This document shows positions 1-64,000 of a stretch of DNA of 64,000 bases, piece by piece. The DNA comes from Streptomyces sp. HUAS MG91 (GTDB taxonomy: Bacteria > Actinomycetota > Actinomycetes > Streptomycetales > Streptomycetaceae), in assembly GCF_040529335.1 (NCBI RefSeq), contig NZ_CP159534.1, positions 5,332,001-5,396,000 on the forward strand, read 5' to 3'. The first letter of the stretch is position 1; each line of letters opens with the position of its first letter. The position numbers and the translations under genes are program-made. The notes under the pieces were generated by a model that had not been told where the DNA came from, did not search any database, and worked only from the letters and a program-made list of their open reading frames with translations.

Positions 1-567
1 TTCGCGCTGGAGGACGTCGACGCGGCGGCCGGCCGCCTGGTCCGGCAGATCCGCGCCTTCCGTCCTCAGGTCGTCACCACGTACGACGAGAACGGCGGCT
101 ACCCGCACCCCGACCACATCATGACCCACAAGATCACGATGGTGGCCTTCGACGGTGCGAACGACCCGGTCGCCTACCCCGAGGCGGAGTTCGGCCCGGT
201 CTTCCAGCCGTCGAAGCTCTACTACAACCAGGGCTTCAACCGCCCGCGCACCCAGGCCCTGCACGACGCGCTGATCGCGCGCGGCATGGAGTCGCCGTAC
301 GGGGACTGGCTCAAGCGCTGGGACGAGTCCGACCGGGTCGAGCGGAACCTCACCACGCACGTGCCCTGCGCCGACTTCTATGAGATCCGCGACAAGGCGC
401 TGATCGCGCACGCCACGCAGATCGACCCCGACGGCGGCTGGTTCCGGGTTCCGATGGAGGTCCAGAAGGAGGTCTGGCCGACCGAGGAGTACGAGCTCGC
501 CACGTCGCTCGTCGACACCTCCCTCCCCGAGGACGACCTCTTCGCGGGCGTACGCGAGAATGCCTGA
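1..567 (+). CDS. mca: Mycothiol S-conjugate amidase Mca, C-terminal part (5' end outside window)
   Basis: The frame is open from base 1, giving 188 visible residues before the stop. Mca is a cytosolic zinc amidase that cleaves mycothiol S-conjugates into a mercapturic acid and GlcN-inositol during detoxification. The motif YDENGGYPHPDHI at about residues 28-40 of the fragment is the second metal-binding stretch of the LmbE/Mca/MshB deacetylase fold. The acidic tail around KRWDESDRVERN and GGWFRVP is typical of Mca rather than the shorter MshB. The N-terminal HPDDE motif must lie upstream of the window. The stop overlaps the start of the next small membrane protein by 8 bases, so the two are probably co-translated. 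The family call is firm; only the missing N terminus limits it. Confidence 0.93.
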   Translation, partial: FALEDVDAAAGRLVRQIRAFRPQVVTTYDENGGYPHPDHIMTHKITMVAFDGANDPVAYPEAEFGPVFQPSKLYYNQGFNRPRTQALHDALIARGMESPYGDWLKRWDESDRVERNLTTHVPCADFYEIRDKALIAHATQIDPDGGWFRVPMEVQKEVWPTEEYELATSLVDTSLPEDDLFAGVRENA

Positions 568-796
568 TGTGATTGCGAATCTGGCATTGACCCATCTCGT
601 CCCTCTGGCCGCGACCGAGGTCGACGAGGACAAGGTGACTCCGGGTGTGCTCGGCTTCATCGTCTTCGCCGTGATGGCCCTCGCCGTGTGGGGCCTGATG
701 AAGTCCATGAACAAGCACATGCGCAAGGTCGACTTCAAGGAGAAGGCCGGCGCGGCCGAGCCGGCGGCCGCGGAAGACCGCCGCACCTCGGCCTGA
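560..796 (+). CDS. Small single-span membrane protein coupled to mca
   Basis: A 78-residue protein starting inside the last codons of mca (8-base overlap). It has a short N-terminal segment, one clear membrane span (about residues 28-46, GVLGFIVFAVMALAVWGLM), then a basic juxtamembrane stretch (KSMNKHMRKVDFKEK) and an Ala/Glu-rich tail, which suggests an N-out, C-in bitopic protein. From general knowledge, small proteins of this kind follow mca in many Streptomyces genomes; no function is known to me. It has no catalytic motif. The tight overlap with mca suggests co-expression and perhaps membrane tethering of a partner, which is inference. It is well supported as a gene by third-position GC and by the overlap. 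Confidence 0.8.
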   Translation: MPDVIANLALTHLVPLAATEVDEDKVTPGVLGFIVFAVMALAVWGLMKSMNKHMRKVDFKEKAGAAEPAAAEDRRTSA

Positions 797-893
797 CGCA
801 CCCCGACGGCCCGTTCGCGACCTCGCAGGCCGGGGTCGTGGAACGGGTCGTCGGCGCGCGATGAGTTCCGCGCCCCCGCGCGGTCGTACAGGT

Positions 894-1493
894 ATGAGCC
901 CTGTACTGATGCACGCGGTCGTCTCCGTGGACGGCTTCATCGCCGATGCCGACGATTCCGTCGGCCACCTCTTCGACTGGTACGGCAACGGGACGGTGCC
1001 GATCGTCGACGACGCCGGTTTCCGGGTGTCCAAGGCCTCCGCCGACTACACCCGCGCGGTGTGGGACAGCCTCGGCGTGATCGTCATGGGACGCCGCCTG
1101 TTCGACCTGACCAACGGCTGGGACGCGAAGCCGCCCGCCGGTGAGCACGTCGTCGTGGTCTCGCACCGGCCGCGCCCCGCCGACTGGTACCCCGAGGTGT
1201 CCCACTACCACTTCGCCCGCGACGTGCCCGAGGCCGTCGCCCTGGCCCGGGAGCTGGCGGGGACGCGGTCCGTCGCGGTCACCGCGGGCGACATCGGCGG
1301 CCAGGCGTTCGACCTCGGCCTCGTCGACGTGGTGGCGATGGACGTCGCCCCGGTCGTCCTCGGCGCCGGAAGGCGCTTCTTCGGCTCCGTCGTCGGCGAG
1401 CGGCTCCTGGACGACCCGCACGTGGTCGTCCAGGGGGACCGGGTGCTGCACCTCCAGTACCGCTCGCGCGTCAGGACTGCGGAGTCGTCATGA
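894..1493 (+). CDS. Dihydrofolate reductase-like (RibD C-terminal domain) protein
   Basis: About 199 residues of the RibD C-terminal/DHFR-fold family, which normally bind NADPH. Visible hallmarks are the start SPVLMHAVVSVDGFIAD, the loop VIVMGRRLFDLTNGWD, and the NADPH-binding stretch SVAVTAGDIGGQAFDLGLVD followed by APVVLGAGRRFF. The substrate is unknown; most actinobacterial paralogues of this group are uncharacterised. I prefer the ATG at 894 because an AGG lies just before it and because family members begin near this point. An in-frame ATG at 861 would add 11 residues. The 3' end overlaps the convergent STAND gene by 23 bases, so there is no room for a terminator between them. Confidence 0.8.
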   Translation: MSPVLMHAVVSVDGFIADADDSVGHLFDWYGNGTVPIVDDAGFRVSKASADYTRAVWDSLGVIVMGRRLFDLTNGWDAKPPAGEHVVVVSHRPRPADWYPEVSHYHFARDVPEAVALARELAGTRSVAVTAGDIGGQAFDLGLVDVVAMDVAPVVLGAGRRFFGSVVGERLLDDPHVVVQGDRVLHLQYRSRVRTAESS

Positions 1494-4400
1494 CCACGCC
1501 CATCGTGTCCCGGGCATGCCGGTTCGGGACCATGCCGAGCCGCCACGCCTGCCAGCCCGTGTCCAGGTCCACGCCCCGCTCCAGGAGCAGCTGGTACGCC
1601 TCCACGTAGTCGTCCAGCTTGCCGTCGCGCGTGGGGTGCGTGGCCCGGGCGAGCCGGCCCAGCTCCTCCTGCGCGACCGCCGTGCCGACCTCGGAACCGC
1701 CCGGCGAGGCGTAGGGCAGCAGGGTGCAGCGCAGGAAGACCGCCCAGTCCTCGCCGCGCCGGTCGCCGTACGAGGCGAAGAGTGCCCGCGCCTCCTCGCA
1801 CAGGGTCATCGCCTGCTGGAGCCGGGCGTTGCCCGCGTCGACGACCGCCAGCTCCAGGCACGTCCAGCCCTCGCCGTGCGCGACGCCGATCCGCTGGAAG
1901 TCGGCGCGGGCGTCCACGAGGAGCTGGCGGGCGAAGCCGGAGTTGCGCAGCGAGCCGGTCTGCACGGCGCGCTGGTCGCGGGTGACCCGCGCCGAGTGGT
2001 GCCGGGCGCACGCGAGCCCGTACACGTCCCGCATCCGCGAGAACATCGTGCGCGAGCGCTCCAGCTCGCGGACCGCCTGGTCGAGGCTGCCGGTCTCCTC
2101 CAGGGCCTGGCCCAGGTAGTAGTACGTCCAGGCCTCGCCGCGCGCGTCCTCGTTGTCCCGGTGCCGGGACGCCGCCTGGCGCAGCCCGTCGACCGCCACC
2201 GAGGCGTCGCCCTCGACGAGCCGGGCGCGGGCCAGCTGGGTCATCGCCCAGGCCTCGCCGCGGGCGTCGCGGGTGCGGCCGTACAGGTCGAGCGCGGCCC
2301 GCAGCTCGTCGTCCGCGCGCGGCACGTCGCCCATCCGCAGGCAGAGCTGGCCGAGCTGGAAGTGGGCCCAGGCCTCGCCGTGCAGCGACTCGTTCTCCCG
2401 GTGCAGGGCGAGGGCGTCGGTGAGCAGGGCCAGCGACTCGCGGACATGGGCGCGGTCCCGCTCGACGGCCGCGAGCGCGTGCAGGGTCCAGCCGCGGTCG
2501 CCCTTCGTCTCGGGTGTCGTCTGCATCTCCAGGGCCTGCCGCAGCCGGTCGGCGGCCTCGGTGAGCTGGCCCTGGTGGTGCAGGGTGATGCCGAGCGAGC
2601 ACAGCGCGCGCGCCTCGCCCGCCTGGTGATGCGCCTCGCGGTACAGGTCGACCACCGACGACAGCGTGGTGCGGGCCTTGTCGAGCTCGCCGAGCTGGCG
2701 GGCCGCGATACCGGTGCGCCACTGGACCGATCGCACGAGCAGGCCCTGGTCGATGGCCTGCGTCAGCTCGCTGATCTCGCCGAGACGGTAGAGGTCGCCG
2801 CGCAGCAGGCAGTAGTCGCACAGCGCGCCGAGCAGGCCGAGCACCGCGTCCTGGTTGACCCCCTCCGCGTGCCGCAGCGCCGCCGTGATGAAGCTCGACT
2901 CGTCGTCCAGCCAGCGCAGCGCGGCGTCCAGCGACGTGAAGCCGTGCGGGCCCATCTGCCCGGCCCGCGTCGACATGTTGCCGTCGACCAGGCGGATCAC
3001 CGAGTCGGCCAGCTCCGCGTAGTTCTGGATCAGCCGCTCCTGGGCGGCCGTGCGCTCCTGCGGCTCCTCCTCGTCGGCGAGGCGGGCCTGCGCGAAGACG
3101 CGGACGAGGTCGTGCAGCCGGTAGCGGCTGCCCCGGACGTGGTCGACGAGACCGGCGCGGGCCAGCGCGGTCAGATGCCGGGTGGCCTCCGTGTCGTCCG
3201 TCGCCAGCAGGGCCGCCGCCGCGGCCGCGCCCAGCGAGGCCCGGCCCGCGAGCGCGAGCCGCCGCAGCAGCCGCCGGCCCGCGTCGGACTGGTCGGTGTA
3301 GCGCAGCCACAGCACGCGCTCGACCGGGTCGACGGGCCCGTACGCGCTCAGATCGGCGGCGAGCTGCCGGGTCGAGCGCGGCCCGATCGCGGACCCGGCG
3401 ATGCGCAGCGCCAGCGGCAGCCCGCCGCACAACTCCCGTACGGCGTCGGCGGACTCGGCGTCGTACGGGCCGCCGGTGTCCTCCGCCGACTCCCGCAGCA
3501 GCTCCTCCGCGCCCGCCGCGTCCAGCGCCTCCACCGGCAGCTGGTGCACCCAGGCGGGGACGTCGTCCCCGAGGTCCAGCGGCTCCCGGGAGGTGACGAT
3601 CACCAGGCTGTCGGAGCGCTCGGGAATGAGCGTGCGCACCTGCCGGGCGTCCTCGGCGTCGTCGAGCACGATCGTCACCGGAAGCCCCGTCAGATGCTGG
3701 TGGTACAGCTCGCTCAGCCGCTTGACCTGCTGCTCCGGCGTGGAGCGCTCACGGAACAGCAGCTGCTCGCGCGGGGCGCCGAGCCGGTTCAGCAGATGCA
3801 GCAGCGCGTCCCGGGTCGACAGCGCGGGGCCGTCCGCCCGGTCGCCGCGCAGATCCACGACACAGGCCCCGCGGAACTGGTCGCGCAGCTCGTGCGCGGC
3901 CCGCACCGCGAGCGTCGTACGGCCGGAACCGGGCGTCCCGTGCAGCACGACCACCGTCGACCGGGTCTCGGTGCTGGCCCGCGCCGCGTGCACCCACTGC
4001 GCGATCCGCGCCATCGCCGTCCGCCGCCCGGCGAACGGCCCCTGCGGCTGCGGGAGTTGGCCGAAGGACTGCTCCAGCACGCTTCTGCGCCGGGCCGCCG
4101 CGCTCCGGTCGGGCCTGCGCCCGCCGGGCACCACCGTCTTCGCGCCCACCGACCCGGTGGACGCGGCGAGCACCCGCTGCTGGTCCAGGAAGGGCCGGAT
4201 GCCCCGCACCTCCAGGGCGGTCAGCCACTGGAGCCGCAACTGCTCGGGCCCACCCGGCTGGTTCCTGGCACCGGCGCTGCGGCTGGCCGCGGGCACGTGC
4301 GACGCGGTCACCTTCGCGACGGTCGCGGCGGCCCCGAGCACGGCCACGGCGGCGCCCACCCCGATGGCGGTCCCGGTGCCGGTGCCGAGGATCAGGTCGG

Positions 4401-4683
4401 CCACGCACGCGGTGACGGCGCCGACTCCCGCCACCTGCAAAGGAGTCGACCCGCCCTGCTTGGCGAACCGCTCCCCGAACGTCATCTGTCCGGCCGCCGC
4501 CTCGTCCAGCGCCCGGGTGTACGCGGCGTACTCCTCGGCCGCCGTCTGCTCCATGGCATCCAGCGCACCCCTGGCCCGGGACAGCAGCACCCCGGCATCC
4601 GTCCGCCCGCCCGAGCGCCGTGCCTCCTCCTCCACGGCCCGGGCCAACAGCCGCTCGGCCTCCGCCCGATGGCTGTCTCGCAT
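1471..4683 (-). CDS. Membrane-anchored STAND/NB-ARC NTPase with TPR repeats
   Basis: A 1070-residue signal-transduction ATPase. The order is a helical N terminus (1-75), a hydrophobic double span (about 82-125, rich in Gly/Ala/Val), a linker, and an NB-ARC domain. The P-loop GTPGSGRTT lies at 249-257, the Walker B-like VTIVLDDAED follows, then the RGSRYRLHDLVRVFAQ region after the GLPLALRIAG motif. About ten TPR-like helical repeats fill the C-terminal half (repeated GEAWxxxxLG). The NB-ARC plus TPR architecture resembles the C-terminal part of AfsR, but there is no SARP winged helix, so DNA binding is unlikely. Such proteins sense a ligand through the repeats and oligomerise on ATP binding. 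The effector output is not recognisable; the N-terminal membrane segment may itself be the effector. A role in signalling or defence is inference. Confidence 0.85.
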   Translation of the reverse strand: MRDSHRAEAERLLARAVEEEARRSGGRTDAGVLLSRARGALDAMEQTAAEEYAAYTRALDEAAAGQMTFGERFAKQGGSTPLQVAGVGAVTACVADLILGTGTGTAIGVGAAVAVLGAAATVAKVTASHVPAASRSAGARNQPGGPEQLRLQWLTALEVRGIRPFLDQQRVLAASTGSVGAKTVVPGGRRPDRSAAARRRSVLEQSFGQLPQPQGPFAGRRTAMARIAQWVHAARASTETRSTVVVLHGTPGSGRTTLAVRAAHELRDQFRGACVVDLRGDRADGPALSTRDALLHLLNRLGAPREQLLFRERSTPEQQVKRLSELYHQHLTGLPVTIVLDDAEDARQVRTLIPERSDSLVIVTSREPLDLGDDVPAWVHQLPVEALDAAGAEELLRESAEDTGGPYDAESADAVRELCGGLPLALRIAGSAIGPRSTRQLAADLSAYGPVDPVERVLWLRYTDQSDAGRRLLRRLALAGRASLGAAAAAALLATDDTEATRHLTALARAGLVDHVRGSRYRLHDLVRVFAQARLADEEEPQERTAAQERLIQNYAELADSVIRLVDGNMSTRAGQMGPHGFTSLDAALRWLDDESSFITAALRHAEGVNQDAVLGLLGALCDYCLLRGDLYRLGEISELTQAIDQGLLVRSVQWRTGIAARQLGELDKARTTLSSVVDLYREAHHQAGEARALCSLGITLHHQGQLTEAADRLRQALEMQTTPETKGDRGWTLHALAAVERDRAHVRESLALLTDALALHRENESLHGEAWAHFQLGQLCLRMGDVPRADDELRAALDLYGRTRDARGEAWAMTQLARARLVEGDASVAVDGLRQAASRHRDNEDARGEAWTYYYLGQALEETGSLDQAVRELERSRTMFSRMRDVYGLACARHHSARVTRDQRAVQTGSLRNSGFARQLLVDARADFQRIGVAHGEGWTCLELAVVDAGNARLQQAMTLCEEARALFASYGDRRGEDWAVFLRCTLLPYASPGGSEVGTAVAQEELGRLARATHPTRDGKLDDYVEAYQLLLERGVDLDTGWQAWRLGMVPNRHARDTMGVVMTTPQS

Positions 4684-4802
4684 CTTCGGTCCCCCTCCGG
4701 TCGCGTCTGTTCCGCGTCAAGTGTCCTGCGTATGGGGTGTCGGCGCGAGAGTCCCTGCGATCAAAGACGGCTCCGTGACGGGCATGCGCGAGGATGGGGG
4801 GC

Positions 4803-6833
<2,031 letters not shown>

Positions 6834-6913
6834 CGCGCCCGGGTCGGCGCCGGGTGTCACTGGACCGGTGCAAAGGCCGTTTCCTGCCCGGCGGTCGCTG
6901 AGATACGTAGGAC

Positions 6914-7225
6914 ATGATCCGCTACCTCGCGACCGCCGCGCTCGCCGCCGCGCCGCTCCTCGTCAACGCCTCCCCGGCGTTCACCCCCGACACGGTCCAC
7001 CGGGGCGTCACCGGCTGCTTCTCCTGGTCCTGGAAGGACGGCGGCGCGCTGACGACGACCGTGTACTACCGCAACCGCTGCGACACCGCGCACACCCTGC
7101 GCATCCGCTGGTCCTCGGCGGCGTCCGGCAACGAGGACATCAAGGTCAAGGCCGGCGCCAAGGGCTCGACGTGGAGCTTCGTCTCCCTGAAGCCGCTGGG
7201 CTTCGCCGACCTCGGGCGCGCCTAG
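6914..7225 (+). CDS. Small secreted protein, unknown function
   Basis: 103 residues with a short Sec signal peptide (MIRYLATAALAAAPLLVNASPA, probable cleavage after NASPA or nearby). The mature part is about 80 residues, with two cysteines (in VTGCFSW and YRNRCDTAH) that could form one disulfide, and alternating hydrophobic beta-type segments (TTTVYYRN, HTLRIRW). It resembles small beta-sandwich secreted proteins of Streptomyces, but I do not recognise a named family. A weak TAGGAC ribosome site sits before the ATG. It is separated by 17 bases from the end of the convergent TetR gene. Confidence 0.65.
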   Translation: MIRYLATAALAAAPLLVNASPAFTPDTVHRGVTGCFSWSWKDGGALTTTVYYRNRCDTAHTLRIRWSSAASGNEDIKVKAGAKGSTWSFVSLKPLGFADLGRA

Positions 7226-7242
7226 GACTTTCGACAGAGGCC

Positions 7243-7863
7243 CTAGAGCCCGTGCTGGACGGTGTCCAGGGCGCGCAGCACCAGGTCGCGCAGGTCGTCC
7301 TCGTGGTCGTGCTCGGCCCAGTACATCGTGGCCTGCATCATGGCGCCGACCAGCGCCATGGCGTAGACGCGGACCTCCAGGTCGCCGGCGTCGTGGCCGG
7401 TGCGCTCGGCGATCACCCGGCACAGCAGCTGACCGGTGACCGACATCGACTCCATCATCCGGGAACGCACCGCGGGCACGTCGATCTGGAGGCGTAGGCG
7501 CAGCCGGGCGACCTCGGGGGGCTGGTCGGCGAAGGCGAGTTCCAGGCTGCGCTCGACGACGTGCCGCACGGAGTCGACGATCGACTCGTCGGCCGGCCGC
7601 GCCCGCAGCTCCCGCTCCAGGATCGGGTCGAACTCGTCGGTGAGGACGATGTCTTCCTTGGTCGGGAAGTAGCGGAAGACCGTGGACGGCGAGACCTCGG
7701 CGGCCTCGGCGATCTGCTCGACCGTCGTCGCGTCGTACCCCTGCTCCTGGATCAGGCGGTACGTCGCCTCGCGGATCGCCGTCCTGGTCTTGATCTTCTT
7801 GCGTTCGCGGAGCCCGACCTTGGGCTCCGCGGACGTCTGTGGTGAGGCGGCCATGGCGCTCAT
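7243..7863 (-). CDS. TetR-family transcriptional regulator of the adjacent MFS pump
   Basis: 206 residues. The N-terminal helix-turn-helix domain (about 20-70) shows RERKKIKTRTAIREATYRL, the recognition helix region VEQIAEAAEVSPSTVFRYF and PTKEDI. The C-terminal ligand-binding domain is all-helical and diverged. The start ATG at 7863 lies two bases from the MFS stop codon, so pump and repressor form one operon. A perfect inverted repeat over the MFS promoter (9430-9444) is the probable operator. In this family drug or metabolite binding releases the repressor and induces the pump; here the ligand is unknown. Confidence 0.9.
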   Translation of the reverse strand: MSAMAASPQTSAEPKVGLRERKKIKTRTAIREATYRLIQEQGYDATTVEQIAEAAEVSPSTVFRYFPTKEDIVLTDEFDPILERELRARPADESIVDSVRHVVERSLELAFADQPPEVARLRLRLQIDVPAVRSRMMESMSVTGQLLCRVIAERTGHDAGDLEVRVYAMALVGAMMQATMYWAEHDHEDDLRDLVLRALDTVQHGL

Positions 7864-7865
7864 TG

Positions 7866-9425
7866 TCAGGCATCGGCGCTGATCGGGGCCACCTCCGCGG
7901 CGGAGGAGGAGAGTCCGACGGGGAGGACGCGGCCCGGCATCAGGGCCGCGGAGAGCAGCGCCGCGGCGAGCGCGACGACGCCGATGACGACCAGGGCGAG
8001 GTCCATGCCGTGGACGTAGGCGGAGTTCGCCGACGCCGCGAGCGCGTGGTCGCCGAGCCGGGCGGCCACCACATGGGCGCCGGTCACCGAGTCGCGGGCG
8101 GTCTCCGCGGCCGGGCCGGTCAGCCCCGCGGTGGAGAGCCGGTCCGTGTAGGCGCCGGCGACGAGCGCGCCGAGCAGGGCCACGCCCAGCGCGCTGCCGG
8201 TCTGCCGCACGGTGCTCAGCAGACCCGAGCCGCGTCCGGCCTGGTCCTTGTCGAGCGCGGCCATGGCGCCGCCCATCGCCGGGATCATGGCGAAGGCGAC
8301 GCCGACGCCGGCGATCGACAGCCACAGGGCGGTGAAGCCGTAGCCCGAGTCGACGGTGGTGCGGGCGCCGAGGAACGCGGCGAAGGCGAGGACCACCAGC
8401 GCCGCGCTGACCACCGACCGGGCCCCGAACCGGACGACCAGCGGCTGCGCGAGGCGCGCGGCGAGCAGCATGCCGCCCATCAGCGGGACGATCCGCACCC
8501 CGGTGCCGAGCGCGTCGGTGCCGAGGACGGCCTGGAGGTACTGCGGCAGCAGGAACAGCACGCCGGCCAGGACGAACATGCCGAGCGTGGCGGCCAGCGC
8601 GTTGCTGAGGAAGCCGCGGTGGGCCAGGAGTGAGAGGTCGAGCATCGGCCGGGTGCCGCGCCGCTCGCGCAGGACAAGCCCGGTGAGCAGCACGACGGCC
8701 GCCGCGAACCCGCCGACGACGAGGGCGTCGCTCCAGCCGCGGCCCGGGCCCTCGATGATCGCGTAGATCAGGCTGCCGAGGCCGAGCGTGGTGAGCGCGG
8801 TGGAGACGGTGTCGACCTTCGGCGCGGCCGGGTCCCGGCTCTCGGGCAGCAGGAACAGGCAGGCGGTGATGCCGATGGCGACCATCGGCACGTTCAGCAC
8901 GAACACCGAGCCCCACCAGAAGTGGTTCAGCAGCCAGCCGCCGATGATCGGGCCGAGCGGCATGCCGAGCGCGGAGGCCGCCGAGATCATGCCGATGGCC
9001 CTGGTCTGTTCGTCGCGCGGGAAGAGCGAGGGCAGTACGGACATCGCGAGGGGCATCACGAACGCGCCGCCGACGCCCATCAGGGCGCGCGCGACGACGA
9101 CCCAGGTGACGTCGCTCGCGAGGGCGCCGACGAGGGACGCGGCGAGGAAGACGCCGAGCCCGCCGATGAGCATCCGGCGCCGCCCGAACCGGTCGCCGAG
9201 CAGTCCGGCCGGGAGCATCAGGGCGGCGAAGACCACGATGTAGGCGTCCGCCATCCACTGCTGCTGCCCCGTGCTCGCGCCGAGGTCCGCGGCGATCGTC
9301 GGCAGCGCCACATTGAGGATCGTCATGTCGAAACCGAGCACGAGCATGCTCGCGACCAGGGCCCCGAGGGCCCACCAGCGCCGGGGATCCAGGCGCGACT
9401 CCGCTGAAGAGGTGACAGTAGCCAT
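7866..9425 (-). CDS. MFS multidrug transporter, DHA2 (EmrB/QacA) family
   Basis: 519 residues with about 14 predicted spans, the size and topology of the DHA2 drug:proton antiporters. The first loop carries the family motif LGASTGQQQWMADAYIVVFA, the motif A region LLGDRFGRRRMLIGG (about 77-91), and the motif C-like segment ALMGVGGAFVMPLAMSVLP. The C-terminal region is typical, ending in a small soluble tail. It exports hydrophobic drugs or metabolites across the plasma membrane. It is transcribed first, directly followed by its TetR regulator. The promoter contains a TTGACA -35 and an operator palindrome just before the ATG, so self-contained derepression is expected. Confidence 0.9.
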   Translation of the reverse strand: MATVTSSAESRLDPRRWWALGALVASMLVLGFDMTILNVALPTIAADLGASTGQQQWMADAYIVVFAALMLPAGLLGDRFGRRRMLIGGLGVFLAASLVGALASDVTWVVVARALMGVGGAFVMPLAMSVLPSLFPRDEQTRAIGMISAASALGMPLGPIIGGWLLNHFWWGSVFVLNVPMVAIGITACLFLLPESRDPAAPKVDTVSTALTTLGLGSLIYAIIEGPGRGWSDALVVGGFAAAVVLLTGLVLRERRGTRPMLDLSLLAHRGFLSNALAATLGMFVLAGVLFLLPQYLQAVLGTDALGTGVRIVPLMGGMLLAARLAQPLVVRFGARSVVSAALVVLAFAAFLGARTTVDSGYGFTALWLSIAGVGVAFAMIPAMGGAMAALDKDQAGRGSGLLSTVRQTGSALGVALLGALVAGAYTDRLSTAGLTGPAAETARDSVTGAHVVAARLGDHALAASANSAYVHGMDLALVVIGVVALAAALLSAALMPGRVLPVGLSSSAAEVAPISADA

Positions 9426-9429
9426 GAAT

Positions 9430-9444
9430 TGAGAGTAGCTCTCA
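9430..9444. promoter_or_regulatory. Probable TetR operator upstream of the MFS/TetR operon
   Basis: TGAGAG-TAG-CTCTCA is a perfect 6+6 inverted repeat with a 3-base spacer, beginning five bases upstream of the MFS start codon. It lies downstream of the -35 box, so a bound dimer would block RNA polymerase. Spacing and size fit a TetR-type site. That the TetR encoded in this operon binds here is inference. Confidence 0.7.
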
Positions 9445-9456
9445 GTTTGTAGTGTC

Positions 9457-9462
9457 TGTCAA
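9457..9462 (-). promoter_or_regulatory. -35 box of the MFS/TetR promoter
   Basis: Read on the minus strand this is TTGACA, a perfect housekeeping -35 hexamer, followed within 15-20 bases by the operator palindrome. No canonical TATAAT is present; the -10 must lie within the palindrome (TACTCT-like bases). Confidence 0.5.
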
Positions 9463-9491
9463 TAAAGAGTCGCTTTCTGGGCACAAAAAAG

Positions 9492-9515
9492 GGCCGCGGC
9501 TGGTGGGCCGCGGCC
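9492..9515 (-). terminator. Intrinsic terminator of the hemolysin III gene
   Basis: GGCCGCGGC, a 6-base loop and GCCGCGGCC form a perfect 9-bp stem. Six A residues at 9485-9490 become a U tract in the minus-strand transcript, directly after the stem. The gene stop codon is 20 bases upstream. Confidence 0.8.
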
Positions 9516-9535
9516 GGGTTCGTGCGAGGCGGGGG

Positions 9536-10234
9536 TCAGCCGTGCTGGTACGCCACCAGGGAGATGCCGACGTAGTGCACGACGAACGCCGCGAGGGTGA
9601 AGGAGTGGAAGACCTCGTGGAAGCCGAACCAGCGCGGGGAGGGGTTCGGGCGCTTGATGCCGTAGATCACGCCGCCCGCGCTGTAGAGCAGCCCGCCCAC
9701 GACCACCAGGACCAGCACCGCGATGCCGCCCGTGCGCAGGAAGTCGGGCAGGAAGAAGACCGCCGCCCAGCCCATCGCGATGTAGCAGGGCGTGTAGAGC
9801 CAGCGCGGGGCGCCGACCCAGAAGACGCGGAAGACGATGCCCGCCAGGGCCGCCGCCCAGATGCCCCACAGGAGCGCGTCGCCCTTGGCGCCCGGCAGCA
9901 GCAGCATCGTCAGCGGTGTGTAGGTGCCGGCGATGATCAGGAAGATGTTGGCGTGGTCGAGCCGGCGCAGCACGCCGTCGGCGCGCGGCCCCCAGTTGCC
10001 GCGGTGGTAGAGCGCGCTCACCCCGAACAGCAGGCAGGCGGTCAGGACGTAGATGCCGCAGGCCACGCGCCCGCGCGTGGAGTCCGCCAGCGCGGTCAGG
10101 ACCAGGCCGGAGATCAGCACCGCAGGGAACATGCCCGCGTGCAGCCAGCCCCGAAGTCTCGGCTTCAGGGAGGGCGGTTCGGTGAGTCCGACAGGGGGAC
10201 CGGGCTGCTCTGCGGCGACGCTCATGCCCGGCAT
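9536..10234 (-). CDS. Hemolysin III / PAQR-family membrane protein
   Basis: 232 residues with seven predicted spans, the normal size for the HlyIII/YqfA (PAQR) family. Conserved residues seen are SALYHRGNW in the second span region, RRLDHANIFLIIAGTYTP (the Asp-His pair), and HEVFHSFTLAAFVVHY in the last span. These His and Asp residues form a metal site in the family. The function in bacteria is uncertain and haemolysis is not a safe inference. I prefer the ATG at 10234 (AGG four bases before) to the ATG at 10225 or an upstream TTG at 10270. It is monocistronic, with its own terminator. Confidence 0.85.
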   Translation of the reverse strand: MPGMSVAAEQPGPPVGLTEPPSLKPRLRGWLHAGMFPAVLISGLVLTALADSTRGRVACGIYVLTACLLFGVSALYHRGNWGPRADGVLRRLDHANIFLIIAGTYTPLTMLLLPGAKGDALLWGIWAAALAGIVFRVFWVGAPRWLYTPCYIAMGWAAVFFLPDFLRTGGIAVLVLVVVGGLLYSAGGVIYGIKRPNPSPRWFGFHEVFHSFTLAAFVVHYVGISLVAYQHG

Positions 10235-10356
10235 CGTACCTACGCGACCGTAAGTAACAGATAGGGCCAACCCCCGTATCCGGCCTGGGGGGAACCCGAA
10301 TTCATCGATCGTTAAGCCTCCGGAGGCTCCCCGGTACGAGTGGCAATGCTCACGTC

Positions 10357-10370
10357 GCTCACCTGTGAGC
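10357..10370. promoter_or_regulatory. Inverted repeat in the pckG control region
   Basis: GCTCAC-CT-GTGAGC is a perfect 6+6 repeat; another GCTCAC half-site lies 9 bases upstream. A related palindrome (TGAGCGCTCA, 10429-10438) lies nearer the gene. The shared half-site GCTCA/TGAGC suggests one regulator. Its identity is unknown. Confidence 0.4.
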
Positions 10371-10428
10371 CCCCCTGGACAGATGGGCGAAACGGTCGGA
10401 TGATCAAATGAGTGCGGTCGGCACCGGA

Positions 10429-10438
10429 TGAGCGCTCA
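10429..10438. promoter_or_regulatory. Second TGAGC/GCTCA palindrome before pckG
   Basis: TGAGCGCTCA is a perfect 10-base palindrome 86 bases before the pckG start codon. It shares its half-site with the repeat at 10357-10370. It may be a second operator or part of the same regulatory array. Confidence 0.35.
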
Positions 10439-10524
10439 CTGGGAAACAGTGGAACGGGAGGCGCAGCGTCCGGGTCGCAGCCCCCACGGGGCAACCAACT
10501 CAACACCCTCTTTTAGGAGCGATC

Positions 10525-12396
10525 GTGGCGCGCGACATCGCGGCTCCCCACTCCCGGCTCGACACAGCCCCTGTTTCCCAGGACCCCACCACCCTCCCGA
10601 CCAACCACAAGGAACTGATCTCGTGGGTCAACGAGATCGCCGAACTGACGCAACCGGACAGTGTGGTCTGGTGCGACGGCTCCGAGGCCGAGTACGAGCG
10701 CCTCGCGGACGAGCTCGTCGCCAAGGGAACGTTCCGCAAGCTCGACCCGACGCTGCGCCCGAACTCCTACTACGCCGCCTCCGACCCGACCGATGTCGCG
10801 CGGGTCGAGGACCGGACGTTCATCTGCTCCGAGAAGGAGGAGGACGCCGGCCCCACCAACCACTGGAAGGCCCCCGCCGAGATGCGGGAGATCTTCCGGG
10901 GCAACGAGGGCAACGGCGGCATCTTCCGCGGCTCGATGAAGGGCCGGACGATGTACGTCGTCCCGTTCTGCATGGGCCCGCTCGGCTCGCCGCTGTCCGC
11001 CATCGGCGTCGAGATCACCGATTCGGCCTACGTGGCCGTCTCCATGCGCACGATGACCCGGATGGGGCAGCCCGTCCTGGAGGAGCTCGGCGAGGACGGC
11101 TTCTTCGTCAAGGCCGTCCACACGCTCGGCGCCCCGCTGGCCGAGGGCGAGGCCGACGTGGCCTGGCCGTGCAACAGCACCAAGTACATCTCGCACTTCC
11201 CCGAGGACCGCGAGATCTGGTCCTACGGCTCCGGCTACGGCGGCAACGCCCTGCTGGGCAAGAAGTGCTACGCGCTGCGCATCGCCTCGGTGATGGCGCG
11301 GGACGAGGGCTGGCTCGCCGAGCACATGCTCATCCTCAAGCTGACCCCGCCGCAGGGCGAGCCGAAGTACGTCGCCGCCGCGTTCCCGTCGGCGTGCGGC
11401 AAGACCAACCTCGCGATGCTGGAGCCCACGATCTCCGGCTGGACCGTCGAGACGATCGGTGACGACATCGCCTGGATGCGGTTCGGCGAGGACGGCCGGC
11501 TCTACGCGATCAACCCCGAGGCCGGTTTCTTCGGCGTCGCGCCCGGCACCGGCGAGCACACCAACGCCAACGCGATGAAGACCCTGTGGGGCAACTCGGT
11601 CTTCACGAACGTCGCCCTCACCGACGACAACGACGTCTGGTGGGAGGGGATGACCGAGGAGACCCCGGCGCACCTCACCGACTGGAAGGGCAACTCCTGG
11701 ACGCCCGAGTCCGGCGTCCCGGCCGCGCACCCCAACGCCCGCTTCACCACCCCCGCCGCCCAGTGCCCGATCATCGCGCCCGAGTGGGAGGACCCGAAGG
11801 GCGTGCCGATCTCGGCGATCCTCTTCGGCGGCCGCCGCGCCTCGGCGGTGCCTCTGGTCACCGAGTCGTTCGACTGGAACCACGGCGTCTTCCTCGGCGC
11901 GAACGTGGCCTCCGAGAAGACGGCCGCGGCCGAGGGCAAGGTCGGCGAGCTGCGCCGCGACCCCTTCGCGATGCTGCCGTTCTGCGGCTACAACATGGGC
12001 GACTACATGGCCCACTGGGTGAACGTCGCGAAGGACAAGGACGCCGCCAAGCTGCCGAAGATCTACTACGTCAACTGGTTCCGCAAGGACGCGGACGGGC
12101 GCTTCGTGTGGCCCGGGTTCGGTGAGAACTCCCGCGTCCTGAAGTGGATCGTGGACCGCCTCGACGGTCGGGCGGACGGTGTCGAGACCCCGATCGGCAT
12201 TCTCCCGACGAAGGAGTCCCTGGACACGGACGGCCTCCGGATGGCCGACGCGGACCTGGAGTTCCTGCTCACCGTCGACAAGGAGGTCTGGCGCGAGGAG
12301 GCGTCTCTCGTCCCGGCCCACCTGAACACGTTCGGCACTCACACGCCGGCCGAGTTGTGGGCCGAGTACCACAAGCTGGTGGAGCGCCTCGGCTAG
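10525..12396 (+). CDS. pckG: Phosphoenolpyruvate carboxykinase (GTP)
   Basis: 623 residues, slightly longer than the usual 600-610 of the GTP-dependent family. The enzyme converts oxaloacetate plus GTP to phosphoenolpyruvate, CO2 and GDP, the entry step of gluconeogenesis. Key motifs are [13 protein letters not shown] (P-loop with the reactive Cys, about 290-302), [21 protein letters not shown] (metal and substrate site), and the guanine-binding stretch [14 protein letters not shown] followed by VNWFRKD. The start is GTG at 10525, supported by AGGAG at 10515-10519. An intrinsic terminator follows within 15 bases, so it is monocistronic. The long 5' region holds two related inverted repeats that may control it. 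Confidence 0.97.
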
Positions 12397-12409
12397 CCCG
12401 GACCTGATC

Positions 12410-12441
12410 AAGCCCCCTGCACAACGGCGTGCGGGGGGCTT
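12410..12441 (+). terminator. Terminator of pckG
   Basis: AAGCCCCCTGCAC pairs with GTGCGGGGGGCTT (one G-U pair) across a 6-base loop, starting 14 bases after the pckG stop. There is no long U tract, as is common in Streptomyces. Confidence 0.8.
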
Positions 12442-12473
12442 GTTCGCGCCTTGGAGGGGGTGCGCGGACCGCG

Positions 12474-12914
12474 TCAGGCGGCGACGAGCCTGTGTGCCTC
12501 CATGCGCTGCGCGGCCAGGATCGCGGCGGCCGTGTCGGCGCGGGACGCGGCGACGACCAGGGCGCGCCCCGCGAGGGCGTGCGCCCGCTGGTGCAGCGCG
12601 TCGAGGTGCGGCTCGTGGATCGCGGCGGCCACGGCCGAACGGACCGGCGGGCGCCCGCCGCGCAGGCGCGCGATCTGGGCGGCCAGCTCCTCGGCCGCCC
12701 GGTCGAGGTCCGGATCTCCGGCGGCGAGCCGGATCTCGTCGGTCACCGCGAGCAGCGCGGACAGGTGCCCGGCGAGCTGGATGTCCAGCTCCTCCTCGCG
12801 GGAGCGGTGCGGGAAGGCGTCGTGGTCGGCCGCCAGCGTGTGGACCGACTTGGTGCGGATCGGCTCGTACATGGAGGCCTCCAGGCAGCGAAGGGTGCTT
12901 ATCTTGGTTTCCAT
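12474..12914 (-). CDS. Unknown soluble helical protein
   Basis: 146 residues, almost entirely helical by composition, with regularly spaced Ala/Leu/Arg and acidic stretches (SREEELDIQLAGHL, RAAEELAAQIARLRGG). It has no membrane segment, cysteine pair or catalytic motif. I do not recognise the family. An AAGG ribosome site precedes ATG 12914; an internal in-frame ATG at about 12872 (MYEPIRTKS) is a possible alternative start. A perfect inverted repeat CTTAGA-N5-TCTAAG lies directly upstream, within the expected promoter, suggesting tight regulation, perhaps by a MarR-type protein. It is convergent with pckG. Confidence 0.65.
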   Translation of the reverse strand: METKISTLRCLEASMYEPIRTKSVHTLAADHDAFPHRSREEELDIQLAGHLSALLAVTDEIRLAAGDPDLDRAAEELAAQIARLRGGRPPVRSAVAAAIHEPHLDALHQRAHALAGRALVVAASRADTAAAILAAQRMEAHRLVAA

Positions 12915-12919
12915 CGTAC

Positions 12920-12936
12920 CTTAGAAGCTGTCTAAG
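12920..12936. promoter_or_regulatory. Perfect inverted repeat at the promoter of the unknown protein
   Basis: CTTAGA-AGCTG-TCTAAG has perfect 6-base arms and a 5-base spacer, 6-22 bases upstream of the ATG of the minus-strand gene. Its size and symmetry match MarR- or TetR-type operators. No regulator gene lies beside it. Confidence 0.5.
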
Positions 12937-12971
12937 TTAGAACTTGCCCAAAGAAAGCCGGGATCCGTGTC

Positions 12972-14183
12972 TCACGGCTGGCTGTAGCCGTCCAGGAAGG
13001 TCCCGATCCGGGTCACCGCCTCCGTCAGCTGCTGCGCCGAGGGCAGGGTGACCACGCGGAAGTGGTCGGGCTCGGGCCAGTTGAAGCCCGTGCCGTGGAC
13101 GACCATGATCTTCTCGGCGCGCAGCAGGTCGAGCACCATCTGCCGGTCGTCCTTGACCTTGAACACCTTGGGGTCCAGGCGCGGGAAGAGGTACAGGGCG
13201 CCCTTGGGCTTCACGCAGGTCACGCCGGGGATCTGCGTCAGCAGGTCGTACGCGACGTCGCGCTGTTCCTTCAGCCGGCCGCCCGGCAGCACCAGATCGC
13301 TGATCGTCTGGCGGCCGGTGAGCGCGGCGACCACCCCGTGCTGACCCGGCATGTTCGCGCACAGGCGCATGTTCGCGAGGATCGTCAGGCCCTCGATGTA
13401 GGACTCGGCGTGCGTGCGCGGGCCGGAGACGGCCATCCAGCCGACGCGGTAACCGGCGACGCGGTACGCCTTCGACATGCCGTTGAAGGTGAGCGTCATG
13501 ACGTCCGGGGCGATGGCCGCCGTCGGGGTGTGCGTCGCCCCGTCGTAGAGGATCTTGTCGTAGATCTCGTCGGAGCAGACGAGCAGGTTGTGGCGGCGCG
13601 CGATGTCGGTGAGGCCGCGCAGCATCTCGTCGCTGTAGACCGCGCCGGTGGGGTTGTTCGGGTTGATGACGACGATCGCCTTGGTGCGGTCGGTCACCTT
13701 GCGCTCGATGTCGGCGAGGTCCGGCATCCAGTCGGCCTGCTCGTCGCAGCGGTAGTGCACGGCCGTGCCGCCGGAGAGCGAGACGGCCGCCGTCCACAGC
13801 GGGTAGTCGGGGGCGGGGACCAGCACCTCGTCGCCGTCGTCGAGGAGGGCCTGCATCGCCATCACGATCAGCTCGGAGACGCCGTTGCCGATGAAGACGT
13901 GCTCGACGTCGGTCTCCACGCCGAGGGTCTGGTAGTGCATCATCACCGCGCGGCGGGCGGCGAGCAGGCCCTTGGCGTCGCCGTAGCCGTGGGCGTCGCC
14001 GAGGTTGCGGAGCATGTCCTCCAGGATCTCCGGCGGGCATTCGAAGCCGAACGCCGCCGGGTTCCCTGTGTTCAGTTTCAGGATCCGGTGCCCCGCCGCT
14101 TCCAGCCGCATCGCCTCCTCGAGCACCGGGCCCCGGATCTCGTAGCAGACGTTGGCGAGCTTGGTCGACTGGATGAGCTGCAT
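12972..14183 (-). CDS. alaA: Alanine-synthesising aminotransferase (glutamate-pyruvate), AlaA type
   Basis: 403 residues, a fold-type I PLP aminotransferase. The N terminus KLANVCYEIRGPVLEEA, together with NTGNPAAFGF, GNGVSELIVMAMQALL, PAPDYPLWTAAVSLSGG and SDEIYDKILYDGA, closely matches enterobacterial AlaA (YfbQ), whose reaction is pyruvate plus glutamate to alanine plus 2-oxoglutarate. The PLP lysine is in FNGMSKAYRVAGYRVGWM (about residue 240). INPNNPTG is the other cofactor site. The start ATG is unambiguous because the family begins at this point. It is monocistronic by appearance; the gene downstream on the same strand is the unknown helical protein, 57 bases away with its own promoter-like repeat. 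Confidence 0.9.
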   Translation of the reverse strand: MQLIQSTKLANVCYEIRGPVLEEAMRLEAAGHRILKLNTGNPAAFGFECPPEILEDMLRNLGDAHGYGDAKGLLAARRAVMMHYQTLGVETDVEHVFIGNGVSELIVMAMQALLDDGDEVLVPAPDYPLWTAAVSLSGGTAVHYRCDEQADWMPDLADIERKVTDRTKAIVVINPNNPTGAVYSDEMLRGLTDIARRHNLLVCSDEIYDKILYDGATHTPTAAIAPDVMTLTFNGMSKAYRVAGYRVGWMAVSGPRTHAESYIEGLTILANMRLCANMPGQHGVVAALTGRQTISDLVLPGGRLKEQRDVAYDLLTQIPGVTCVKPKGALYLFPRLDPKVFKVKDDRQMVLDLLRAEKIMVVHGTGFNWPEPDHFRVVTLPSAQQLTEAVTRIGTFLDGYSQP

Positions 14184-14286
14184 GCTCAGACTTTACGGCG
14201 GTGTTTCGACCGGGCGCGCGCCGTTCGCGTCACCTGCGGCAGGGGCACTTCGGATGCGGTGGCACGGGGTGCCGGGTGTCTTCGGA

Positions 14287-14955
14287 TTACGGGGTGGCGG
14301 GTCCGGCGGGGCTTTGAACGAGCTGGTCGCGCGGCCGGGTGAGATGGGCCACTGACGGGTCCTCGGCGGCCGCCCCGGCGAGGATCGCCCGCTCGGCCGG
14401 GGTCGCCTGCCCGATCCACTCCGGGGCCAGGGCCGCGTACGTGGTGACGTCGTGCCAGGCGCCCTGGGTGTGGAAGAGGCCGCGCAGGGTGGCCTCCGGG
14501 TGCAGGCCCGCCGCGAGCATGATGTCCCGCATCCGGGTGTGGTCGGCGCGGTGGCCCGCCCAGATCCGGTGCAGCCCGAGCCGGCCGAAGCCGTGGGCCA
14601 TGAGCAGCCGGCCCGCCTCGTGGCCGTGCCCGCGCACCGGAGCGCCCGGCAGCAGGACCAGGCTCGTCAGCATGGCGTTGCGGCCGTACTCCTCGACGAG
14701 CAGCCCCATCATGCCGACCATCGTGTCGTCGCCCGGCGCGCACACGGCCATCGTGTGCTTGCGGCGCGGATGGGCGAAGGGCTGGGTCAGGCACTGCACG
14801 AAGGCGTCCTGCGCCTGCCGGGCGTCCATCCGGTCGATGCCGAGATAGCGGGTCAGGACCCGGTGGGTGTGGATGCGTTCGAACGGGGCGAGGTCGGTGG
14901 GGCGCAGCTCGCGCAGCCAGAGCCGGTGGCCGTGGAGTTCGGGCAGCTGGTTCAC
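14287..14955 (-). CDS. GNAT-family acetyltransferase, translationally coupled to the ThiF-like gene
   Basis: 222 residues. The order LRELRPTDLAPFERI, then VGMMGLLVEEYGRNAMLTSLVLLPG, then RGHGHEAGRLLMAHGFGRLGLHRIW resembles RimJ/RimL-type GNAT N-acetyltransferases, in which RGxGxxAxxxL is the acetyl-CoA pyrophosphate loop. The start is GTG 14955, whose GTGA overlaps the stop of the upstream ThiF-like gene, so the two are translationally coupled. The target is unknown. Co-expression with an adenylating enzyme suggests the two modify the same substrate, which is inference. The last 35 residues are a non-conserved tail. Confidence 0.8.
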   Translation of the reverse strand: MNQLPELHGHRLWLRELRPTDLAPFERIHTHRVLTRYLGIDRMDARQAQDAFVQCLTQPFAHPRRKHTMAVCAPGDDTMVGMMGLLVEEYGRNAMLTSLVLLPGAPVRGHGHEAGRLLMAHGFGRLGLHRIWAGHRADHTRMRDIMLAAGLHPEATLRGLFHTQGAWHDVTTYAALAPEWIGQATPAERAILAGAAAEDPSVAHLTRPRDQLVQSPAGPATP

Positions 14956-16109
14956 GCGGCGGCTCCCGCCGTCGCGCGGCCGATGAGCCGCTCCAGGTCC
15001 ACGTAGTAGCGGCCCGACGCGACCGGTTCGCCCAGCAGGATCCGGCGGGCGGTGTCGGTGACCAGGGCGCCGCCGAGCGCCACCCCGCTGGCCAGCTGCG
15101 GCCAGCTGGACAGGGTGCTGCCGATCCGGCGCAGGGCGTCGGTCATGGCGGGGCTCAGGTTCTCCTCGTCGCAGACGTCGAGGAGGTGGGCGAGCGCGTC
15201 CGCCGGGGCGAGGCCGCGCACCTGGGCCGCCGTCAGGCCGCCGCCGCGGCCGTGGAAGAGCGGGCGGTCCGGCTCCAGGTCGAAGCGTTCGACGTCGAGC
15301 AGCCCGCGGTCGTTGGCGTCCATCAGGACGGGGACGCGGCGGGCCCGGGCGTGCTCGCGCACGGCCGTCTTCACCCAGGGGGTGTCGCACTCCTCCACGA
15401 GCAGGTCAAGGGCCTGCTCACCGGCGCCGACGAACGCGCCCACGCTGTCCTCGGTCAGCCCCTCGGGCCACAGCTCGATGTCGAGGTAGGGGTCGGTCTC
15501 GTACATCTGGCGGGCGCACAGCACCGACTTGGCGAGGCCGAGGTCGTGCACGCCGGCCCGCAGCCGGTTGAGGTTGCTCAGGCCGATGTCGTCGAAGTCG
15601 GCCAGCCGGAACGATCCTCCGACGCCCTCCATGGCGCAGGTCAGCGCCGCGCTGTTGCCCACGGACAGGCCGACCACGCCGATCCTGCGGGTCCGCAGGC
15701 GCTCCTGCTCGGCGCCGGTGATCTTGTCCCGGTTGCGGTCGGTGCGCACCCGGCGGAACTCCCGCTCGGGCAGCACGCGGACGAGCCGGCCCGACCACGG
15801 GTACCAGACCCAGGTGCCGTACCGGCGCGGGTCGGTGCCGTCGAGCAGTTCGGCGACGGCGGCGTCGAACGCGGGCCCGGCCGGGGCGTCGCCGGGGCGC
15901 AGGCAGCGCACGAGTTCGGCGAGCTGGTCCGCGAGCCGGTCGTGCGTCTCGCGTACGTCGCCGCAGGCGCGCAGGGAGTCGAGGCGGGCCCGGTCATCGG
16001 GATCGACGGGACGCAGCAGGACGGGGCGCCAGGGGGCCGGGGCGGCCGGGGTGTCCGGCGCTCCTCGCAGACCTGCGCGGAGAGTGACGGAGGGGGCGGA
16101 ATTGATCAC
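14952..16109 (-). CDS. ThiF/E1-like adenylyltransferase (Rv1355c-like)
   Basis: About 385 residues. An N-terminal region of about 125 residues is followed by a ThiF/MoeB/E1 Rossmann domain: RIGVVGLSVGNSAAL (nucleotide-binding GxGxxG variant), LADFDDIGLSNLNRL (the D..N..R motif), then LLVEECDTPWVKTAVREHA. E1-like enzymes adenylate a C-terminal carboxylate or a peptide. The usual CxxC zinc pairs are not seen. It resembles the mycobacterial Rv1355c group, which is often linked to nitroreductase domains; none is present here. The start is uncertain: GTG 16109 is used, but no good ribosome site is visible and the frame stays open to 16202. It forms a coupled pair with the downstream GNAT gene. Confidence 0.7.
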   Translation of the reverse strand: MINSAPSVTLRAGLRGAPDTPAAPAPWRPVLLRPVDPDDRARLDSLRACGDVRETHDRLADQLAELVRCLRPGDAPAGPAFDAAVAELLDGTDPRRYGTWVWYPWSGRLVRVLPEREFRRVRTDRNRDKITGAEQERLRTRRIGVVGLSVGNSAALTCAMEGVGGSFRLADFDDIGLSNLNRLRAGVHDLGLAKSVLCARQMYETDPYLDIELWPEGLTEDSVGAFVGAGEQALDLLVEECDTPWVKTAVREHARARRVPVLMDANDRGLLDVERFDLEPDRPLFHGRGGGLTAAQVRGLAPADALAHLLDVCDEENLSPAMTDALRRIGSTLSSWPQLASGVALGGALVTDTARRILLGEPVASGRYYVDLERLIGRATAGAAA

Positions 16110-16209
16110 AGTCGGTGAAATTAGCAGCGCGAAGGGGTGCGATGGGGGCGCGCAAGGGTTTTGCGCTACGGGAAAACATGAACGATTCGTACCCTGAAAC
16201 ATCTGTCGT

Positions 16210-16225
16210 TCGAGCGAATGTTCGA
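16210..16225. promoter_or_regulatory. Near-consensus actinobacterial SOS (LexA) box upstream of alkB
   Basis: TCGAGC-GAAT-GTTCGA differs by one base from TCGAAC-N4-GTTCGA, the LexA site of Streptomyces and mycobacteria. It lies 21-37 bases before the alkB start codon, where a repressor would block transcription. The flanking T and A extend the dyad to 18 bases. Confidence 0.65.
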
Positions 16226-16246
16226 ATAGGGCGGTACGGTGGGGTC

Positions 16247-16882
16247 ATGAGTCGGGTGAGTCAGGTGCTTCAGGGGTCGCTCTTCGATCAGGCCGAGGAG
16301 ATCGGGCCCGGCCCGCTCGCCGGTGTGCGGCGGACCGTGCTCGGGGCCGGCGCCTGGATCGACGTCCTGCCCGGCTGGCTGCGCGGCGCCGACGCGCTGT
16401 ACGAGCGGCTGGCCGGGGACGTGCCCTGGCAGGCCGAGCGGCGGCAGATGTACGAGCGGATGGTCGACGTGCCGCGGCTGCTGAAGTTCTACGGCGCCGG
16501 GCGGGAGCTTCCGCATCCGGCGCTCGGCGCGGCCCGTGACGCGCTGTCCGCGCACTACGCGGAGGAGCTGGGCGAGCCGTTCACCACCGCCGGGCTCTGC
16601 TTCTACCGCGACGGGCGGGACAGTGTCGCCTGGCACGGCGACCGGATCGGGCGCGGTGCCCGCGAGGACACCATGGTCGCCATCGTCTCCGTCGGGGCAC
16701 CGCGGGACCTTGTGCTGCGGCCCGTGGGAGGCGGTCCCTCGGTACGGCGTGCGCTGGGGCACGGGGATCTCATCGTGATGGGCGGGTCCTGCCAGCGGAC
16801 CTGGGAACACGCCATCCCGAAGTCGGCCCGGGCGGTGGGGCCCCGGATCAGTGTGCAGTTCCGGCCGAGCGGGGTTCGGTGA
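16247..16882 (+). CDS. alkB: AlkB-type alpha-ketoglutarate-dependent DNA dealkylase
   Basis: 211 residues of the Fe(II)/2-oxoglutarate dioxygenase family that removes methyl lesions such as 1-methyladenine from DNA. The iron ligands are seen in VAWHGDRIG (HxD) and RTWEHAIPKS (distal His), and the 2-oxoglutarate arginines in GPRISVQFRP. FYRDGRDSVAWH and SVGAPRDLVLRP are family signatures. The start ATG 16247 is preceded by GGTGGGG. A near-consensus SOS box sits at the promoter, suggesting LexA control. It is divergent from the ThiF-like gene; nothing else appears to share the transcript. Confidence 0.9.
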   Translation: MSRVSQVLQGSLFDQAEEIGPGPLAGVRRTVLGAGAWIDVLPGWLRGADALYERLAGDVPWQAERRQMYERMVDVPRLLKFYGAGRELPHPALGAARDALSAHYAEELGEPFTTAGLCFYRDGRDSVAWHGDRIGRGAREDTMVAIVSVGAPRDLVLRPVGGGPSVRRALGHGDLIVMGGSCQRTWEHAIPKSARAVGPRISVQFRPSGVR

Positions 16883-16891
16883 CGGGTGCGT

Positions 16892-16920
16892 CGCGGGGAA
16901 CTGCGCGGCCAGCCCCCACC
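16892..16920. repeat. Copy of the interspersed Streptomyces palindromic element (half unit)
   Basis: The sequence CGCGGGGAACTGCGCGGCC followed by AGCCCCCACC is the reverse-oriented half of the element found repeatedly at gene ends in this window. It lies between the convergent alkB and deacylase genes. Confidence 0.7.
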
Positions 16921-16925
16921 GGGGG

Positions 16926-18536
16926 TCAGACGGATGACGGACCAGGGGTGCGGCGCACCGAGCGGCCGGCGAGGACGTCGGTGCGGCGGCCGTCCTCGAT
17001 GACCGGCTTGCCGTCGATGAAGACGTGCGGGATGCCGACCGGCAAGGTGCGGGGCGACTCGAACGTCGAGCCCGCCGCCACCGTCTCCGGGTCGAACAGC
17101 ACCAGATCGGCGCGGTAGCCCTCGCGGATCAGCCCACGGTCGGGAAGCCGCAACCGCGCTGCCGGCCGGGACGTGAGGTGCGCGACCGTCTCCTCCAGGG
17201 AGAGCACACCCAGATCGCGGGCGTAGTGGCCGAGGTAGTGCGGAAACGTGCCGTACGCCCGCGGATGCGGCTTCGTCCCCTGGAGGATGCCGTCGCTGCC
17301 GCCCGTGTGCACCGGGTGCCGCATGATCGCGCGGACGTTCTCCTCGTGCCCCACGTGCTGGAGGATCGTCGAGCCGAGGCTGTCCTCCAGGAGGAGCCGG
17401 CGGGCGGTGACCCAGGGGGTCTCGCCGCGCTCGGCGGCCGACTCGGCGACCGTCTTGCCGACGTAGGAGGCGAGCGCGGGGTTCGTCGTCCCCGAGATCT
17501 CGATGCGGTCCCACTCGATCGGTACGCCGTGACAGCCGTCGGAGCCGATCTCCTCGACGTGCTCGCGGATCCGCTCGGACGCCGCGTCGTCGCGCAGCCG
17601 GGCGAGGGTGGCGTCCGGGCCGCCCTCGTTGGCCCAGCTCGGCAGCATCGCCACGAGCGTGGTGGCGCCCGGCGTGTACGGATACGTGTCCAGGCTGATG
17701 TCGGCGCCGGCCGCGATCGCCTCGTCGAGGAGGGCGAGGAGGTCCACTCCCTTGCCCTTGTTCACGCCGAAGTTCATGGTGGCGTGCGCCAGATGGAGGG
17801 CGCAGCCCGCGGTGCGGGTCAGCTCGACCATCTCGCGGTACGCGTCGAGCGCGCCGGCTCCGTAACTGCGGTGGTGGGGGCAGTAGTAGCCGTCGTACGC
17901 GGCCACCGTGCGGCACAGTTCGGTGAGTTCGGCGTCCTTGGCGTACATGCCGGGGGTGTAGGTGAGGCCCGACGACATGCCGACGGCGCCCTGTTCCAGG
18001 CCCTCGGCGACGAGGCGCCTCATGTGGTCCAGCTCGGCGTCGGTGGCGTCGCGGTCGTCCCAGCCGACCGCGTACATCCGGACCGTGCCCTGGGGGATGA
18101 GGTAGGCGGCGTTCACGGCGATGCCCCGGTCGAGGCGGTCCAGGTACTCGCCGACGGTGCGCCAGTCGAAGTCGATGTCGCTGCCGTCGCCGTTCCAGCC
18201 CGCGATGCTCCTGCGGACCTCCGCGAGGGTGCGGTCGTCCACCGGGGCGTAGGACAGGCCGTCCTGGCCGAGGACTTCCAGGGTGACGCCCTGGGCGGCC
18301 TTCGCGCTGTGGTCCGGGTCGCGGAGCAGGGCGAGGTCGCTGTGGGCGTGCATGTCGATGAAGCCGGGGCTCAGGGCGAGGTCCTGGCCGTCCAGGGTTC
18401 GGGTCGCCGTGGGGCGGGGGCCTTCGCCGGGGCGGTGGATCTCGGCGATGCGGCCGTTGTCCATCGCCACGTCCGCGCGGTAGGAGGCTCCGCCGGTGCC
18501 GTCGATCACTCGGGTGTTCTTGATGACCAGGTCCAT
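16926..18536 (-). CDS. N-acyl-D-amino-acid deacylase (D-aminoacylase family); candidate N-acetylglucosaminate deacetylase
   Basis: 536 residues, an amidohydrolase-superfamily TIM barrel with the usual outer beta sandwich (DLVIKNTRVIDGTGG at the N terminus). The metal site shows PGFIDMHAHSDLALL (HxH, about 63-77), YYCPHHRSYGAG, CALHLAHATMNFG and the catalytic Asp in HTGGSDGILQG, followed by KPHPRAYGTFPHYLG. Characterised relatives hydrolyse N-acyl-D-amino acids to a carboxylate plus a D-amino acid. The neighbours (a D-threonine-aldolase-fold PLP enzyme, RidA, KDG kinase and GntP) make N-acetyl-D-glucosaminate the most coherent substrate, which is inference. The start ATG 18536 has a GAGG ribosome site. 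It follows the PLP enzyme gene, with an interspersed palindrome between them. Confidence 0.88.
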   Translation of the reverse strand: MDLVIKNTRVIDGTGGASYRADVAMDNGRIAEIHRPGEGPRPTATRTLDGQDLALSPGFIDMHAHSDLALLRDPDHSAKAAQGVTLEVLGQDGLSYAPVDDRTLAEVRRSIAGWNGDGSDIDFDWRTVGEYLDRLDRGIAVNAAYLIPQGTVRMYAVGWDDRDATDAELDHMRRLVAEGLEQGAVGMSSGLTYTPGMYAKDAELTELCRTVAAYDGYYCPHHRSYGAGALDAYREMVELTRTAGCALHLAHATMNFGVNKGKGVDLLALLDEAIAAGADISLDTYPYTPGATTLVAMLPSWANEGGPDATLARLRDDAASERIREHVEEIGSDGCHGVPIEWDRIEISGTTNPALASYVGKTVAESAAERGETPWVTARRLLLEDSLGSTILQHVGHEENVRAIMRHPVHTGGSDGILQGTKPHPRAYGTFPHYLGHYARDLGVLSLEETVAHLTSRPAARLRLPDRGLIREGYRADLVLFDPETVAAGSTFESPRTLPVGIPHVFIDGKPVIEDGRRTDVLAGRSVRRTPGPSSV

Positions 18537-18601
18537 AGGGGGAGCCTCTCGTCTGCCGGGTTGTTGTCGCGTTGTCGGGTGCGGGCCGCGCCGTGGCCGC
18601 T

Positions 18602-18657
18602 CGCGCAGTTCCCCGCGCCCCTGAAGCGAGCTGCGCTCGCCCCGGGGCGCGGGGAAC
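18602..18657. repeat. Interspersed palindromic element, full unit
   Basis: GTTCCCCGCGCCCC (18608-18621) pairs with GGGGCGCGGGGAAC (18644-18657) across a 22-base loop that itself contains GCGAG/CTCGC arms. It stands between two same-strand genes and may act as terminator, attenuator or mRNA stabiliser between the PLP enzyme and the deacylase. Confidence 0.75.
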
Positions 18658-18667
18658 GAGGTGCGGC

Positions 18668-19945
18668 CTAGAAGAACGTCCGTACGTAGTCCACGACCGT
18701 GCCGTCCGCCTCCACCACCGGGATCAACTGCCACTTGTCGAACGAGGTGCAGGGGTGCGACAGGCCCATGCCGAGCCAGTCGCCCACCTCAAGCTCGGCG
18801 TCCTGGTCCAGGCGGAGCCACCCGTGCTGGTCGGACAGCCCCGTCACCGTGACCCCGGAAGCGTCGCGCACCGCGCCGGTGCGGGCGTCGCGGACGGCCT
18901 GGGCCTCGGGCAGGTCGAGGTCGTAGGCGGCGTCGCGCTTGCCGGCGTTGGTGAAGGCCTGGTCCGGCGCGGGACGCGAGACGACCTGCGCCCACAGCCG
19001 GAACGCCGGGTGCAGCGCCCCCTCCTCGGGGACCCGGTTGAACGGCGTCAGGTGGCGGTAGTGGCCGTCGTCGTGCGACACGTACGCGCCCGAGCGCAGC
19101 AGCTTCAGTACGGGCGCGCTCAGTTCGGGGATCTCGGCGAACACGTCGGCCACCGCGTCGAACCAGGCGGAGCCGCCCGCGCTGACCACGATCTCCTCGA
19201 CGCCCGCGAACCGTCCGGCCCGGTCGAAGTCCACCGCCAGCGCGACCAGCTGCCGCAGCCACGCCCGGACCCGGTCGCCGTCGGCCTGCGGCACCTCGCC
19301 CTCGTACCCGGCGACACCCACGAGCCGCAGCCGGTCGGCACCGGCCACCGCGTCGGCGACGGCCGCGCACTCGGCGTCGGTGCGGGCGCCGGTGCGCGCG
19401 CCGATCCCGGCGCCGAGTTCCACGACGACGTCCACCGGCCGGGTCGCGCCCGCCTCCGACAGGGCGGCCTGCATCAGCTCCACGCCGCGTACGGAATCCA
19501 CGTAGCAGACGAACCGGAAGGCCGGGTCGGCGGCGAGTTCGGCGGCCAGCCAGCGCAGCGCGGCCGCGTCGACCAGCTCGTTCGCCAGGAAGATCCGCTC
19601 GATGCCGAACCGCCGGGCCACCCGCACCTGGTGCGGCACGGCGAGGGTGATGCCCCACGCGCCGTGCTCGATCTGCCGCTGGAAGAGCTGGGGCGCCATC
19701 GACGTCTTGCCGTGCGGCGCGAAGGTGAGGCCGTGCCGTGTGGCGTATGTCTCCATGAGCGCGAGATTGTGCTCCAGGCGCTCGGCGGAGAGCGTGAGGA
19801 CGGGGGTGGTGAAGCCGTCCGTGTAGAGGTTGAGGCGGCGGGCGGCGAGTTCGCCGACCGTGGCGCCCTCGGCCTCGGGGGGCAGGCCCTTGAAGCGGAA
19901 GTCCACCCGTTCCTGCGCGAGCTCGTCCAAGCGGTCGGCGGTCAT
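18668..19945 (-). CDS. D-threonine-aldolase / D-serine-dehydratase-like PLP enzyme; candidate D-glucosaminate deaminase
   Basis: 425 residues, fold-type III (alanine-racemase barrel) with a C-terminal metal domain. The PLP lysine is in FAPHGKTSMAPQLF (about residue 76). VDVVVELGAGIGARTGART and the phosphate-binding VVSAGGSAWFD are barrel strands. The C-terminal metal ligands are the His and Cys of GLSHPCTSFDKWQ. Relatives carry out metal-dependent D-threonine aldol cleavage, D-serine dehydration, or D-glucosaminate dehydration to 2-keto-3-deoxygluconate and ammonia. The KDG kinase in the divergent operon favours the last. ATG 19945 is chosen for its GGAGGAGG ribosome site; a longer frame to 19990 would read through the operator. 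It is transcribed ahead of the deacylase. Confidence 0.8.
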   Translation of the reverse strand: MTADRLDELAQERVDFRFKGLPPEAEGATVGELAARRLNLYTDGFTTPVLTLSAERLEHNLALMETYATRHGLTFAPHGKTSMAPQLFQRQIEHGAWGITLAVPHQVRVARRFGIERIFLANELVDAAALRWLAAELAADPAFRFVCYVDSVRGVELMQAALSEAGATRPVDVVVELGAGIGARTGARTDAECAAVADAVAGADRLRLVGVAGYEGEVPQADGDRVRAWLRQLVALAVDFDRAGRFAGVEEIVVSAGGSAWFDAVADVFAEIPELSAPVLKLLRSGAYVSHDDGHYRHLTPFNRVPEEGALHPAFRLWAQVVSRPAPDQAFTNAGKRDAAYDLDLPEAQAVRDARTGAVRDASGVTVTGLSDQHGWLRLDQDAELEVGDWLGMGLSHPCTSFDKWQLIPVVEADGTVVDYVRTFF

Positions 19946-19967
19946 GGAGCCCTCCTCCAGGCGGACT

Positions 19968-19984
19968 GTTGCATTATTTGCAAC
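19968..19984. promoter_or_regulatory. Perfect inverted repeat, probable IclR operator
   Basis: GTTGCA-TTATT-TGCAAC has perfect arms around an AT-rich 5-base centre, 23-39 bases upstream of the PLP-enzyme start and in the divergent intergenic region shared with the KDG-kinase operon. The IclR gene in that operon is the obvious candidate regulator, which is inference. Confidence 0.65.
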
Positions 19985-20076
19985 GGTCATTGCGTATGTC
20001 GCTCACTGCTGTCTAACATCCGAGCCGATGCCGGGTCAACGAAGCCGTTGGCCCCCTGCCGCGAGGAGGACGCCCC

Positions 20077-21120
20077 ATGAATGGCACGCCGGTGGACGTC
20101 GTCGCGCTCGGCGAGTCCATGGTCACGTTCCGGCCCACCGTGCCGGGACGCCTCGCCGACGTGCCCTCGTTCGACCGCGGGATCGGCGGCGCCGAGTCCA
20201 ACGTGGCGTGCGTGCTGGCCGCCGGCGGACACCGCACGCGCTGGGTCAGCCGGGTCGGTGCCGACGGTTTCGGCGACCACCTGGTCGAGGCCATCGGCGC
20301 CTACGGAGTCGACGTGAGCGCCGTGCGCCGTGACCACGCCCGCCCCACCGGCATCTACTTCCGCACCGCCGGGGACCGCGGCGGCGACTCCCACGAGGTC
20401 GCCTACTACCGCGCCGGCTCCGCCGCCTCCGCGATGTCGGTGGCCACCCTGGACCTCGACGCGCTGCGCGCCGGACGCGTCCTGCACCTGTCCGGCATCA
20501 CCGCCGCGCTCTCCGCCGACTGCCTGGACCTGCTGCACGCCCTGACCGACGGCACGACCCCGGGCACCGTCTCCTTCGACGTCAACCACCGGCCCGGCCT
20601 GTGGCGCACCCCCGAGGACGCCCGGGTCCTGCTCGACCTGGCCCGCCGCGCCGACCTCGTCTTCGTCGGCGAGGACGAGGCCGAGGACGCCTGGGGCGTC
20701 ACCGGCGGGCCCGACGCGATCCGCGCCGCGCTGCCCGAGCCGGCCGTCCTCGTCGTCAAGCAGGGCTCCGCGGGCGCCGTCGCCTTCGACCGCTCGGCCG
20801 GTGAGCGCCGCCACTTCGAACCCGCCCCGCGCGTCGACGTCGTCGCCGCCGTGGGCGCCGGTGACGCCTTCGCCGCCGGATTCCTCTCGGCCACCCTGCG
20901 CGGGCTGCCCGCCGCGGCCCGGCTGCGCCACGGCCACCTGTGGGCCGCCGCGGCCCTCACCGTCCCCGGCGACCTCGCCGCACCCCCGAGCCGCGCCCAC
21001 GCCGACCGGCTGGTCGCCCTCGGGGCCGACGCGTGGGGGACACTGCACCTCGGCCCCGGCTGGACCGAAGCGACCGAAGCAGCCGACAGCGGGGCCGCCG
21101 AGGAGGTACGTACGCCATGA
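20077..21120 (+). CDS. kdgK: 2-keto-3-deoxygluconate kinase (PfkB family)
   Basis: 347 residues, a ribokinase/PfkB sugar kinase. It has GGAESNVACVLAAGGHRTRWVSRVG (written here in two parts: the N-terminal GG motif and the VSRVG strand) and the catalytic VGAGDAFAAGF near residue 265. Several stretches match KDG kinases specifically: PTGIYFR, EVAYYRAGSAASAMS (the YYR..GSA..SA substrate loop), HLSGITAALS and SFDVNHRPGLW. It phosphorylates KDG to KDPG, or a close analogue. The start ATG follows GAGGAGGACGCCCC. Its ATGA overlap with the IclR gene shows coupling. No KDPG aldolase lies in the window, so the product must be split by an enzyme encoded elsewhere. Confidence 0.83.
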   Translation: MNGTPVDVVALGESMVTFRPTVPGRLADVPSFDRGIGGAESNVACVLAAGGHRTRWVSRVGADGFGDHLVEAIGAYGVDVSAVRRDHARPTGIYFRTAGDRGGDSHEVAYYRAGSAASAMSVATLDLDALRAGRVLHLSGITAALSADCLDLLHALTDGTTPGTVSFDVNHRPGLWRTPEDARVLLDLARRADLVFVGEDEAEDAWGVTGGPDAIRAALPEPAVLVVKQGSAGAVAFDRSAGERRHFEPAPRVDVVAAVGAGDAFAAGFLSATLRGLPAAARLRHGHLWAAAALTVPGDLAAPPSRAHADRLVALGADAWGTLHLGPGWTEATEAADSGAAEEVRTP

Positions 21121-21884
21121 GCCAGACCGTCGACCGCGCGCTCAGCATCCTGCCGCTGCTCGCCGAGGGCCCCGCCGACCTGGGCCAGGTCGCCGACCGG
21201 CTCGGGGTGCACAAGTCCACGGCCCTGCGCCTGCTGCGCACCCTGCACGAGCACGGCCTGGTCCACCGTCAGTCCGACCAGCGCTACCGGCTCGGCGCCC
21301 GCCTCTTCGCGCTCGCCCAGGAGGCCGTCGAGAACCTCGACGTCCGCGAGATCGCCCACCCCCATCTCACCGCGCTCAACGAGAAGTGCGGCCACACGGT
21401 CCACCTCGCCGTGTACGAGGAGCACGAGGTCCTCTACATCGACAAGGTCGAGAGCCGCTACCCGGTGCGCATGTACTCGCGCATCGGCAAGCCCGTCGCC
21501 ATCACGGTGGCGGCCGTGGCGAAGCTGCTGCTCGCCGACCGGCCCGAGGCCGAGCGCCGCGCCCTCGCGGAGAAGCTCGACTACCCCATGTACACGGCCC
21601 GTTCGACCCCCAACGCGACCGCCTTCCTGCGGGAGCTGGAGAAGGTGCGCGAACAGGGCTGGGCCACCGACCTCGGTGGCCACGAGGAGTCCATCAACTG
21701 CGTCGGGGCGCCCATCCGCGGTGCCGACGGACGCGTCGTCGCCGCCATGTCGGTCTCCGCGCCGAACGTGGTCGTCACCGCCGAGGAACTCCTCACCCTG
21801 CTTCCGCTCGTGCGCCGCACGGCGGAGGCGATCAGCCGGGACTACTCCGGTAACCCACCGACCAAGGAAGCCAGTTCACGATGA
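21117..21884 (+). CDS. IclR-family transcriptional regulator of the catabolic cluster
   Basis: 255 residues. An N-terminal winged helix (about 1-65; LGQVADRLGVHKSTALRLLRTLHEHGLVHR) is followed by the IclR effector domain (HPHLTALNEKCGHTVHLAVYEEHEVLYIDKVE; CVGAPIRGADGRVVAAMSVSAP). IclR proteins respond to small carboxylates or sugar acids, which fits KDG, KDPG or glucosaminate as the signal here. The start ATG 21117 overlaps the kinase stop (ATGA), with GAGGAGG before it. The probable operator is the inverted repeat at 19968-19984 between the two divergent arms. Whether it represses or activates cannot be told from the sequence. Confidence 0.92.
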   Translation: MSQTVDRALSILPLLAEGPADLGQVADRLGVHKSTALRLLRTLHEHGLVHRQSDQRYRLGARLFALAQEAVENLDVREIAHPHLTALNEKCGHTVHLAVYEEHEVLYIDKVESRYPVRMYSRIGKPVAITVAAVAKLLLADRPEAERRALAEKLDYPMYTARSTPNATAFLRELEKVREQGWATDLGGHEESINCVGAPIRGADGRVVAAMSVSAPNVVVTAEELLTLLPLVRRTAEAISRDYSGNPPTKEASSR

Positions 21885-22297
21885 CCGAGAACGCCAAGAC
21901 CGCACTCACCCCCGCCACGCACACCACCCCGCCCGCGAAGTTCTCGCACGGCGTCAAGAAGGGCAACATCCTTCAGGTCGCGGGCCAGGTCGGCTTCCTC
22001 CCGGCCGTCGAGGGCCAGGCCCCCACCCCGGCCGGCCCGACCCTGCGCGAGCAGACCCTCCAGACCTTCGCCAACGTCAAGGCGATCCTCGAAGAGGGCG
22101 GCGCCACCTGGGACGACGTCATGATGATGCGCGTCTACCTAACGGACGTCGACCACTTCGCCGAGATGAACAAGATCTACAACGAGTACTTCGAGGAGCA
22201 GGGCCTGACCGCCCCCGCCGCCGCGCGCACGACCGTCTACGTCGGTCTGCCCAAGGGCCTGCTCATCGAGATCGACGCGCTCGCCGTCCTCGGCTGA
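21881..22297 (+). CDS. ridA: RidA-family enamine/imine deaminase
   Basis: 138 residues, the standard length. RidA proteins hydrolyse reactive enamine/imine intermediates released by PLP dehydratases to the 2-keto acid and ammonia, acting as cytosolic trimers. Visible motifs are ILQVAGQVGF, QTLQTFANVKAILEEGGATWDDV, and the catalytic Arg in PAAARTTVYVGLP with LIEIDALAVL at the C terminus. The conserved Arg supports true deaminase activity. ATGA overlap with the iclR gene. Its presence argues that the divergent PLP enzyme works by dehydration through an enamine intermediate rather than only by retro-aldol cleavage. Confidence 0.9.
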   Translation: MTENAKTALTPATHTTPPAKFSHGVKKGNILQVAGQVGFLPAVEGQAPTPAGPTLREQTLQTFANVKAILEEGGATWDDVMMMRVYLTDVDHFAEMNKIYNEYFEEQGLTAPAAARTTVYVGLPKGLLIEIDALAVLG

Positions 22298-22345
22298 GCC
22301 CGCGGCACCCCGCACCCTGATCCACCCGCAAGCCGTACGTCGTCA

Positions 22346-22378
22346 CGGCGCGGCGCGCACCCCCCGCGCGCCGCGCCG
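22346..22378 (+). terminator. Perfect GC hairpin between ridA and gntP
   Basis: CGGCGCGGCGCGC and GCGCGCCGCGCCG form a perfect 13-bp stem around a 7-base C-rich loop (ACCCCCC), 49 bases after ridA and 46 before the permease. There is no U tract. It may lower permease expression relative to the upstream genes or protect the upstream mRNA. Confidence 0.6.
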
Positions 22379-22423
22379 CGATCCCCCCTGCCCTGAAAGC
22401 CCGATGCACTTACGAGGTCAACG

Positions 22424-23911
22424 ATGTCCCCGTTCGCACTCGCCGCCCCGCTCGCGGCCCCCACCGAGGCTCCACCCCACACCGGCGGCATCCTCACGAT
22501 CATCGACGGAACGGCCGGTCTGCTGACCGTCGCCTTCCTCGGCATCGTGCTGCTGCTCTTCCTGATCATCAAGGCCCGCATACAGCCCTTCGTGGCCCTG
22601 CTCGCGGTCTCCATAGCCGTCGGCCTCGGCGCCGGCCTGTCGGTCACCGAACTCTTCGGCACCGTCCAGAAGTCCGACGCCGTCTCCACCATCGAGTCCG
22701 GCATGGGCGGCACCCTCGGGCACGTCGCCATCATCATCGGCCTGGGCACCATGCTCGGCGCGGTCCTCGAAGTCTCCGGCGGGGCCGAGGTCCTGGCCTC
22801 CCGCCTGCTGAACCTCTTCGGCGAGAAGCGCGCCCCCCTCGCGATGGGCCTCACCGGCCTGATCTTCGGCATCCCCGTCTTCTTCGACGTCGGCATCTTC
22901 GTCCTCGCGCCGATCGTCTACGCGGCCGCCAAGCGCGGCGGCAAGTCGATCATCCTGTACTGCATGCCGCTGCTGGCGGGCCTGTCGATGACGCACGCCT
23001 TCCTGCCGCCGCACCCGGGCCCCGTCGCCGCCGCCGGCCTGCTGAAGGTCGACCTCGGCTGGGTCATCCTCATGGGCATCGTCTGCGGCATCCCGGCCGT
23101 GCTCGCCGCCTGGGGCTGGGCCGCCTGGATCGGCAAGCGGATCTTCGTCCCCGTACCGCAGGACATGGTGGAGGCCGCCGAGGAGGCGAAGGCCGCCCTG
23201 GAGGCCGAGCAGCGCGCCTCGGGCGTCACCCCGACCGAGAAGCCGGTGCCGCTGGGCACCGTGTTCACCATCATCGGTACGCCGCTGGTGCTGATCCTCC
23301 TCGCGACGTTCTCCTCGATCGCCTTCGACCCGTCCACGGGCCGCTCGGTCATCGAGTTCTTCGGGCACCCCTTCGTCGCGCTGACGATCGCCCTGATGAT
23401 GGCCTACTACCTGCTGGGCATCCGGCGCGGCTGGTCCCGCAAGTCCCTGGAGACGGTGTCGACCGCGTCGCTGAAGCCGGTCGGCAACATCCTTCTGGTG
23501 GTCGGCGCGGGCGGGGTCTTCGGCGCCGTCCTCAAGGCGAGCGGCATCGCCGACGCGCTGGCCGACACGTTCAACGGCATGGGCCTGCCGGTCATCGTGC
23601 TCGCCTACCTGATCTCGCTGGTGCTGCGCGTCGCCCAGGGCTCGGCGACGGTCGCCATCGTCACGACGGCGGGCATCGTCGCCCCGCTGCTCTCCGAGGG
23701 CCACTACTCGCAGGCGTTCACCGCGCTGGTCATCATGGCGATCTCGGCGGGCTCCATCTTCGCCTCGCACGTGAACGACGGCGGGTTCTGGATGGTCTCC
23801 AAGTACTTCGGCATCTCCGAGCGCGACACGCTGCGCACCTGGACGGTCCTGGAGTCGGTCCTGTCGCTGGCCGGATTCGCGGTCGCGGCCGTGGTCAGCC
23901 TGTTCGTCTGA
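22424..23911 (+). CDS. gntP: GntP-family sugar-acid:proton symporter
   Basis: 495 residues with about 12-14 spans, the size and pattern of the gluconate:H+ symporter family. Signatures include GGTLGHVAIIIGLGTMLGAVLE, FFDVGIFVLAPIVYAAAKRGG, MPLLAGLSMTHAFLPPHPGPVAAA and the C-terminal SATVAIVTTAGIVAPLL with ASHVNDGGFWMVSKYFGIS. Family members import gluconate, D-serine or related hydroxy- and amino-acids. Next to a glucosaminate-type PLP enzyme and KDG kinase it probably imports an (N-acetyl)glucosaminate or aldonic acid. ATG 22424 follows an acceptable ACGAGG region. It is the last gene of the rightward operon, ending in a strong hairpin. Confidence 0.9.
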   Translation: MSPFALAAPLAAPTEAPPHTGGILTIIDGTAGLLTVAFLGIVLLLFLIIKARIQPFVALLAVSIAVGLGAGLSVTELFGTVQKSDAVSTIESGMGGTLGHVAIIIGLGTMLGAVLEVSGGAEVLASRLLNLFGEKRAPLAMGLTGLIFGIPVFFDVGIFVLAPIVYAAAKRGGKSIILYCMPLLAGLSMTHAFLPPHPGPVAAAGLLKVDLGWVILMGIVCGIPAVLAAWGWAAWIGKRIFVPVPQDMVEAAEEAKAALEAEQRASGVTPTEKPVPLGTVFTIIGTPLVLILLATFSSIAFDPSTGRSVIEFFGHPFVALTIALMMAYYLLGIRRGWSRKSLETVSTASLKPVGNILLVVGAGGVFGAVLKASGIADALADTFNGMGLPVIVLAYLISLVLRVAQGSATVAIVTTAGIVAPLLSEGHYSQAFTALVIMAISAGSIFASHVNDGGFWMVSKYFGISERDTLRTWTVLESVLSLAGFAVAAVVSLFV

Positions 23912-23918
23912 TGACCCA

Positions 23919-23963
23919 GCGGGACGGCGCCGTGGCTCACCGTAGTGAGCGGCGCCGTCCCGC
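23919..23963 (+). terminator. Terminator after gntP
   Basis: GCGGGACGGCGCC pairs with GGCGCCGTCCCGC. The 19-base loop contains a small inner CAC/GTG stem. It starts 8 bases after the permease stop codon. Confidence 0.75.
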
Positions 23964-24044
23964 CGGTTCGTGACCAGGACGTGAGGGGCCCGGGGGGCGC
24001 GGGACACAGAGTCGTCCGCCATACTTCGGCGCGTGGAGCAGCGT

Positions 24045-24626
24045 ATGGACAGTCAGAAGGTCACGCCCGTCGCCGGCGCCGGTTTCGACCCGGCGTACGT
24101 CCCCGGTCTGACGTCTCCCGCGAAGGAGACGGTTGTCGAGGACGCCCAGGCCACCGAGGCGGAAGCGGACGAGCCCGCGGGGGAGGTGAGCGCGCCGTCC
24201 CTGGAGAAGCCGTCCCCGGAGAAGTCGTCCCTGGACAAGTCGTCCCCGGAGAAGTCCTCCCTGGACAAGGAGACGCCCGAGGACGCCAGGCCCGAGGACG
24301 CCTCGGACGCCGGGCCCGAGGCGGAGGAGGAACCCGGCGCCGCGGCGAAGGCCGGCGACGTCACGCTGGAGGCCAAGGACCGCCGCGGCTCCATCAGCGT
24401 CGACGCGACCGGCGTCCGCTACACCCTCGACGACCAGGAGGCCGACTTCACCTGGGACGAGATCAGCGCCGTCGAGTACGGCACCTCGCGCAAGCGCCTC
24501 ACGGTGACGGTGCACACGCCCAACAGCCGCTGGTACCCGAACGATGTCGAGGCCCCCGACAAGTCCCGCCTCAAGGAGTGGACGGACAGCCTCGACAAGG
24601 CGCTGGACCTCTACTTCGAGGACTGA
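24045..24626 (+). CDS. Unknown acidic protein with a five-residue tandem repeat and a C-terminal PH-like domain
   Basis: About 193 residues in two parts. Residues 1-105 are low-complexity and acidic, with five tandem 5-residue units at 52-76 (SLEKP, SPEKS, SLDKS, SPEKS, SLDKE), coded by a 15-base repeat at 24198-24272. Residues 110-193 look folded: VTLEAKDRRGSISVDATG, VRYTLDDQEADFTWDEI and SAVEYGTSRKRLTVTVHTP resemble small bacterial PH-like beta domains found in Streptomyces. There is no signal peptide or membrane span. ATG 24045 is preferred because GGAG lies 8 bases upstream; GTG 24033 is the alternative. The acidic Ser-rich part could be a phosphorylation target, which is speculation. Confidence 0.7.
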   Translation: MDSQKVTPVAGAGFDPAYVPGLTSPAKETVVEDAQATEAEADEPAGEVSAPSLEKPSPEKSSLDKSSPEKSSLDKETPEDARPEDASDAGPEAEEEPGAAAKAGDVTLEAKDRRGSISVDATGVRYTLDDQEADFTWDEISAVEYGTSRKRLTVTVHTPNSRWYPNDVEAPDKSRLKEWTDSLDKALDLYFED

Positions 24627-24629
24627 CGT

Positions 24630-24663
24630 GGGCAGCGCCGCCGGGGGAGCGGCGGCGCTGCCC
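24630..24663. terminator. Bidirectional terminator between convergent genes
   Basis: GGGCAGCGCCGCC and GGCGGCGCTGCCC make a perfect 13-bp stem with an 8-base loop. It sits 3 bases after the plus-strand stop and 20 bases from the chitinase stop, so it probably serves both. Confidence 0.8.
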
Positions 24664-24683
24664 GTTCGAGGGACGGCCCCGGG

Positions 24684-25709
24684 CTAGAGGCCGTGCACGT
24701 GGCCGCCGACCGCCGAGGACCAGGCGTTGCCGGCCGTCGCGTCCCAGTTCGTCGACCAGGTCATCGCGCCGCGGATGCCGGGGTACGTCTTCGACGGCTT
24801 GAAGGAGCCGCAGTTGGTGCCCTTGGCGAGGCAGTCGAGGGCGTCGTTGACGACCGACGGCGCGACGTAGCCGCTGCCCGCGGCGCTCGACGACGCCGGG
24901 ACGCCGATGCCGACCTGCGACGGGTCGAGGCCGCCCTCCAGCTGGATGCAGGCGAGCGCGGTCAGGAAGTCGACCGAGCCCTGGCTGTAGACCTTGCCGT
25001 CGCAGCCGAGCATCGAACCGCTGTTGTAGTACTGCATGTTGACCACGGTGAGGATGTCCTTCACGGCCAGCGCGGTCTTGAAGTACTCGGCGGACGTGGA
25101 CTGCATGTCGATGGTCTGCGGCGCCATCGTGAGTACGAAGCCGCTGCCCGCCTTCGCCGCCAGGGACTCCAGCGCCTGTGACATGTAGGTGGAGTTGAGG
25201 CCGTTCTCCAGGTCGATGTCGACGCCGTCGAAGCCGTACTCCTGCATCAGCGCGTAGAGCGAGTCGGAGAAGTTGGCCGCGGAGGCCGCGTCGTTGATCG
25301 AGACCGTGCCGTTCTGGCCGCCGACCGAGATGACCACCGACTTCCCGGCCGCCTGCTTCGCCTTGATGTCGGCCTTGAACGCGTCCTCGGTGTAGCCGCC
25401 CAGGCCCGCCGAGTCGAGCGTGAAGTCGACCGCGCCCGGTGTCGTCGTGGCGTCGGCGAAGGCGACCGCGATGATGTCGTAGTCGGCCGGCACGTCGCTG
25501 AGCTTCTGGACCGCCGCGCCGTTGTCGAAGTTCTGCCAGTAGCCGGTGACCGCGTGCGCGGGGACGGCGGCCGCGGCGCTGTGCGCGGTGGGGGCCGCGT
25601 CCGCGCTGCCCGCCGTGGTGAGGAACAGGCCGGTCGCGGCGAGCGCGGCGGCCGTGAACCCGCCGAGGAACGTGCCGAGTCGGCCGCGCCGGCGGTGGGA
25701 GTGCGTCAT
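24684..25709 (-). CDS. Secreted GH18 chitinase
   Basis: 341 residues. A twin-Arg-containing signal sequence (HRRRGRLGTFLGGFTAAALA, cleaved probably after SADAA) precedes a GH18 catalytic barrel: HAVTGYWQNFDNG, VVISVGGQNG, and the active-site motif GFDGVDIDLENG (DxxDxDxE, the last Glu catalytic). MAPQTIDMQ and YYNSGSMLGCDGKVYSQGS are later barrel strands, ending in RGAMTWSTNWD. There is no carbohydrate-binding or fibronectin domain, so this is a catalytic-domain-only chitinase. It hydrolyses chitin outside the cell. A DasR-type site overlaps its promoter, predicting induction by GlcN-6-phosphate. Confidence 0.93.
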   Translation of the reverse strand: MTHSHRRRGRLGTFLGGFTAAALAATGLFLTTAGSADAAPTAHSAAAAVPAHAVTGYWQNFDNGAAVQKLSDVPADYDIIAVAFADATTTPGAVDFTLDSAGLGGYTEDAFKADIKAKQAAGKSVVISVGGQNGTVSINDAASAANFSDSLYALMQEYGFDGVDIDLENGLNSTYMSQALESLAAKAGSGFVLTMAPQTIDMQSTSAEYFKTALAVKDILTVVNMQYYNSGSMLGCDGKVYSQGSVDFLTALACIQLEGGLDPSQVGIGVPASSSAAGSGYVAPSVVNDALDCLAKGTNCGSFKPSKTYPGIRGAMTWSTNWDATAGNAWSSAVGGHVHGL

Positions 25710-25770
25710 TCTCTGCCTCCGAGTGGGGGGAACCGTGGGGGAGTTGGGGAAGCAGCTGCTGGAGATACAA

Positions 25771-25786
25771 ACTGGTCCAGACCAAT
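25771..25786. promoter_or_regulatory. DasR-responsive element (dre) upstream of the chitinase
   Basis: ACTGGTCCAGACCAAT differs by only two bases from the known dre consensus ACTGGTCTAGACCACT. It is 62-77 bases upstream of the chitinase ATG and just downstream of a minus-strand TTGACA (25792-25797). DasR, the GntR regulator of chitin and GlcNAc genes, is expected to repress here. Confidence 0.85.
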
Positions 25787-25791
25787 GCCCG

Positions 25792-25797
25792 TGTCAA
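25792..25797 (-). promoter_or_regulatory. -35 box of the chitinase promoter
   Basis: Minus-strand TTGACA; the dre element begins six bases downstream. The -10 is not clear (TTTGTATCT region at about 25763-25771). Confidence 0.5.
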
Positions 25798-25950
25798 GGG
25801 TCCGGACAGTACGGAGGCGCTCGTTCCGCGCCAACTCCTGCCCATCCGGCCATGAACAGTGAGAAGTTGGGTGTTCAGGAGCGCTCACGTGGATATGGTG
25901 CTCAGGCAGAACGCCGTCAGGAGGAGCACAGAGCGACCGGGGGTGCGTGC

Positions 25951-26916
25951 GTGCCGACCGCCATAGCCGTGACCGACCCCGACCTCGTGCTCACCTCGCC
26001 GGACCGGCACACCCCGACGGCCTCCGTGCTGCCCGCGGGTGAGCCGCAGGAGCGGTATCCGCTCGACCGCGCGATCACCGACGTCCACACGCTGATCGAA
26101 CAGCACGGCTATGTGATCGTGCTCTGTCCGCAGTCGGCGCCGGACGCGGTCCTGCACCGGCTGCACGCGGTCCGTTCCGTGCTCGAAAGCGACCGGATCG
26201 CGATCCTGCGCCCCGAGCTGCCGCCGCTCGGCCTCGCCGTACTCGCCCTGCAAATGCGCCAGTTGTCGATCTGCGACTTCAGCCCCGGCGTGCTCGCCTC
26301 GTCCGCGCGACTGCTCGCGCACTATGTGTACGCGGGCGCCGTCGTCGGCTCCGTCGCCAAGCTGGACCGGGTCCCCGTCACCCTGCGCGCGCACGCCAAG
26401 TCCTGGTCGCCCAGTGCCCAGTTCGCCGTCGTCGCCTCGCCCCAGCCCGAACTGCTCCGGCTCACCGGGGCGGCCGGCGAGGCACCGGGCGGGCCCTCCT
26501 TCGGCACGCATCTCTTCTACGCCGCCGGAGCCGCCGGAGCCGCCGCGCAGGGCTCCGCCGACTGGGTCACCGGGGCGCTCGCCCGGGCCTGGCGGGTGCA
26601 CGGGGTGACCGAGGCGCGGCTGCCCGCCGAGTCGGCGCGCTGGTGGGCGACCGGGAAGCCCGGCAGCCCCGGCCGGATCGTGGAGTTCGCCGCCGCCATC
26701 CCCGACATCTCCGTGCTCTACCAGCTCGTGTCGTCCGTCCGGCGTGAGGACTGCCGCTGGTGCGGGCTCGAACTCATCGGTGACCGATGCGGGTTCTGCG
26801 CCGCGCCGCTGTCCGACGAGCGGCCGCCCGAGCCGGTGGCGGCCCGCCGGCCCGCGGCGGCGCTGCGGCCGGCGGCGGCCCCGGCACGGGCCGCGCTGCC
26901 GCGCGCCCCTCATTGA
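25951..26916 (+). CDS. Unknown protein with C-terminal zinc ribbon, upstream of the Tad locus
   Basis: About 321 residues. The N-terminal and central part is a soluble alpha/beta domain (DVHTLIEQHGYVIVLCPQS, ILRPELPPLGLAVLALQM, a Gly/Ala-rich loop near FYAAGAAGAAAQG). The C terminus has a four-cysteine zinc ribbon, CRWCGLELIGDRCGFC, followed by an Ala/Arg/Pro-rich tail. I do not recognise the family. The GTG at 25951 is chosen; the frame is open far upstream, including an ATG at 25852, but conservation-like composition begins at VPTAIAV. It is the first gene before cpaB (55 bases) and is probably co-transcribed with the pilus genes, so a regulatory or assembly role is possible. Confidence 0.65.
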   Translation: MPTAIAVTDPDLVLTSPDRHTPTASVLPAGEPQERYPLDRAITDVHTLIEQHGYVIVLCPQSAPDAVLHRLHAVRSVLESDRIAILRPELPPLGLAVLALQMRQLSICDFSPGVLASSARLLAHYVYAGAVVGSVAKLDRVPVTLRAHAKSWSPSAQFAVVASPQPELLRLTGAAGEAPGGPSFGTHLFYAAGAAGAAAQGSADWVTGALARAWRVHGVTEARLPAESARWWATGKPGSPGRIVEFAAAIPDISVLYQLVSSVRREDCRWCGLELIGDRCGFCAAPLSDERPPEPVAARRPAAALRPAAAPARAALPRAPH

Positions 26917-26971
26917 CGCCGACCGTCCCCCGTCCGCTCCTGACCCGTCTATCAACGAGGTTGCCCCGTCC

Positions 26972-27694
26972 ATGAATTCACGTCAGCGCCGCGGCGTCAT
27001 TCTCCTGGTCGTCTCGGCCCTGTGCGCCGTCGGCGCGTTCGCCGGTGTGCTGTCGGTGATCCACGACGTGGACTCCAAGGTGGGCCCGGAGACGACCGCG
27101 TACCGGCTGAAGCAGGACATCGCCCCGTACAAGGAGCTGACGGCGGACCAGTTCGAGAAGGTCGACATGCCCGAGCGCTGGCTGTCGTCCACGGCCGTCA
27201 CCCGGCTCGGCGAGATCCGGGGCAAGATCGCCGTCACGCAGCTGAAGAAGGGCTCGCTGCTCCAGGAGGACATGATCGTCTCCCGGCCGCAGCTCAAGGC
27301 CGGGCAGCAGGAGATCGCCATCATGATCGACGCGGAGACGGGTGTCGCCGGAAAGATCGATCCCGGCTCGAAGGTGAACATCTACGCCACCTTCAAGGCC
27401 GAGAACGACAAGCAGCGCGACCAGTCCAAGGTCATCGTGCAGAGCGCCGAGGTCATCGACGTCGGCAAGCTCACCCCGATCGACCAGCAGGGGGCCAACG
27501 CCTCCGACAACTCCGCGGTGCGGCGGCAGGGGGAGGCCGTGCCGATCACGTTCGCGCTCGGCGCGGCCGATGCCCAGCGGGTCGCGTACGCCGAGTCGTT
27601 CGCGACCCATGTGCGGCTGGCGCTGGTGGCGCCGGGCAGTGACGGGGCGGTTCCACCGGGGGACCGGACGTACACGCTGGACGAGGACAAGTAG
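26972..27694 (+). CDS. cpaB: CpaB/RcpC-like pilus assembly protein with SAF domain
   Basis: 240 residues. One N-terminal membrane anchor (RRGVILLVVSALCAVGAFAGVLSVI, residues about 6-28), then an SAF-type beta-clip domain with LKQDIAPYKELTADQFEKVD and ITVTQLKKGSLLQEDMI-like segments (seen as GKIAVTQLKKGSLL). The C-terminal IMIDAETGVAGKIDPGSKVNIYATF matches the CpaB/RcpC family. In Tad systems CpaB sits in the envelope and is needed for pilus export; in monoderms it probably works in the wall zone. GAGG lies about 11 bases before the ATG. It is followed by a repeat-rich gap before tadZ. Confidence 0.85.
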   Translation: MNSRQRRGVILLVVSALCAVGAFAGVLSVIHDVDSKVGPETTAYRLKQDIAPYKELTADQFEKVDMPERWLSSTAVTRLGEIRGKIAVTQLKKGSLLQEDMIVSRPQLKAGQQEIAIMIDAETGVAGKIDPGSKVNIYATFKAENDKQRDQSKVIVQSAEVIDVGKLTPIDQQGANASDNSAVRRQGEAVPITFALGAADAQRVAYAESFATHVRLALVAPGSDGAVPPGDRTYTLDEDK

Positions 27695-27702
27695 GGGGTC
27701 GC

Positions 27703-28176
27703 GTGATGGAGATGCGCAGGGTTGCCCGCGTCCCCGACGGGGTCGGGTGCCGGGTGGGTGTGGCCGAGCCCGCGGTTTCCGGTGCCCCTGGTCGCCGGGT
27801 GGTCGGGTGCCGGGTGGGTGTGGCCGAGCGCGCGGTTTCCGGTGCCCCTGGTCGCCGGGTGGTCGGGTGCCGGTTGAGCGTGGCCGAGCGCGCAGTTCCC
27901 CGCGCCCCTGAGGGCCGTTGTGGTGGCCGGCGGGTAGTTGGGTGCGCGTCCGCTGTGGCTGGGCGCGCAGTTCCTCGCGCCCCTGAGGGCCGTTGTGGTG
28001 GTCGTCGGGTGGTTGGGTGCGCGTCGGCTGTGGTTGCTCGCGCAGTTCCCCGCGCCCCTGGCGGGGGCGTGGGTCGTGTCGCCTCAGGCGGTAGACCGAT
28101 CGGTGCCGGGGGCGGGTTCGTGGGGCGGTGCGCCTGGCGCGGGGCGGGGTACCCGTGCACCGAGGAGGCCCGGTGA
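27703..28176 (+). CDS. Doubtful reading frame made of the tandem repeat array, between cpaB and tadZ
   Basis: A frame of up to 157 residues starting with GTG-ATG eight bases after cpaB and ending in the GTGA of the tadZ start. It translates the repeat array into Arg/Gly/Ala/Val-rich units (GCRVGVAERAVSGAPGRRVV, 20 residues, then 25-residue units) with regularly spaced cysteines. Every repeat spacing (60, 60, 75, 75 bases) is a multiple of three, so the frame never breaks. The terminal overlap is not strong evidence, because a GTGA start always creates that stop. It may be translated only as a passage between the two genes. No known domain. Confidence 0.25.
   Translation: MMEMRRVARVPDGVGCRVGVAEPAVSGAPGRRVVGCRVGVAERAVSGAPGRRVVGCRLSVAERAVPRAPEGRCGGRRVVGCASAVAGRAVPRAPEGRCGGRRVVGCASAVVARAVPRAPGGGVGRVASGGRPIGAGGGFVGRCAWRGAGYPCTEEAR
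27741..28060. repeat. Tandem array of five copies of the interspersed element within the Tad operon
   Basis: The core ending in (G/C)GCCCCTG recurs with ends at 27790, 27850, 27910, 27985 and 28060. The first three copies are near-identical 60-base units; the last two have 75-base spacing and carry the canonical core GCGCAGTTCCCCGCGCCCC or a one-base variant (TTCCTCG). All are in the same orientation. This is the only head-to-tail array in the window. Confidence 0.85.
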
Positions 28177-29765
28177 CCACTCGTATTCTGCCCGCCGTCG
28201 GTGATCCGGACGGCGCCCGCGCGCTCATCACCCTGCTCTCCCAGCTCCCCGACACGGAGCCGGCCCCACCGGTCCCCGACTCCACGGCGCTCCTCGACCT
28301 CCTGGCCCGCCTCGCCGCCGAGTCCCTGGACGAACTCCCCGAGGTCGTCCTCGTACACGAACGCATCGGCCCCGTACCCGCCCTGGACCTCATCCGGGAC
28401 CTGGTCCTGCGCTTCCCGGCGGTCGGCGTCGTCCTCGTCACCGCCGACACCAGCCCCGCCCTGCTCACCGCCGCCATGGACAGCGGCGCCCGCGGCATCG
28501 TCGCCTTCCCGCTCGGCTACGACGCCCTCGCCGAACGCGTGCACGCCGCCGCCTCCTGGTCCGCCGGCATGCGCCGCCACCTCGCGGGCGGCACCGGCAA
28601 CGAACTCGTCCCCGCGGGCGGCGGCGGCCGCGTCGTCGCCGTCACCGGCGCCAAGGGCGGCGTCGGCACCACCCTCACCGCCGTCCAACTCGCCCTCGCC
28701 ACCAGCGCGTCGGGCCGCTCGGTCGCCCTGCTCGACCTCGACCTCCAGTCCGGCGACATCGCCTCCTACCTCGACGTCCAGTTCCGCCGCTCCGTCGCCG
28801 ACCTGGCCGCCATCACCGACATCACCCCGCGCGTCCTCCAGGACGCCGTCTTCACCCACGAGACCGGCATCGACCTCCTCCTCGCCCCGGCCGACGGCGA
28901 ACGCGGCGAGGAGATCACCGACCGCGTGGCCCGCCAGGTCGTCCACGCCCTGCGCGCCCGGTACGAGGTCGTGGTCGTCGACTGCGGTACGCAGATGGGG
29001 GCGGCGAACGCCGTGGCCGTCGAACTCGCCGACCAGGCCGTCCTCCTGGTCACCCCGGACGTCGTCGCCGTCCGCGCCGCCAAGCGCATGATCCGCCTGT
29101 GGGACCGCCTCCAGATCCGCAAGGCCGAGGAGACCCTGACGGTCGTCAACCGGTACGCCCGCTCCGCCGAGATCCAGCCGACCCTGGTCGAGCGCGTCAC
29201 CGGCACCAAGACGGCCCGCACCACCCTTCCGGCCGCGTTCAAGGAGCTCCAGGCCGCCGTCGACGCGGGCCGCATGCAGGACCTCGACAACCGTTCCACG
29301 GTGAAGCAGGCCATGTGGACCCTGGCGGGCGAACTCGGCCTGGTCGCCGCCCCGGCCCCCGACGCGACGGGCGGCCGCCGCACCCGCCGCCGCGGCGACA
29401 AGGGCGCCGTCACCCTCGAATTCGCCGCGATGTTCCCGCTGGTGCTCGTCGTGATGGGCCTGCTGTGGCAGTGCGTGCTGTACGGATACACGTACTCGCT
29501 GGCCGGGAACGCGGCGGACGAGGCGGCGCGGGCGGCGACCTCGGCAGAGGCGGGCGGTGGTGACTACGGCGCGGCGTGCGTCGCGGCGGGTCACAAGAAC
29601 CTGCCGTCCGCCTGGAAGGGCGCCGACATCGGCTGCGCCCCCGAGGGCACGGTCATGAAGGCCACCGTCGAGGTGAAGGTTCCCCTGTTCTTCCCCGGAG
29701 TGAACCCCGGCTGGAAGGTCACGGGCGAGGCGGGCGCGGCGACAGAGAAGGCGCAGGGCCAGTGA
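28173..29765 (+). CDS. tadZ: TadZ/CpaE-type ATPase fused to a TadE-like pilus protein
   Basis: 530 residues in three parts. Residues 1-145 form a receiver-like atypical domain (VVLVHERIGPVPALDLI, VGVVLVTADTSPALLTAAMDSGARGIVAFPL split across strands). Residues about 148-385 form a MinD/ParA-type ATPase with deviant Walker A VTGAKGGVGTTLTAVQL, LLDLDLQSGDIASYL and VVVVDCGTQMG. Residues about 410-530 are a TadE-like pseudopilin: basic RRTRRRGDKGAVTLEFAAMF, a membrane span (PLVLVVMGLLWQCVLYGYTY) and AGNAADEAARAA. TadZ normally marks the polar assembly site; TadE is a separate minor pilin in most systems. GTG 28173 follows GAGGAGG. The next gene overlaps by GTGA. The fusion junction shows no stop or frameshift. 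Confidence 0.85.
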   Translation: MTTRILPAVGDPDGARALITLLSQLPDTEPAPPVPDSTALLDLLARLAAESLDELPEVVLVHERIGPVPALDLIRDLVLRFPAVGVVLVTADTSPALLTAAMDSGARGIVAFPLGYDALAERVHAAASWSAGMRRHLAGGTGNELVPAGGGGRVVAVTGAKGGVGTTLTAVQLALATSASGRSVALLDLDLQSGDIASYLDVQFRRSVADLAAITDITPRVLQDAVFTHETGIDLLLAPADGERGEEITDRVARQVVHALRARYEVVVVDCGTQMGAANAVAVELADQAVLLVTPDVVAVRAAKRMIRLWDRLQIRKAEETLTVVNRYARSAEIQPTLVERVTGTKTARTTLPAAFKELQAAVDAGRMQDLDNRSTVKQAMWTLAGELGLVAAPAPDATGGRRTRRRGDKGAVTLEFAAMFPLVLVVMGLLWQCVLYGYTYSLAGNAADEAARAATSAEAGGGDYGAACVAAGHKNLPSAWKGADIGCAPEGTVMKATVEVKVPLFFPGVNPGWKVTGEAGAATEKAQGQ

Positions 29766-30172
29766 AGCACCCCACAGGGGCGCGGGGAACTGCGCGACCA
29801 GCCACAACGCACCCGCACCTGAGGGACGACCGGGGCGTCTCCATGCTGGAGTTCGCCGGCTTCCTCCCCTTCCTCCTGGTCATCGCGATGGCGGTGATCC
29901 AGCTGGGCCTCGTCGGCTACGGCGCCAACCAGGCGGGCAGCGCCGCCCGCGCCGGAGCCCGCGCCGAGTCCCTGAACGCCGGGTCGGGCCCGGCGGCGGC
30001 GACCGCCTCGGTGAGCGGCTGGCTGGAACCGGCACCGGGCGCGTGCGGCGGCGACCCCCTGGTCACCTGCACCGTCACCGTCCACGTACGCGCGATCATC
30101 CCGCTCTTCGACGGCTGGTACATCCACCGCACCGTGACCATGCCCAACGACAGAACCACCCTGGGGAGCTGA
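29762..30172 (+). CDS. TadE/TadF-like minor pilin with the interspersed repeat translated at its N terminus
   Basis: 136 residues. The core is typical: DDRGVSMLEFAGFLP, a hydrophobic helix (FLLVIAMAVIQLGLVGYG), ANQAGSAARAGARAE, then a periplasm-like beta region with two cysteines (GACGGDPLVTCTVTV) that could pair. Before it, residues 2-20 (KHPTGARGTARPATTHPH) are the translation of a copy of the interspersed palindromic element (29776-29806), so the repeat has entered the coding sequence or created the start. GTG 29762 overlaps the preceding stop (GTGA). No later ATG or GTG keeps the RG-x-x-x-E processing-like motif. Minor pilins of this type are inserted in the membrane and assembled by TadA/B/C. 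Confidence 0.78.
   Translation: MKHPTGARGTARPATTHPHLRDDRGVSMLEFAGFLPFLLVIAMAVIQLGLVGYGANQAGSAARAGARAESLNAGSGPAAATASVSGWLEPAPGACGGDPLVTCTVTVHVRAIIPLFDGWYIHRTVTMPNDRTTLGS
29776..29808. repeat. Interspersed element copy inside a coding region
   Basis: GGGGCGCGGGGAACTGCGCG followed by ACCAGCCACAAC is an exact reverse-oriented half unit. It lies in the first 16 codons of the TadE/F-like gene and is read in frame as GARGTARPATTH. Confidence 0.8.
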
Positions 30173-30174
30173 CG

Positions 30175-31533
30175 ATGAGCCTGCGCAACCGAGTCGTCGC
30201 CACCCGCGAACCCGCCGGAGGCGAACCGTCCCGCGACGACGGCCTCGTCGCCGTCTACCGCGCCAAGCTCCTGGAGGAGATCGACCTCGCCGAGATGTCG
30301 ACCCTCGCGGCGGCGGACCGCCGGGTCCGCCTGGAGCGCGTCCTCGGCCACATCATCAGCCGCGAGGGCCCGGTCCTCTCCTCCACCGAACGCACCCAGC
30401 TGATCCGCCGGGTCGTCGACGAGGCGCTCGGCCTCGGCATCCTCGAACCGCTCCTCGCGGACGCCTCCATCACCGAGATCATGGTGAACGGCCCCGACGC
30501 CATCTTCGTGGAGCGGGCGGGCCGCGTGGAACAGCTCCCGATGCGCTTCGCGTCCTCCGAGCAGCTGATGCAGACCATCGAACGCATCGTGTCGACCGTC
30601 AACCGCCGCGTCGACGAATCGAACCCCATGGTCGACGCCCGCCTGCCCACCGGCGAACGCGTCAACGTGATCATCCCGCCGCTCGCCCTGACCGGCGCGA
30701 CCCTCACGATCCGCCGCTTCCCGCGCGCGTACAGCCTCAACGAACTCCTCGACCTCGGCTCGCTCGACCAGCACATGCTGATGCTGCTCGCGGCCTGCGT
30801 CCGGGCCCGCTTCAACATCATCGTCAGCGGCGGCACCGGCTCCGGCAAGACGACCCTCCTCAACGCCCTGTCCGCGCTGATCCCGCCCCACGAACGCATC
30901 ATCACCATCGAGGACTCGGCCGAACTCCAGCTCCAGCAGGACCACGTCATCCGCCTCGAATCGCGCCCGGCGAACGTCGAGGGCAAGGGCCAGGTCACCA
31001 TCCGCGACCTCGTCCGCAACAGCCTGCGCATGCGCCCCGACCGCATCATCGTCGGCGAGGTCCGCGGCGGCGAGACCCTGGACATGCTTCAAGCCATGTC
31101 CACGGGCCACGACGGCTCCCTCGCCACCGTCCACGCCAACACCGCCGAGGACGCCCTGACACGCCTCCAGACGCTCGGTTCGATGTCCGAGGTCGACGTC
31201 CCGTTCGAGGCGCTGCGCGACCAGATCAACTCGGCGGTCGACGTCCTCGTCCAGCTCACCCGGCACGCCGACGGCTCCCGCCGGGTCACCGAGATCGCCC
31301 TCCTCGTCAGCCACGGCCGCGAACAGTTCACGATCGCGACGGTCACCCGTTTCGCCGCCCAGCCGCACACCTACGGCGACGCGGGCCCGCGCCGCGTCCA
31401 CGGCTACTACGAGCACCTGCCGCTGCCGCGCCGCGTCGCCGACCGGCTGTACGTGGCGGGGGAGTCGGTGCCGCCGGCCTTCGGGGTGGTCGAGTCCGTC
31501 GACGTACTCAACACCAGGGAGGCCACGGGATGA
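30175..31533 (+). CDS. tadA: TadA/CpaF secretion ATPase
   Basis: 452 residues, a hexameric traffic ATPase powering Flp pilus extrusion at the inner face of the membrane. Motifs in order are EPLLADASITEIMVNGP (N-terminal domain), the Walker A IIVSGGTGSGKTTLLNAL (about 218-235), the Asp box ITIEDSAELQL, the Walker B region RPDRIIVGEVRGGETLDML and the His box ATVHANTAEDALTRL. The C terminus extends with an Arg-rich segment and HGYYEHLPLP. ATG 30175 with GGGGAG upstream, two bases after the previous stop. It is followed by tadB after a 28-base gap with GAGGGAAGG. Confidence 0.95.
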   Translation: MSLRNRVVATREPAGGEPSRDDGLVAVYRAKLLEEIDLAEMSTLAAADRRVRLERVLGHIISREGPVLSSTERTQLIRRVVDEALGLGILEPLLADASITEIMVNGPDAIFVERAGRVEQLPMRFASSEQLMQTIERIVSTVNRRVDESNPMVDARLPTGERVNVIIPPLALTGATLTIRRFPRAYSLNELLDLGSLDQHMLMLLAACVRARFNIIVSGGTGSGKTTLLNALSALIPPHERIITIEDSAELQLQQDHVIRLESRPANVEGKGQVTIRDLVRNSLRMRPDRIIVGEVRGGETLDMLQAMSTGHDGSLATVHANTAEDALTRLQTLGSMSEVDVPFEALRDQINSAVDVLVQLTRHADGSRRVTEIALLVSHGREQFTIATVTRFAAQPHTYGDAGPRRVHGYYEHLPLPRRVADRLYVAGESVPPAFGVVESVDVLNTREATG

Positions 31534-31561
31534 CGTCCGACCACGCGAGGGAAGGTGCGGC

Positions 31562-32512
31562 ATGACGGGCCCGGTCCTCATCGCCCTCGGCGCCACCGTT
31601 CTCGCCTGCGTCGTCGCCGTCGCGGGCGCGCACGTCTACGCGTCCGGACGCGCCCAGCGCCAGGCGCTCGTCGACCGCCTCGACGACTACCCGGCCGGCG
31701 GCTCCGGACCCGGCGCGGGCGGCCGGACCCGGCGCTTCCGCTCCCTCGACCGCCGCCTGCGCCGCACCCGCCTCGGCAAGGCGCTGCACCTGCGCCTCTC
31801 GGCCACGGGCCTGGACCTCACCCCGGGCGAGTTCTTCGTCTATGTGGCCGTGGTCGTCGTCGCCCTGTGGCTGGTGGCGGCGACGGCCCTGGCCCCGTTC
31901 TTCGGGCCGATCGCGGGCGCGGTGGGAGTCTGGAGCGCCGTCATCTTCCTCAACTGGCAGCGCCAGAAACGCATCGAGGCGTTCATCAGCCAACTCCCCG
32001 ACGTGGCACGCCTCCTGGCGAACGCCACGGCCGCGGGACTGGCCCTGCGCACCTCCCTTGCCATGGCGGCGGAGGAGCTGGAAGCCCCGGCGGGCGAGGA
32101 ACTCTCGCGCGTGGCGGACCAGTTGTCGCTCGGCCACTCGGTGGACGACGCCCTCGACGAACTGGCGGCCCGCCTGCCCTCCCGCGAACTCATCGTCCTG
32201 GTGACGACGCTGGTCCTGGCGAACAAGGCGGGCGGCACGGTGGTCTCCTCCCTGCGCAACCTCACCCAGACGCTTGAGGACCGCAAGGAGACCCGGCGCG
32301 AGATCCGCACGATGCTCTCCGAGGTCAACGCGACGGCCTTCACGGTCCCGCTGCTCGGCCTCGGCTCGCTGATCCTCGTCAACGCCTCGAACGACGGCGC
32401 TCTCGCCCGCGTGACCGGCTCCGCGATCGGCCAGACCCTCATCCTGGTCTCCCTCGGCCTCTACGCGATCGGCTTCTTCGTCATCCGCCGCCTGGGAAAG
32501 ATCGAGGTCTGA
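31562..32512 (+). CDS. tadB: TadB inner-membrane platform protein
   Basis: 316 residues, GspF/T2SF-type platform. An N-terminal span (residues about 3-22), a basic linker (RRFRSLDRRLRRTRLGKAL), a central pair of spans (FFVYVAVVVVALWLVAATALAPFF, FIFLNW-like), the T2SF cytoplasmic domain with QLPDVARLLANATAAGLALRTSLA and GHSVDDALDELAARL, and a C-terminal span pair (TVPLLGLGSLILV, TLILVSLGLYAIGFFVI). It partners TadC as the base on which TadA acts. ATG 31562 has a strong GAGGGAAGG site. Confidence 0.92.
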   Translation: MTGPVLIALGATVLACVVAVAGAHVYASGRAQRQALVDRLDDYPAGGSGPGAGGRTRRFRSLDRRLRRTRLGKALHLRLSATGLDLTPGEFFVYVAVVVVALWLVAATALAPFFGPIAGAVGVWSAVIFLNWQRQKRIEAFISQLPDVARLLANATAAGLALRTSLAMAAEELEAPAGEELSRVADQLSLGHSVDDALDELAARLPSRELIVLVTTLVLANKAGGTVVSSLRNLTQTLEDRKETRREIRTMLSEVNATAFTVPLLGLGSLILVNASNDGALARVTGSAIGQTLILVSLGLYAIGFFVIRRLGKIEV

Positions 32513-32519
32513 GGCGCTC

Positions 32520-33422
32520 ATGTCCACCACCGTCATCGGCCTCCTCCTCGCCCTCCTCATGGGCGCGGCCGTCCTCGGCGTCTTCCTGGGCGTACGGATG
32601 TACCGGGCCGACGCCAAGATCCCCAGCGACCTGGCCCTCGCCCTGGAGGTCGGCGCCAGCCGCGTCTCGGCCCCGTCCTCGGCGGTCGACCGCCTGGGCA
32701 TGCGGTTCGCTCCGCTGGTCCTGCGCTTGATGGGCCCGCGCCGGGTCGACGCCAAGCGCCGCCGCATCGACATGGCGGGCAACCCCGGCGGCCTGACCAT
32801 CGACCGGTACGCGGCACGGCGGGCGGTCTACGGCGCCTTCGGGCTGGTCATGGGCCTGGTCTTCCTCTCCGTCGGCCGGCCCCTCTTCGCCCTCTTCACC
32901 TTCGCCTTCGGCGCGCTCGCCGCCGACGCGCTGATCCTCCAGGCCATGCGCGAACGCAAGGACGTCATCGACCGCACCCTCCCCGACTTCCTCGACGTCC
33001 TCGCGGTCGTCGTCTCGGCGGGCCTCGGCTTCCGCCAGGCCCTCGACCGGGTCGCCGAGAAGTACGAGGGCCCGTGGGCCGACGAACTCCGCATCACCCT
33101 GCGCCAGATGGACATGGGCGTCCCGCGCCGCCAGGCGTTCGACGAACTCCGGCGCCGCAACTCCTCCGAGCAGGTGGCCCAGTTCGTCTCGGCCCTCCAG
33201 CAGGGCGAGGAACTGGGCTCGCCCATCGCGGACACCCTCATCCAACTGGCCACGGACATGCGCCGCACGGATGCCCAGAATTCGCGCCGCCGCGCCGCGA
33301 AAACCATCCCGAAGGCAACCATGGTCACCCTGGTCTTCATGCTCCCGGCCACCATGATCCTGATCGGCACGGGCATGTTCCTCGGTTCCGGCTCCAACTT
33401 CGGCTCAATACTGGGCCGTTGA
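32520..33422 (+). CDS. tadC: TadC inner-membrane platform protein
   Basis: 300 residues of the same T2SF family as TadB. A first span at the N terminus (VIGLLLALLMGAAVLGVFLGV), two spans around residues 100-140, the T2SF domain (TLPDFLDVLAVVVSAGLGFRQALDRV; then GSPIADTLIQLATDMR and RRRAAKTIPKATMVTLVFMLPA), and a final span ending LGSGSNFGSILGR. It pairs with TadB. It starts 7 bases after tadB stops, using GAGG of the overlap region. A 221-base lower-GC gap follows before the pilin gene. Confidence 0.92.
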   Translation: MSTTVIGLLLALLMGAAVLGVFLGVRMYRADAKIPSDLALALEVGASRVSAPSSAVDRLGMRFAPLVLRLMGPRRVDAKRRRIDMAGNPGGLTIDRYAARRAVYGAFGLVMGLVFLSVGRPLFALFTFAFGALAADALILQAMRERKDVIDRTLPDFLDVLAVVVSAGLGFRQALDRVAEKYEGPWADELRITLRQMDMGVPRRQAFDELRRRNSSEQVAQFVSALQQGEELGSPIADTLIQLATDMRRTDAQNSRRRAAKTIPKATMVTLVFMLPATMILIGTGMFLGSGSNFGSILGR

Positions 33423-33539
33423 GTGGCTACAGTGTTCCCTGACCGCAGTTGGCAGTTGCGAACGCGACGGGGGAGGACGCGGGATGCGATCGGCAACACA
33501 GGTGACACTGCGGACAACGCGAAATCAACTTCCGGTCAA

Positions 33540-33643
33540 GCGACAGCAGTTAATTGTCGAATCCGCATACAAGCGGTTGCTGGTCGCGTACGTTGCGTAC
33601 GGTACGCGCGCGAGCGTGGCCGTCGTACGGGGAAGGGGAGATC
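33540..33643 (+). promoter_or_regulatory. Lower-GC leader of the pilin gene with GTAC-rich inverted repeats
   Basis: The 221 bases between tadC and the pilin are less GC-rich than the flanks (GCAGTTAATTGTCGAATCCG region) and contain GCGTAC-N10-GTACGC with an internal CGTACG-rich core (about 33587-33613). This probably holds a separate promoter or leader hairpin for the highly expressed pilin. I cannot assign -35 and -10 boxes. Confidence 0.35.
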
Positions 33644-33865
33644 GTGACCAGGGATCGGCTCATCGGGGTGTGGGTCAAGTGGACGGTTTCGGTGTCGGAG
33701 CGGCTCCGCGGGGCTCGGCGAGATTCTGGGGCCGGGTTCGTGGAGTATGCGGGGCTGATGATTCTGATCGCGGGGATCTTCGTGGCGATCGATCAGCTCG
33801 GGCTGGACGGAAAGATCTCCTCGGCGGTCGGCAATGCTGTCGCCCGCGTCACCGGAGGCGGCTGA
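33644..33865 (+). CDS. Flp-type major pilin precursor
   Basis: 73 residues, the size of Flp pilins. A basic leader (VKWTVSVSERLRGARRDSG), then the pilin core GAGFVEYAGLMILIAGIFVAI, in which the Glu-Tyr pair at the start of the hydrophobic helix is the Flp hallmark and a likely peptidase cut site precedes it. A short tail (DQLGLDGKISSAVGNAVARVTGGG) follows. GTG 33644 is preceded by AAGGGGAG. No prepilin peptidase gene is in the locus, so it must be elsewhere. The final codons contain GGAGG and may start translation of the next gene. Confidence 0.85.
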   Translation: MTRDRLIGVWVKWTVSVSERLRGARRDSGAGFVEYAGLMILIAGIFVAIDQLGLDGKISSAVGNAVARVTGGG

Positions 33866-34470
33866 GCCCACAAGGGCTCAGTGACGATCGAGGGTCCACG
33901 CTGCCGATCTACATCTGGCTCACCGGGATTCTGCTGTTCACAGCGTTCGCCTTCTTCGCCTTCGCCCAGGCCGCATCTGCGCGCAACGGTGCCCAGTCCG
34001 CTGCGGACGCGGCGGCTCTGGCTGCCGCACAGTCCACGCGTGACGAGCTGATGGACGGTCTGGGACGGGCCGTCGGCGATGGTGACAACTGGTTGGACTG
34101 GCTCGACGGGCAGGGTGCCCCAGGGGTCGGCGCCCAGGCCGCAGCGGAGCAACTGGCCGCCGAGAACGACTCGGAGGTCGTCAGTCTTCACGACGGCATC
34201 GTGGTCAATGGCTTCCCTGGCTACCGGGTTGAGGTCAGGACCCTCTACACGGTCGGCGACACGATCATCCCCGGCACGGAGACCCAACACGCGACGGCAC
34301 ATGCCACTGCGGTCATCCAGCCACGCTGTGATTTTCCCGCGGACGCCGATTTCAAGAAGATCGTCAATCTTGACTGTGACGGCACCCAATTCGAGATCGA
34401 TCCCGAGCACTTCGACTTGGAGGACCTGCCCGACGCGTCGGCCCTGTTCTCCGTCCACCTGGCCGACTGA
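33862..34470 (+). CDS. TadG/TadE-like pilus-associated protein with uncertain, possibly CTG, start
   Basis: About 202 residues. DDRGSTLPIYIWLTGILLFT starts a membrane helix continuing AFAFFAFAQAASARNGAQSAADAAALAAA, the signature of TadG/Rv3655c-like proteins. The rest is an extracytoplasmic domain with two cysteines (QPRCDFPAD, NLDCDGTQF) and an acidic C terminus. No ATG, GTG or TTG lies in frame between the middle of the pilin gene and DDRG. The only nearby candidate is CTG at 33862, whose CTGA overlaps the pilin stop exactly as ATGA/GTGA overlaps do elsewhere in this operon; GGAGG (33854-33858) lies three bases before it. In-frame GTGs at 33670 and 33679 would overlap the whole pilin. Confidence 0.75.
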   Translation: MSPQGLSDDRGSTLPIYIWLTGILLFTAFAFFAFAQAASARNGAQSAADAAALAAAQSTRDELMDGLGRAVGDGDNWLDWLDGQGAPGVGAQAAAEQLAAENDSEVVSLHDGIVVNGFPGYRVEVRTLYTVGDTIIPGTETQHATAHATAVIQPRCDFPADADFKKIVNLDCDGTQFEIDPEHFDLEDLPDASALFSVHLAD

Positions 34471-34491
34471 CGAGAAAGCGAAGCCGTAGCG

Positions 34492-35076
34492 ATGAACCTT
34501 CGGCGCACCACGACGACCCGCCGGGCACTGGCCGCGGTGGCAATCACGACTGGACTCGTCTTCACTGCCGTTGGTTGTGGCGGTGACGACAAGAAGGGTG
34601 ATGATGCGGCCACATCGTCGGCAGCGACGGAGAAGGACGGCGGCGACAAGCCGAAGGCGTCCCAATCAACGTCAAGTGAGCCTTTGGCCGAGGTGAAGAA
34701 CAAGGGCGTGACGCTCACGATCACCTCAGCCACGAGGGATCAGGGAGGGTTCGTCACGCTGAACGGCACGGTGACGAACGGAACCTCAGGTATCTGGCTC
34801 GGTACCGACTGGAAGAGCGACGAGAGCGAGCTGCAGTCCAACGGTGGGTCCCTCGCAGGTGCCAGCCTTGTGGACCAGGCTGGAAAGAAGAAGTACCTGG
34901 TCCTTCGGGACACCCAAGGGCGCTGCCTCTGCACAAAGTTCCAGGGCGGAGTCGATCCGGGCAAGTCCACAGACTGGTTCGCCCAATTCCCCGCACCCCC
35001 GCAAGGAACAACCTCCGTCCAGCTCCAGGTCCCCACCATGCCCCCGGCCCAACTCGACATCACCGAGGGCGACTGA
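34492..35076 (+). CDS. Lipoprotein of the Tad locus
   Basis: 194 residues. The signal peptide has Arg residues (NLRRTTTTRRALAAVAIT) and a lipobox TAVGC at about 24-28, so the mature protein is anchored by Cys. A Gly/Asp/Lys/Ser-rich linker follows (to about 64), then a beta-sandwich-like domain (GVTLTITSATRDQGGFVTLNGTV) with a second CLC motif (QGRCLCTKF) and an end domain (PAPPQGTTSVQLQVPTM). I do not recognise the family. It sits between the TadG-like gene and the OmpA-domain gene with a 1-base gap to the latter, so it is probably part of the pilus envelope complex. Confidence 0.78.
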   Translation: MNLRRTTTTRRALAAVAITTGLVFTAVGCGGDDKKGDDAATSSAATEKDGGDKPKASQSTSSEPLAEVKNKGVTLTITSATRDQGGFVTLNGTVTNGTSGIWLGTDWKSDESELQSNGGSLAGASLVDQAGKKKYLVLRDTQGRCLCTKFQGGVDPGKSTDWFAQFPAPPQGTTSVQLQVPTMPPAQLDITEGD

Positions 35077-35077
35077 C

Positions 35078-35695
35078 ATGCCCCGCCGCCACCTGACCGC
35101 CGCGACGCTCACGGTCCTCCTGCTCGCCACCGGCACCGCGGTGGCCCACGCGGACGACGGCAAGCCCTCCGCCCCGCCCGGCAGCACCACCACCTCCGCG
35201 CCGCCGGACGTCGACGCCAACAGCCCGGGCCTCAAGCTCGCCGACGGCGCCACGCTGGCGCCCGCCAAGGTGCTGGACATCAAGTCCGTCGTCGAGGACC
35301 TCTCCGGCGACGAACGCCGCTCCGACACCAACGAGACCGTGACGTTCGCCCTCCAGGCCGAGGTCCTCTTCGCGAAGGACAGCGCCAAACTCAACCCGGA
35401 CGCGCGGTCCCGCATCCAGGCCATCGCCGACGAGATCAAGTCCCAGAAGGCGACCACGGTCCGGGTGTTCGGGTTCACCGACAACCTGGGCTCGTACGCG
35501 CACGGCCTGACGCTCTCCAAGAAGCGCGCCGAAGCCGTCCACGACCAGCTGACGACGGCCCTCGGCGCGGCCGGCGGCGACGTCACCTTCCAGGTCCGGG
35601 GCTACAGCGAGGACTACCCCATCGCGGACAACGGCAGCGAAGAGGGCCGCAAGAAGAACCGGCGCGTGGAGGTCTCGTTCCCGAAGAGCGGCTGA
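35078..35695 (+). CDS. Secreted OmpA-domain peptidoglycan-binding protein of the Tad locus
   Basis: 205 residues. A signal peptide (LTAATLTVLLLATGTAVAHA) is followed by a Pro/Ser linker and an OmpA-like C-terminal domain: VTFALQAEVLFAKDSAKLNP, VRVFGFTDNLGSYAHGLTLS, KKRAEAVHDQL and GYSEDYPIADN, ending NRRVEVSF. The Asp of FTDNLG and Arg of SKKRAEAV are the residues that bind diaminopimelate in OmpA/MotB relatives. There is no outer membrane here, so it probably fixes the pilus machinery to the wall. It is the last gene of the operon and convergent with the kinase gene (19 bases apart). Confidence 0.85.
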   Translation: MPRRHLTAATLTVLLLATGTAVAHADDGKPSAPPGSTTTSAPPDVDANSPGLKLADGATLAPAKVLDIKSVVEDLSGDERRSDTNETVTFALQAEVLFAKDSAKLNPDARSRIQAIADEIKSQKATTVRVFGFTDNLGSYAHGLTLSKKRAEAVHDQLTTALGAAGGDVTFQVRGYSEDYPIADNGSEEGRKKNRRVEVSFPKSG

Positions 35696-35714
35696 GCCGG
35701 GCCGGGGGGTCCGC

Positions 35715-37397
35715 CTACCGGGCCCGCCACACCGTCAGCGCCCCGGACAGGAAGCTGGAGCCGCTCTTGGGGAGCGCGGTCGACTTCGCCTGGACCACGA
35801 ACAGGCCGATGTAGCCGTCGGGGTGCCGGAAGCAGATCTCGCTGCCGGTCGTGATGATCGCGAGCGGCAGCCGGGTGTCGGCGCCCTTGCCCGCGAGGTA
35901 GGCGCGGCAGGTGTCGAGGGAAGCGCCCGGCTTGTCGTACACCGGCGCGATCACGCTCGTATCGGTCACCAGCGCACAGCTGGTCTCCTTGGCGCACGAG
36001 AAGCGGATGTCGCCCTTGCGGTCGTCGCGGTCGACGCCGTCCTTGATGCTCAGCGAGTTCTTCTCGGTCAGCAGCTGGAGAGGGTACGGGGTGGCGACCG
36101 GCGAGCCGGACGGACCGCCCTGATCTCCCGCGGCCTGGTCCGCACTCCGGTCGCCCGTATCGGACTTCTGGTCTGCCGCCGATGTCGCCCCGGACGCCGG
36201 GGGAGAGGCCGAACCGTTCGACCCCGTAGGGGATTTGGCGCGGTTCCCGTCGGAGCCGAACAATCCGCCCGCGTCCCCGACCGTCCACGCCAGCGCCGAC
36301 AGCACCAGCACCGCCGCCGTCACGGCCGCGCCGACGGCCAGCCGGGCACCGCGTCTTCGTGCGGGCGGCCCGCTCGGCCCGGTCGGCGCGGCCCACGGGT
36401 CCCGGGGCGCGGCCGGCGCGGCCACCGTGAACGGAGCCGTACGCGAAGCCGGAGCCGCAGCGGAGGCGGGCGCCGGAACCGGCACCTCCGTCCCCACCAC
36501 CTCGCGCCACACAGCGGACCCGCCCGAATCCACCTCGTCCCCGAGCCCCCGACGGCACCACTCCACGATCTCCGTGAGCGTGGCCCGCTCGGCCGGATCG
36601 GCGGCCAGGCAGCGGGCGATCAGCGGCCGCACCTCCTCGGGGAGCGGCGACAGATCCGGCCGGGAGTGGACGATGCGGTACAGGACGGTGACCCCGGGGC
36701 CGTCGCCGTACAGCGGAGCGCCGAGCGCCGCGAACGCCGCCGTCTGGCCGAGCGCGAAGACGTCCGTGGCCTGCGTGACCTCGGCGCCGGACGCCTGTTC
36801 CGGCGCCATGTACTGGGGCGTGCCGATGGCCAGGCCGCCGCTCGTCGCCGTGTACGAACTCAGGCCCGAGGCGAGCGAGATGCCGAAGTCGATGACGCGC
36901 GGGCCGTCGGCGGCGAGCAGGACGTTCGAGGGCTTGAGGTCGCGGTGCACGACCCCGGCGGCGTGGATGGCCTGCAAGGCCTCGGCCACGCCCGCCATCA
37001 GCCAGAGCACCGCCGACGCCGGCAGCGGGCCGCGCCGCGCGACCGCCTCCGCCAGCGAGGGCCCGGGCACGTACAGCGTGGCGAGCCACGGCGGATCGGC
37101 GTCCGCGTCACCGTCGATCAGCTCGGCCGTGTACGCGCCCCGCACCCGCCGCGCCGCCTCCATCTCCCGGCGGAAGCGCCGCCGGAAGGAGGGGTCGTCG
37201 GCCAGCTCGGAGCGGACGACCTTGAGCGCCACCGGGCGGCCGCCCTGCGTGTGCGACAGATAGACCCGGCCCATGCCGCCCGCGCCGAGCCGCGCCGCCA
37301 GCCGGTAACCGGCCACCTCCACCGGATCGTCGGCCTGCAACGGCGCGAAACCCGCACCGGGCCCGCCCCGCGCCCCCGCGTCACCCCTGACATCCAT
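35715..37397 (-). CDS. Transmembrane Ser/Thr protein kinase with extracellular sensor domain
   Basis: 560 residues. Hanks-type kinase domain (about 30-300): Gly loop LGAGGMGRVY, catalytic Lys in VALKVV (about 59), HRDLKPSNVLL, DFGIS (the DFG motif), and APEQ. A Pro/Ala-rich linker leads to one membrane span (about 360-385, RLAVGAAVTAAVLVLSALAW) and a Ser/Gly-rich stalk, then an outer domain with cysteines (SCAKETSCALV, DTCRAYL, ICFRHPDGYIG). There are no PASTA repeats, so it is not a PknB-type. The start ATG 37397 is used; an upstream GTG at 37445 is possible. Convergent with the OmpA gene, so any link to the pilus is only by position. Confidence 0.88.
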   Translation of the reverse strand: MDVRGDAGARGGPGAGFAPLQADDPVEVAGYRLAARLGAGGMGRVYLSHTQGGRPVALKVVRSELADDPSFRRRFRREMEAARRVRGAYTAELIDGDADADPPWLATLYVPGPSLAEAVARRGPLPASAVLWLMAGVAEALQAIHAAGVVHRDLKPSNVLLAADGPRVIDFGISLASGLSSYTATSGGLAIGTPQYMAPEQASGAEVTQATDVFALGQTAAFAALGAPLYGDGPGVTVLYRIVHSRPDLSPLPEEVRPLIARCLAADPAERATLTEIVEWCRRGLGDEVDSGGSAVWREVVGTEVPVPAPASAAAPASRTAPFTVAAPAAPRDPWAAPTGPSGPPARRRGARLAVGAAVTAAVLVLSALAWTVGDAGGLFGSDGNRAKSPTGSNGSASPPASGATSAADQKSDTGDRSADQAAGDQGGPSGSPVATPYPLQLLTEKNSLSIKDGVDRDDRKGDIRFSCAKETSCALVTDTSVIAPVYDKPGASLDTCRAYLAGKGADTRLPLAIITTGSEICFRHPDGYIGLFVVQAKSTALPKSGSSFLSGALTVWRAR

Positions 37398-37510
37398 GCT
37401 TCCCCGGCCCCTTCCCCTGCTCCCCACGAGCCCCCGGTCAACCAAGAGTTGACCCGTGTATAGGGCAGCAGCCTATGCGGACCGGGCAGGCGGGACCTTC
37501 GGCACTCGCC

Positions 37511-38827
37511 CTAGAGCCGCACGGGCAGCGAGTCCACCCCGTACACGATCGACAGCTTGCGGAACTCCAGCTCCTCAGGGGCCACCGCGAGCTGCAACTC
37601 GGGGAAGCGGCGCACCAGTTGGGGGAAGGCGGCGCGCAGCTCCATCTTGCCGAGCTCGGCGCCGATGCAGCGGTGGATGCCGTACCCGAAGGCCAGGTGG
37701 GACGCGGTGGGCGGGCGCGCGGGCAGGAAGGCGTCCATGTCGTCGCCGTCCCCGCCGAGCCGCGGGTCCCGGTCGGCGGCGCTGAGCGACACGATCACGA
37801 TGTCGCCGCCGGATATCGGTACGCCGCCTATCTCGACGTCCTCGCGGGCGAACCGCGGGAACGCCGTCTGCACGACCGTGAGATGACGCAGCAGTTCGTC
37901 CACGAAGGGCGCCGCGACCGCCGCCGGGTCCTCCGTGTCGCGCAGCGCCGCGAAGTGCTCCCGGTCGCTGAGCATGATCATGGTGCCGAGCGCGAGCATG
38001 CTCGCCGTCGTCTCCAGACCGCCGGTCAGCACGCCGTCCGCGAGGCCGGTCAGCTCCTCGTCGGTGATGTTGTCGCCGTGTTCGCGCACCAGCATGCCGA
38101 GCAGGCCCTCGCCCGGGTGGCGCCGCTGCTCGGCGACGACACCGCGCAGATAGTCCAGCGACTGCGACACGGCTCCGAACGACGCTCCCGCGCCGCCCAG
38201 CACGTCGAACCGGGCCACGGAGAACTGCTGGAACGCCTCCCGCTCCTCGTAGGGGACACCCAGCAGTTCACAGATCACCAGCGCCGGCACCGGCATCGCG
38301 AAGTGCTCGACGAGGTCGGCCGTGCCGTCGGGCGACTCGCGCACCGCCTTCTCCAGCTGGGCCAGTTGCTCCTCGACGATCGCGTGGATGCGCGGCGTGA
38401 GCCGGGAGAGGCGGCGCATCGTGAACTCGGGCGTGAGCAGCCGGCGCAGCCGGGTGTGGTCCGGCGGGTCGCAGAAGCCGAGCCCGCCCGGGTTCTGATC
38501 GGCGCCGGCCCCGCCCACGCCCACCAGGTGCCGGAAGTCGTTGCTGAACGCCTTGGCGTTGCCGAGGACTTCCTTCGCCTCGTCGTAGCCCGACACGAGC
38601 CAGACCGTCATGCCGGGGATCGGCAGTCTGCTGACCGGCTCCCGGTCGCGCAGCGCGCCGATCTCGGGAACCGGGTCGACACCCTCGCGGCGCAGCGGCA
38701 GCAGCGCGCCGTCGGGCAGCTTCGACAGGATCGACAGATCCAGGCCCGTCCCCTTTCTCCGCAGGCGGGAGAAGTAGAGGCGGGTCAGCCAGCTCGCTAT
38801 CGCGGAACGTGCAGATCGTACGTACAT
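37511..38827 (-). CDS. Cytochrome P450
   Basis: 438 residues, class I bacterial P450 of the CYP105/107-like type. Heme-binding motif FGYGIHRCIGAELG near residue 380 (the Cys is the axial ligand), I-helix LTGGLETTASML, and K-helix DELLRHLT with the ExxR. HTRLRRLLTPEFTMRRL is the C-helix heme-propionate region. The substrate is unknown; no ferredoxin gene or biosynthetic cluster is beside it. The start is ATG 38827 (MYVRSARSAIASWL); the N terminus has a possible amphipathic helix. The frame upstream to 38977 is poorly conserved in character. Confidence 0.9.
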   Translation of the reverse strand: MYVRSARSAIASWLTRLYFSRLRRKGTGLDLSILSKLPDGALLPLRREGVDPVPEIGALRDREPVSRLPIPGMTVWLVSGYDEAKEVLGNAKAFSNDFRHLVGVGGAGADQNPGGLGFCDPPDHTRLRRLLTPEFTMRRLSRLTPRIHAIVEEQLAQLEKAVRESPDGTADLVEHFAMPVPALVICELLGVPYEEREAFQQFSVARFDVLGGAGASFGAVSQSLDYLRGVVAEQRRHPGEGLLGMLVREHGDNITDEELTGLADGVLTGGLETTASMLALGTMIMLSDREHFAALRDTEDPAAVAAPFVDELLRHLTVVQTAFPRFAREDVEIGGVPISGGDIVIVSLSAADRDPRLGGDGDDMDAFLPARPPTASHLAFGYGIHRCIGAELGKMELRAAFPQLVRRFPELQLAVAPEELEFRKLSIVYGVDSLPVRL

Positions 38828-39083
38828 GTGCTCGCGTCTCTGCGGTGAAGTGGGACGGACGGGCCCTGCGTGGGGGACGTGGGCCAAGGTGGTGAAGCGG
38901 CGGGGGTGCGTCAAGGGTATGTGCGTCCCCGGGGTGCCGGAAAAGAGGGCCAGCCCCTGAGAAATCCCTGTGGACATCCCCCGTACATCCCTGAGGACAC
39001 CCCCCGACCGGCCCCCGAGACCCCTCCGACCGGCCCCCGCCCGGCCGCCGACAGTCCCTCGGCGGAACCCCGACCGGCCGAGG

Positions 39084-39611
39084 CTAGCCGCGCGCGTCGG
39101 GCAGCGGAGGCAGGAAACCGGTCGTGCCGTCGGTCAGCTCGCGCAGGATGTCCATGTGCCCCAGGTGCCGGGCTGTCTCCTCCAGCATGTGCACCAGCAC
39201 CCAGCGCATCGACACCTTTCTGCCGTCCCAGGCCGTGCCCGTCTCCTCCAGGGGGATCTCGGCGATGGCCCGGTCGGCGGCGGTGCGCGCACGCGCGTAG
39301 AACGCGAGCAGACTCTCGACCGTCTCGTCGTCGGCCGCCACGATGTCCTCGCCCTGGTACGGGTCGAACCACAGCGGCTCGGCCTCCCGGCCGAACGTCT
39401 CGCAGAACCAGCCGTACTCCACCGACGCCAGATGCTTGACGAGCCCCAGCAGATTCGTCCCCGACGGCGTCAGCGGCCGCCGGGCCCGCTCCTCGTCCAG
39501 CCCCTGGAGCTTCCACACGACACCGTCCCGGTGCCGGTCGAGCGCCACGTGCAGGCTCTCCTTCTCCGTGCCCTCGTACGGGACGTGCCGCATCGTCGGC
39601 CTGCTGGTCAT
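39084..39611 (-). CDS. DinB/DUF664-family protein
   Basis: 175 residues, a four-helix DinB-like bundle. Metal ligands at the typical places: NLLGLVKHLASVEYGWF (first His) and MRWVLVHMLEETARHLGHMDILREL (HxxxxxxxHxxH-like pattern). DUF664 members in actinobacteria include mycothiol-dependent thiol transferases and related enzymes, so a role in mycothiol chemistry is plausible but not shown. ATG 39611 with GGAGG 9 bases upstream. Divergent from the methyltransferase gene, 101 bases between starts. Confidence 0.82.
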   Translation of the reverse strand: MTSRPTMRHVPYEGTEKESLHVALDRHRDGVVWKLQGLDEERARRPLTPSGTNLLGLVKHLASVEYGWFCETFGREAEPLWFDPYQGEDIVAADDETVESLLAFYARARTAADRAIAEIPLEETGTAWDGRKVSMRWVLVHMLEETARHLGHMDILRELTDGTTGFLPPLPDARG

Positions 39612-39712
39612 GGCTGGTCCTCCCCCTGTCCGGTGGGCAGAAAATAGCAGGAGCCCCGGACAGCGCCCCGGCGCCGGAAAAGGAGAGGAGCGCTCCGGTC
39701 CGCCCTGGGACC

Positions 39713-40537
39713 ATGGGTGTCATGAACGACGAGGACACCAGGGACACCGGCCGCACCACGGGACAGGCGGCGCACACCGCACACAGGTCCTTCGAGGACC
39801 TCGTCGCCGAGGCGGTCGCCGCGCCCACCGAGGGCTGGGACTTCTCCTGGTTCGAGGGCCGCGCCACCGAGGAGCGGCCCTCGTGGGGGTACGCCCGGCT
39901 GATGGGGGAGCGGCTCGGCACCGTCGACTCGGCCCTCGACCTGCACACCGGCGGCGGCGAAGTGCTCGACCTGGCCCCGCGGCTGCCGCTCCTGACGGCC
40001 GCCACCGAGGGCTGGCCGCCGAACGTGGCGAAGGCCTCCCGCCGGCTCGCCCCGCGCGGCGTGGTCGTGGTCGCGTCCCCCGACGACGCCCCGCTGCCCT
40101 TCGCCGACGCCACCTTCGACCTGGTCACCGCCCGCCATCCGGTCAGGGCGGACTTCCCCGAGATCGCCCGCGTGCTGCGCCCCGGCGGCACCTACTTCGC
40201 CCAGCACGTCGGCCCCAGCAGCGTGTTCGAGGTCGTCGAGTACTTCCTCGGCCCGCAGCCCGAGGAGGTGCGCCGCGGCCGCGACCCGCAGCAGGAGATC
40301 GCTCAGGCGCGGGCGGCGGGCCTGGAGATCGTCGACCTGCGCGCCGAGCGGCTGCGCATCGAGTTCTACGACATCGGGGCCGTCGTGCACTTCCTGCGCA
40401 AGGTCGTCTGGATGGTCCCGGGCTTCACCGCGGAGGCGTACGAGCCCCAGCTGCGCGCCCTGCACGAGCGGATCGAGAAGGAGGGGCCGTTCGTGGCCCA
40501 CAGCTCCCGCCACCTGATCGAGGCGCGCAAGCCGTAG
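39713..40537 (+). CDS. Class I SAM-dependent methyltransferase
   Basis: 274 residues with a degenerate methyltransferase type 11 domain: ALDLHTGGGEVLDLAP (SAM motif I), VVVASPDDAPLPFADATFDLVTARHPV (motifs II-III), and EIARVLRPGGTYFAQHVGPSS (motif IV and after). The C-terminal part (VVHFLRKVVWMVPGFT) resembles RebM- or UbiE-like small-molecule methyltransferases. The substrate is unknown. The start is either ATG 39713 or ATG 39722; neither has a strong ribosome site. It is followed by about 560 bases without protein genes that contains a small RNA. Confidence 0.82.
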   Translation: MGVMNDEDTRDTGRTTGQAAHTAHRSFEDLVAEAVAAPTEGWDFSWFEGRATEERPSWGYARLMGERLGTVDSALDLHTGGGEVLDLAPRLPLLTAATEGWPPNVAKASRRLAPRGVVVVASPDDAPLPFADATFDLVTARHPVRADFPEIARVLRPGGTYFAQHVGPSSVFEVVEYFLGPQPEEVRRGRDPQQEIAQARAAGLEIVDLRAERLRIEFYDIGAVVHFLRKVVWMVPGFTAEAYEPQLRALHERIEKEGPFVAHSSRHLIEARKP

Positions 40538-40615
40538 GGAACGTCAGACGAGCAAACGGTGCAAACCGGGCGCCTGGAGCAACCGATTCCGCATCGTTAC
40601 CGAGACGCACTCGAT

Positions 40616-40636
40616 CCTCACGTAAACCTCACGTAA
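40616..40636. repeat. 11-base direct repeat, possible activator site
   Basis: CCTCACGTAA occurs at 40616-40625 and 40627-40636, an 11-base period, in an otherwise gene-free stretch 80-100 bases after the methyltransferase. One-turn direct repeats are typical of PhoP/OmpR-type or SARP binding sites. The rest of 40538-40920 holds no gene I can support. Confidence 0.35.
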
Positions 40637-40929
40637 GTTCAGACCAACGGCAATTCGCGCCAGCAAAGCTGCGCGGCGGTACCGCGCGGTGGAGGGGGCC
40701 GCGCGGTACCGCTTGCCACCTCCCGGGCCCGGCGCCCCCGCCACGCGAACCGAATGCGCCATATCCGCGACGGCCTTCGCGGGCGGCCCCGGCGGCGTCA
40801 ACCTCGTGCATGACACGGGAGAGGGATGCCGAACCTTCGGCGAAGCGCCTGTGAAGACGGGGTCAAAGACGCCTGTGGGCCCGCTGTGGAGCGGCCGGAA
40901 AGCTACCTCCAGCAGTCGCCGGGCGATTG

Positions 40930-41040
40930 CGGAGAGTAGTTGTGGAGCGCCGATGGGCGCATCCGCACTTACGAAGGGTTATGGTGGAAACCCCCCCTCG
41001 GGCCGGTCCGTCTCCCCCCCCACGGACCGGCCCGTTTTTT
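40930..41040 (+). ncRNA. Probable small RNA (6C-like) ending in a strong intrinsic terminator
   Basis: A gene-free stretch with two stems: GCGCC-GATG-GGCGC (40947-40960), and a terminator at 40999-41040. Between them lies a seven-C run at 40991-40997, and the terminator loop is eight C residues in a row. Actinobacterial 6C RNAs are defined by C-rich hairpin loops, and I recall an sRNA near an oxidoreductase gene in S. coelicolor. No open frame with codon bias is present. The 5' end is a guess (a TAGTTG -10-like box is near 40937). The identity as 6C is inference; the terminator shows that a plus-strand transcript ends here. Confidence 0.55.
40999..41040 (+). terminator. Intrinsic terminator with T6 tail
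   Basis: CGGGCCGGTCCGT and ACGGACCGGCCCG form a perfect 13-bp stem around a loop of one C, one T and eight C. Six T residues follow directly (41035-41040). Such a complete rho-independent terminator is unusual in Streptomyces and supports a dedicated short transcript. Confidence 0.85.
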
Positions 41041-41097
41041 GTCCGCACATACGGACACGACAAGCCCCGCTCAGGGGCCCGCCCGGGGCGAACCGGA

Positions 41098-42135
41098 TCA
41101 GCTGCGCCCGGCCCAGATGTTCGTACCCGGCGTGGAGACCGCGAACGAGTCGATTTCGGTCAGTTCCTCGTCGGTCAGCTTGCTGGCCGCCAGCGCCGCC
41201 ACGTTGTTCTCCAGCTGCTTCACGCTGGAGGCGCCGATCAGGGCCGACGTCATCCGCTCGTCGCGCAGCACCCAGTTCAGCGCGAGCTGGGCCAGCGACT
41301 GGCCGCGGCGCTGCGCGATGTCGTTCAGCCCGTTCAGTCGGCGGACCACGTCCTCGCTCAGGAGGTTCGGGTCGAGCGACTTGCCCTGCGTGGCGCGCGA
41401 GCCCTCCGGGATGCCCTTCAGGTACTTGTCCGTCAGCAGGCCCTGCGCGAGCGGCGCGAAGGAGATGCAGCCCATGCCCGCCGTCTCCAGCGTGTCGAGC
41501 AGGCCGTCGTCCTCCGTCCAGCGGTTGATCATCGAGTAGGACGGCTGGTGGATCAGGGCCGGGACGCCCATCCCCTTGAGCAGCCGCGCCGCCTCGGCCG
41601 TCTGCTCGCTGGTGTACGAGGAGACGCCCACGTACAGCGCCTTGCCCTGCTGGACCGCCGACGCGAGGGCGCCCATCGTCTCCTCGAGCGGGGTGTTCGG
41701 GTCGAAGCGGTGCGAGTAGAAGATGTCGACGTAGTCCACGCCCATCCGCTTCAGCGAGGCGTCCAGCGACGACAGCAGGTACTTGCGGCTGCCCCACTCG
41801 CCGTACGGGCCGGGGTGCATCAGATAGCCGGCCTTGGTGGAGAGGACCAGCTCGTCGCGGTACGGGGCGAAGTCCTGCGCGAAGATCTTGCCGAAGTTCA
41901 GCTCGGCCGAACCGGGCGGCGGGCCGTAGTTGTTCGCCAGGTCGAAGTGGGTGACGCCCAGGTCGAAGGCGCGGCGCAGGATCGCGCGCTGGGAGCCGAG
42001 GGTGCGGTCGTCCCCGAAGTTGTGCCACAGGCCGAGCGAGATCGCGGGCAGCTTCAGACCGCTGCGGCCCGTGCGCCGGTACTCCATCGCGTCGTAACGG
42101 TCGGCCGAGGCCGCGTAGGGAGAGGTGTCGTTCAT
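41098..42135 (-). CDS. Aldo/keto reductase (YghZ/GAP-reductase-like)
   Basis: 345 residues, a full-length AKR barrel. The catalytic tetrad is visible: Asp and Tyr in FDLANNYGPPPGSAE, Lys in VLSTKAGYLMHPGPYG, His in FYSHRFDPNTPLEE. The C-terminal NADPH-binding stretch is ALIGASSVKQLENNVAAL. The pattern MEYRRTGRSGLKLPAISLGLW and LHPGPYGEWGSRKYL-like loop match the YghZ (AKR14) group that reduces L-glyceraldehyde 3-phosphate and methylglyoxal. ATG 42135 is preceded by a modest ribosome site. It is divergent from uppS; the 119-base gap contains a 9-bp inverted repeat (42154-42188). Confidence 0.88.
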   Translation of the reverse strand: MNDTSPYAASADRYDAMEYRRTGRSGLKLPAISLGLWHNFGDDRTLGSQRAILRRAFDLGVTHFDLANNYGPPPGSAELNFGKIFAQDFAPYRDELVLSTKAGYLMHPGPYGEWGSRKYLLSSLDASLKRMGVDYVDIFYSHRFDPNTPLEETMGALASAVQQGKALYVGVSSYTSEQTAEAARLLKGMGVPALIHQPSYSMINRWTEDDGLLDTLETAGMGCISFAPLAQGLLTDKYLKGIPEGSRATQGKSLDPNLLSEDVVRRLNGLNDIAQRRGQSLAQLALNWVLRDERMTSALIGASSVKQLENNVAALAASKLTDEELTEIDSFAVSTPGTNIWAGRS

Positions 42136-42153
42136 GGATACGAAACTACGTCA

Positions 42154-42188
42154 GGGAGCTGTCGGTGCACTGACACCCCACAGCTCCC
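42154..42188. promoter_or_regulatory. 9-bp inverted repeat between the reductase and uppS
   Basis: GGGAGCTGT (42154-42162) and ACAGCTCCC (42180-42188) are perfect complements 17 bases apart, in a divergent promoter region. It may be an operator or a short hairpin. Meaning unknown. Confidence 0.3.
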
Positions 42189-42254
42189 ACCCGGGTTTGC
42201 GGCTGTAGGCTTTCGCCTTCGGGGACCGTCGTCTGCACGGAGGGGCAAAAGACC

Positions 42255-43028
42255 GTGAACCTGCGGGACAGGCTGCGCGGCCTGCTGGTCAGGCTGTACG
42301 CACGCCGGGTCGAAGGCCATCTGGACCACGACCAGGTGCCCAAGCACATCGGCGTCATCATGGACGGCAACCGACGCTGGGCGAAGGCCGCCGGCTCCAC
42401 CCCGGCCCAGGGCCACCAGGCGGGCGCCGCCAAGATCGAGGAATTCCTCGGCTGGTGCAGCGAGACGGACGTCGAGGTCGTCACCCTGTGGCTGCTGTCG
42501 ACGGACAACTTCGACCGGCCCGCCGAAGAACTGGTGCCGCTGCTCGGCATCATCGAGGACACCGTCCGCGCCCTCGCGGCCGACGGCCGCTGGCGCGTCC
42601 ACCACGTGGGCACCCCCGACATCCTCCCCGAGGGCATGCAGGGCATCCTCAAGGAGGCCGAGGAGGCCACCGCCCACCGCGACGGAATACTGGTCAACGT
42701 CGCGATCGGCTACGGCGGCCGCCAGGAGATCGCCGACGCCGTCCGCTCGATGGTCCTGGACGCCGGGGACAAGGGGCAGTCGATCGAGGAGCTGGCCGAC
42801 GCCGTCTCCGTCGACCTGATCGGCGAGCACCTCTACACCAAGGCCCAGCCCGACCCCGACCTCGTCATCCGCACCAGCGGCGAGCAGCGCCTGTCGGGCT
42901 TCATGCTCTGGCAGACGGCCCACTCCGAGTACTACTTCTGTGAAGTCTTCTGGCCGGCGTTCCGGAAGGTCGACTTCCTGCGCGCGATGCGCGACTACGC
43001 CGCCCGGCACCGGCGTTTCGGCGGCTGA
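42255..43028 (+). CDS. uppS: cis-Prenyl (undecaprenyl-type) diphosphate synthase
   Basis: 257 residues, full length for the UppS family, which extends farnesyl or related diphosphates with IPP to the C50/C55 lipid carrier of wall synthesis. The catalytic Asp is in HIGVIMDGNRRWAKAAG (about residues 33-49), followed by GHQAGAAKIEEFLGWC. The IPP-binding C terminus is DLVIRTSGEQRLSGFMLWQ and HSEYYFCEVFWPAFRK. GTG 42255 follows GGAGGGGCAAAAGACC. Chain length (C50 or C55) cannot be told here. Monocistronic by spacing. Confidence 0.93.
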   Translation: MNLRDRLRGLLVRLYARRVEGHLDHDQVPKHIGVIMDGNRRWAKAAGSTPAQGHQAGAAKIEEFLGWCSETDVEVVTLWLLSTDNFDRPAEELVPLLGIIEDTVRALAADGRWRVHHVGTPDILPEGMQGILKEAEEATAHRDGILVNVAIGYGGRQEIADAVRSMVLDAGDKGQSIEELADAVSVDLIGEHLYTKAQPDPDLVIRTSGEQRLSGFMLWQTAHSEYYFCEVFWPAFRKVDFLRAMRDYAARHRRFGG

Positions 43029-43366
43029 GCCTCCCTCGCCCGGGGCGCACCCGGGGGACGTACGACATCAGGAGTTAACGCACGCGCCGTCCTATGCCCT
43101 GGCATGGCTGCGCGTGTTCGAGGGAATAACCCTCCCAGGTCGGTGCCCGCACCAAGGACACCGCATCTCAGCGGGCGGCACGGGGCCGCCCGCCCGGGAG
43201 GCCCTTTGCACCAGGACGACCGCACACGAATCCGTGCGGATGACGACTTGGAGGGCCGGCTCTCGGCCCGCGCAGCGGTGCCGACGACCGGCAGCCTTCG
43301 CCGGTGTCCCCGGCCCAGAAACTCCTCCGTCGCTCCCCGACCTCATCCGAGGGGGTACGTCCTTCC
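43029..43366 (+). other. 338-base leader between uppS and phoH
   Basis: No coding bias. Several short stems are visible, for example GGGCGGC-N5-GCCGCCC (about 43175-43193), CCGCAC-N8-GTGCGG (about 43221-43240) and ACCGGC-N7-GCCGGT near 43287-43306. A long structured 5' leader for phoH is possible. I cannot match a known riboswitch. Confidence 0.35.
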
Positions 43367-44692
43367 GTGGTGACCAGCAACAAGCGCCTGCGCAAGCCCG
43401 AACGGCGCACTTATGTTCTCGACACCAGCGTCCTGCTGGCCGATCCCAACGCCATGACCCGCTTCGACGAGCACGAAGTCGTGCTGCCGATCGTCGTGGT
43501 CACGGAGTTGGAGGCCAAACGGCACCATCCCGAGCTCGGGTACTTCGCCCGGCAGGCCCTGCGCCTGCTCGACGACTACCGGGTTCGCTACGGACGCCTG
43601 GACGCCCCGATCCCCACCGGAGACGTGGGCGGAACGCTGCGCGTCGAGCTCAACCACTCCGACCCCTCCGTGCTCCCGGCCGGTTACCGCCTGGGCGACA
43701 ACGATTCCCGCATCCTGGCGGTGGCCCGCAATCTGCAGGCCGAAGGGCTCGACGTCACCGTCGTGTCGAAGGATCTCCCGCTCAGGATCAAGGCGTCGTC
43801 GGTCGGGCTCCTCGCCGAGGAGTACCGCGCCGAACTCGCCATCACGGACTCCGGTTTCACCGGAATGTCCGAACTGACCCTCGCCGGGGAACAGGTCGAC
43901 CTGCTCTTCGAGGAGGAGACGCTCTACGTTCCCGAGGCCGCCGACCTCCCGGTGCACACCGGACTGACGATCCACTCCGAGCGCGGCAAGGCCCTCGGCC
44001 GGGTCACGCCGGAGGGCAACGTCCGTCTGGTGCGCGGCGACCGGGAGGCCTTCGGGCTCAAGGGGCGCAGCGCCGAGCAGCGGATCGCGCTCGATCTGCT
44101 GCTCGACCCGGACATCGGCATCGTCTCCATGGGCGGCCGGGCCGGCACCGGCAAGTCCGCGCTCGCGCTCTGCGCGGGCCTGGAGGCCGTCCTGGAGCGG
44201 CGCCAGCACAAGAAGGTGATGGTCTTCCGTCCGCTGTACGCGGTCGGCGGCCAGGAACTCGGCTATCTGCCCGGCAGCGAGGCCGAGAAGATGGGGCCGT
44301 GGGCGCAGGCCGTCTTCGACACCCTCTCGGCCGTGACGACCCGGGACGTCATCGAGGAGATCACCGCCCGCGGCATGCTGGAGGTCCTGCCGCTCACCCA
44401 CATCCGCGGCCGCTCGCTGCACGACGCGTTCGTGATCGTGGACGAGGCCCAGTCCCTGGAGCGCAACGTCCTGCTGACGGTGCTCTCCCGCATCGGGGCG
44501 AACTCGCGTGTCGTCCTCACCCACGACGTCGCCCAGCGCGACAACCTGCGGGTCGGCCGGTACGACGGTGTCGTCGCCGTCGTCGAGAAACTGAAGGGCC
44601 ATCCGCTGTTCGCGCACGTCACACTGACGCGCTCGGAGCGGTCGCAGATCGCGGCCCTGGTGACTGAAATGCTGGAGGACGTCCAGATTTAA
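43367..44692 (+). CDS. phoH: PhoH-family ATPase with N-terminal PIN domain (PhoH2 type)
   Basis: 441 residues. An N-terminal PIN-type ribonuclease domain ([18 protein letters not shown] with catalytic Asp, [33 protein letters not shown]) is fused to a PhoH ATPase domain (Walker [17 protein letters not shown] at about 258-273; [26 protein letters not shown] with Walker B). PhoH2 proteins are RNA-unwinding ribonucleases. Two adjacent GTGs (43367 and 43370) are possible starts, GAGGGGG lying 11 bases upstream. The PIN-PhoH order is the normal actinobacterial form, not a new fusion. Confidence 0.92.
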
Positions 44693-44709
44693 GGAAGTTC
44701 GCCCCGATA

Positions 44710-44750
44710 GGCGCCGTCCGGAGAAGCCAGAGAGCTTAGCCGGGCGGCGT
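44710..44750 (+). terminator. Probable terminator of phoH
   Basis: GCCGTCCGG (44713-44721) pairs with CCGGGCGGC (44740-44748), one G-U pair, loop 18 bases, 20 bases after the phoH stop. Confidence 0.55.
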
Positions 44751-45100
44751 CTGCGTGCGCGGGCGTTTCCTGAATTCCCCTGCGCCAAACGGGGTGTGAC
44801 CTTTCCCACGCAACGCAGAATTGCCTAGCGGCGTCCGAATACGGCAGAGTCACGGTCCTGTCAGGCCCCGCATACGACACTTGCGTACCCCCAGCGGTAC
44901 AGAACCACCGCAGTACCAGCTGCACCCTGAACTCCATACCGGCCGTCGTATGCCGCCCGCGCACCACGCGGCGCTCCCCGCAAAGGAGTTGCCCACCGGG
45001 CCCGTGCCTCCCGTGACCCCGCAGTTGGGAGGCCAGCGTCAGGGGCACGATTGCGTCCGCGATGGTCACACTCAAGCGGGCGATGCTGGAAGGAAACCGT
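44751..45100 (+). other. 350-base upstream region of the lytic transglycosylase
   Basis: No convincing gene. It contains repeated GCGGTAC/GTACCAG-like short elements (about 44896-44925) and purine-rich AAAGGAG at about 44980-44987 without a coupled reading frame of good codon use. I looked for the ydaO (c-di-AMP) riboswitch, common before Streptomyces wall hydrolases, and did not find its conserved blocks. It probably contains the promoter and a long leader. Confidence 0.35.
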
Positions 45101-45808
45101 GTGAGCCGGATTTCGGTCCGGGGATTCGCAGTGGCTTCGGCCACCGCGGTCACCACTGTCGGCGCCGTCGTGGGTGTTGCCTCGGGCAGCACCGCTCAGC
45201 CTGCCGAGGCTGAGGCCACGGCGAGCGACGCGACCCTCCTCGCCGACATACCCGCGGGCCAGCAGGCCCAGGTTCAGACCTCGTCCCTCGAGCAGCAGGC
45301 TCAGACGCAGGCCATCGCCGCGGACAACGCTGCGCAGAAGACGGCGGAGGAGGCGGCCCGCAAGAAGGCCGCCGAGGACGCCGTCGCGAAGCAGCAGGCC
45401 GCGCAGGAGGCGAAGGAGAAGGCCGAGAAGGAGGCCAAGGAGCGCGAGGAGGCCAAGAAGGCCGCCAGCCGCTCCGAGACCCGCGACGCCTCCAGCTTCG
45501 CCACGCAGTCCTCGTACTCCGTCGCCCAGATCCAGGCGATGGCGCGTCAGATGGTGCCGGCCGGCCAGTTCCAGTGCTTCAGCAACATCGTGAACCACGA
45601 GTCGAGCTGGAACTACCGGGCCACCAACGCCTCGTCGGGCGCCTACGGTCTCTTCCAGGCACTGCCCGCGTCCAAGTACTCCTCCGCGGGCGCGGACTGG
45701 CAGACCAACCCGGCCACCCAGATCAAGTGGGGGCTGAACTACATGGACTCGCGATACGGCAGCCCGTGTGACGCCTGGTCCTTCTGGCAGGCCAACAGCT
45801 GGTACTAG
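45101..45808 (+). CDS. Secreted lytic transglycosylase (SLT domain) with coiled-coil
   Basis: 235 residues. A signal peptide (SRISVRGFAVASATAVTTVG...) is followed by a 90-residue Ala/Gln/Lys/Glu-rich coiled coil (QQAQTQAIAADNAAQ, KEKAEKEAKEREEAKKAA) and a C-terminal transglycosylase domain: IVNHESSWNYRATNASSGAYGLFQALPA has the catalytic Glu and the GLFQ motif. It cuts peptidoglycan outside the cell; the coiled coil probably spaces it from the wall. Start GTG 45101 with GGAAGGAAACC before it; ATG 45062 would add 13 residues. A perfect 17-bp terminator follows. Confidence 0.87.
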   Translation: MSRISVRGFAVASATAVTTVGAVVGVASGSTAQPAEAEATASDATLLADIPAGQQAQVQTSSLEQQAQTQAIAADNAAQKTAEEAARKKAAEDAVAKQQAAQEAKEKAEKEAKEREEAKKAASRSETRDASSFATQSSYSVAQIQAMARQMVPAGQFQCFSNIVNHESSWNYRATNASSGAYGLFQALPASKYSSAGADWQTNPATQIKWGLNYMDSRYGSPCDAWSFWQANSWY

Positions 45809-45829
45809 GACGCGTTCGCGTTCAACCTT

Positions 45830-45866
45830 CCGGAGCCCCTCACCGTCTTACGGTGAGGGGCTCCGG
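45830..45866 (+). terminator. Terminator of the transglycosylase gene
   Basis: A perfect 17-bp stem (CCGGAGCCCCTCACCGT with its complement) and a 3-base CTT loop, 22 bases after the stop. Confidence 0.9.
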
Positions 45867-45961
45867 CCGTACCAGCATGTACGGTCGGTGTGAAAAGTGC
45901 CCCAGGGGGAACTGGGGGTGCTGCCACGGGGACCCCCGCGGGGGAAATCAGAGGACGGATC

Positions 45962-47323
45962 ATGTCGCGAGTTCCAGGCTGGCTCGGCCGTGTAGGGGCC
46001 GGAATCAGCAAGGTCGGCGAGCGCCTGGACGAGCGCAGGGCCGAGGCGGAGCGGGACGGGGACGGCGACCTGCCGACACCGCAGCCCGCGGCATCGGCGA
46101 AGGCGGCCGCACCGGCGCCGGACTCGCCCGCGAACGACCGGGTGCCCGCGCCGCCCGCCTACGCCCCGGCCGTGACGTCCCGGCCCGAGCCCGTCGCCGC
46201 GGTGCCCTGGGGGCTGCGCGTCGCCGCCGAGGCCGGCTGGCGGCTGCTGATCCTCGCGGGCGCGCTCTGGGTCCTGATGAAGGTCATCAGCTCCGTACAG
46301 CTGGTGGTGTTCGCGTTCGTCGCGGCGCTGCTCATCACGGCGCTGCTCCAGCCGACGGTGGCCCGGCTGCGCCGGCACGGGGTGCCGCGCGGGCTCGCGA
46401 CGGCGCTCACCGCGATCCTCGGCTTCGTCATCATGGGGCTCGTCGGCTGGTTCGTGGTCTGGCAGGTCCAGGAGAACATCGACACGCTCTCCGACCAGGT
46501 CCAGGACGGCATCGACGAGTTGCGCAAGTGGCTGCTCAACAGCCCGTTCCACGTCACCGAGGACCAGATCAACGACATCGCGAAGCAGCTGCGCGACGCG
46601 ATCGGCGCGAACACGAACGAGATCACCACGGCGGGCCTGGAGGGCGTCACCGTCATCGTCGAGGCGATGACCGGCATCCTGCTGGCGATGTTCTCGACGC
46701 TGTTCCTGCTCTACGACGGCAAGCGCATCTGGGAGTGGACGCTCAAGCTCGTCCCGGCGCAGGCCCGGCCGGGCATCGCGGGGGCGGGGCCGCGGGCGTG
46801 GCGCACGCTCACCGCGTACGTCCGCGGGACCGTCATAGTCGCCCTCATCGACGCCATCTTCATCGGCCTCGGCATCTTCTTCCTCGGCGTGCCGATGGCG
46901 GTGCCGCTCGCCGTCTTCATCTTCCTGTTCGCGTTCATCCCGCTCGTCGGCGCCGTCGTGTCGGGGGCGCTCGCCGTGGTGGTGGCGCTGGTGACGCAGG
47001 GCGTGTTCACTGCCGTGATGGTGCTGGTCGTCGTGCTCGCCGTGCAGCAGATCGAGGGGCACATCCTCCAGCCGTTCATCCTCGGGCGGGCCGTACGGGT
47101 GCATCCGCTGGCGGTCGTGCTCGCCGTCGCCACCGGGAGCATGGTCTCCGGGATCGGCGGCGCCGTCGTCGCCGTGCCGCTCGTCGCCGTCACCAACACC
47201 GTGGTGGGGTACCTCCGGAGCTGGTCCCAGGAGGCCTCCCTCCGCCACGCCCCGTCCCCCCGCGGCGCCACCGCCACCCCGGTCGCCCCGGTGGACCCGC
47301 CATCGAGCGCGCCCGAAGACTGA
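45962..47323 (+). CDS. AI-2E (DUF20/PerM) family transporter
   Basis: 453 residues. A disordered Pro/Ala N terminus (about 1-85) precedes seven or eight spans: WRLLILAGALWVLMKVI, LVVFAFVAALLITALL, LGFVIMGLVGWFVVW; then an outside domain rich in Asp/Glu (QENIDTLSDQVQDGIDEL), the family motif ILLAMFSTLFLLYDGKRI, and C-terminal spans with GVPMAVPLAVFIFLFAFIPLVGA and QQIEGHILQPFILGRAV. The EGHxLQP and PLVGA motifs define the family, whose members export small signals or act as Na+/H+ antiporters. The substrate cannot be told. ATG 45962 with GAGGA upstream. Confidence 0.87.
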   Translation: MSRVPGWLGRVGAGISKVGERLDERRAEAERDGDGDLPTPQPAASAKAAAPAPDSPANDRVPAPPAYAPAVTSRPEPVAAVPWGLRVAAEAGWRLLILAGALWVLMKVISSVQLVVFAFVAALLITALLQPTVARLRRHGVPRGLATALTAILGFVIMGLVGWFVVWQVQENIDTLSDQVQDGIDELRKWLLNSPFHVTEDQINDIAKQLRDAIGANTNEITTAGLEGVTVIVEAMTGILLAMFSTLFLLYDGKRIWEWTLKLVPAQARPGIAGAGPRAWRTLTAYVRGTVIVALIDAIFIGLGIFFLGVPMAVPLAVFIFLFAFIPLVGAVVSGALAVVVALVTQGVFTAVMVLVVVLAVQQIEGHILQPFILGRAVRVHPLAVVLAVATGSMVSGIGGAVVAVPLVAVTNTVVGYLRSWSQEASLRHAPSPRGATATPVAPVDPPSSAPED

Positions 47324-47351
47324 GGCACGGGCCGCGCGCAGCGCATGCCTT

Positions 47352-47384
47352 CAGGGGCGCGGGGACCTGCGCGACCAGCCCCCA
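47352..47384. repeat. Interspersed element, half unit
   Basis: GGGGCGCGGGGACCTGCGCG then ACCAGCCCCCA, a one-base variant of the family core, between the convergent AI-2E-type exporter and ahpD genes. Confidence 0.75.
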
Positions 47385-47415
47385 CCGGGCCGCACGTGAC
47401 CACGAGACGCAAAAA

Positions 47416-47450
47416 GGTCGGCCCCGGCACAGGAAGTGCCGGGGCCGACC
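47416..47450 (-). terminator. Terminator of the ahpC-ahpD operon
   Basis: GGTCGGCCCCGGCAC and GTGCCGGGGCCGACC form a perfect 15-bp stem with an AGGAA loop. Five A residues precede it on the plus strand and become a U tract for the minus-strand transcript, which ends 12 bases after ahpD. Confidence 0.9.
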
Positions 47451-47461
47451 AGTAAGCCCGG

Positions 47462-47992
47462 TTACGCCAGGATGGCCTCGGCGTCGAGAGTGACCGCCAC
47501 CGCCTGAATGACGGACGCGATCTTGAACGCCTCCTGCACGATCTCCCGGTCGACCCCGGCCTTGCGGAGCACCTGCTCGTGCGAGTCGAGGCACATCCCG
47601 CAGCCGTTGATCGCGGAGACCGCGAACGACCACAGCTCGAAGTCGACCTTGTCGACGCCGGGGTTGCCGATGACGTTCATCCGCAGACCGGCGCGCATCG
47701 TCCCGTACTCGTTGTCCGAGAGCAGGTGACGCGTCCGGTAGAAGACGTTGTTCATCGACATGACGGCGGCAGCCGACTTCGCGGCCTTGAACGCCTCCGG
47801 CGACAGGTTCGCCTCGGCCTCCGGCGCCAGCTCGCGCAGCACGTGCGGCGAGCGGGACGCGATGGCCGTGGCCAGGACCGTGCCCCACAGCTGCTGCTGC
47901 GGGAGGTCCGAGTTGCCGATGACCGAGCCCAGGTTGAGCTTCAGGTCCTTGGCGTAGTCCGGTATCGCGGACTTCAGTTCGTCGAGAGCCAT
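47462..47992 (-). CDS. ahpD: Alkyl hydroperoxidase AhpD
   Basis: 176 residues. The CxxC catalytic pair with its proton-relay His is in [18 protein letters not shown] (about residues 130-137), and the general acid Glu region is upstream. AhpD reduces peroxides directly or recycles AhpC with lipoamide-type donors in actinobacteria. It lies 16 bases after ahpC in the same operon. The start ATG 47992 follows GGAGGG. Divergent oxyR upstream of ahpC is the expected regulator of the pair under peroxide. Confidence 0.95.
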
Positions 47993-48008
47993 GTCAGAAC
48001 CCTCCTGT

Positions 48009-48563
48009 TCACTCGCCCGAGAGCAGCGCGACCGGGTCCAGGGTCTCGTCGCCCTTGCTCCAGTTGCACGGGCAGAGCTCGTCCGTCTGGAGGGCGTCGA
48101 GGACCCGCAGGACCTCCTTGGGGTTACGGCCGACGGAGCCGGCGGTCACCATCGTGAACTGGATCTCGTTGTTCTGGTCGACGATGAAGACGGCGCGCTG
48201 CGCGAAGCCGTCCTCGCCCTCGATGCCGAGGTCACGCATGAGCTCGTGCTTCGAGTCGGCCAGCATCGGGAAGGGCAGGTCCGTCAGGTCCGGGTGGTCC
48301 TTGCGCCAGGCGTGGTGCACGAACTCGGAGTCGCCGGAGAAGCCGAGGACCTGGGCGTCACGGTCGGCGAACTCGTCGTTCAGCTTGCCGAAGGCGGCGA
48401 TCTCGGTGGGGCACACGAAGGTGAAGTCCTTGGGCCACGCGAACACGATCTTCCACTTGCCCTCGTAGGTCTTGTGGTTGATCTGCTCGAACTCCTGGCC
48501 CTTCTCCAGCGAGACGCAGGCGGTCAGGTCGAACTCGGGGAACTTGTCACCGACAGTGAGCAC
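48009..48563 (-). CDS. ahpC: Alkyl hydroperoxide reductase subunit C (2-Cys peroxiredoxin)
   Basis: 184 residues. The peroxidatic Cys is in [14 protein letters not shown] (about residue 58) and the resolving Cys in [14 protein letters not shown] (about 164-172). It reduces H2O2 and organic peroxides in the cytosol. The start is GTG 48563 with AAGGAGAG upstream. A near-perfect inverted repeat lies in the leader (48581-48609). It is transcribed divergently from oxyR, with 134 bases between starts, the normal arrangement for peroxide-inducible ahpCD control. Confidence 0.96.
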
Positions 48564-48580
48564 ACGCTCTCCTTGCAGCT

Positions 48581-48609
48581 AGAAAGGTCCCTTTTTGGGG
48601 GACTTTTCT
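48581..48609 (-). promoter_or_regulatory. Hairpin in the ahpC leader
   Basis: AGAAAGGTCCC (48581-48591) and GGGACTTTTCT (48599-48609) are complementary with one G-T position and a 7-base loop. It sits 18 bases upstream of the ahpC start codon. It may be an operator overlapping the transcription start or an mRNA leader stem. Confidence 0.4.
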
Positions 48610-48697
48610 GTGGGTTGGACTGTGATTGATCGTGGCACAGAGTGCATTGATTACGGAAATAGCTAGACTCGGTCGTGTTGATCGGAGGTGGCTATCA

Positions 48698-49660
48698 GTG
48701 GCCGTCAGCAAGGGAAAGCCCGCAGGTGGGCGGCGCAGGCAGCCGAGCCTGGCGCAGATGCGGGCGTTCGCCGCGGTCGCGGAGCATCTGCACTTCCGGG
48801 ACGCCGCGGCGGCGATCGGGATGAGCCAGCCCGCCCTGTCGGGAGCCGTGTCGGCCCTGGAGGAGGTGCTGGGGGTGACCCTTGTCGAGCGTACGACGAG
48901 AAAGGTGCTGCTCTCGCCCGCCGGGGAGCGGATCGCGGTGCGGGCGCGCGCCGTGCTCGACGAGGTCGGGGCGCTGCTGGAGGAGGCCGAGTCGGTCCGG
49001 GCGCCGTTCACGGGCGCGCTGCGGCTCGGGGTGATCCCGACCGTGGCGCCCTATCTGCTGCCGACCGTGCTGCGGCTCGTCCACGAGACGTATCCGGAGC
49101 TGGATCTCCAGGTGCACGAGGAGCAGACCTCGTCGCTGGTCGAGGGGCTCGGAGCCGGGCGGCTCGACCTGCTGCTGCTCGCCGTGCCGCTCGGGGTGCC
49201 CGGGGTCGAGGAACTCCCGCTGTTCGACGAGGACTTCGTGCTCGTCACGCCGATGGAGCACTGGCTGGGCGGGCGGGAGGGGATTCCGCGCGAGGCGCTG
49301 CGCGAGCTGAATCTGCTGCTGCTCGACGAGGGGCACTGTCTGCGCGATCAGGCGCTGGACATCTGCCGGGAGGCGGGTCGTGGTGACGTTCCCGTCACCA
49401 CGACCGCCGCCGGGCTCGCCACGCTGGTCCAACTCGTCGCCGGCGGGCTCGGGGTGACCCTGCTGCCGCGGACCGCTGTGGCCGTCGAGACCAGTCGCAG
49501 CAGTCAGTTGCTGACCGGGTACTTCGCCGAGCCCGCGCCCACGCGCAGGGTGGCTCTGGCCATGCGCGCCGGCGCGGCTCGCGCCGCGGAGTACCGGGAG
49601 TTGGGTTCTGCTCTGCGGGACGCGCTGCGGGGGTTGCCCGTTCGGATACTGGGGGGTTGA
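48698..49660 (+). CDS. oxyR: Peroxide-sensing LysR-family regulator OxyR
   Basis: 320 residues. N-terminal LysR helix-turn-helix (QMRAFAAVAEHLHFRDAAAAIGMSQPALSGAVSALEE), then the effector domain with the redox cysteines in LDEGHCLRDQALDICREAG, nine residues apart, as in OxyR (C199/C208). The presence of both cysteines and divergence from ahpC make OxyR firm. It activates ahpCD on oxidation, binding in the intergenic region that also contains AATAGCTAG-type dyads. GTG 48698 with GGAGG nine bases before it; an upstream in-frame start near 48626 would add 24 non-conserved residues. Confidence 0.95.
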   Translation: MAVSKGKPAGGRRRQPSLAQMRAFAAVAEHLHFRDAAAAIGMSQPALSGAVSALEEVLGVTLVERTTRKVLLSPAGERIAVRARAVLDEVGALLEEAESVRAPFTGALRLGVIPTVAPYLLPTVLRLVHETYPELDLQVHEEQTSSLVEGLGAGRLDLLLLAVPLGVPGVEELPLFDEDFVLVTPMEHWLGGREGIPREALRELNLLLLDEGHCLRDQALDICREAGRGDVPVTTTAAGLATLVQLVAGGLGVTLLPRTAVAVETSRSSQLLTGYFAEPAPTRRVALAMRAGAARAAEYRELGSALRDALRGLPVRILGG

Positions 49661-49688
49661 GATTCTGCGCGTGGCCGGCCGCGGGTTC

Positions 49689-49747
49689 GTCGTGGCTGGT
49701 CGCGCCCACGCGGCGGAGCCGCACATCGACACGGCCCCGCGCCCCTG
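49689..49747. repeat. 59-base direct repeat, copy 1
   Basis: Begins GTCGTGGCTGGTCGCGCCCA and ends CCCCGCGCCCCTG; it differs from copy 2 (49781-49839) at four positions. It contains GCGGC-GGA-GCCGC as an inner stem and the GCGCCCC end of the interspersed element. It lies after oxyR, before the convergent permease gene. Confidence 0.8.
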
Positions 49748-49780
49748 ATGGGGTTCCCGTTCGTGGTCGACTGCTGCGCC

Positions 49781-49839
49781 GTCGTGGCTGCTCGCGCCCA
49801 CGCGGCGGAGCCGCACATCGATACAGCCCCGCGCCCCTT
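49781..49839. repeat. 59-base direct repeat, copy 2
   Basis: Same 59-base unit as 49689-49747, offset 92 bases, four substitutions. The inner GCGGC/GCCGC stem is unchanged. It ends 6 bases before the permease stop codon. Confidence 0.8.
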
Positions 49840-49845
49840 GCGGGG

Positions 49846-52164
49846 CTACTCGGTGCGCAGGCCCTCCGGGCGCATCAGGCGGTACAGGGGTGGCAGGCTC
49901 AGGAGGGTTACCGCTGCGATCGCCGCCAGGGCCACTCCCGCCAGGGGGAGGAACGACAGCCAGTCGGTGACCGGGGAGCCGACCATCCTCAGCATCAGGG
50001 TGCCCAGTGCCAGACCGCCGCCGATCGCCACCGCCATGCCGAGCACGACCGGGATCGCCGTCTGCCACAGCACCGACCAGGCCAGCGTGGCGCGGCGGGT
50101 GCCGTAGGCGACGAGGATCGACAGCAGACGCCTGCGGTCGCGGAGCTGCTCGATCTGCGAGACCAGCAGGGACGCCGCGATCAGCGTCATCGTCAGGGCC
50201 GCGGCGGAGAACAGGCCGCGCCGGATCGCGTTGTACTCGTCGTTGATCTCGACCGTCCGGTACTCCGAGACGCTCATCGTCGGATCGATCCGGTAGGCGG
50301 TGTTGCGGACGTACTCGACGGCGTCCGGCACGTTCGGGTCGAGCCGGATCTGCGCGGACACCATCCCGTTGGCCAGGTCGCGCACGTCGACGGTGGACGG
50401 GGTGGCGAGGATGCCGCCGTAGTGGTTGCCGTCCGGGGCGCGCCGGGACGGAACCGTGCGGGCGTTCCCGGGCACGGTCCAGTGCGCCTTCGTCTCGACG
50501 TCGTCGATGACGAGCCGGGCGCCGGGCTTGGCGTCCTTGGCCAACGCCTTTTCGTTGTCGGGGAAGTCGGAGCCGGTGGCACGGAAGACGTCGCCGTCCT
50601 TGCAGGAGGGCAGCTTCGCCAGCTCCCGCAGGGTGGCGCAGGAGCCGACGGATAGCGGCACGGTGTGCGAGGCGACGCCGGAGTCGGGCTTCGCGCCCAC
50701 CGCGGTCATGGAGCTCTCGATGGTGCCGATCACCTGGTCCACGCCCTTGGTCCCGGTGAACTCCCGCACGATCTTCTCGGCCGTCCGGCCGGAGACGACA
50801 TCGGCGCTGACGCCGATCTGGGCCCGGGTCGGGTCCTGCCCCGTGGACTCGCTGAAGTCCCCGTTGATACCGCCCACGTACATCTGCAGGGCGATGCCGC
50901 CCGCCACCGCGATGGTGATCCCCGCCGCCGCGCGGCTCGCGCCGGTGCTGTGCAACTGGAGCCTGCGCACGGCCAGTTGCCACGGCACGGGGCCGCCGCG
51001 CAGCCGGTGCACGACCGCCTCCACCAGCCACGGCAGTACGAGGACCAGGCCGATCAGGGTGAGCGCGATGCCGGTGGCGGTCTGGAAGACGCCGAACCGG
51101 CCGAGCGAGGACGCCGAACCGCTCGTCAGCAGCAGCACCACGCCGACGGCCGGCACCACGAGACGCCACCACAGGCGGCGGGAGCGGGTGCGGCCGCCGC
51201 GGACGACACCCAGCGGCTCGATCGACACCGAGCGCAGCGCGAACACCGTGACCGCGACCGCCGAGACGGGTACGGCCACCAGCACCAGGACGGCGAGGGC
51301 CGGTACGGGTCTGAAGTCCGAGGGGAACGCCGACAGCCGCCAGATCTCCACGACCCCGAGCAACTGCCGTCCGGCGAGGAAGACGAGGACGCCGAGGACG
51401 AGGCCGAGCAGCGTGCCGAACAGTGCCTCGCCCGCCGCCGTGCGCCGCGTCGTCCGGGCGTCCGCGCCGACCAGGCGCAGCGCGGCGAGGCGCCGGTCGC
51501 GCCGCTCGCCGCCGAACCGGACGGCCGTCGCGATGAAGATGGCGACCGGGACCAGCAGCACGACGCAGGCCAGCACGATGAGCACGATGAGGCTCGGGTC
51601 GAGGGCGGGACGGTCGTAGCTCACCCCGTAGTGGTCGAGGCGGGCGGTGCTCGTCCCGTAGGTGAGCGTGTCGCTGCCCGCGTAGAGGTACAGCTCGAAG
51701 GGGTTGTCCAGGCCCGCCGGGTGGATCGTGCCGACGGTGCGGTAGTCGTAGCGCTCCTTGAGGAGCTTGCCGTCGGGGGAGTCGAGCAGCTTCTTCAGGG
51801 CGGGCGAGACCACCATCTCGCCGGGGCCCGGCAGCTTGTCGACGCCGGGCGGCACCGGCGGGTGCGCGCCCTCGGGGCGCAGCAGCGAGCCGCTGATGTA
51901 CTCGCCGCGGAAGTCGGACGAGATGCTGGCGGAGATCATCGTGTCGTCGCCGGGCTTGAGGGCGTGGTCGACGCCGACGCCCGGCAGCCGGGTGTCGCCG
52001 CGCTCGTTGCGCTCCTGCATGAACGTCGGCACCGAGGCCGCGCCGAGCAGCACGGCCACGCCGAGGGCCACGCCGACGGCGGTCAGCAGGGTGCGGATCC
52101 AGCCCTCGCGGCCGCCGGACACGGCGAACCGCATACCGAGGGCGAGGTCGCGGAGGAAGCTCAT
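49846..52164 (-). CDS. ABC transporter permease, FtsX/MacB-type
   Basis: 772 residues with the two-repeat FtsX layout: an N-terminal span (FLRDLALGMRFAVSGGREGW, LLTAVGVALGVAVLLGAA), a large extracellular domain, three central spans (LIVLIVLACVVLLVPVAIFI; LFGTLLGLVLGVLVFLAG; ALAVLVLVAVPVSAVAVTVF), further spans around 330-400, a second outer domain with two cysteines (VGSCATLRELAKLPSCKDG), and C-terminal spans (AALTMTLIAASLLVSQ, TLAWSVLWQTAIPVVLG, LAGVALAAIAAVTLLSL). It probably moves lipids, peptides or drugs with the ATPase encoded upstream. ATGA overlap with that gene. Confidence 0.87.
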   Translation of the reverse strand: MSFLRDLALGMRFAVSGGREGWIRTLLTAVGVALGVAVLLGAASVPTFMQERNERGDTRLPGVGVDHALKPGDDTMISASISSDFRGEYISGSLLRPEGAHPPVPPGVDKLPGPGEMVVSPALKKLLDSPDGKLLKERYDYRTVGTIHPAGLDNPFELYLYAGSDTLTYGTSTARLDHYGVSYDRPALDPSLIVLIVLACVVLLVPVAIFIATAVRFGGERRDRRLAALRLVGADARTTRRTAAGEALFGTLLGLVLGVLVFLAGRQLLGVVEIWRLSAFPSDFRPVPALAVLVLVAVPVSAVAVTVFALRSVSIEPLGVVRGGRTRSRRLWWRLVVPAVGVVLLLTSGSASSLGRFGVFQTATGIALTLIGLVLVLPWLVEAVVHRLRGGPVPWQLAVRRLQLHSTGASRAAAGITIAVAGGIALQMYVGGINGDFSESTGQDPTRAQIGVSADVVSGRTAEKIVREFTGTKGVDQVIGTIESSMTAVGAKPDSGVASHTVPLSVGSCATLRELAKLPSCKDGDVFRATGSDFPDNEKALAKDAKPGARLVIDDVETKAHWTVPGNARTVPSRRAPDGNHYGGILATPSTVDVRDLANGMVSAQIRLDPNVPDAVEYVRNTAYRIDPTMSVSEYRTVEINDEYNAIRRGLFSAAALTMTLIAASLLVSQIEQLRDRRRLLSILVAYGTRRATLAWSVLWQTAIPVVLGMAVAIGGGLALGTLMLRMVGSPVTDWLSFLPLAGVALAAIAAVTLLSLPPLYRLMRPEGLRTE

Positions 52165-52853
52165 CGGGCGTACTCCATGTCCCGCGACTTGCCGTCCCGT
52201 ACGACGATCTCGCGGTCGGAGTAGGCGGCGACCCGGGCCTCGTGCGTGACCAGGACGACGGCGGCGTTGGCACCGCGCGCGGCCTCGGTCAGCAGTTCCA
52301 TGACCCGCTCGCCGTTGAGGGAGTCCAGGGCGCCGGTCGGTTCGTCGGCGAAGAGCAGGCGCGGGTTCGTGACCAGCGAGCGGGCCACGGCGACGCGCTG
52401 GCCCTGGCCGCCCGATATCTCGCCGGGGCGCTTGGCGGCGAGGTCGTCGACCTCGAGGCGGGCCAGCCAGGAGGCGGCCTGCCGCTCGGCCTCCCTGCGC
52501 TTGGTGCCGTTCAGCCGCAGCGGCAGCGCGACGTTCTCCACGCAGGTCAGCTCCGGGACCAGCTGGCCGAACTGGAAGACGAAGCCGAACTCCGTGCGGC
52601 GCAGGGCGCTGCGCTCGGCGTCGGACAGCGCGGTCAGCTCGCGGCCGTCGTAGGTGATGGTGCCGGAGTCCGGGGTGACGATGCCGGCCAGGCAGTGCAG
52701 CAGCGTCGACTTGCCGGAGCCGGACGGGCCCATGACGGCGACGACCTCGCCGGGGTGGACGGAGAAGGAGGCGCCGTCCAGCGCGGGCGTCGGGCCGTAC
52801 GCCTTGTGCAGATCGGTGGCGGTGAGCAGGGCACCGGGGGGCGTGGACATCAT
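52161..52853 (-). CDS. ABC transporter ATPase, LolD/MacB-type
   Basis: 230 residues. Walker A VVAVMGPSGSGKSTLLHCL (about 40-58), Q-loop FVFQFGQLVPELTCVENVALP, signature EISGGQGQRVAVARSLV, Walker B PRLLFADEPTGALDSLNGERVM, and the switch His in VVLVTHEARVAAYSD. The signature has GGQGQ instead of GGQQQ, a minor variant. It partners the FtsX-like permease. Two adjacent ATGs (52853, 52850); the first overlaps the PadR stop as ATGA. Confidence 0.92.
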   Translation of the reverse strand: MMSTPPGALLTATDLHKAYGPTPALDGASFSVHPGEVVAVMGPSGSGKSTLLHCLAGIVTPDSGTITYDGRELTALSDAERSALRRTEFGFVFQFGQLVPELTCVENVALPLRLNGTKRREAERQAASWLARLEVDDLAAKRPGEISGGQGQRVAVARSLVTNPRLLFADEPTGALDSLNGERVMELLTEAARGANAAVVLVTHEARVAAYSDREIVVRDGKSRDMEYAR

Positions 52854-53377
52854 GAGGGGCGTACCTCCGCGGCGAGTCGGTCGAGGCGCGCGGCGGTCAG
52901 TTCGAGCCAGCGCAGGTCGGCTTCCAGGTGGAACAGGGCGTGGTCGCAGATCAGCTGGTCGGCGAGGTCGCCCTTGCGCTTGCGGTCCGTGAGGATGCGC
53001 ATGAGGCGCAGGTGTTCGGCGCGCTGGGAGTCGAGGATGGTCGCGGCGTCGCGCTCGGTCAGCAGCGCGAGGACGACCTTCGTGTAGAGCGTCGACTGGA
53101 GGTACGGCTCCGGCTTCTCCGGGGTCGCCAGCCACCGCTGTACGTCGGTGATGCCGGCGTCGGTGATCGCGTACCGCTTGCGCTCCGGGCCGTCGCCGGC
53201 CTCGATCCCGTCGACCTCGACGAGGCCGTTCTTCAGGAGGCGGGACATGGTCGAGTAGACCTGCCCGTAGTGCAGCGGCTTGTCGTGGCCGAACGTCGAG
53301 TCGAAGGTGCGCTTGAGGTCGTAGCCGTGCCGGGGGCCGGCTTCCAGGAGCCCGAGAAGGGTATGGCCGATGGACAT
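52850..53377 (-). CDS. PadR-family regulator of the ABC operon
   Basis: 175 residues. The winged helix MSIGHTLLGLLEAGPRHGYDLKR, HYGQVYSTMSRLLKNGLVEVDG and KRYAITDAG (about 1-85) is followed by the four-helix PadR_C domain (LALLTERDAATILDSQRAE; FHLEADLRWLELTAARLDRL). PadR proteins usually repress their own operon and release it on binding a drug or phenolic ligand. The repeated GTGTATACCC elements 20-42 bases before its ATG are the probable operator. The operon is padR, ATPase, permease, each joined by 4-base overlaps. Confidence 0.92.
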   Translation of the reverse strand: MSIGHTLLGLLEAGPRHGYDLKRTFDSTFGHDKPLHYGQVYSTMSRLLKNGLVEVDGIEAGDGPERKRYAITDAGITDVQRWLATPEKPEPYLQSTLYTKVVLALLTERDAATILDSQRAEHLRLMRILTDRKRKGDLADQLICDHALFHLEADLRWLELTAARLDRLAAEVRPS

Positions 53378-53396
53378 GAGGGTGACTGTACACCGT

Positions 53397-53419
53397 GTGT
53401 ATACCCGGGGTGTATACCC
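53397..53419. promoter_or_regulatory. Direct GTGTATACCC repeats, probable PadR operator
   Basis: GTGTATACCC occurs at 53397-53406 and 53410-53419, a 13-base period, each holding the palindrome GTATAC; TGTACA lies just beside it (53388-53393). The block is 20-42 bases upstream of the padR start. Repression by PadR is inferred from position. Confidence 0.55.
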
Positions 53420-53442
53420 ACCTGCGGGCCGGTGGGCGTCGA

Positions 53443-53506
53443 TCGCGCGGTTCCCCGCGCCCCTGGGCGAGCGCAGCTCGCTTCAGGGGCGCGGGGAACT
53501 GCGCGA
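53443..53506. repeat. Interspersed palindromic element, complete inverted unit
   Basis: Two 23-base arms (53443-53465 and 53484-53506) match with one difference around a GGCGAG...CTTC-type loop. The arms contain the core GGTTCCCCGCGCCCCTG and its complement. It lies upstream of padR and 11 bases after the RHH gene, so it may terminate the RHH/SPFH transcript. Confidence 0.85.
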
Positions 53507-53516
53507 CCAGCCGTAC

Positions 53517-53750
53517 TCAGCCGTCGGCCGCCGAATCGTCCGTGCCGTCCGGGCTCTTGGGCGGGCGGCCCCGGCGGGGTATCGGCCCCGCCCCGCCGGG
53601 AAGCCGCCCGGTCTCCGCGAGAGCCCGCCGCAGCAGAAACTCGATCTGCGCGTTGGCCGAGCGGAGCTCGTCACCGGCCCACCGCGCGAGCGCGTCGTAC
53701 ACGGCGGGATCGAGCCGCAGCAGCACCTGCTTACGCGGACGGGGAGTCAC
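53517..53750 (-). CDS. Small ribbon-helix-helix (Arc-type) protein coupled to the SPFH gene
   Basis: 77 residues. KQVLLRLDPAVYDALARWAGDELRSANAQIEFLLRRAL is a ribbon-helix-helix fold (the beta strand QVLLRLD, then two helices), given here as one motif region of residues 6-43; the tail is basic and Pro-rich (PRRGRPPKSP), with a possible AT-hook-like RGRPP. Such proteins bind DNA as dimers or are antitoxins. The start GTG 53750 overlaps the SPFH stop as GTGA. The palindrome AAAGTGATATCACTTT at the operon promoter is a likely target (autoregulation), by inference. Confidence 0.75.
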   Translation of the reverse strand: MTPRPRKQVLLRLDPAVYDALARWAGDELRSANAQIEFLLRRALAETGRLPGGAGPIPRRGRPPKSPDGTDDSAADG

Positions 53751-54676
53751 TGGTAGAGCGTCCCGGTGTTCAGCACGGGCTGGGCGGCCCGGTCCCCGCA
53801 GAGCACCACGAGCAGGTTCGAGACCATCGCGGCCTTGCGCTCCTCGTCCAGCTCGACGATGTCCTGCTCGGAGATCCGGGCGAGCGCGGCCTCGACCATG
53901 CCGACGGCGCCGTCCACGATCTGCCGCCGCGCGGCGACCACGGCACCGGCCTGCTGCCGCTGGAGCATCGCCGAGGCGATCTCCGGCGCGTACGCGAGGT
54001 GCGTGAAGCGGGACTCGATGATCTGGACGCCGGCCGCCTCCACGCGCGCGTGCAGCTCGACGGCCAGCTTCTCGGTGATCTCCTCGGCGTTGCCGCGCAG
54101 CGACAGGCCCTCCTCCTCGTGCGCGTCGTACGGGTACTCGATCGCGATGTGCCGCACCGCCGCCTCGGTCTGCGTCGAGACGAACTCCAGGAAGTCGTCG
54201 ACCTCGAAGGTGGCCTGCGCGGTGTCCTCGACCTTCCACACCACGACGGCGGCGAGCTCGATCGGGTTGCCGTAGGCGTCGTTGACCTTCAGGACGGCCG
54301 TCTCGTGGTTGCGTACGCGCGTCGAGATCTTCGTGCGCGAGGTGAGCGGGTTCACCCAGCGCAGCCCGTCCGTGCGGATCGTGCCCCGGTAGCGGCCGAA
54401 GAGCTGGACGACGCGGGCCTCGCCCGGCGCCACCATGTTCAGCCCGCTCATGGCGAAGAACGCGGCGATCGCGAGCACGATGCCGACCGCGATCAGGGCG
54501 CCCTTGGCCCCGGCCGAGTCGACCCCGGCGCCGACGGCGACCAGCGCGGCGCCGACGATCAGCCCGACGAGGCCGAGCAGCAGGGCGAGACCGCCCCCGA
54601 TGCTGGTGGCCGTGAATTCGCGCACGCCGGTCCTGGGCATCTGCGGTACATCGGGTGTGGCGTCCGTCTCGGGCAT
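53747..54676 (-). CDS. SPFH/Band 7 membrane-scaffold protein
   Basis: 309 residues. Two N-terminal spans ([40 protein letters not shown], about 20-85), then the Band 7 domain beginning [21 protein letters not shown] and [15 protein letters not shown], and a helical part with [27 protein letters not shown] and [21 protein letters not shown] proteins form membrane rings or microdomains that modulate other membrane proteins. ATG 54676. The co-encoded RHH protein and the 16-base palindrome in the promoter suggest a tightly controlled two-gene unit. Confidence 0.87.
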
Positions 54677-54748
54677 AACTGTCCCCGTTTCCCTGAAACA
54701 TCGCTGAGCTGCTGGTTCGCGTCGGAGGTGGCGCGGACCCTGTCTAGC

Positions 54749-54764
54749 AAAGTGATATCACTTT
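54749..54764. promoter_or_regulatory. Perfect 16-base palindrome at the SPFH/RHH promoter
   Basis: AAAGTGATATCACTTT is a perfect, spacer-free 16-base palindrome in AT-rich DNA, 73-88 bases upstream of the SPFH start and in the divergent region shared with the PBP gene. Chance occurrence in this GC-rich DNA is very unlikely. Confidence 0.7.
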
Positions 54765-54995
54765 AACTCAGACAGCAACCTTCCGCATCTGTTGCTCGTC
54801 GGTTCTCTTGGGGCGCGTGCTGATTGTCACGTCCCGAAAAGCCCGGACAGTCCGGTTTTGGCCGGTAGGCGCGGTGTTAGCTTCATGCACTGATTGGCCC
54901 TGCTGAGGGTGGAAGAGACGGGTTCACAGGCCGGTGCGGCATGATCCGCGCACCGGAGCACGCCGAGAACGACGAGATGCGGAGCGGTAGACGTC
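54765..54995 (+). other. Intergenic region upstream of the class A PBP
   Basis: 231 bases without a gene. CGGAC-AGT-CCGG-like and TTAGCT motifs near 54850-54890 may belong to the PBP promoter, but I cannot assign boxes. Only the palindrome at 54749-54764 just left of this stretch stands out. Confidence 0.3.
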
Positions 54996-57305
54996 ATGGG
55001 CCGAGCGGAAGAGCGGCGGGCACGGCAGCGCGGTGGCGCGCGCCGTGCCGCGCCCGCCCCGGCGACGGGACACCGTGCCGAGGGCGGGCGCATGGACCGT
55101 AGGAAGAGCAAGGGCGGCAAAGGCGACCGGGGGTTCATACGCCGGATGTTCACCTGGAAGAAGCTCCTGGGCGCCTTCTTCGGCGCCGTACTGGTCTGCA
55201 TGGGCGCGTTCGTCGTGCTCTACATGGTCATCGACATACCCGACGGCAACAACGAGGCGAAGCTGCAGAGCAACGTCTTCGAGTACAGCGACGGCACCGT
55301 GATGGCCCGCACCGGTGACGTCAACCGCGAGATCGTCGAGCTGTCGGAGCTCTCCCCCCAGGTGCAGCACACCTTCGTCGCCGCCGAGAACAAGTCGTTC
55401 TACACCGACAAGGGCGTCGACCTGAAGGGCACCGCCCGCGGCCTGTTCAACACGCTGTCCGGCAAGGGCAAGCAGGGTGGTTCGACGATCACCCAGCAGT
55501 ACGTGAAGAACTACTACCTCACGCAGGACCAGACCGTCACGCGCAAGCTGAAGGAACTGGTCATCTCGCTGAAGGTGGAGCGGCAGAACTCCAAGGAACA
55601 GATCCTCGCCGGCTACATCAACACCAGCTACTACGGCCGCGGCGCCTGGGGCATCCAGGCCGCCGCCCAGGCCTACTACGGCAAGGACGCCTCGAAGCTG
55701 AGCCCGCAGCAGGGCGCCTACCTCGCCGCGCTGCTCCAGGCCCCCAGCCAGTACGACTGGTCGAGCGCCACCCCGACCGGCAAGAAGCTCGTCAAGGCGC
55801 GCTGGAACTACGTCCTCGACAACATGGTCGAGATGCACTGGCTCGGCGCGAGCGAGCGCAAGGGCATGACCTTCCCCAAGCCGCACAAGCCGAAGGCCGC
55901 CTCCGGCCTCACCGGCCAGGAGGGCTACCTCTACGAGGCCGCGAAGGCCGAGGCCATCAAGGAACTCGACATCCCCAAGGAGAAGTTCGAGGCCGGCGGC
56001 TACACGATCACCCTCAACATCGACCGCAAGAAGCAGAAGCAGCTGGAGAAGTCGGTCCGGGAGCAGCTGACCGACAACCTCGACCCGAAGTCCAGGAAGG
56101 CGGACGCCCGGGTCCAGGCCGGCGCCGTCTCGGTCGATCCCAAGACCGGCAAGGTCCTGGCGATGTACGGCGGCAGGGACTACACCCAGCACTACGTCAA
56201 CAACGCCACCCGCGACGACTACCAGCCGGCCTCCACCTTCAAGCCGGTGATCCTCGCGGCCGCCCTCCAGAACCAGTCGCAGACCCAGTCCGGCCAGCAG
56301 ATCAAGGCCAGCACCAGCTACGACGGCACCAGCAAGCGCCCGGTGGAGGAGGACGGCAGGAAGGTCGGCTTCGCCCCGCCGAACGAGGACGACCGGGACT
56401 ACGGCCCGGTCACCGTCCAGACCGCCATGAACAAGTCCATCAACTCCGTCTTCGCCCAGATGGGCATCGACGTCGGCATGGACAAGGTCATGGCGACGGC
56501 CAAGCAGCTCGGCATGAACTCCGACGACCTCAAGCCGTACGCGGCCCAGACCCTCGGCACCATGGGCGCGAGCCCGCTGGAGATGGCCGGGGTCTACGCG
56601 ACCCTCGACAACCACGGCAAGAAGGTCACCCCGCAGATCCTGAAGTCGGTGTCCTACGGCAGCGAGAAGCTCCCGCTGCCGGACGCGATCGGCGGCCGGG
56701 TCGTCGAGCGCGGAGTCGCCGACTCGGTCACCTCGGTGCTGACCGGCGTGGTCGACGACGGTACGGCGAAGGCGTCGGTCCGGGACAACGCGGCGCGCGA
56801 CGGCCAGCAGGTGGCGGGCAAGACCGGTACCTCCGACGACAACAAGTCGGCCTGGTTCACCGGCTACACGCCGGACCTGGTCACGTCCGTGGGCCTGTTC
56901 GGCGAGGGCGCCGTCAAGACCTCGGAAGAGGGCGCCCACGTCTCCATGAAGGGCGCCGGCGGACTGCCGCGTGTCGACGGCGGCAGCTTCCCGGCCCGCA
57001 TCTGGGCGCAGTACATGTTCAACTCGACCGGCGCGAACAGCAAGTTCAACCTGGACACCGACATGGGCGCGGGCGTCGCACCCACGTCCTCGGCCCCGGC
57101 CACGCCGTCCCAGGAGCCGACGACCCAGACGCCGAGCCAGACGCCGACGACGAAGGCGCCCACCCAGACGCCGACGACGCCGACCCAGGAGCCCACCACC
57201 GAGCCGCCGACCCAGGACCCGACGACCGAGCCGCCGCCGGACCCGACGGACTCCCCGACGATCGACATCCCGGAGAACCCGGTGAACGGCAGAGAAGAGC
57301 AGTAG
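54996..57305 (+). CDS. Bifunctional class A penicillin-binding protein
   Basis: 769 residues. A basic cytoplasmic N terminus, one span (about 62-83, LLGAFFGAVLVCMGAFVVLYMV), a GT51 glycosyltransferase domain with TFVAAENKSFYTDKGVD (catalytic Glu) and GGSTITQQYVKNYYL, and a transpeptidase domain with the active Ser in QPASTFKPVILAAAL, the SxN motif in MNKSINSVF and KTGT in QVAGKTGTSDDNKSAW. The last 90 residues are Thr/Pro/Gln-rich repeats (TPTQEPTTEPPTQDP), probably crossing the wall. It polymerises and cross-links peptidoglycan. The ATG at 54996 gives an Arg-rich start; an internal Met at about 33 is possible. Ends in a 50-base palindrome. Confidence 0.95.
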   Translation: MGRAEERRARQRGGARRAAPAPATGHRAEGGRMDRRKSKGGKGDRGFIRRMFTWKKLLGAFFGAVLVCMGAFVVLYMVIDIPDGNNEAKLQSNVFEYSDGTVMARTGDVNREIVELSELSPQVQHTFVAAENKSFYTDKGVDLKGTARGLFNTLSGKGKQGGSTITQQYVKNYYLTQDQTVTRKLKELVISLKVERQNSKEQILAGYINTSYYGRGAWGIQAAAQAYYGKDASKLSPQQGAYLAALLQAPSQYDWSSATPTGKKLVKARWNYVLDNMVEMHWLGASERKGMTFPKPHKPKAASGLTGQEGYLYEAAKAEAIKELDIPKEKFEAGGYTITLNIDRKKQKQLEKSVREQLTDNLDPKSRKADARVQAGAVSVDPKTGKVLAMYGGRDYTQHYVNNATRDDYQPASTFKPVILAAALQNQSQTQSGQQIKASTSYDGTSKRPVEEDGRKVGFAPPNEDDRDYGPVTVQTAMNKSINSVFAQMGIDVGMDKVMATAKQLGMNSDDLKPYAAQTLGTMGASPLEMAGVYATLDNHGKKVTPQILKSVSYGSEKLPLPDAIGGRVVERGVADSVTSVLTGVVDDGTAKASVRDNAARDGQQVAGKTGTSDDNKSAWFTGYTPDLVTSVGLFGEGAVKTSEEGAHVSMKGAGGLPRVDGGSFPARIWAQYMFNSTGANSKFNLDTDMGAGVAPTSSAPATPSQEPTTQTPSQTPTTKAPTQTPTTPTQEPTTEPPTQDPTTEPPPDPTDSPTIDIPENPVNGREEQ

Positions 57306-57307
57306 CC

Positions 57308-57357
57308 ACGCACGCCGAAGGGGCGCCGGAGATCTCCGGCGCCCCTTCGGCGTGCGT
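57308..57357 (+). terminator. 50-base perfect palindrome after the PBP gene
   Basis: From ACGCACGCCGAAGGGGCGCC through AGATCT to the exact complement, with no mismatches. It sits 2 bases after the stop and 12 before the convergent phosphatase gene ends, so it terminates both. Confidence 0.9.
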
Positions 57358-57369
57358 ACCCGGCGCGCC

Positions 57370-59394
57370 CTACGACGGGCCGCTCCCGGGCTGCGCCAGC
57401 TCGAACCAGACCACCTTGCCGGTGGACAGCCGGGTGGCGCCCCAGCGTCTGGCGAGACGGTTCACCAGGAACAGGCCGCGGCCGCCCTCGTCGGTGGCGC
57501 GCGCCTGCCGCTGCCGGGGCAGCTGCGGCACGTCGTCGCCGACTTCGCAGCGCAGCACATCGGTGCGCAGCAGCCGCAATGTCACCGGCCGGGACGCGTA
57601 CCGCACCGCGTTGGTGACGACCTCGCTGACCAGCAGCTCGACGGAGTCGGTCAGCTCCTCCAGGCCCCAGCGGGTCAGCGCGCTGCGCGCCAGGCGGCGT
57701 GCGCGGGACGGCGCCGAGTCCTCCGGCTCCAGGAACCAGTACGCGACATCGCTCGGCGCGATCCCGTCGAAGCGGGCGGCGAGCAGCGCGATGTCGTCGT
57801 CCCGGTCGCCCGGGCCGAGCATGTCGAGCACCTCGTCGCAGAGGGCCTCCAGGGGCGGCGGGTGGTCCGGGCCCGTCAACTGGGCGGTGTTCGCCAGCCG
57901 TTCGCGCAGCTGCTCTATGCCCGTCCACACGTCGCGCAGCCGCGACTCGACGAGCCCGTCCGTGTAGAGGAGCAGCGTCGCCCCGGCGGGCGCGTCCAGC
58001 TCCACGGCCTCGAAGTCGACGCCGCCGACGCCGATCGGGGCGCCCGGCGGCACCCGCAGCACCTCCGCACGCCCGCCCAGATGGAGCAGGACCGGCGGCG
58101 GATGCCCGGCGTTGGCGATCGTGATGCGGTGCGAGACCGGGTCGTAGACCGCGTACAGGCAGGTCGCCATGCGGTCGGTGCCGAGCCGCTGCGCCTGCTC
58201 GTCGAGATGGTGCAGGACCTCCTGCGGCGGCAGGTCGAGGCCCGCGAGGGTCTGCGCCGTCGTGCGCAGCTGGCCCATGATGGCCGCCGACGTCATCGAG
58301 TGCCCCATGACGTCCCCGACGACCAGGGCGACTCTGCTGCCCGGCAGCGGGATCGCGTCGTACCAGTCGCCGCCGACCCGCGCCGTCTCGGCCGCCGGCA
58401 GATAGCGCGAGGCCAGCCGGACGCCCGTCGGGCGCGGCAGGGTCTCGGGCAGCATGGTGCGCTGCAACTCGTCGGCGATATAGGCCTCGCGCCCGTACAG
58501 GACCGCCTTGTCGATGCCGAGCGCGCTGTGCGTCGCCAGCTGCCCCGCCACCAGCAGGTCGTCGGGGTCGAAGGGGATCCGGTCCTGGCGGCGCAGGAAG
58601 ACCGCGGCCCCGATCACCCTGCGGCGCCCGCGCAGCGGAGCCAGGATGACGCGCTGCCCGGTCGGCAGCGACGGCTCCCCGCCGAGCAGTTCGGGCAGCG
58701 CGGCCTGCGCGGCCGTCGTGTCCGCGAACACCGGGCGCACCCCGCGCAGCACCTCGGCGAGCGCGCCGCCGATCCGCACCTCGCACAACTCGGCGCTGCC
58801 CGAGGCCAGTTCGGCCTGCGGCGCGGGCGGCACGGTCAGGATGCCGCCGTCGGTGTCGGCGTCGTCGGCGTCCGGGATCCGGTCGGCGCGGCGCAGCCGC
58901 AGCACCATCGGGCCCGTCGGGCGCTCGTCACCGACCGGCAGCGGCTCGCGCAGATAGACCAGGATCGCGTCCGAGAACGTCGGCACCGTGGCCCGGCACA
59001 GGCCCATCACGATCTCGTCGAGGTCGATGCCGCGCGCGATCCGCCGGGTCGCGGCGCCCACGAACCGCAGCCGGTCCCCGTCCCGGCGCATCGCCACCGG
59101 CTGGCCCGTCGGACGCGGCTGCCCGGAGCGCCGCTCGGCGCGGTCCGGCGGCCCGGACGGATCGGGGCGCACCGGCTCGGGCGACGGCGCCCGCGGCTGC
59201 GAGTGCTCGGCGTCCGCGGCGTCCGCGGCGGAAGCGGGCGTGGCGGAGCGGCGCGGCTGTTCCGGTAACCCGCCGGAGCCCGCCGCGGACTGCGGGGTGT
59301 GCCGCAGAGCCGCGCGAGGGTCCGCGGGGCGGGCCGCCATGCCGTGGTGGCGGCCTTCGTGGGAGCCTTGATAAGAGGCTGAGTGCTCCGTCAC
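57370..59394 (-). CDS. GAF / PP2C-SpoIIE phosphatase / HATPase anti-sigma-type regulator
   Basis: About 674 residues in three folded parts. A disordered, Pro/Arg/Ser-rich N terminus (1-120), a GAF domain (about 125-330; IARGIDLDEIVMGLCRATVPTF ... VLAPLRGRRRVIGAAVFL), a SpoIIE/PP2C phosphatase domain (about 350-560; GGDWYDAIPLPGSRVALVVGDVMGHS with metal Asp residues, LLLYTDGLVESR, DDDIALLAAR), and a C-terminal GHKL ATPase like anti-sigma RsbW (SEVVTNAVRYASRP, DEGGRGLFLVNRLARRWG). Such Streptomyces proteins control anti-sigma/antagonist switching. The start is unsure: GTG 59394 or ATG 59340. Confidence 0.87.
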   Translation of the reverse strand: MTEHSASYQGSHEGRHHGMAARPADPRAALRHTPQSAAGSGGLPEQPRRSATPASAADAADAEHSQPRAPSPEPVRPDPSGPPDRAERRSGQPRPTGQPVAMRRDGDRLRFVGAATRRIARGIDLDEIVMGLCRATVPTFSDAILVYLREPLPVGDERPTGPMVLRLRRADRIPDADDADTDGGILTVPPAPQAELASGSAELCEVRIGGALAEVLRGVRPVFADTTAAQAALPELLGGEPSLPTGQRVILAPLRGRRRVIGAAVFLRRQDRIPFDPDDLLVAGQLATHSALGIDKAVLYGREAYIADELQRTMLPETLPRPTGVRLASRYLPAAETARVGGDWYDAIPLPGSRVALVVGDVMGHSMTSAAIMGQLRTTAQTLAGLDLPPQEVLHHLDEQAQRLGTDRMATCLYAVYDPVSHRITIANAGHPPPVLLHLGGRAEVLRVPPGAPIGVGGVDFEAVELDAPAGATLLLYTDGLVESRLRDVWTGIEQLRERLANTAQLTGPDHPPPLEALCDEVLDMLGPGDRDDDIALLAARFDGIAPSDVAYWFLEPEDSAPSRARRLARSALTRWGLEELTDSVELLVSEVVTNAVRYASRPVTLRLLRTDVLRCEVGDDVPQLPRQRQARATDEGGRGLFLVNRLARRWGATRLSTGKVVWFELAQPGSGPS

Positions 59395-59782
59395 GCGTGT
59401 CGAATCCGTCCGTCCGGGGCTGCGCGCCGTGTCACTGGCCGGTGCGTCGGCAGTTGATGAACAGCTGGTGCTCGGGTGCCCGCAGGAATGCCGATACCCG
59501 GAACGTGTGCCCAGGGAACGGAATCCCGGCGTCGCACGGAACGGAGACGTCTGCGGGCAGGTGTCTGTCGGCCATCTCGGGTGGGAAACGCCTGAGTTGA
59601 CGGCCCATGCCGCCCGGTCCACCCACGTCCACGGTCCCCGCCGCCCCTCGATGACATCGTTGACATCGTGTCAGACCCACTGCGGGTACGAAGAGTTGCT
59701 GCCCGAACTCCACACATCTGCAGCGTGCTCGCTCTTGCGGAGGACGATCCTACGTTTCCGCCCCGGGGGCGCATCAAGGGTC
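59395..59782. other. 388-base gap between the phosphatase and DUF402 genes
   Basis: Contains GACATCGT-type direct repeats (ATGACATCGTTGACATCGTG, about 59651-59670). No plus-strand gene uses the TTGACA near 59660 that I can support. Minus-strand frames are low quality. It probably holds the promoter of the phosphatase gene. Confidence 0.3.
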
Positions 59783-60466
59783 TCATGAGGACACATGCGC
59801 GGGCGTACGGTCCCAGTCGGCGGGCAGCTCCGGCACCGGCCACTCCGGGTCGGGGCGCCAGTGCTGCCAGCCGTCGGCGAACGGGTGCCCCCAGCCCTCG
59901 ATCACCTCGACGGCCCGCGCCCCCGCCGCCCGCACCCGCCGGGCCTGCTCCGCGCTCATCAGGCCCACGGTCTGCGCCTGCGCGAACTCGTCCTCGTCGT
60001 GCCAGCGCCAGCTGTGGTCCTCGTACACCGACAGGTCGAGGAAGTGGTCCTCGGAGTCGACCCCGCCCGACCAGCGGGTCCGCGGCTGTTCGAGGTTCAC
60101 GTACCAGTTGCGGAAGCGCCAGTCCTGCTCCCAGAACAGCCACACCGACCACGGCTCGCCGGGGCGCGCCAGCTTCAGCACGCCGGCGCCGAACCAGCGG
60201 TCGCGGTGCACGGTGCGTGGCTTGGTGTAGCGGGTCGCCAGCGGCTCGCGGTGCAGCGGGGTGCCGTCCGCGAGCACCGGCCTGACGCACTCGGTGCCGG
60301 GGGCCATCCAGGCGGCGAGCAGTTCGTCGGTGTCCTGGACGACGGTGACCGGACGGCAGATGTGGACCGGCCCGGAACCCGGGTACCCGGTATTGGCGCG
60401 ATAGCGCCACAGGATCCGCTCACCGGGCGCCCAGCGCCCCTCGCCCGTCCGGTCGTTGTCTGTCAT
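59783..60466 (-). CDS. DUF402 (FomD-like barrel) protein
   Basis: 227 residues of the DUF402 family; FomD and TtdP-type relatives are metal-dependent nucleotide phosphatases. Typical parts are RILWRYRANTGYPGSGPVHICRPVTVVQD (residues 18-46, shown by its ends RILWRYR and VTVVQD), WFGAGVLKLARPGEPWSVWLF, and the conserved RNWYVNLEQPRTRWSGGVDSEDHFLDL block at about 119-145 with the acidic metal-binding residues VDSEDHFLDLSV. The substrate is unknown. ATG 60466. It lies downstream of the fumarase genes on the opposite side of a small gap (74 bases) but on the same strand. Confidence 0.82.
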   Translation of the reverse strand: MTDNDRTGEGRWAPGERILWRYRANTGYPGSGPVHICRPVTVVQDTDELLAAWMAPGTECVRPVLADGTPLHREPLATRYTKPRTVHRDRWFGAGVLKLARPGEPWSVWLFWEQDWRFRNWYVNLEQPRTRWSGGVDSEDHFLDLSVYEDHSWRWHDEDEFAQAQTVGLMSAEQARRVRAAGARAVEVIEGWGHPFADGWQHWRPDPEWPVPELPADWDRTPAHVSS

Positions 60467-60540
60467 GGACAGATATTAGGTGCCGCTGGCATACGTCGAC
60501 AGCGACCGGCGTCACGATTACGTCATCCGGCCACCACTCG

Positions 60541-61926
60541 TTACGGACGGGTCATCCGCAGGACATCCAGCGCCTCGTCCAACTGCGCCTCGGTCAGGTC
60601 GCCGCGCTCGACGTATCCGCCCTCGAGGACGACCTCGCGGATGGTCTTCCGCTCGGCGAGGGACTTCTTGGCGACCTTGGCCGCTTCCTCGTAGCCGATG
60701 TACTTGTTCAGCGGGGTCACGACCGACGGCGACGACTCGGCGTACTCGCGGGCGCGCTCCCGGTTCGCGGTGATGCCGTCGACCGTGCGGTCGGCGAGCA
60801 GCCGGGAGACGGACGCGAGCAGCCGGATCGATTCCAGGACATTCTTGGCGATCACCGGAAGCATGACGTTCAGCTCGAAATTGCCCGCCGCGCCCGCCGC
60901 GGCCACCGTCGCGTCGTTGCCGGTCACCTGTGCGGCGACCATCAGGGTGGCCTCGGGAATGACCGGATTCACCTTGCCCGGCATGATCGAGGAGCCGGGC
61001 TGGAGGTCCGGCAGATTGATCTCGGCCAGTCCGGTGCGCGGCCCCGACGCCGCCCACCGCAGATCGTTGGCGATCTTCGTCAGGCCGACCGCGATGGTGC
61101 GCAGCTGGCCGCTGGTCTCCACGATGCCGTCGCGCGCGCCCTGCGCCTCGAAGTGGTCGCGCGCCTCGGTCAGCGGCAGCCCGGTGGCGCGGGCCACCTC
61201 GGCGATGACGGCCGGCGAGAACCCGGGCGGCGTGTTGATCCCCGTACCGACGGCCGTGCCGCCCAGCGGCAGTTCGGCGAGCCGGGGGAGCGAGGCGGTC
61301 AGCCGCTCGACGCCGTAGCGGACCTGCGCCGCGTACCCGCCGAACTCCTGGCCCAGCGTCACCGGCGTCGCGTCCATCAGGTGCGTACGGCCGGACTTCA
61401 CGACGTCGGCGAACTCCTCCGCCTTGCGCTCCAGCGACGCGGCCAGGTGCTCCAGGGCCGGGATCAGGTCGTGGGTGACGGCGGCCGTCGCGGCGATGTG
61501 GATCGAGGAGGGGAAGACGTCGTTCGACGACTGCGAGGCGTTGACGTGGTCGTTCGGGTGCACGTCACGGCCCAGGCGCTCGGTGGCGAGGGTGGCCAGC
61601 ACCTCGTTGGTGTTCATGTTCGATGAGGTGCCGGAGCCGGTCTGGAAGACGTCGACCGGGAACTCGTCGTCCCAGCGCCCGTCGGCGACCTCGGCGGCCG
61701 CGTCCGCGATGGCGTCGGCGATGTCCTTGTCGAGCACCCCAAGGTCCGCGTTGACCTTCGCGGCCGCGCCCTTGATGCGGGCCAGGGCCTCGATGTGGGC
61801 GCGCTCCAGGCGCTGGCCCGAGATGGGGAAGTTCTCCACGGCGCGCTGCGTCTGGGCCCGCCACTTGGCGGTGGCGGGGACACGGACCTCGCCCATGGAA
61901 TCGTGCTCGATGCGGTAGTCGGTCAT
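60541..61926 (-). CDS. fumC: Fumarate hydratase, class II
   Basis: 461 residues, the oxygen-stable, iron-free tetrameric fumarase of the TCA cycle. Motifs are [50 protein letters not shown] and the signature [15 protein letters not shown] (about 315-329). ATG 61926 is the family start ([16 protein letters not shown]). It is the second gene of a pair: the class I enzyme is 102 bases upstream on the same strand, separated by a hairpin. Together they give redundancy under iron limitation or oxidative stress, by analogy with enterobacterial FumA/FumC. Confidence 0.96.
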
Positions 61927-61970
61927 ACCTGGTACAGCACGTGCACCCGCGCCGGTGTTCCCGGCGCAAC

Positions 61971-62002
61971 GCCGGACGGGCCGTTCATCGGGCCCGTCCG
62001 GC
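61971..62002 (-). terminator. Hairpin between the two fumarase genes
   Basis: GCCGGACGGGCC and GGCCCGTCCGGC make a perfect 12-bp stem with an 8-base loop. No U tract. It may separate fumC from the class I gene transcriptionally. Confidence 0.65.
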
Positions 62003-62027
62003 GGATACGGGTATGACGGGTATGGGG

Positions 62028-63695
<1,668 letters not shown>

Positions 63696-63829
63696 CTCGC
63701 CCATTCCTCTTTCGGCCGTTGGCAGCGCTGGCATCCGTGGCAGCGCCAACCAGCGTAGAACCTGGCCGCGCGGCCGGACCTGTGAGGTAAGGCTCAGTTG
63801 GGCCGGGTTGGGCGCCCGCGCACCCTAGT

Positions 63830-63843
63830 CGCGATCTATCGCG
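63830..63843. promoter_or_regulatory. CGCGAT-CT-ATCGCG inverted repeat before the DUF1707 gene
   Basis: Perfect 6-base arms with a 2-base centre, 19-32 bases upstream of GTG 63862, at the expected promoter position. Related TATCGCGATA-type sites precede several Streptomyces genes; the binding factor here is unknown. Confidence 0.5.
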
Positions 63844-63861
63844 TTTGGGTACGCTGCTGTC

Positions 63862-64000
63862 GTGGACCTTCAAAAGCGCCCAGAGCCCAGCGCCCCCGCG
63901 GCGGAACCGACCGACCTGCGCGCGTCCGACGCGGACCGCGACCGGATCGCGGACATCCTGCGCGAGGCGCTGGCGGAGGGCCGGCTCGACGCGGACGAGC
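63862..64000 (+). CDS. DUF1707 (SHOCT-like) domain protein, 5' part only
   Basis: 46 residues are visible before the window ends. After a Pro/Ala-rich start (VDLQKRPEPSAPAAEPTD) comes LRASDADRDRIADILREALAEGRLDADE, the conserved DUF1707 block, given as two linked runs: LRASDADRDRIADILREA and LAEGRLDADE. These domains often head membrane proteins in Streptomyces. GTG 63862 is the only start near the block. It is divergent from the class I fumarase. Confidence 0.8.
   Translation, partial: MDLQKRPEPSAPAAEPTDLRASDADRDRIADILREALAEGRLDADE

Follow-up and report, generated by a model that had tools for sequence, protein, structure and literature searches.

The window, the whole 64,000-nucleotide stretch of Streptomyces sp. 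HUAS MG91 DNA that was analysed, contains two gene arms that diverge from one intergenic region (Table 1). One arm carries a PLP enzyme and an amidohydrolase of the deacylase type, and the other a PfkB kinase, an IclR-family regulator, RidA and a GntP-family permease, with ATGA overlaps at the kinase/iclR and iclR/ridA gene pairs. This arrangement had been proposed from the sequence alone, and Pfam searches confirmed it. The cluster is probably a catabolic module under local regulation that breaks down N-acetyl-D-glucosaminate (GlcNAc1A), the unit present at C1-oxidised ends of chitin cut by LPMOs.

Table 1. Features of the divergent cluster and its surroundings, in window positions
Feature	Position	Strand	Basis
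N-acyl-D-amino-acid-deacylase-like amidohydrolase	16926..18536	-	start ATG 18536 (MDLVIKN); PF07969 (Amidohydro_3) E 4.6e-51
PLP enzyme, D-serine-dehydratase type	18668..19945	-	PF14031 (D-ser_dehydrat) and PF01168 (Ala_racemase_N)
Palindrome GTTGCATTATTTGCAAC (GTTGCA-N5-TGCAAC), proposed IclR operator	19968..19984	.	conservation and shuffles
Conserved footprint CRTTGCGTAT..CGCTTA..GCTGTCTAACATC, proposed kinase-arm promoter	19988..20020	+	columns of 86 loci
PfkB sugar kinase, proposed 2-keto-3-deoxygluconate (KDG) kinase	20077..21120	+	PF00294 E 1.4e-49
IclR-family regulator	21117..21884	+	PF01614, PF09339
RidA enamine/imine hydrolase	21881..22297	+	PF01042 (Ribonuc_L-PSP) E 1.7e-26
GntP-family permease, proposed GlcNAc1A importer	22424..23911	+	PF02447 E 6.5e-129; TIGR00791
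GH18 chitinase, neighbour gene	24684..25709	-	PF00704
dre-like DasR site 5' of GH18	25771..25786	+	consensus match

The deacylase matches D-aminoacylase (PDB 1rjp, 237.8 bits) and PpOngB (PDB 9kb1, 192.4 bits), the deacylase of the Pseudoalteromonas Ong pathway, which acts on oxidised chitin. Alignment with D-aminoacylase (1rjp, 1m7j) places it in the same amidohydrolase family with most metal-ligand positions in common (HxH, His, His, Asp), and an alignment of 16 relatives keeps these as H63, H65, H222, H251 and D415. Its signature is GQDG/PHHRSY/AHAT, of which GQDG and AHAT are invariant among the same 16 sequences. Compared with D-aminoacylase and OngB-like proteins, however, Asp stands where GNCG has its Cys, the lysine of SHxK is absent, and relative to D-aminoacylase about 40 additional residues separate the two aligned stretches. 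The Cys, the lysine and the metal ligands have functional roles in the D-aminoacylase structure. An AlphaFold model built from the shallow 16-sequence alignment had a mean pLDDT of 67.9, with residues 62-144 below 50. Because of the Cys-to-Asp change, the lack of the SHxK lysine and the 29% identity to the Pseudoalteromonas deacylase, the substrate of OngB is not transferable to this protein, which we propose to be an N-acetyl-D-glucosaminate deacetylase.

The PLP enzyme belongs to the family of D-serine deaminase 3gwq (its top PDB match, 288.3 bits) and the D-threonine aldolases 4v15 and 7dib. The sequence-only reading had described a D-threonine-aldolase-fold enzyme. The SHPCTSFDKW stretch aligns with SHVD of 4v15 and has His-x-Cys where 4v15 has His-x-Asp. 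His-x-Cys is the metal motif in the C-terminal domain of D-serine-type dehydratases and His-x-Asp that of D-threonine aldolases, so that a dehydratase is favoured. H412 and C414 are invariant in 40 aligned rows. The enzyme is proposed to be a deaminating D-glucosaminate dehydratase. Its open reading frame opens at 19990 and an ATG at 19945 carries a ribosome site; the gene most likely starts at the latter, since the ATG further upstream falls within the footprint conserved at the promoter but lacks conservation itself (70 of 86 rows).

The kinase loops YYRAGSAASA and HLSGIT, read as KDG-specific from the sequence alone, are indeed present and align with their counterparts in the KDG kinase of Thermus thermophilus (1v19, 149.3 bits; YYR.GSA.SA and HLSGIT common to both), and the kinase also has GAGDAF. 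Its best NCBIfam model is the bifunctional KDG/KDGal kinase, at 171.4 bits below the equivalog cutoff of 400. The permease scored 390.5 bits against TIGR00791, above the cutoff of 292.75. For the regulator the best NCBIfam model was KdgR, at 159.8 bits below its cutoff of 275.

Allowing one mismatch, the palindrome between the arms is present at 86 of 93 loci, counted in the same loci where it was first found, and in none of 1860 composition shuffles; the 93-locus set excludes two divergent loci, one from Tsukamurella with 2 mismatches and the other from Microbacterium with 4. The palindrome is a candidate operator that IclR would bind. The adjoining footprint, defined by column conservation, probably represents the kinase-arm promoter (TTGCGT/TAACAT with 18-bp spacing, plus an extra TTGC half-site). 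In the whole genome the palindrome has a single exact copy, and in the absence of a second one the LPMOs and aldolases are not tied to IclR by the motif. A wider IclR regulon based on this motif was rejected: one exact and eight one-mismatch sites, nine in total, were found versus ten for the reversed pattern.

The sequence-only reading had noted a GH18 chitinase with a dre site next to the arms. Both are present, but their membership of the pathway is not supported, as GH18 is near the cluster at 37 of 72 loci with enough flanking sequence and no dre site lies between the arms. Scored against the dre consensus, the site (ACTGGTCCAGACCAAT) has 3 mismatches; 0.14 such matches are expected by chance and at least one occurred in 13 of 100 shuffles. 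The 12-base dre core with 2 mismatches gave a second match at 20282-20293, inside the kinase gene, with 1.16 expected by chance. Upstream regions of GH18 genes have at most one mismatch to this core in 9 of 36 cases (0 of 720 shuffles) and two or more in the other 27. In the divergent promoter region no dre site was found, the best matches having 6-8 mismatches out of 16 in 91 of 93 segments, while the remaining two had 4 and 9. We assign the dre site to the chitinase gene, and control of the pathway through dre and DasR was rejected.

In the proposed route, GntP would import the aldonic acid GlcNAc1A, and the amidohydrolase would strip off acetate to leave D-glucosaminate. The Zn/PLP dehydratase would then eliminate water, and tautomerisation and hydrolysis, aided by RidA, would give ammonia and KDG. 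The PfkB kinase would convert KDG to KDPG, which a KDPG aldolase encoded elsewhere would cleave to pyruvate and glyceraldehyde-3-phosphate. Control would fall to IclR, which probably senses KDG or GlcNAc1A and would act on the palindrome between the arms. We infer every substrate and the direction of transport. D-glucosaminate is formally a beta-hydroxy D-amino acid.

The PLP gene has matches in 197 of the 199 Streptomyces genomes, and most Streptomyces seem to carry the N-acetylglucosaminate gene set. At Streptomyces-group loci with enough flanking sequence we found the deacylase in 91 of 96, the kinase in 85 of 95, IclR in 84 of 92, RidA in 83 of 90 and GntP in 61 of 88; GntP was thus absent from 27, the kinase from 10 and the deacylase from 5. 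Among 32 other actinobacterial loci, 14 are without the kinase, 18 without the aldolase and 8 without the PLP gene. Of ten relatives fetched from a plasmid collection (212 records in all), four contain the PLP gene but no kinase of the KDG type.

This genome has four KDPG aldolase (PF01081) loci, none inside the window cluster, and the gene is in the cluster at 0 of 99 Streptomyces-group loci. Outside that set it recurs within the cluster, in several gene orders, at 14 of the 32 actinobacterial loci fetched. Clusters that bear it come from Tsukamurella, five genomes of one family (f3), eight more actinobacterial loci with shuffled gene orders and Cupriavidus metallidurans; Pfam confirmed the aldolase in three (L094, L095 and the Cupriavidus locus L034). 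This linkage would supply the missing last step and lends good support to the pathway reading. Linkage to GH20 is occasional: in one genome (G378) a single protein of 1103 aa joins the deacylase to a GH20 hexosaminidase, with ROK and NagB-like genes alongside. GH20-like and fucosidase genes lie next to the PLP and deacylase genes of a second genome (G579), and SIS and BadF-type kinase genes next to RidA in a third (G642).

To our knowledge, N-acetylglucosaminate breakdown is otherwise known only from a marine bacterium, with related but different proteins. The deacetylase, deaminase, RidA and KDG kinase of its Ong pathway are reportedly encoded together. The Pseudoalteromonas locus carries a deaminase, RpiR, a deacylase (823.5 bits against PpOngB), RidA, a kinase and GH20, and an SSS symporter is annotated in a second strain. 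Four enzyme families are common to the Ong pathway (P. shioyasakiensis and CF6-2) and the Streptomyces cluster: a D-aminoacylase-type deacetylase, a D-serine-dehydratase-type deaminase, RidA and a PfkB kinase. The regulator, however, is IclR in Streptomyces and RpiR in Pseudoalteromonas; the transporter is GntP in the former and an SSS symporter with a TonB receptor in the latter; and GH20 was not found at the Streptomyces-group loci. Close kinship of the enzymes was not found either, as the deacylases are 29% and the PLP enzymes 32% identical and the active-site motifs differ (GQDG/AHAT instead of GNCG/SHxK). An unannotated cluster on the megaplasmid of C. metallidurans CH34 combines GntP, RidA, deacylase, PLP enzyme, kinase and KDPG aldolase, but with an RpiR regulator and an OngB-like GNCG/SHxK deacylase. 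In a tree of 40 hand-chosen PLP sequences out of 139 extracted, two of them very long, Pseudoalteromonas grouped with Cupriavidus (100/98) and not with Streptomyces, the deep actinobacterial branches being unresolved. The cluster is likely a variant of the known marine oxidised-chitin pathway and not a simple transfer of it. The predicted core of import, deacetylation, dehydration with deamination and KDG phosphorylation, already put forward in the sequence-only reading, is well supported by comparative genomics, through the in-cluster aldolase elsewhere, the GH20 fusion and the recurrence of these enzyme families, with an OngB-type deacylase, at a Pseudoalteromonas locus.

The families concerned are named after D-aminoacylase and D-serine deaminase, and the cluster could instead serve to break down ordinary N-acylated D-amino acids such as those of D-Ser and D-Thr, with a deacylase, a deaminating dehydratase, RidA acting on the enamine and a GntP like the D-serine permease DsdX. 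DsdX does belong to the GntP-family models (247.7 bits for our permease, cutoff 618), PLP relatives in Pantoea and Agrobacterium accompany amino-acid ABC transporters and no kinase, and at one locus (L273) the PLP and deacylase genes have a glutamine synthetase gene and an amino-acid permease gene as neighbours. We nevertheless regard this explanation as unlikely, since it leaves the recurring KDG-type kinase and KDPG aldolase and the GH20 fusion unexplained. In the PLP tree, moreover, the Pantoea enzyme is unplaced and that of Agrobacterium falls among Proteobacteria, apart from the Streptomyces rows, with deep branches unresolved.

We also regard it as unlikely that the enzymes act on a different N-acetyl hexosaminate, N-acetyl-D-galactosaminate in particular, or accept both epimers. 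Comamonas has a parallel set with an annotated 2-dehydro-3-deoxygalactonokinase and KDPGal aldolase, the top NCBIfam model of our kinase covers KDGal, and an alpha-fucosidase gene lies nearby in G579. On the other hand, chitin is the abundant source for Streptomyces, and the actinobacterial cluster aldolases match Tsukamurella EDA better than Comamonas DgoA, a weak argument because the EDA query is itself actinobacterial. The divergent arms might also represent separate functions around one intergenic region, KDG/uronate salvage (kinase, IclR, GntP) and D-amino-acid use (PLP enzyme, deacylase), and some loci have the PLP and deacylase genes without the kinase arm (L089, L092) or the kinase and deacylase without the PLP gene (L231, L232, L234). 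Such a division is highly improbable, given that deacylase, kinase, aldolase and PLP genes form a single run at two loci (L275, L276), that the aldolase lies between the PLP and deacylase genes at two more (L268, L269), and that one conserved palindrome lies between the arms.

Streptomyces are leading soil chitin degraders and secrete AA10 LPMOs. We know of no description of the intracellular fate of oxidised chitin ends in Streptomyces. There is about an even chance that Actinobacteria built a GlcNAc1A pathway of their own, with a distinct deacylase clade (Asp for Cys, no SHxK lysine), a separate dehydratase branch and a dedicated IclR with its palindrome, and that this pathway, widespread in Streptomyces, supplies the intracellular last stage so far missing from the oxidation of chitin by LPMOs in soil. 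If so, this would suggest that the oxidative chitin pathway is no marine speciality, and one clade of deacylases and one branch of dehydratases, whose members are currently labelled D-amino-acid enzymes or alanine racemases, would gain a function. Since the cluster is widespread and has a single predicted operator, the fate of oxidised chitin ends is directly testable in a laboratory strain.

Co-occurrence of the cluster with AA10 genes, which the sequence-only reading had suggested surveying, varied with the genomes compared. In a set of 296 genomes of the class, 13 of the 22 carriers from other genera had AA10, compared with 45 of 246 other genomes (p 7e-5 by Fisher's test, with kinship ignored and relatedness confounding the comparison); with one family (f19) also set aside, AA10 was present in 2 of 11 carriers. 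Carriers were defined by a cutoff of about 46% identity chosen after the list had been seen, two genomes at 44% and without AA10 (G421, G493) falling below it, and carrier numbers are to be read as at least those given, with up to four candidates scored per genome. The genome studied here has three AA10 LPMO genes.

The sequence-only reading had listed a PLP enzyme, an amidohydrolase (deacylase), a PfkB kinase, IclR, RidA and GntP for this cluster, and the gene list was borne out by Pfam and NCBIfam profile matches in the 8.6-Mb genome. ATGA overlaps join the kinase, IclR and RidA genes. The GH18 chitinase described as a neighbour with a dre (DasR) site was also recovered; it lies on the minus strand beyond the plus arm, with a dre-like site 5' of it.

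Features of the two divergent arms, with positions in the window
Feature	Position	Placement	Profile support
Amidohydrolase (deacylase)	16926-18536	minus arm, after PLP enzyme	Pfam/NCBIfam
PLP enzyme	18668-19945	minus arm, first gene	Pfam/NCBIfam
Palindrome GTTGCA-N5-TGCAAC	19968-19984	between arms	
PfkB kinase	20077-21120	plus arm	Pfam/NCBIfam
IclR	21117-21884	plus arm	Pfam/NCBIfam
RidA	21881-22297	plus arm	Pfam/NCBIfam
GntP	22424-23911	plus arm	Pfam/NCBIfam
ORF	24033-24626	plus strand, between GntP and GH18	no Pfam match

Many Streptomyces-group loci have a counterpart of the unassigned ORF at a similar position, with 30-77% identity among those listed.

It is fairly likely that the cluster encodes a pathway for N-acetyl-D-glucosaminate. 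An acyl group would first be removed from a D-amino acid, and the carbon skeleton would end as an acid of the 2-keto-3-deoxygluconate (KDG) type. Because of this product, this acyl removal and some hexosamine neighbours elsewhere, N-acetyl-D-glucosaminate is the simplest substrate; its galacto epimer is the second candidate. The C-terminal SHPC of the PLP enzyme aligned with SHVD of D-threonine aldolase 4v15. His-x-Cys is a mark of zinc-dependent D-serine dehydratases, and His-x-Asp of aldolases. Since the PLP enzyme carries His-x-Cys, dehydration would be favoured over aldol cleavage, and because RidA adjoins it, deamination via an enamine is the natural reading.

One hexosamine neighbourhood lies in genome G378 (L236:6545-9853), where the deacylase and a full GH20 hexosaminidase are fused in a single 1103-aa frame (Amidohydro_3 83-549, Glyco_hydro_20 692-1027). 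A ROK regulator, a ROK kinase and a glucosamine-phosphate-isomerase-like (NagB-like) gene lie downstream, and PLP and RidA genes lie on the opposite side. A search of 150 genomes of its family (E <= 1e-100) gave matches in 28, and both halves were covered only in G378. A GH20-like gene adjoins the PLP gene in G579, with an alpha-fucosidase further out, and SIS-domain and BadF-type kinase genes adjoin RidA in G642. However, glutamine synthetase and amino-acid permease genes near the cluster in G594 count against an amino-sugar context. A scan of the neighbours at locus L270 gave no clear functional pointer. The present genome has three AA10 (LPMO) genes; the association of LPMOs with the cluster at class level is confounded by kinship and was not counted as support.

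In D-aminoacylase-type enzymes, the Cys of GNCG binds metal and the Lys of SHxK holds the substrate carboxylate. Three deacylases like OngB, of the marine oxidised-chitin (Ong) route, have GNCG, THxR and SHxK, whereas three actinobacterial deacylases have GQDG, PHHRSY and AHAT or SHAT. GQDG, PHHRSY and AHAT were invariant in 16/16 Streptomyces-group deacylases aligned, and GQDG was present in all 76 deacylase entries tallied from named loci, with L228, L245 and L098 lacking a clean read. GNCG-type deacylases occur in Actinobacteria too, one of them in this genome (L244, L246). This second paralogue, at C1:317081 (L246:8076-9656), shows 36-37% identity and carries the GNCG motif.

Of the 199 genomes surveyed in the genus, 197 have a match to the PLP gene (E <= 1e-20), as do 98 of the 99 in an order sample that comes mostly from the same genus; paralogues may be counted in both figures. 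The Streptomyces group comprised 99 loci with flanks: 18 chosen by us, a further one from G223 and the 80 highest-ranking loci in a scan of named genomes, which take in Embleya, Actinacidiphila and two Nocardiopsis. Among these loci, which are close relatives and not independent, and with only those of sufficient flank as denominator, we found the deacylase in 91/96, kinase in 85/95, IclR in 84/92, RidA in 83/90, GntP in 61/88 and a nearby GH18 gene in 37/72. A KDPG aldolase was found in the cluster at 0/99. The kinase and GntP are absent and the PLP gene kept at seven loci (L086, L087, L089, L090, L092, L093, L102), five of which retain the deacylase; L177, L187 and L189 likewise lack kinase and GntP. 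The present genome also carries a paralogous kinase-IclR-KDPG/KDPGal-aldolase group at C1:3733000-3740000 (L106:1726-4005; 45%, 41% and 36% identity).

The aldolase appears in the cluster in other Actinobacteria. In Tsukamurella tyrosinosolvens, RidA-IclR-kinase diverges from PLP-deacylase-KDPG aldolase-GntP; its record (L036), filed as plasmid 9, bears ftsE, ftsX and smpB and may be a chromosomal contig. Five of the six main loci fetched from family f3 contain both deacylase and kinase genes, and the aldolase gene directly follows that of the deacylase; in the sixth (L097) the aldolase adjoins the PLP gene and there is no intact deacylase. We picked 32 further actinobacterial loci beyond the 99 from the top matches, with deacylase identity of at least about 44% (L036, L094, L095, L098, L099, L103, L227-L241, L245 and L267-L276; L237 and L245 are truncated by contig ends). 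Excluded were L037, L242, L243, L244 and L246, which fell below this identity, and L097, L096, L100 and L101, where the deacylase was not found. The 32 include the kinase in 18, the PLP gene in 24 and the aldolase in 14. Aldolase calls are Pfam-confirmed in L094, L095 and, outside this set, Cupriavidus L034, and otherwise come from tblastn. Gene order is deacylase-kinase-aldolase-PLP in L275 and L276 and PLP-aldolase-deacylase-GntP in L268 and L269. The order is shuffled but the gene set is constant, which argues for one function. At L231, L232 and L234, from AA10-carrying genomes (G392, G314, G346), the kinase and deacylase genes run divergently from a RidA or IclR gene. No PLP gene was found near these clusters, and the dehydratase may be encoded elsewhere or be non-homologous.

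PLP relatives were also found in 212 records of a plasmid collection. Among the ten fetched, a sugar kinase lies alongside the PLP gene in six (Cupriavidus, Tsukamurella, Microbacterium, two Pseudoalteromonas and Comamonas, whose kinase is a KDGal kinase), and none does in Pantoea, Agrobacterium, Novosphingobium and Rhizobium. The Comamonas plasmid (L040:104-11937) bears a parallel set in which the kinase is a 2-dehydro-3-deoxygalactonokinase and the aldolase a KDPGal aldolase, which suggests a counterpart of the pathway for galactosaminate. At the Pseudoalteromonas shioyasakiensis locus there are genes for a deaminase, RpiR, a D-aminoacylase, RidA, a kinase and a GH20 enzyme; in strain CF6-2 an SSS symporter and a TonB receptor are annotated as well. 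The P. shioyasakiensis D-aminoacylase matched PDB 9kb1, named PpOngB, at 823.5 bits. Chitin oxidation in Pseudoalteromonas prydzensis was reportedly the subject of a 2022 Nature Communications paper, and we take the oxidised-chitin (Ong) pathway of this genus as background. The proposed Streptomyces pathway would be a variant of this already known kind, not a new kind. Its deacylase and PLP enzyme are 29% and 32% identical to those of Pseudoalteromonas. In the PLP tree, Pseudoalteromonas joins Cupriavidus (100/98) and two other Proteobacteria (99/94), not Streptomyces; the deep actinobacterial forks are unsettled.

The palindrome between the arms was tallied in 93 loci where the kinase and PLP genes are divergent (the Streptomyces group and five of f3). 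It was exact in 61; 25 loci departed from it at one position and seven at two, while 0/1860 composition shuffles gave it with at most one mismatch. Divergent loci beyond these had two mismatches (Tsukamurella) and four (Microbacterium). The present genome holds one exact copy; its nine sites with at most one mismatch were no excess over the ten of the control. Because the palindrome is conserved between the arms and its exact copy is single, control is probably exerted by a local IclR switch at this predicted operator rather than by DasR. A longer conserved footprint adjoins the palindrome and may represent the promoter of the kinase arm. The dre-like site is predicted to serve the GH18 gene: a dre core with at most one mismatch was present in 9/36 GH18 upstream regions, compared with 0/720 shuffles.
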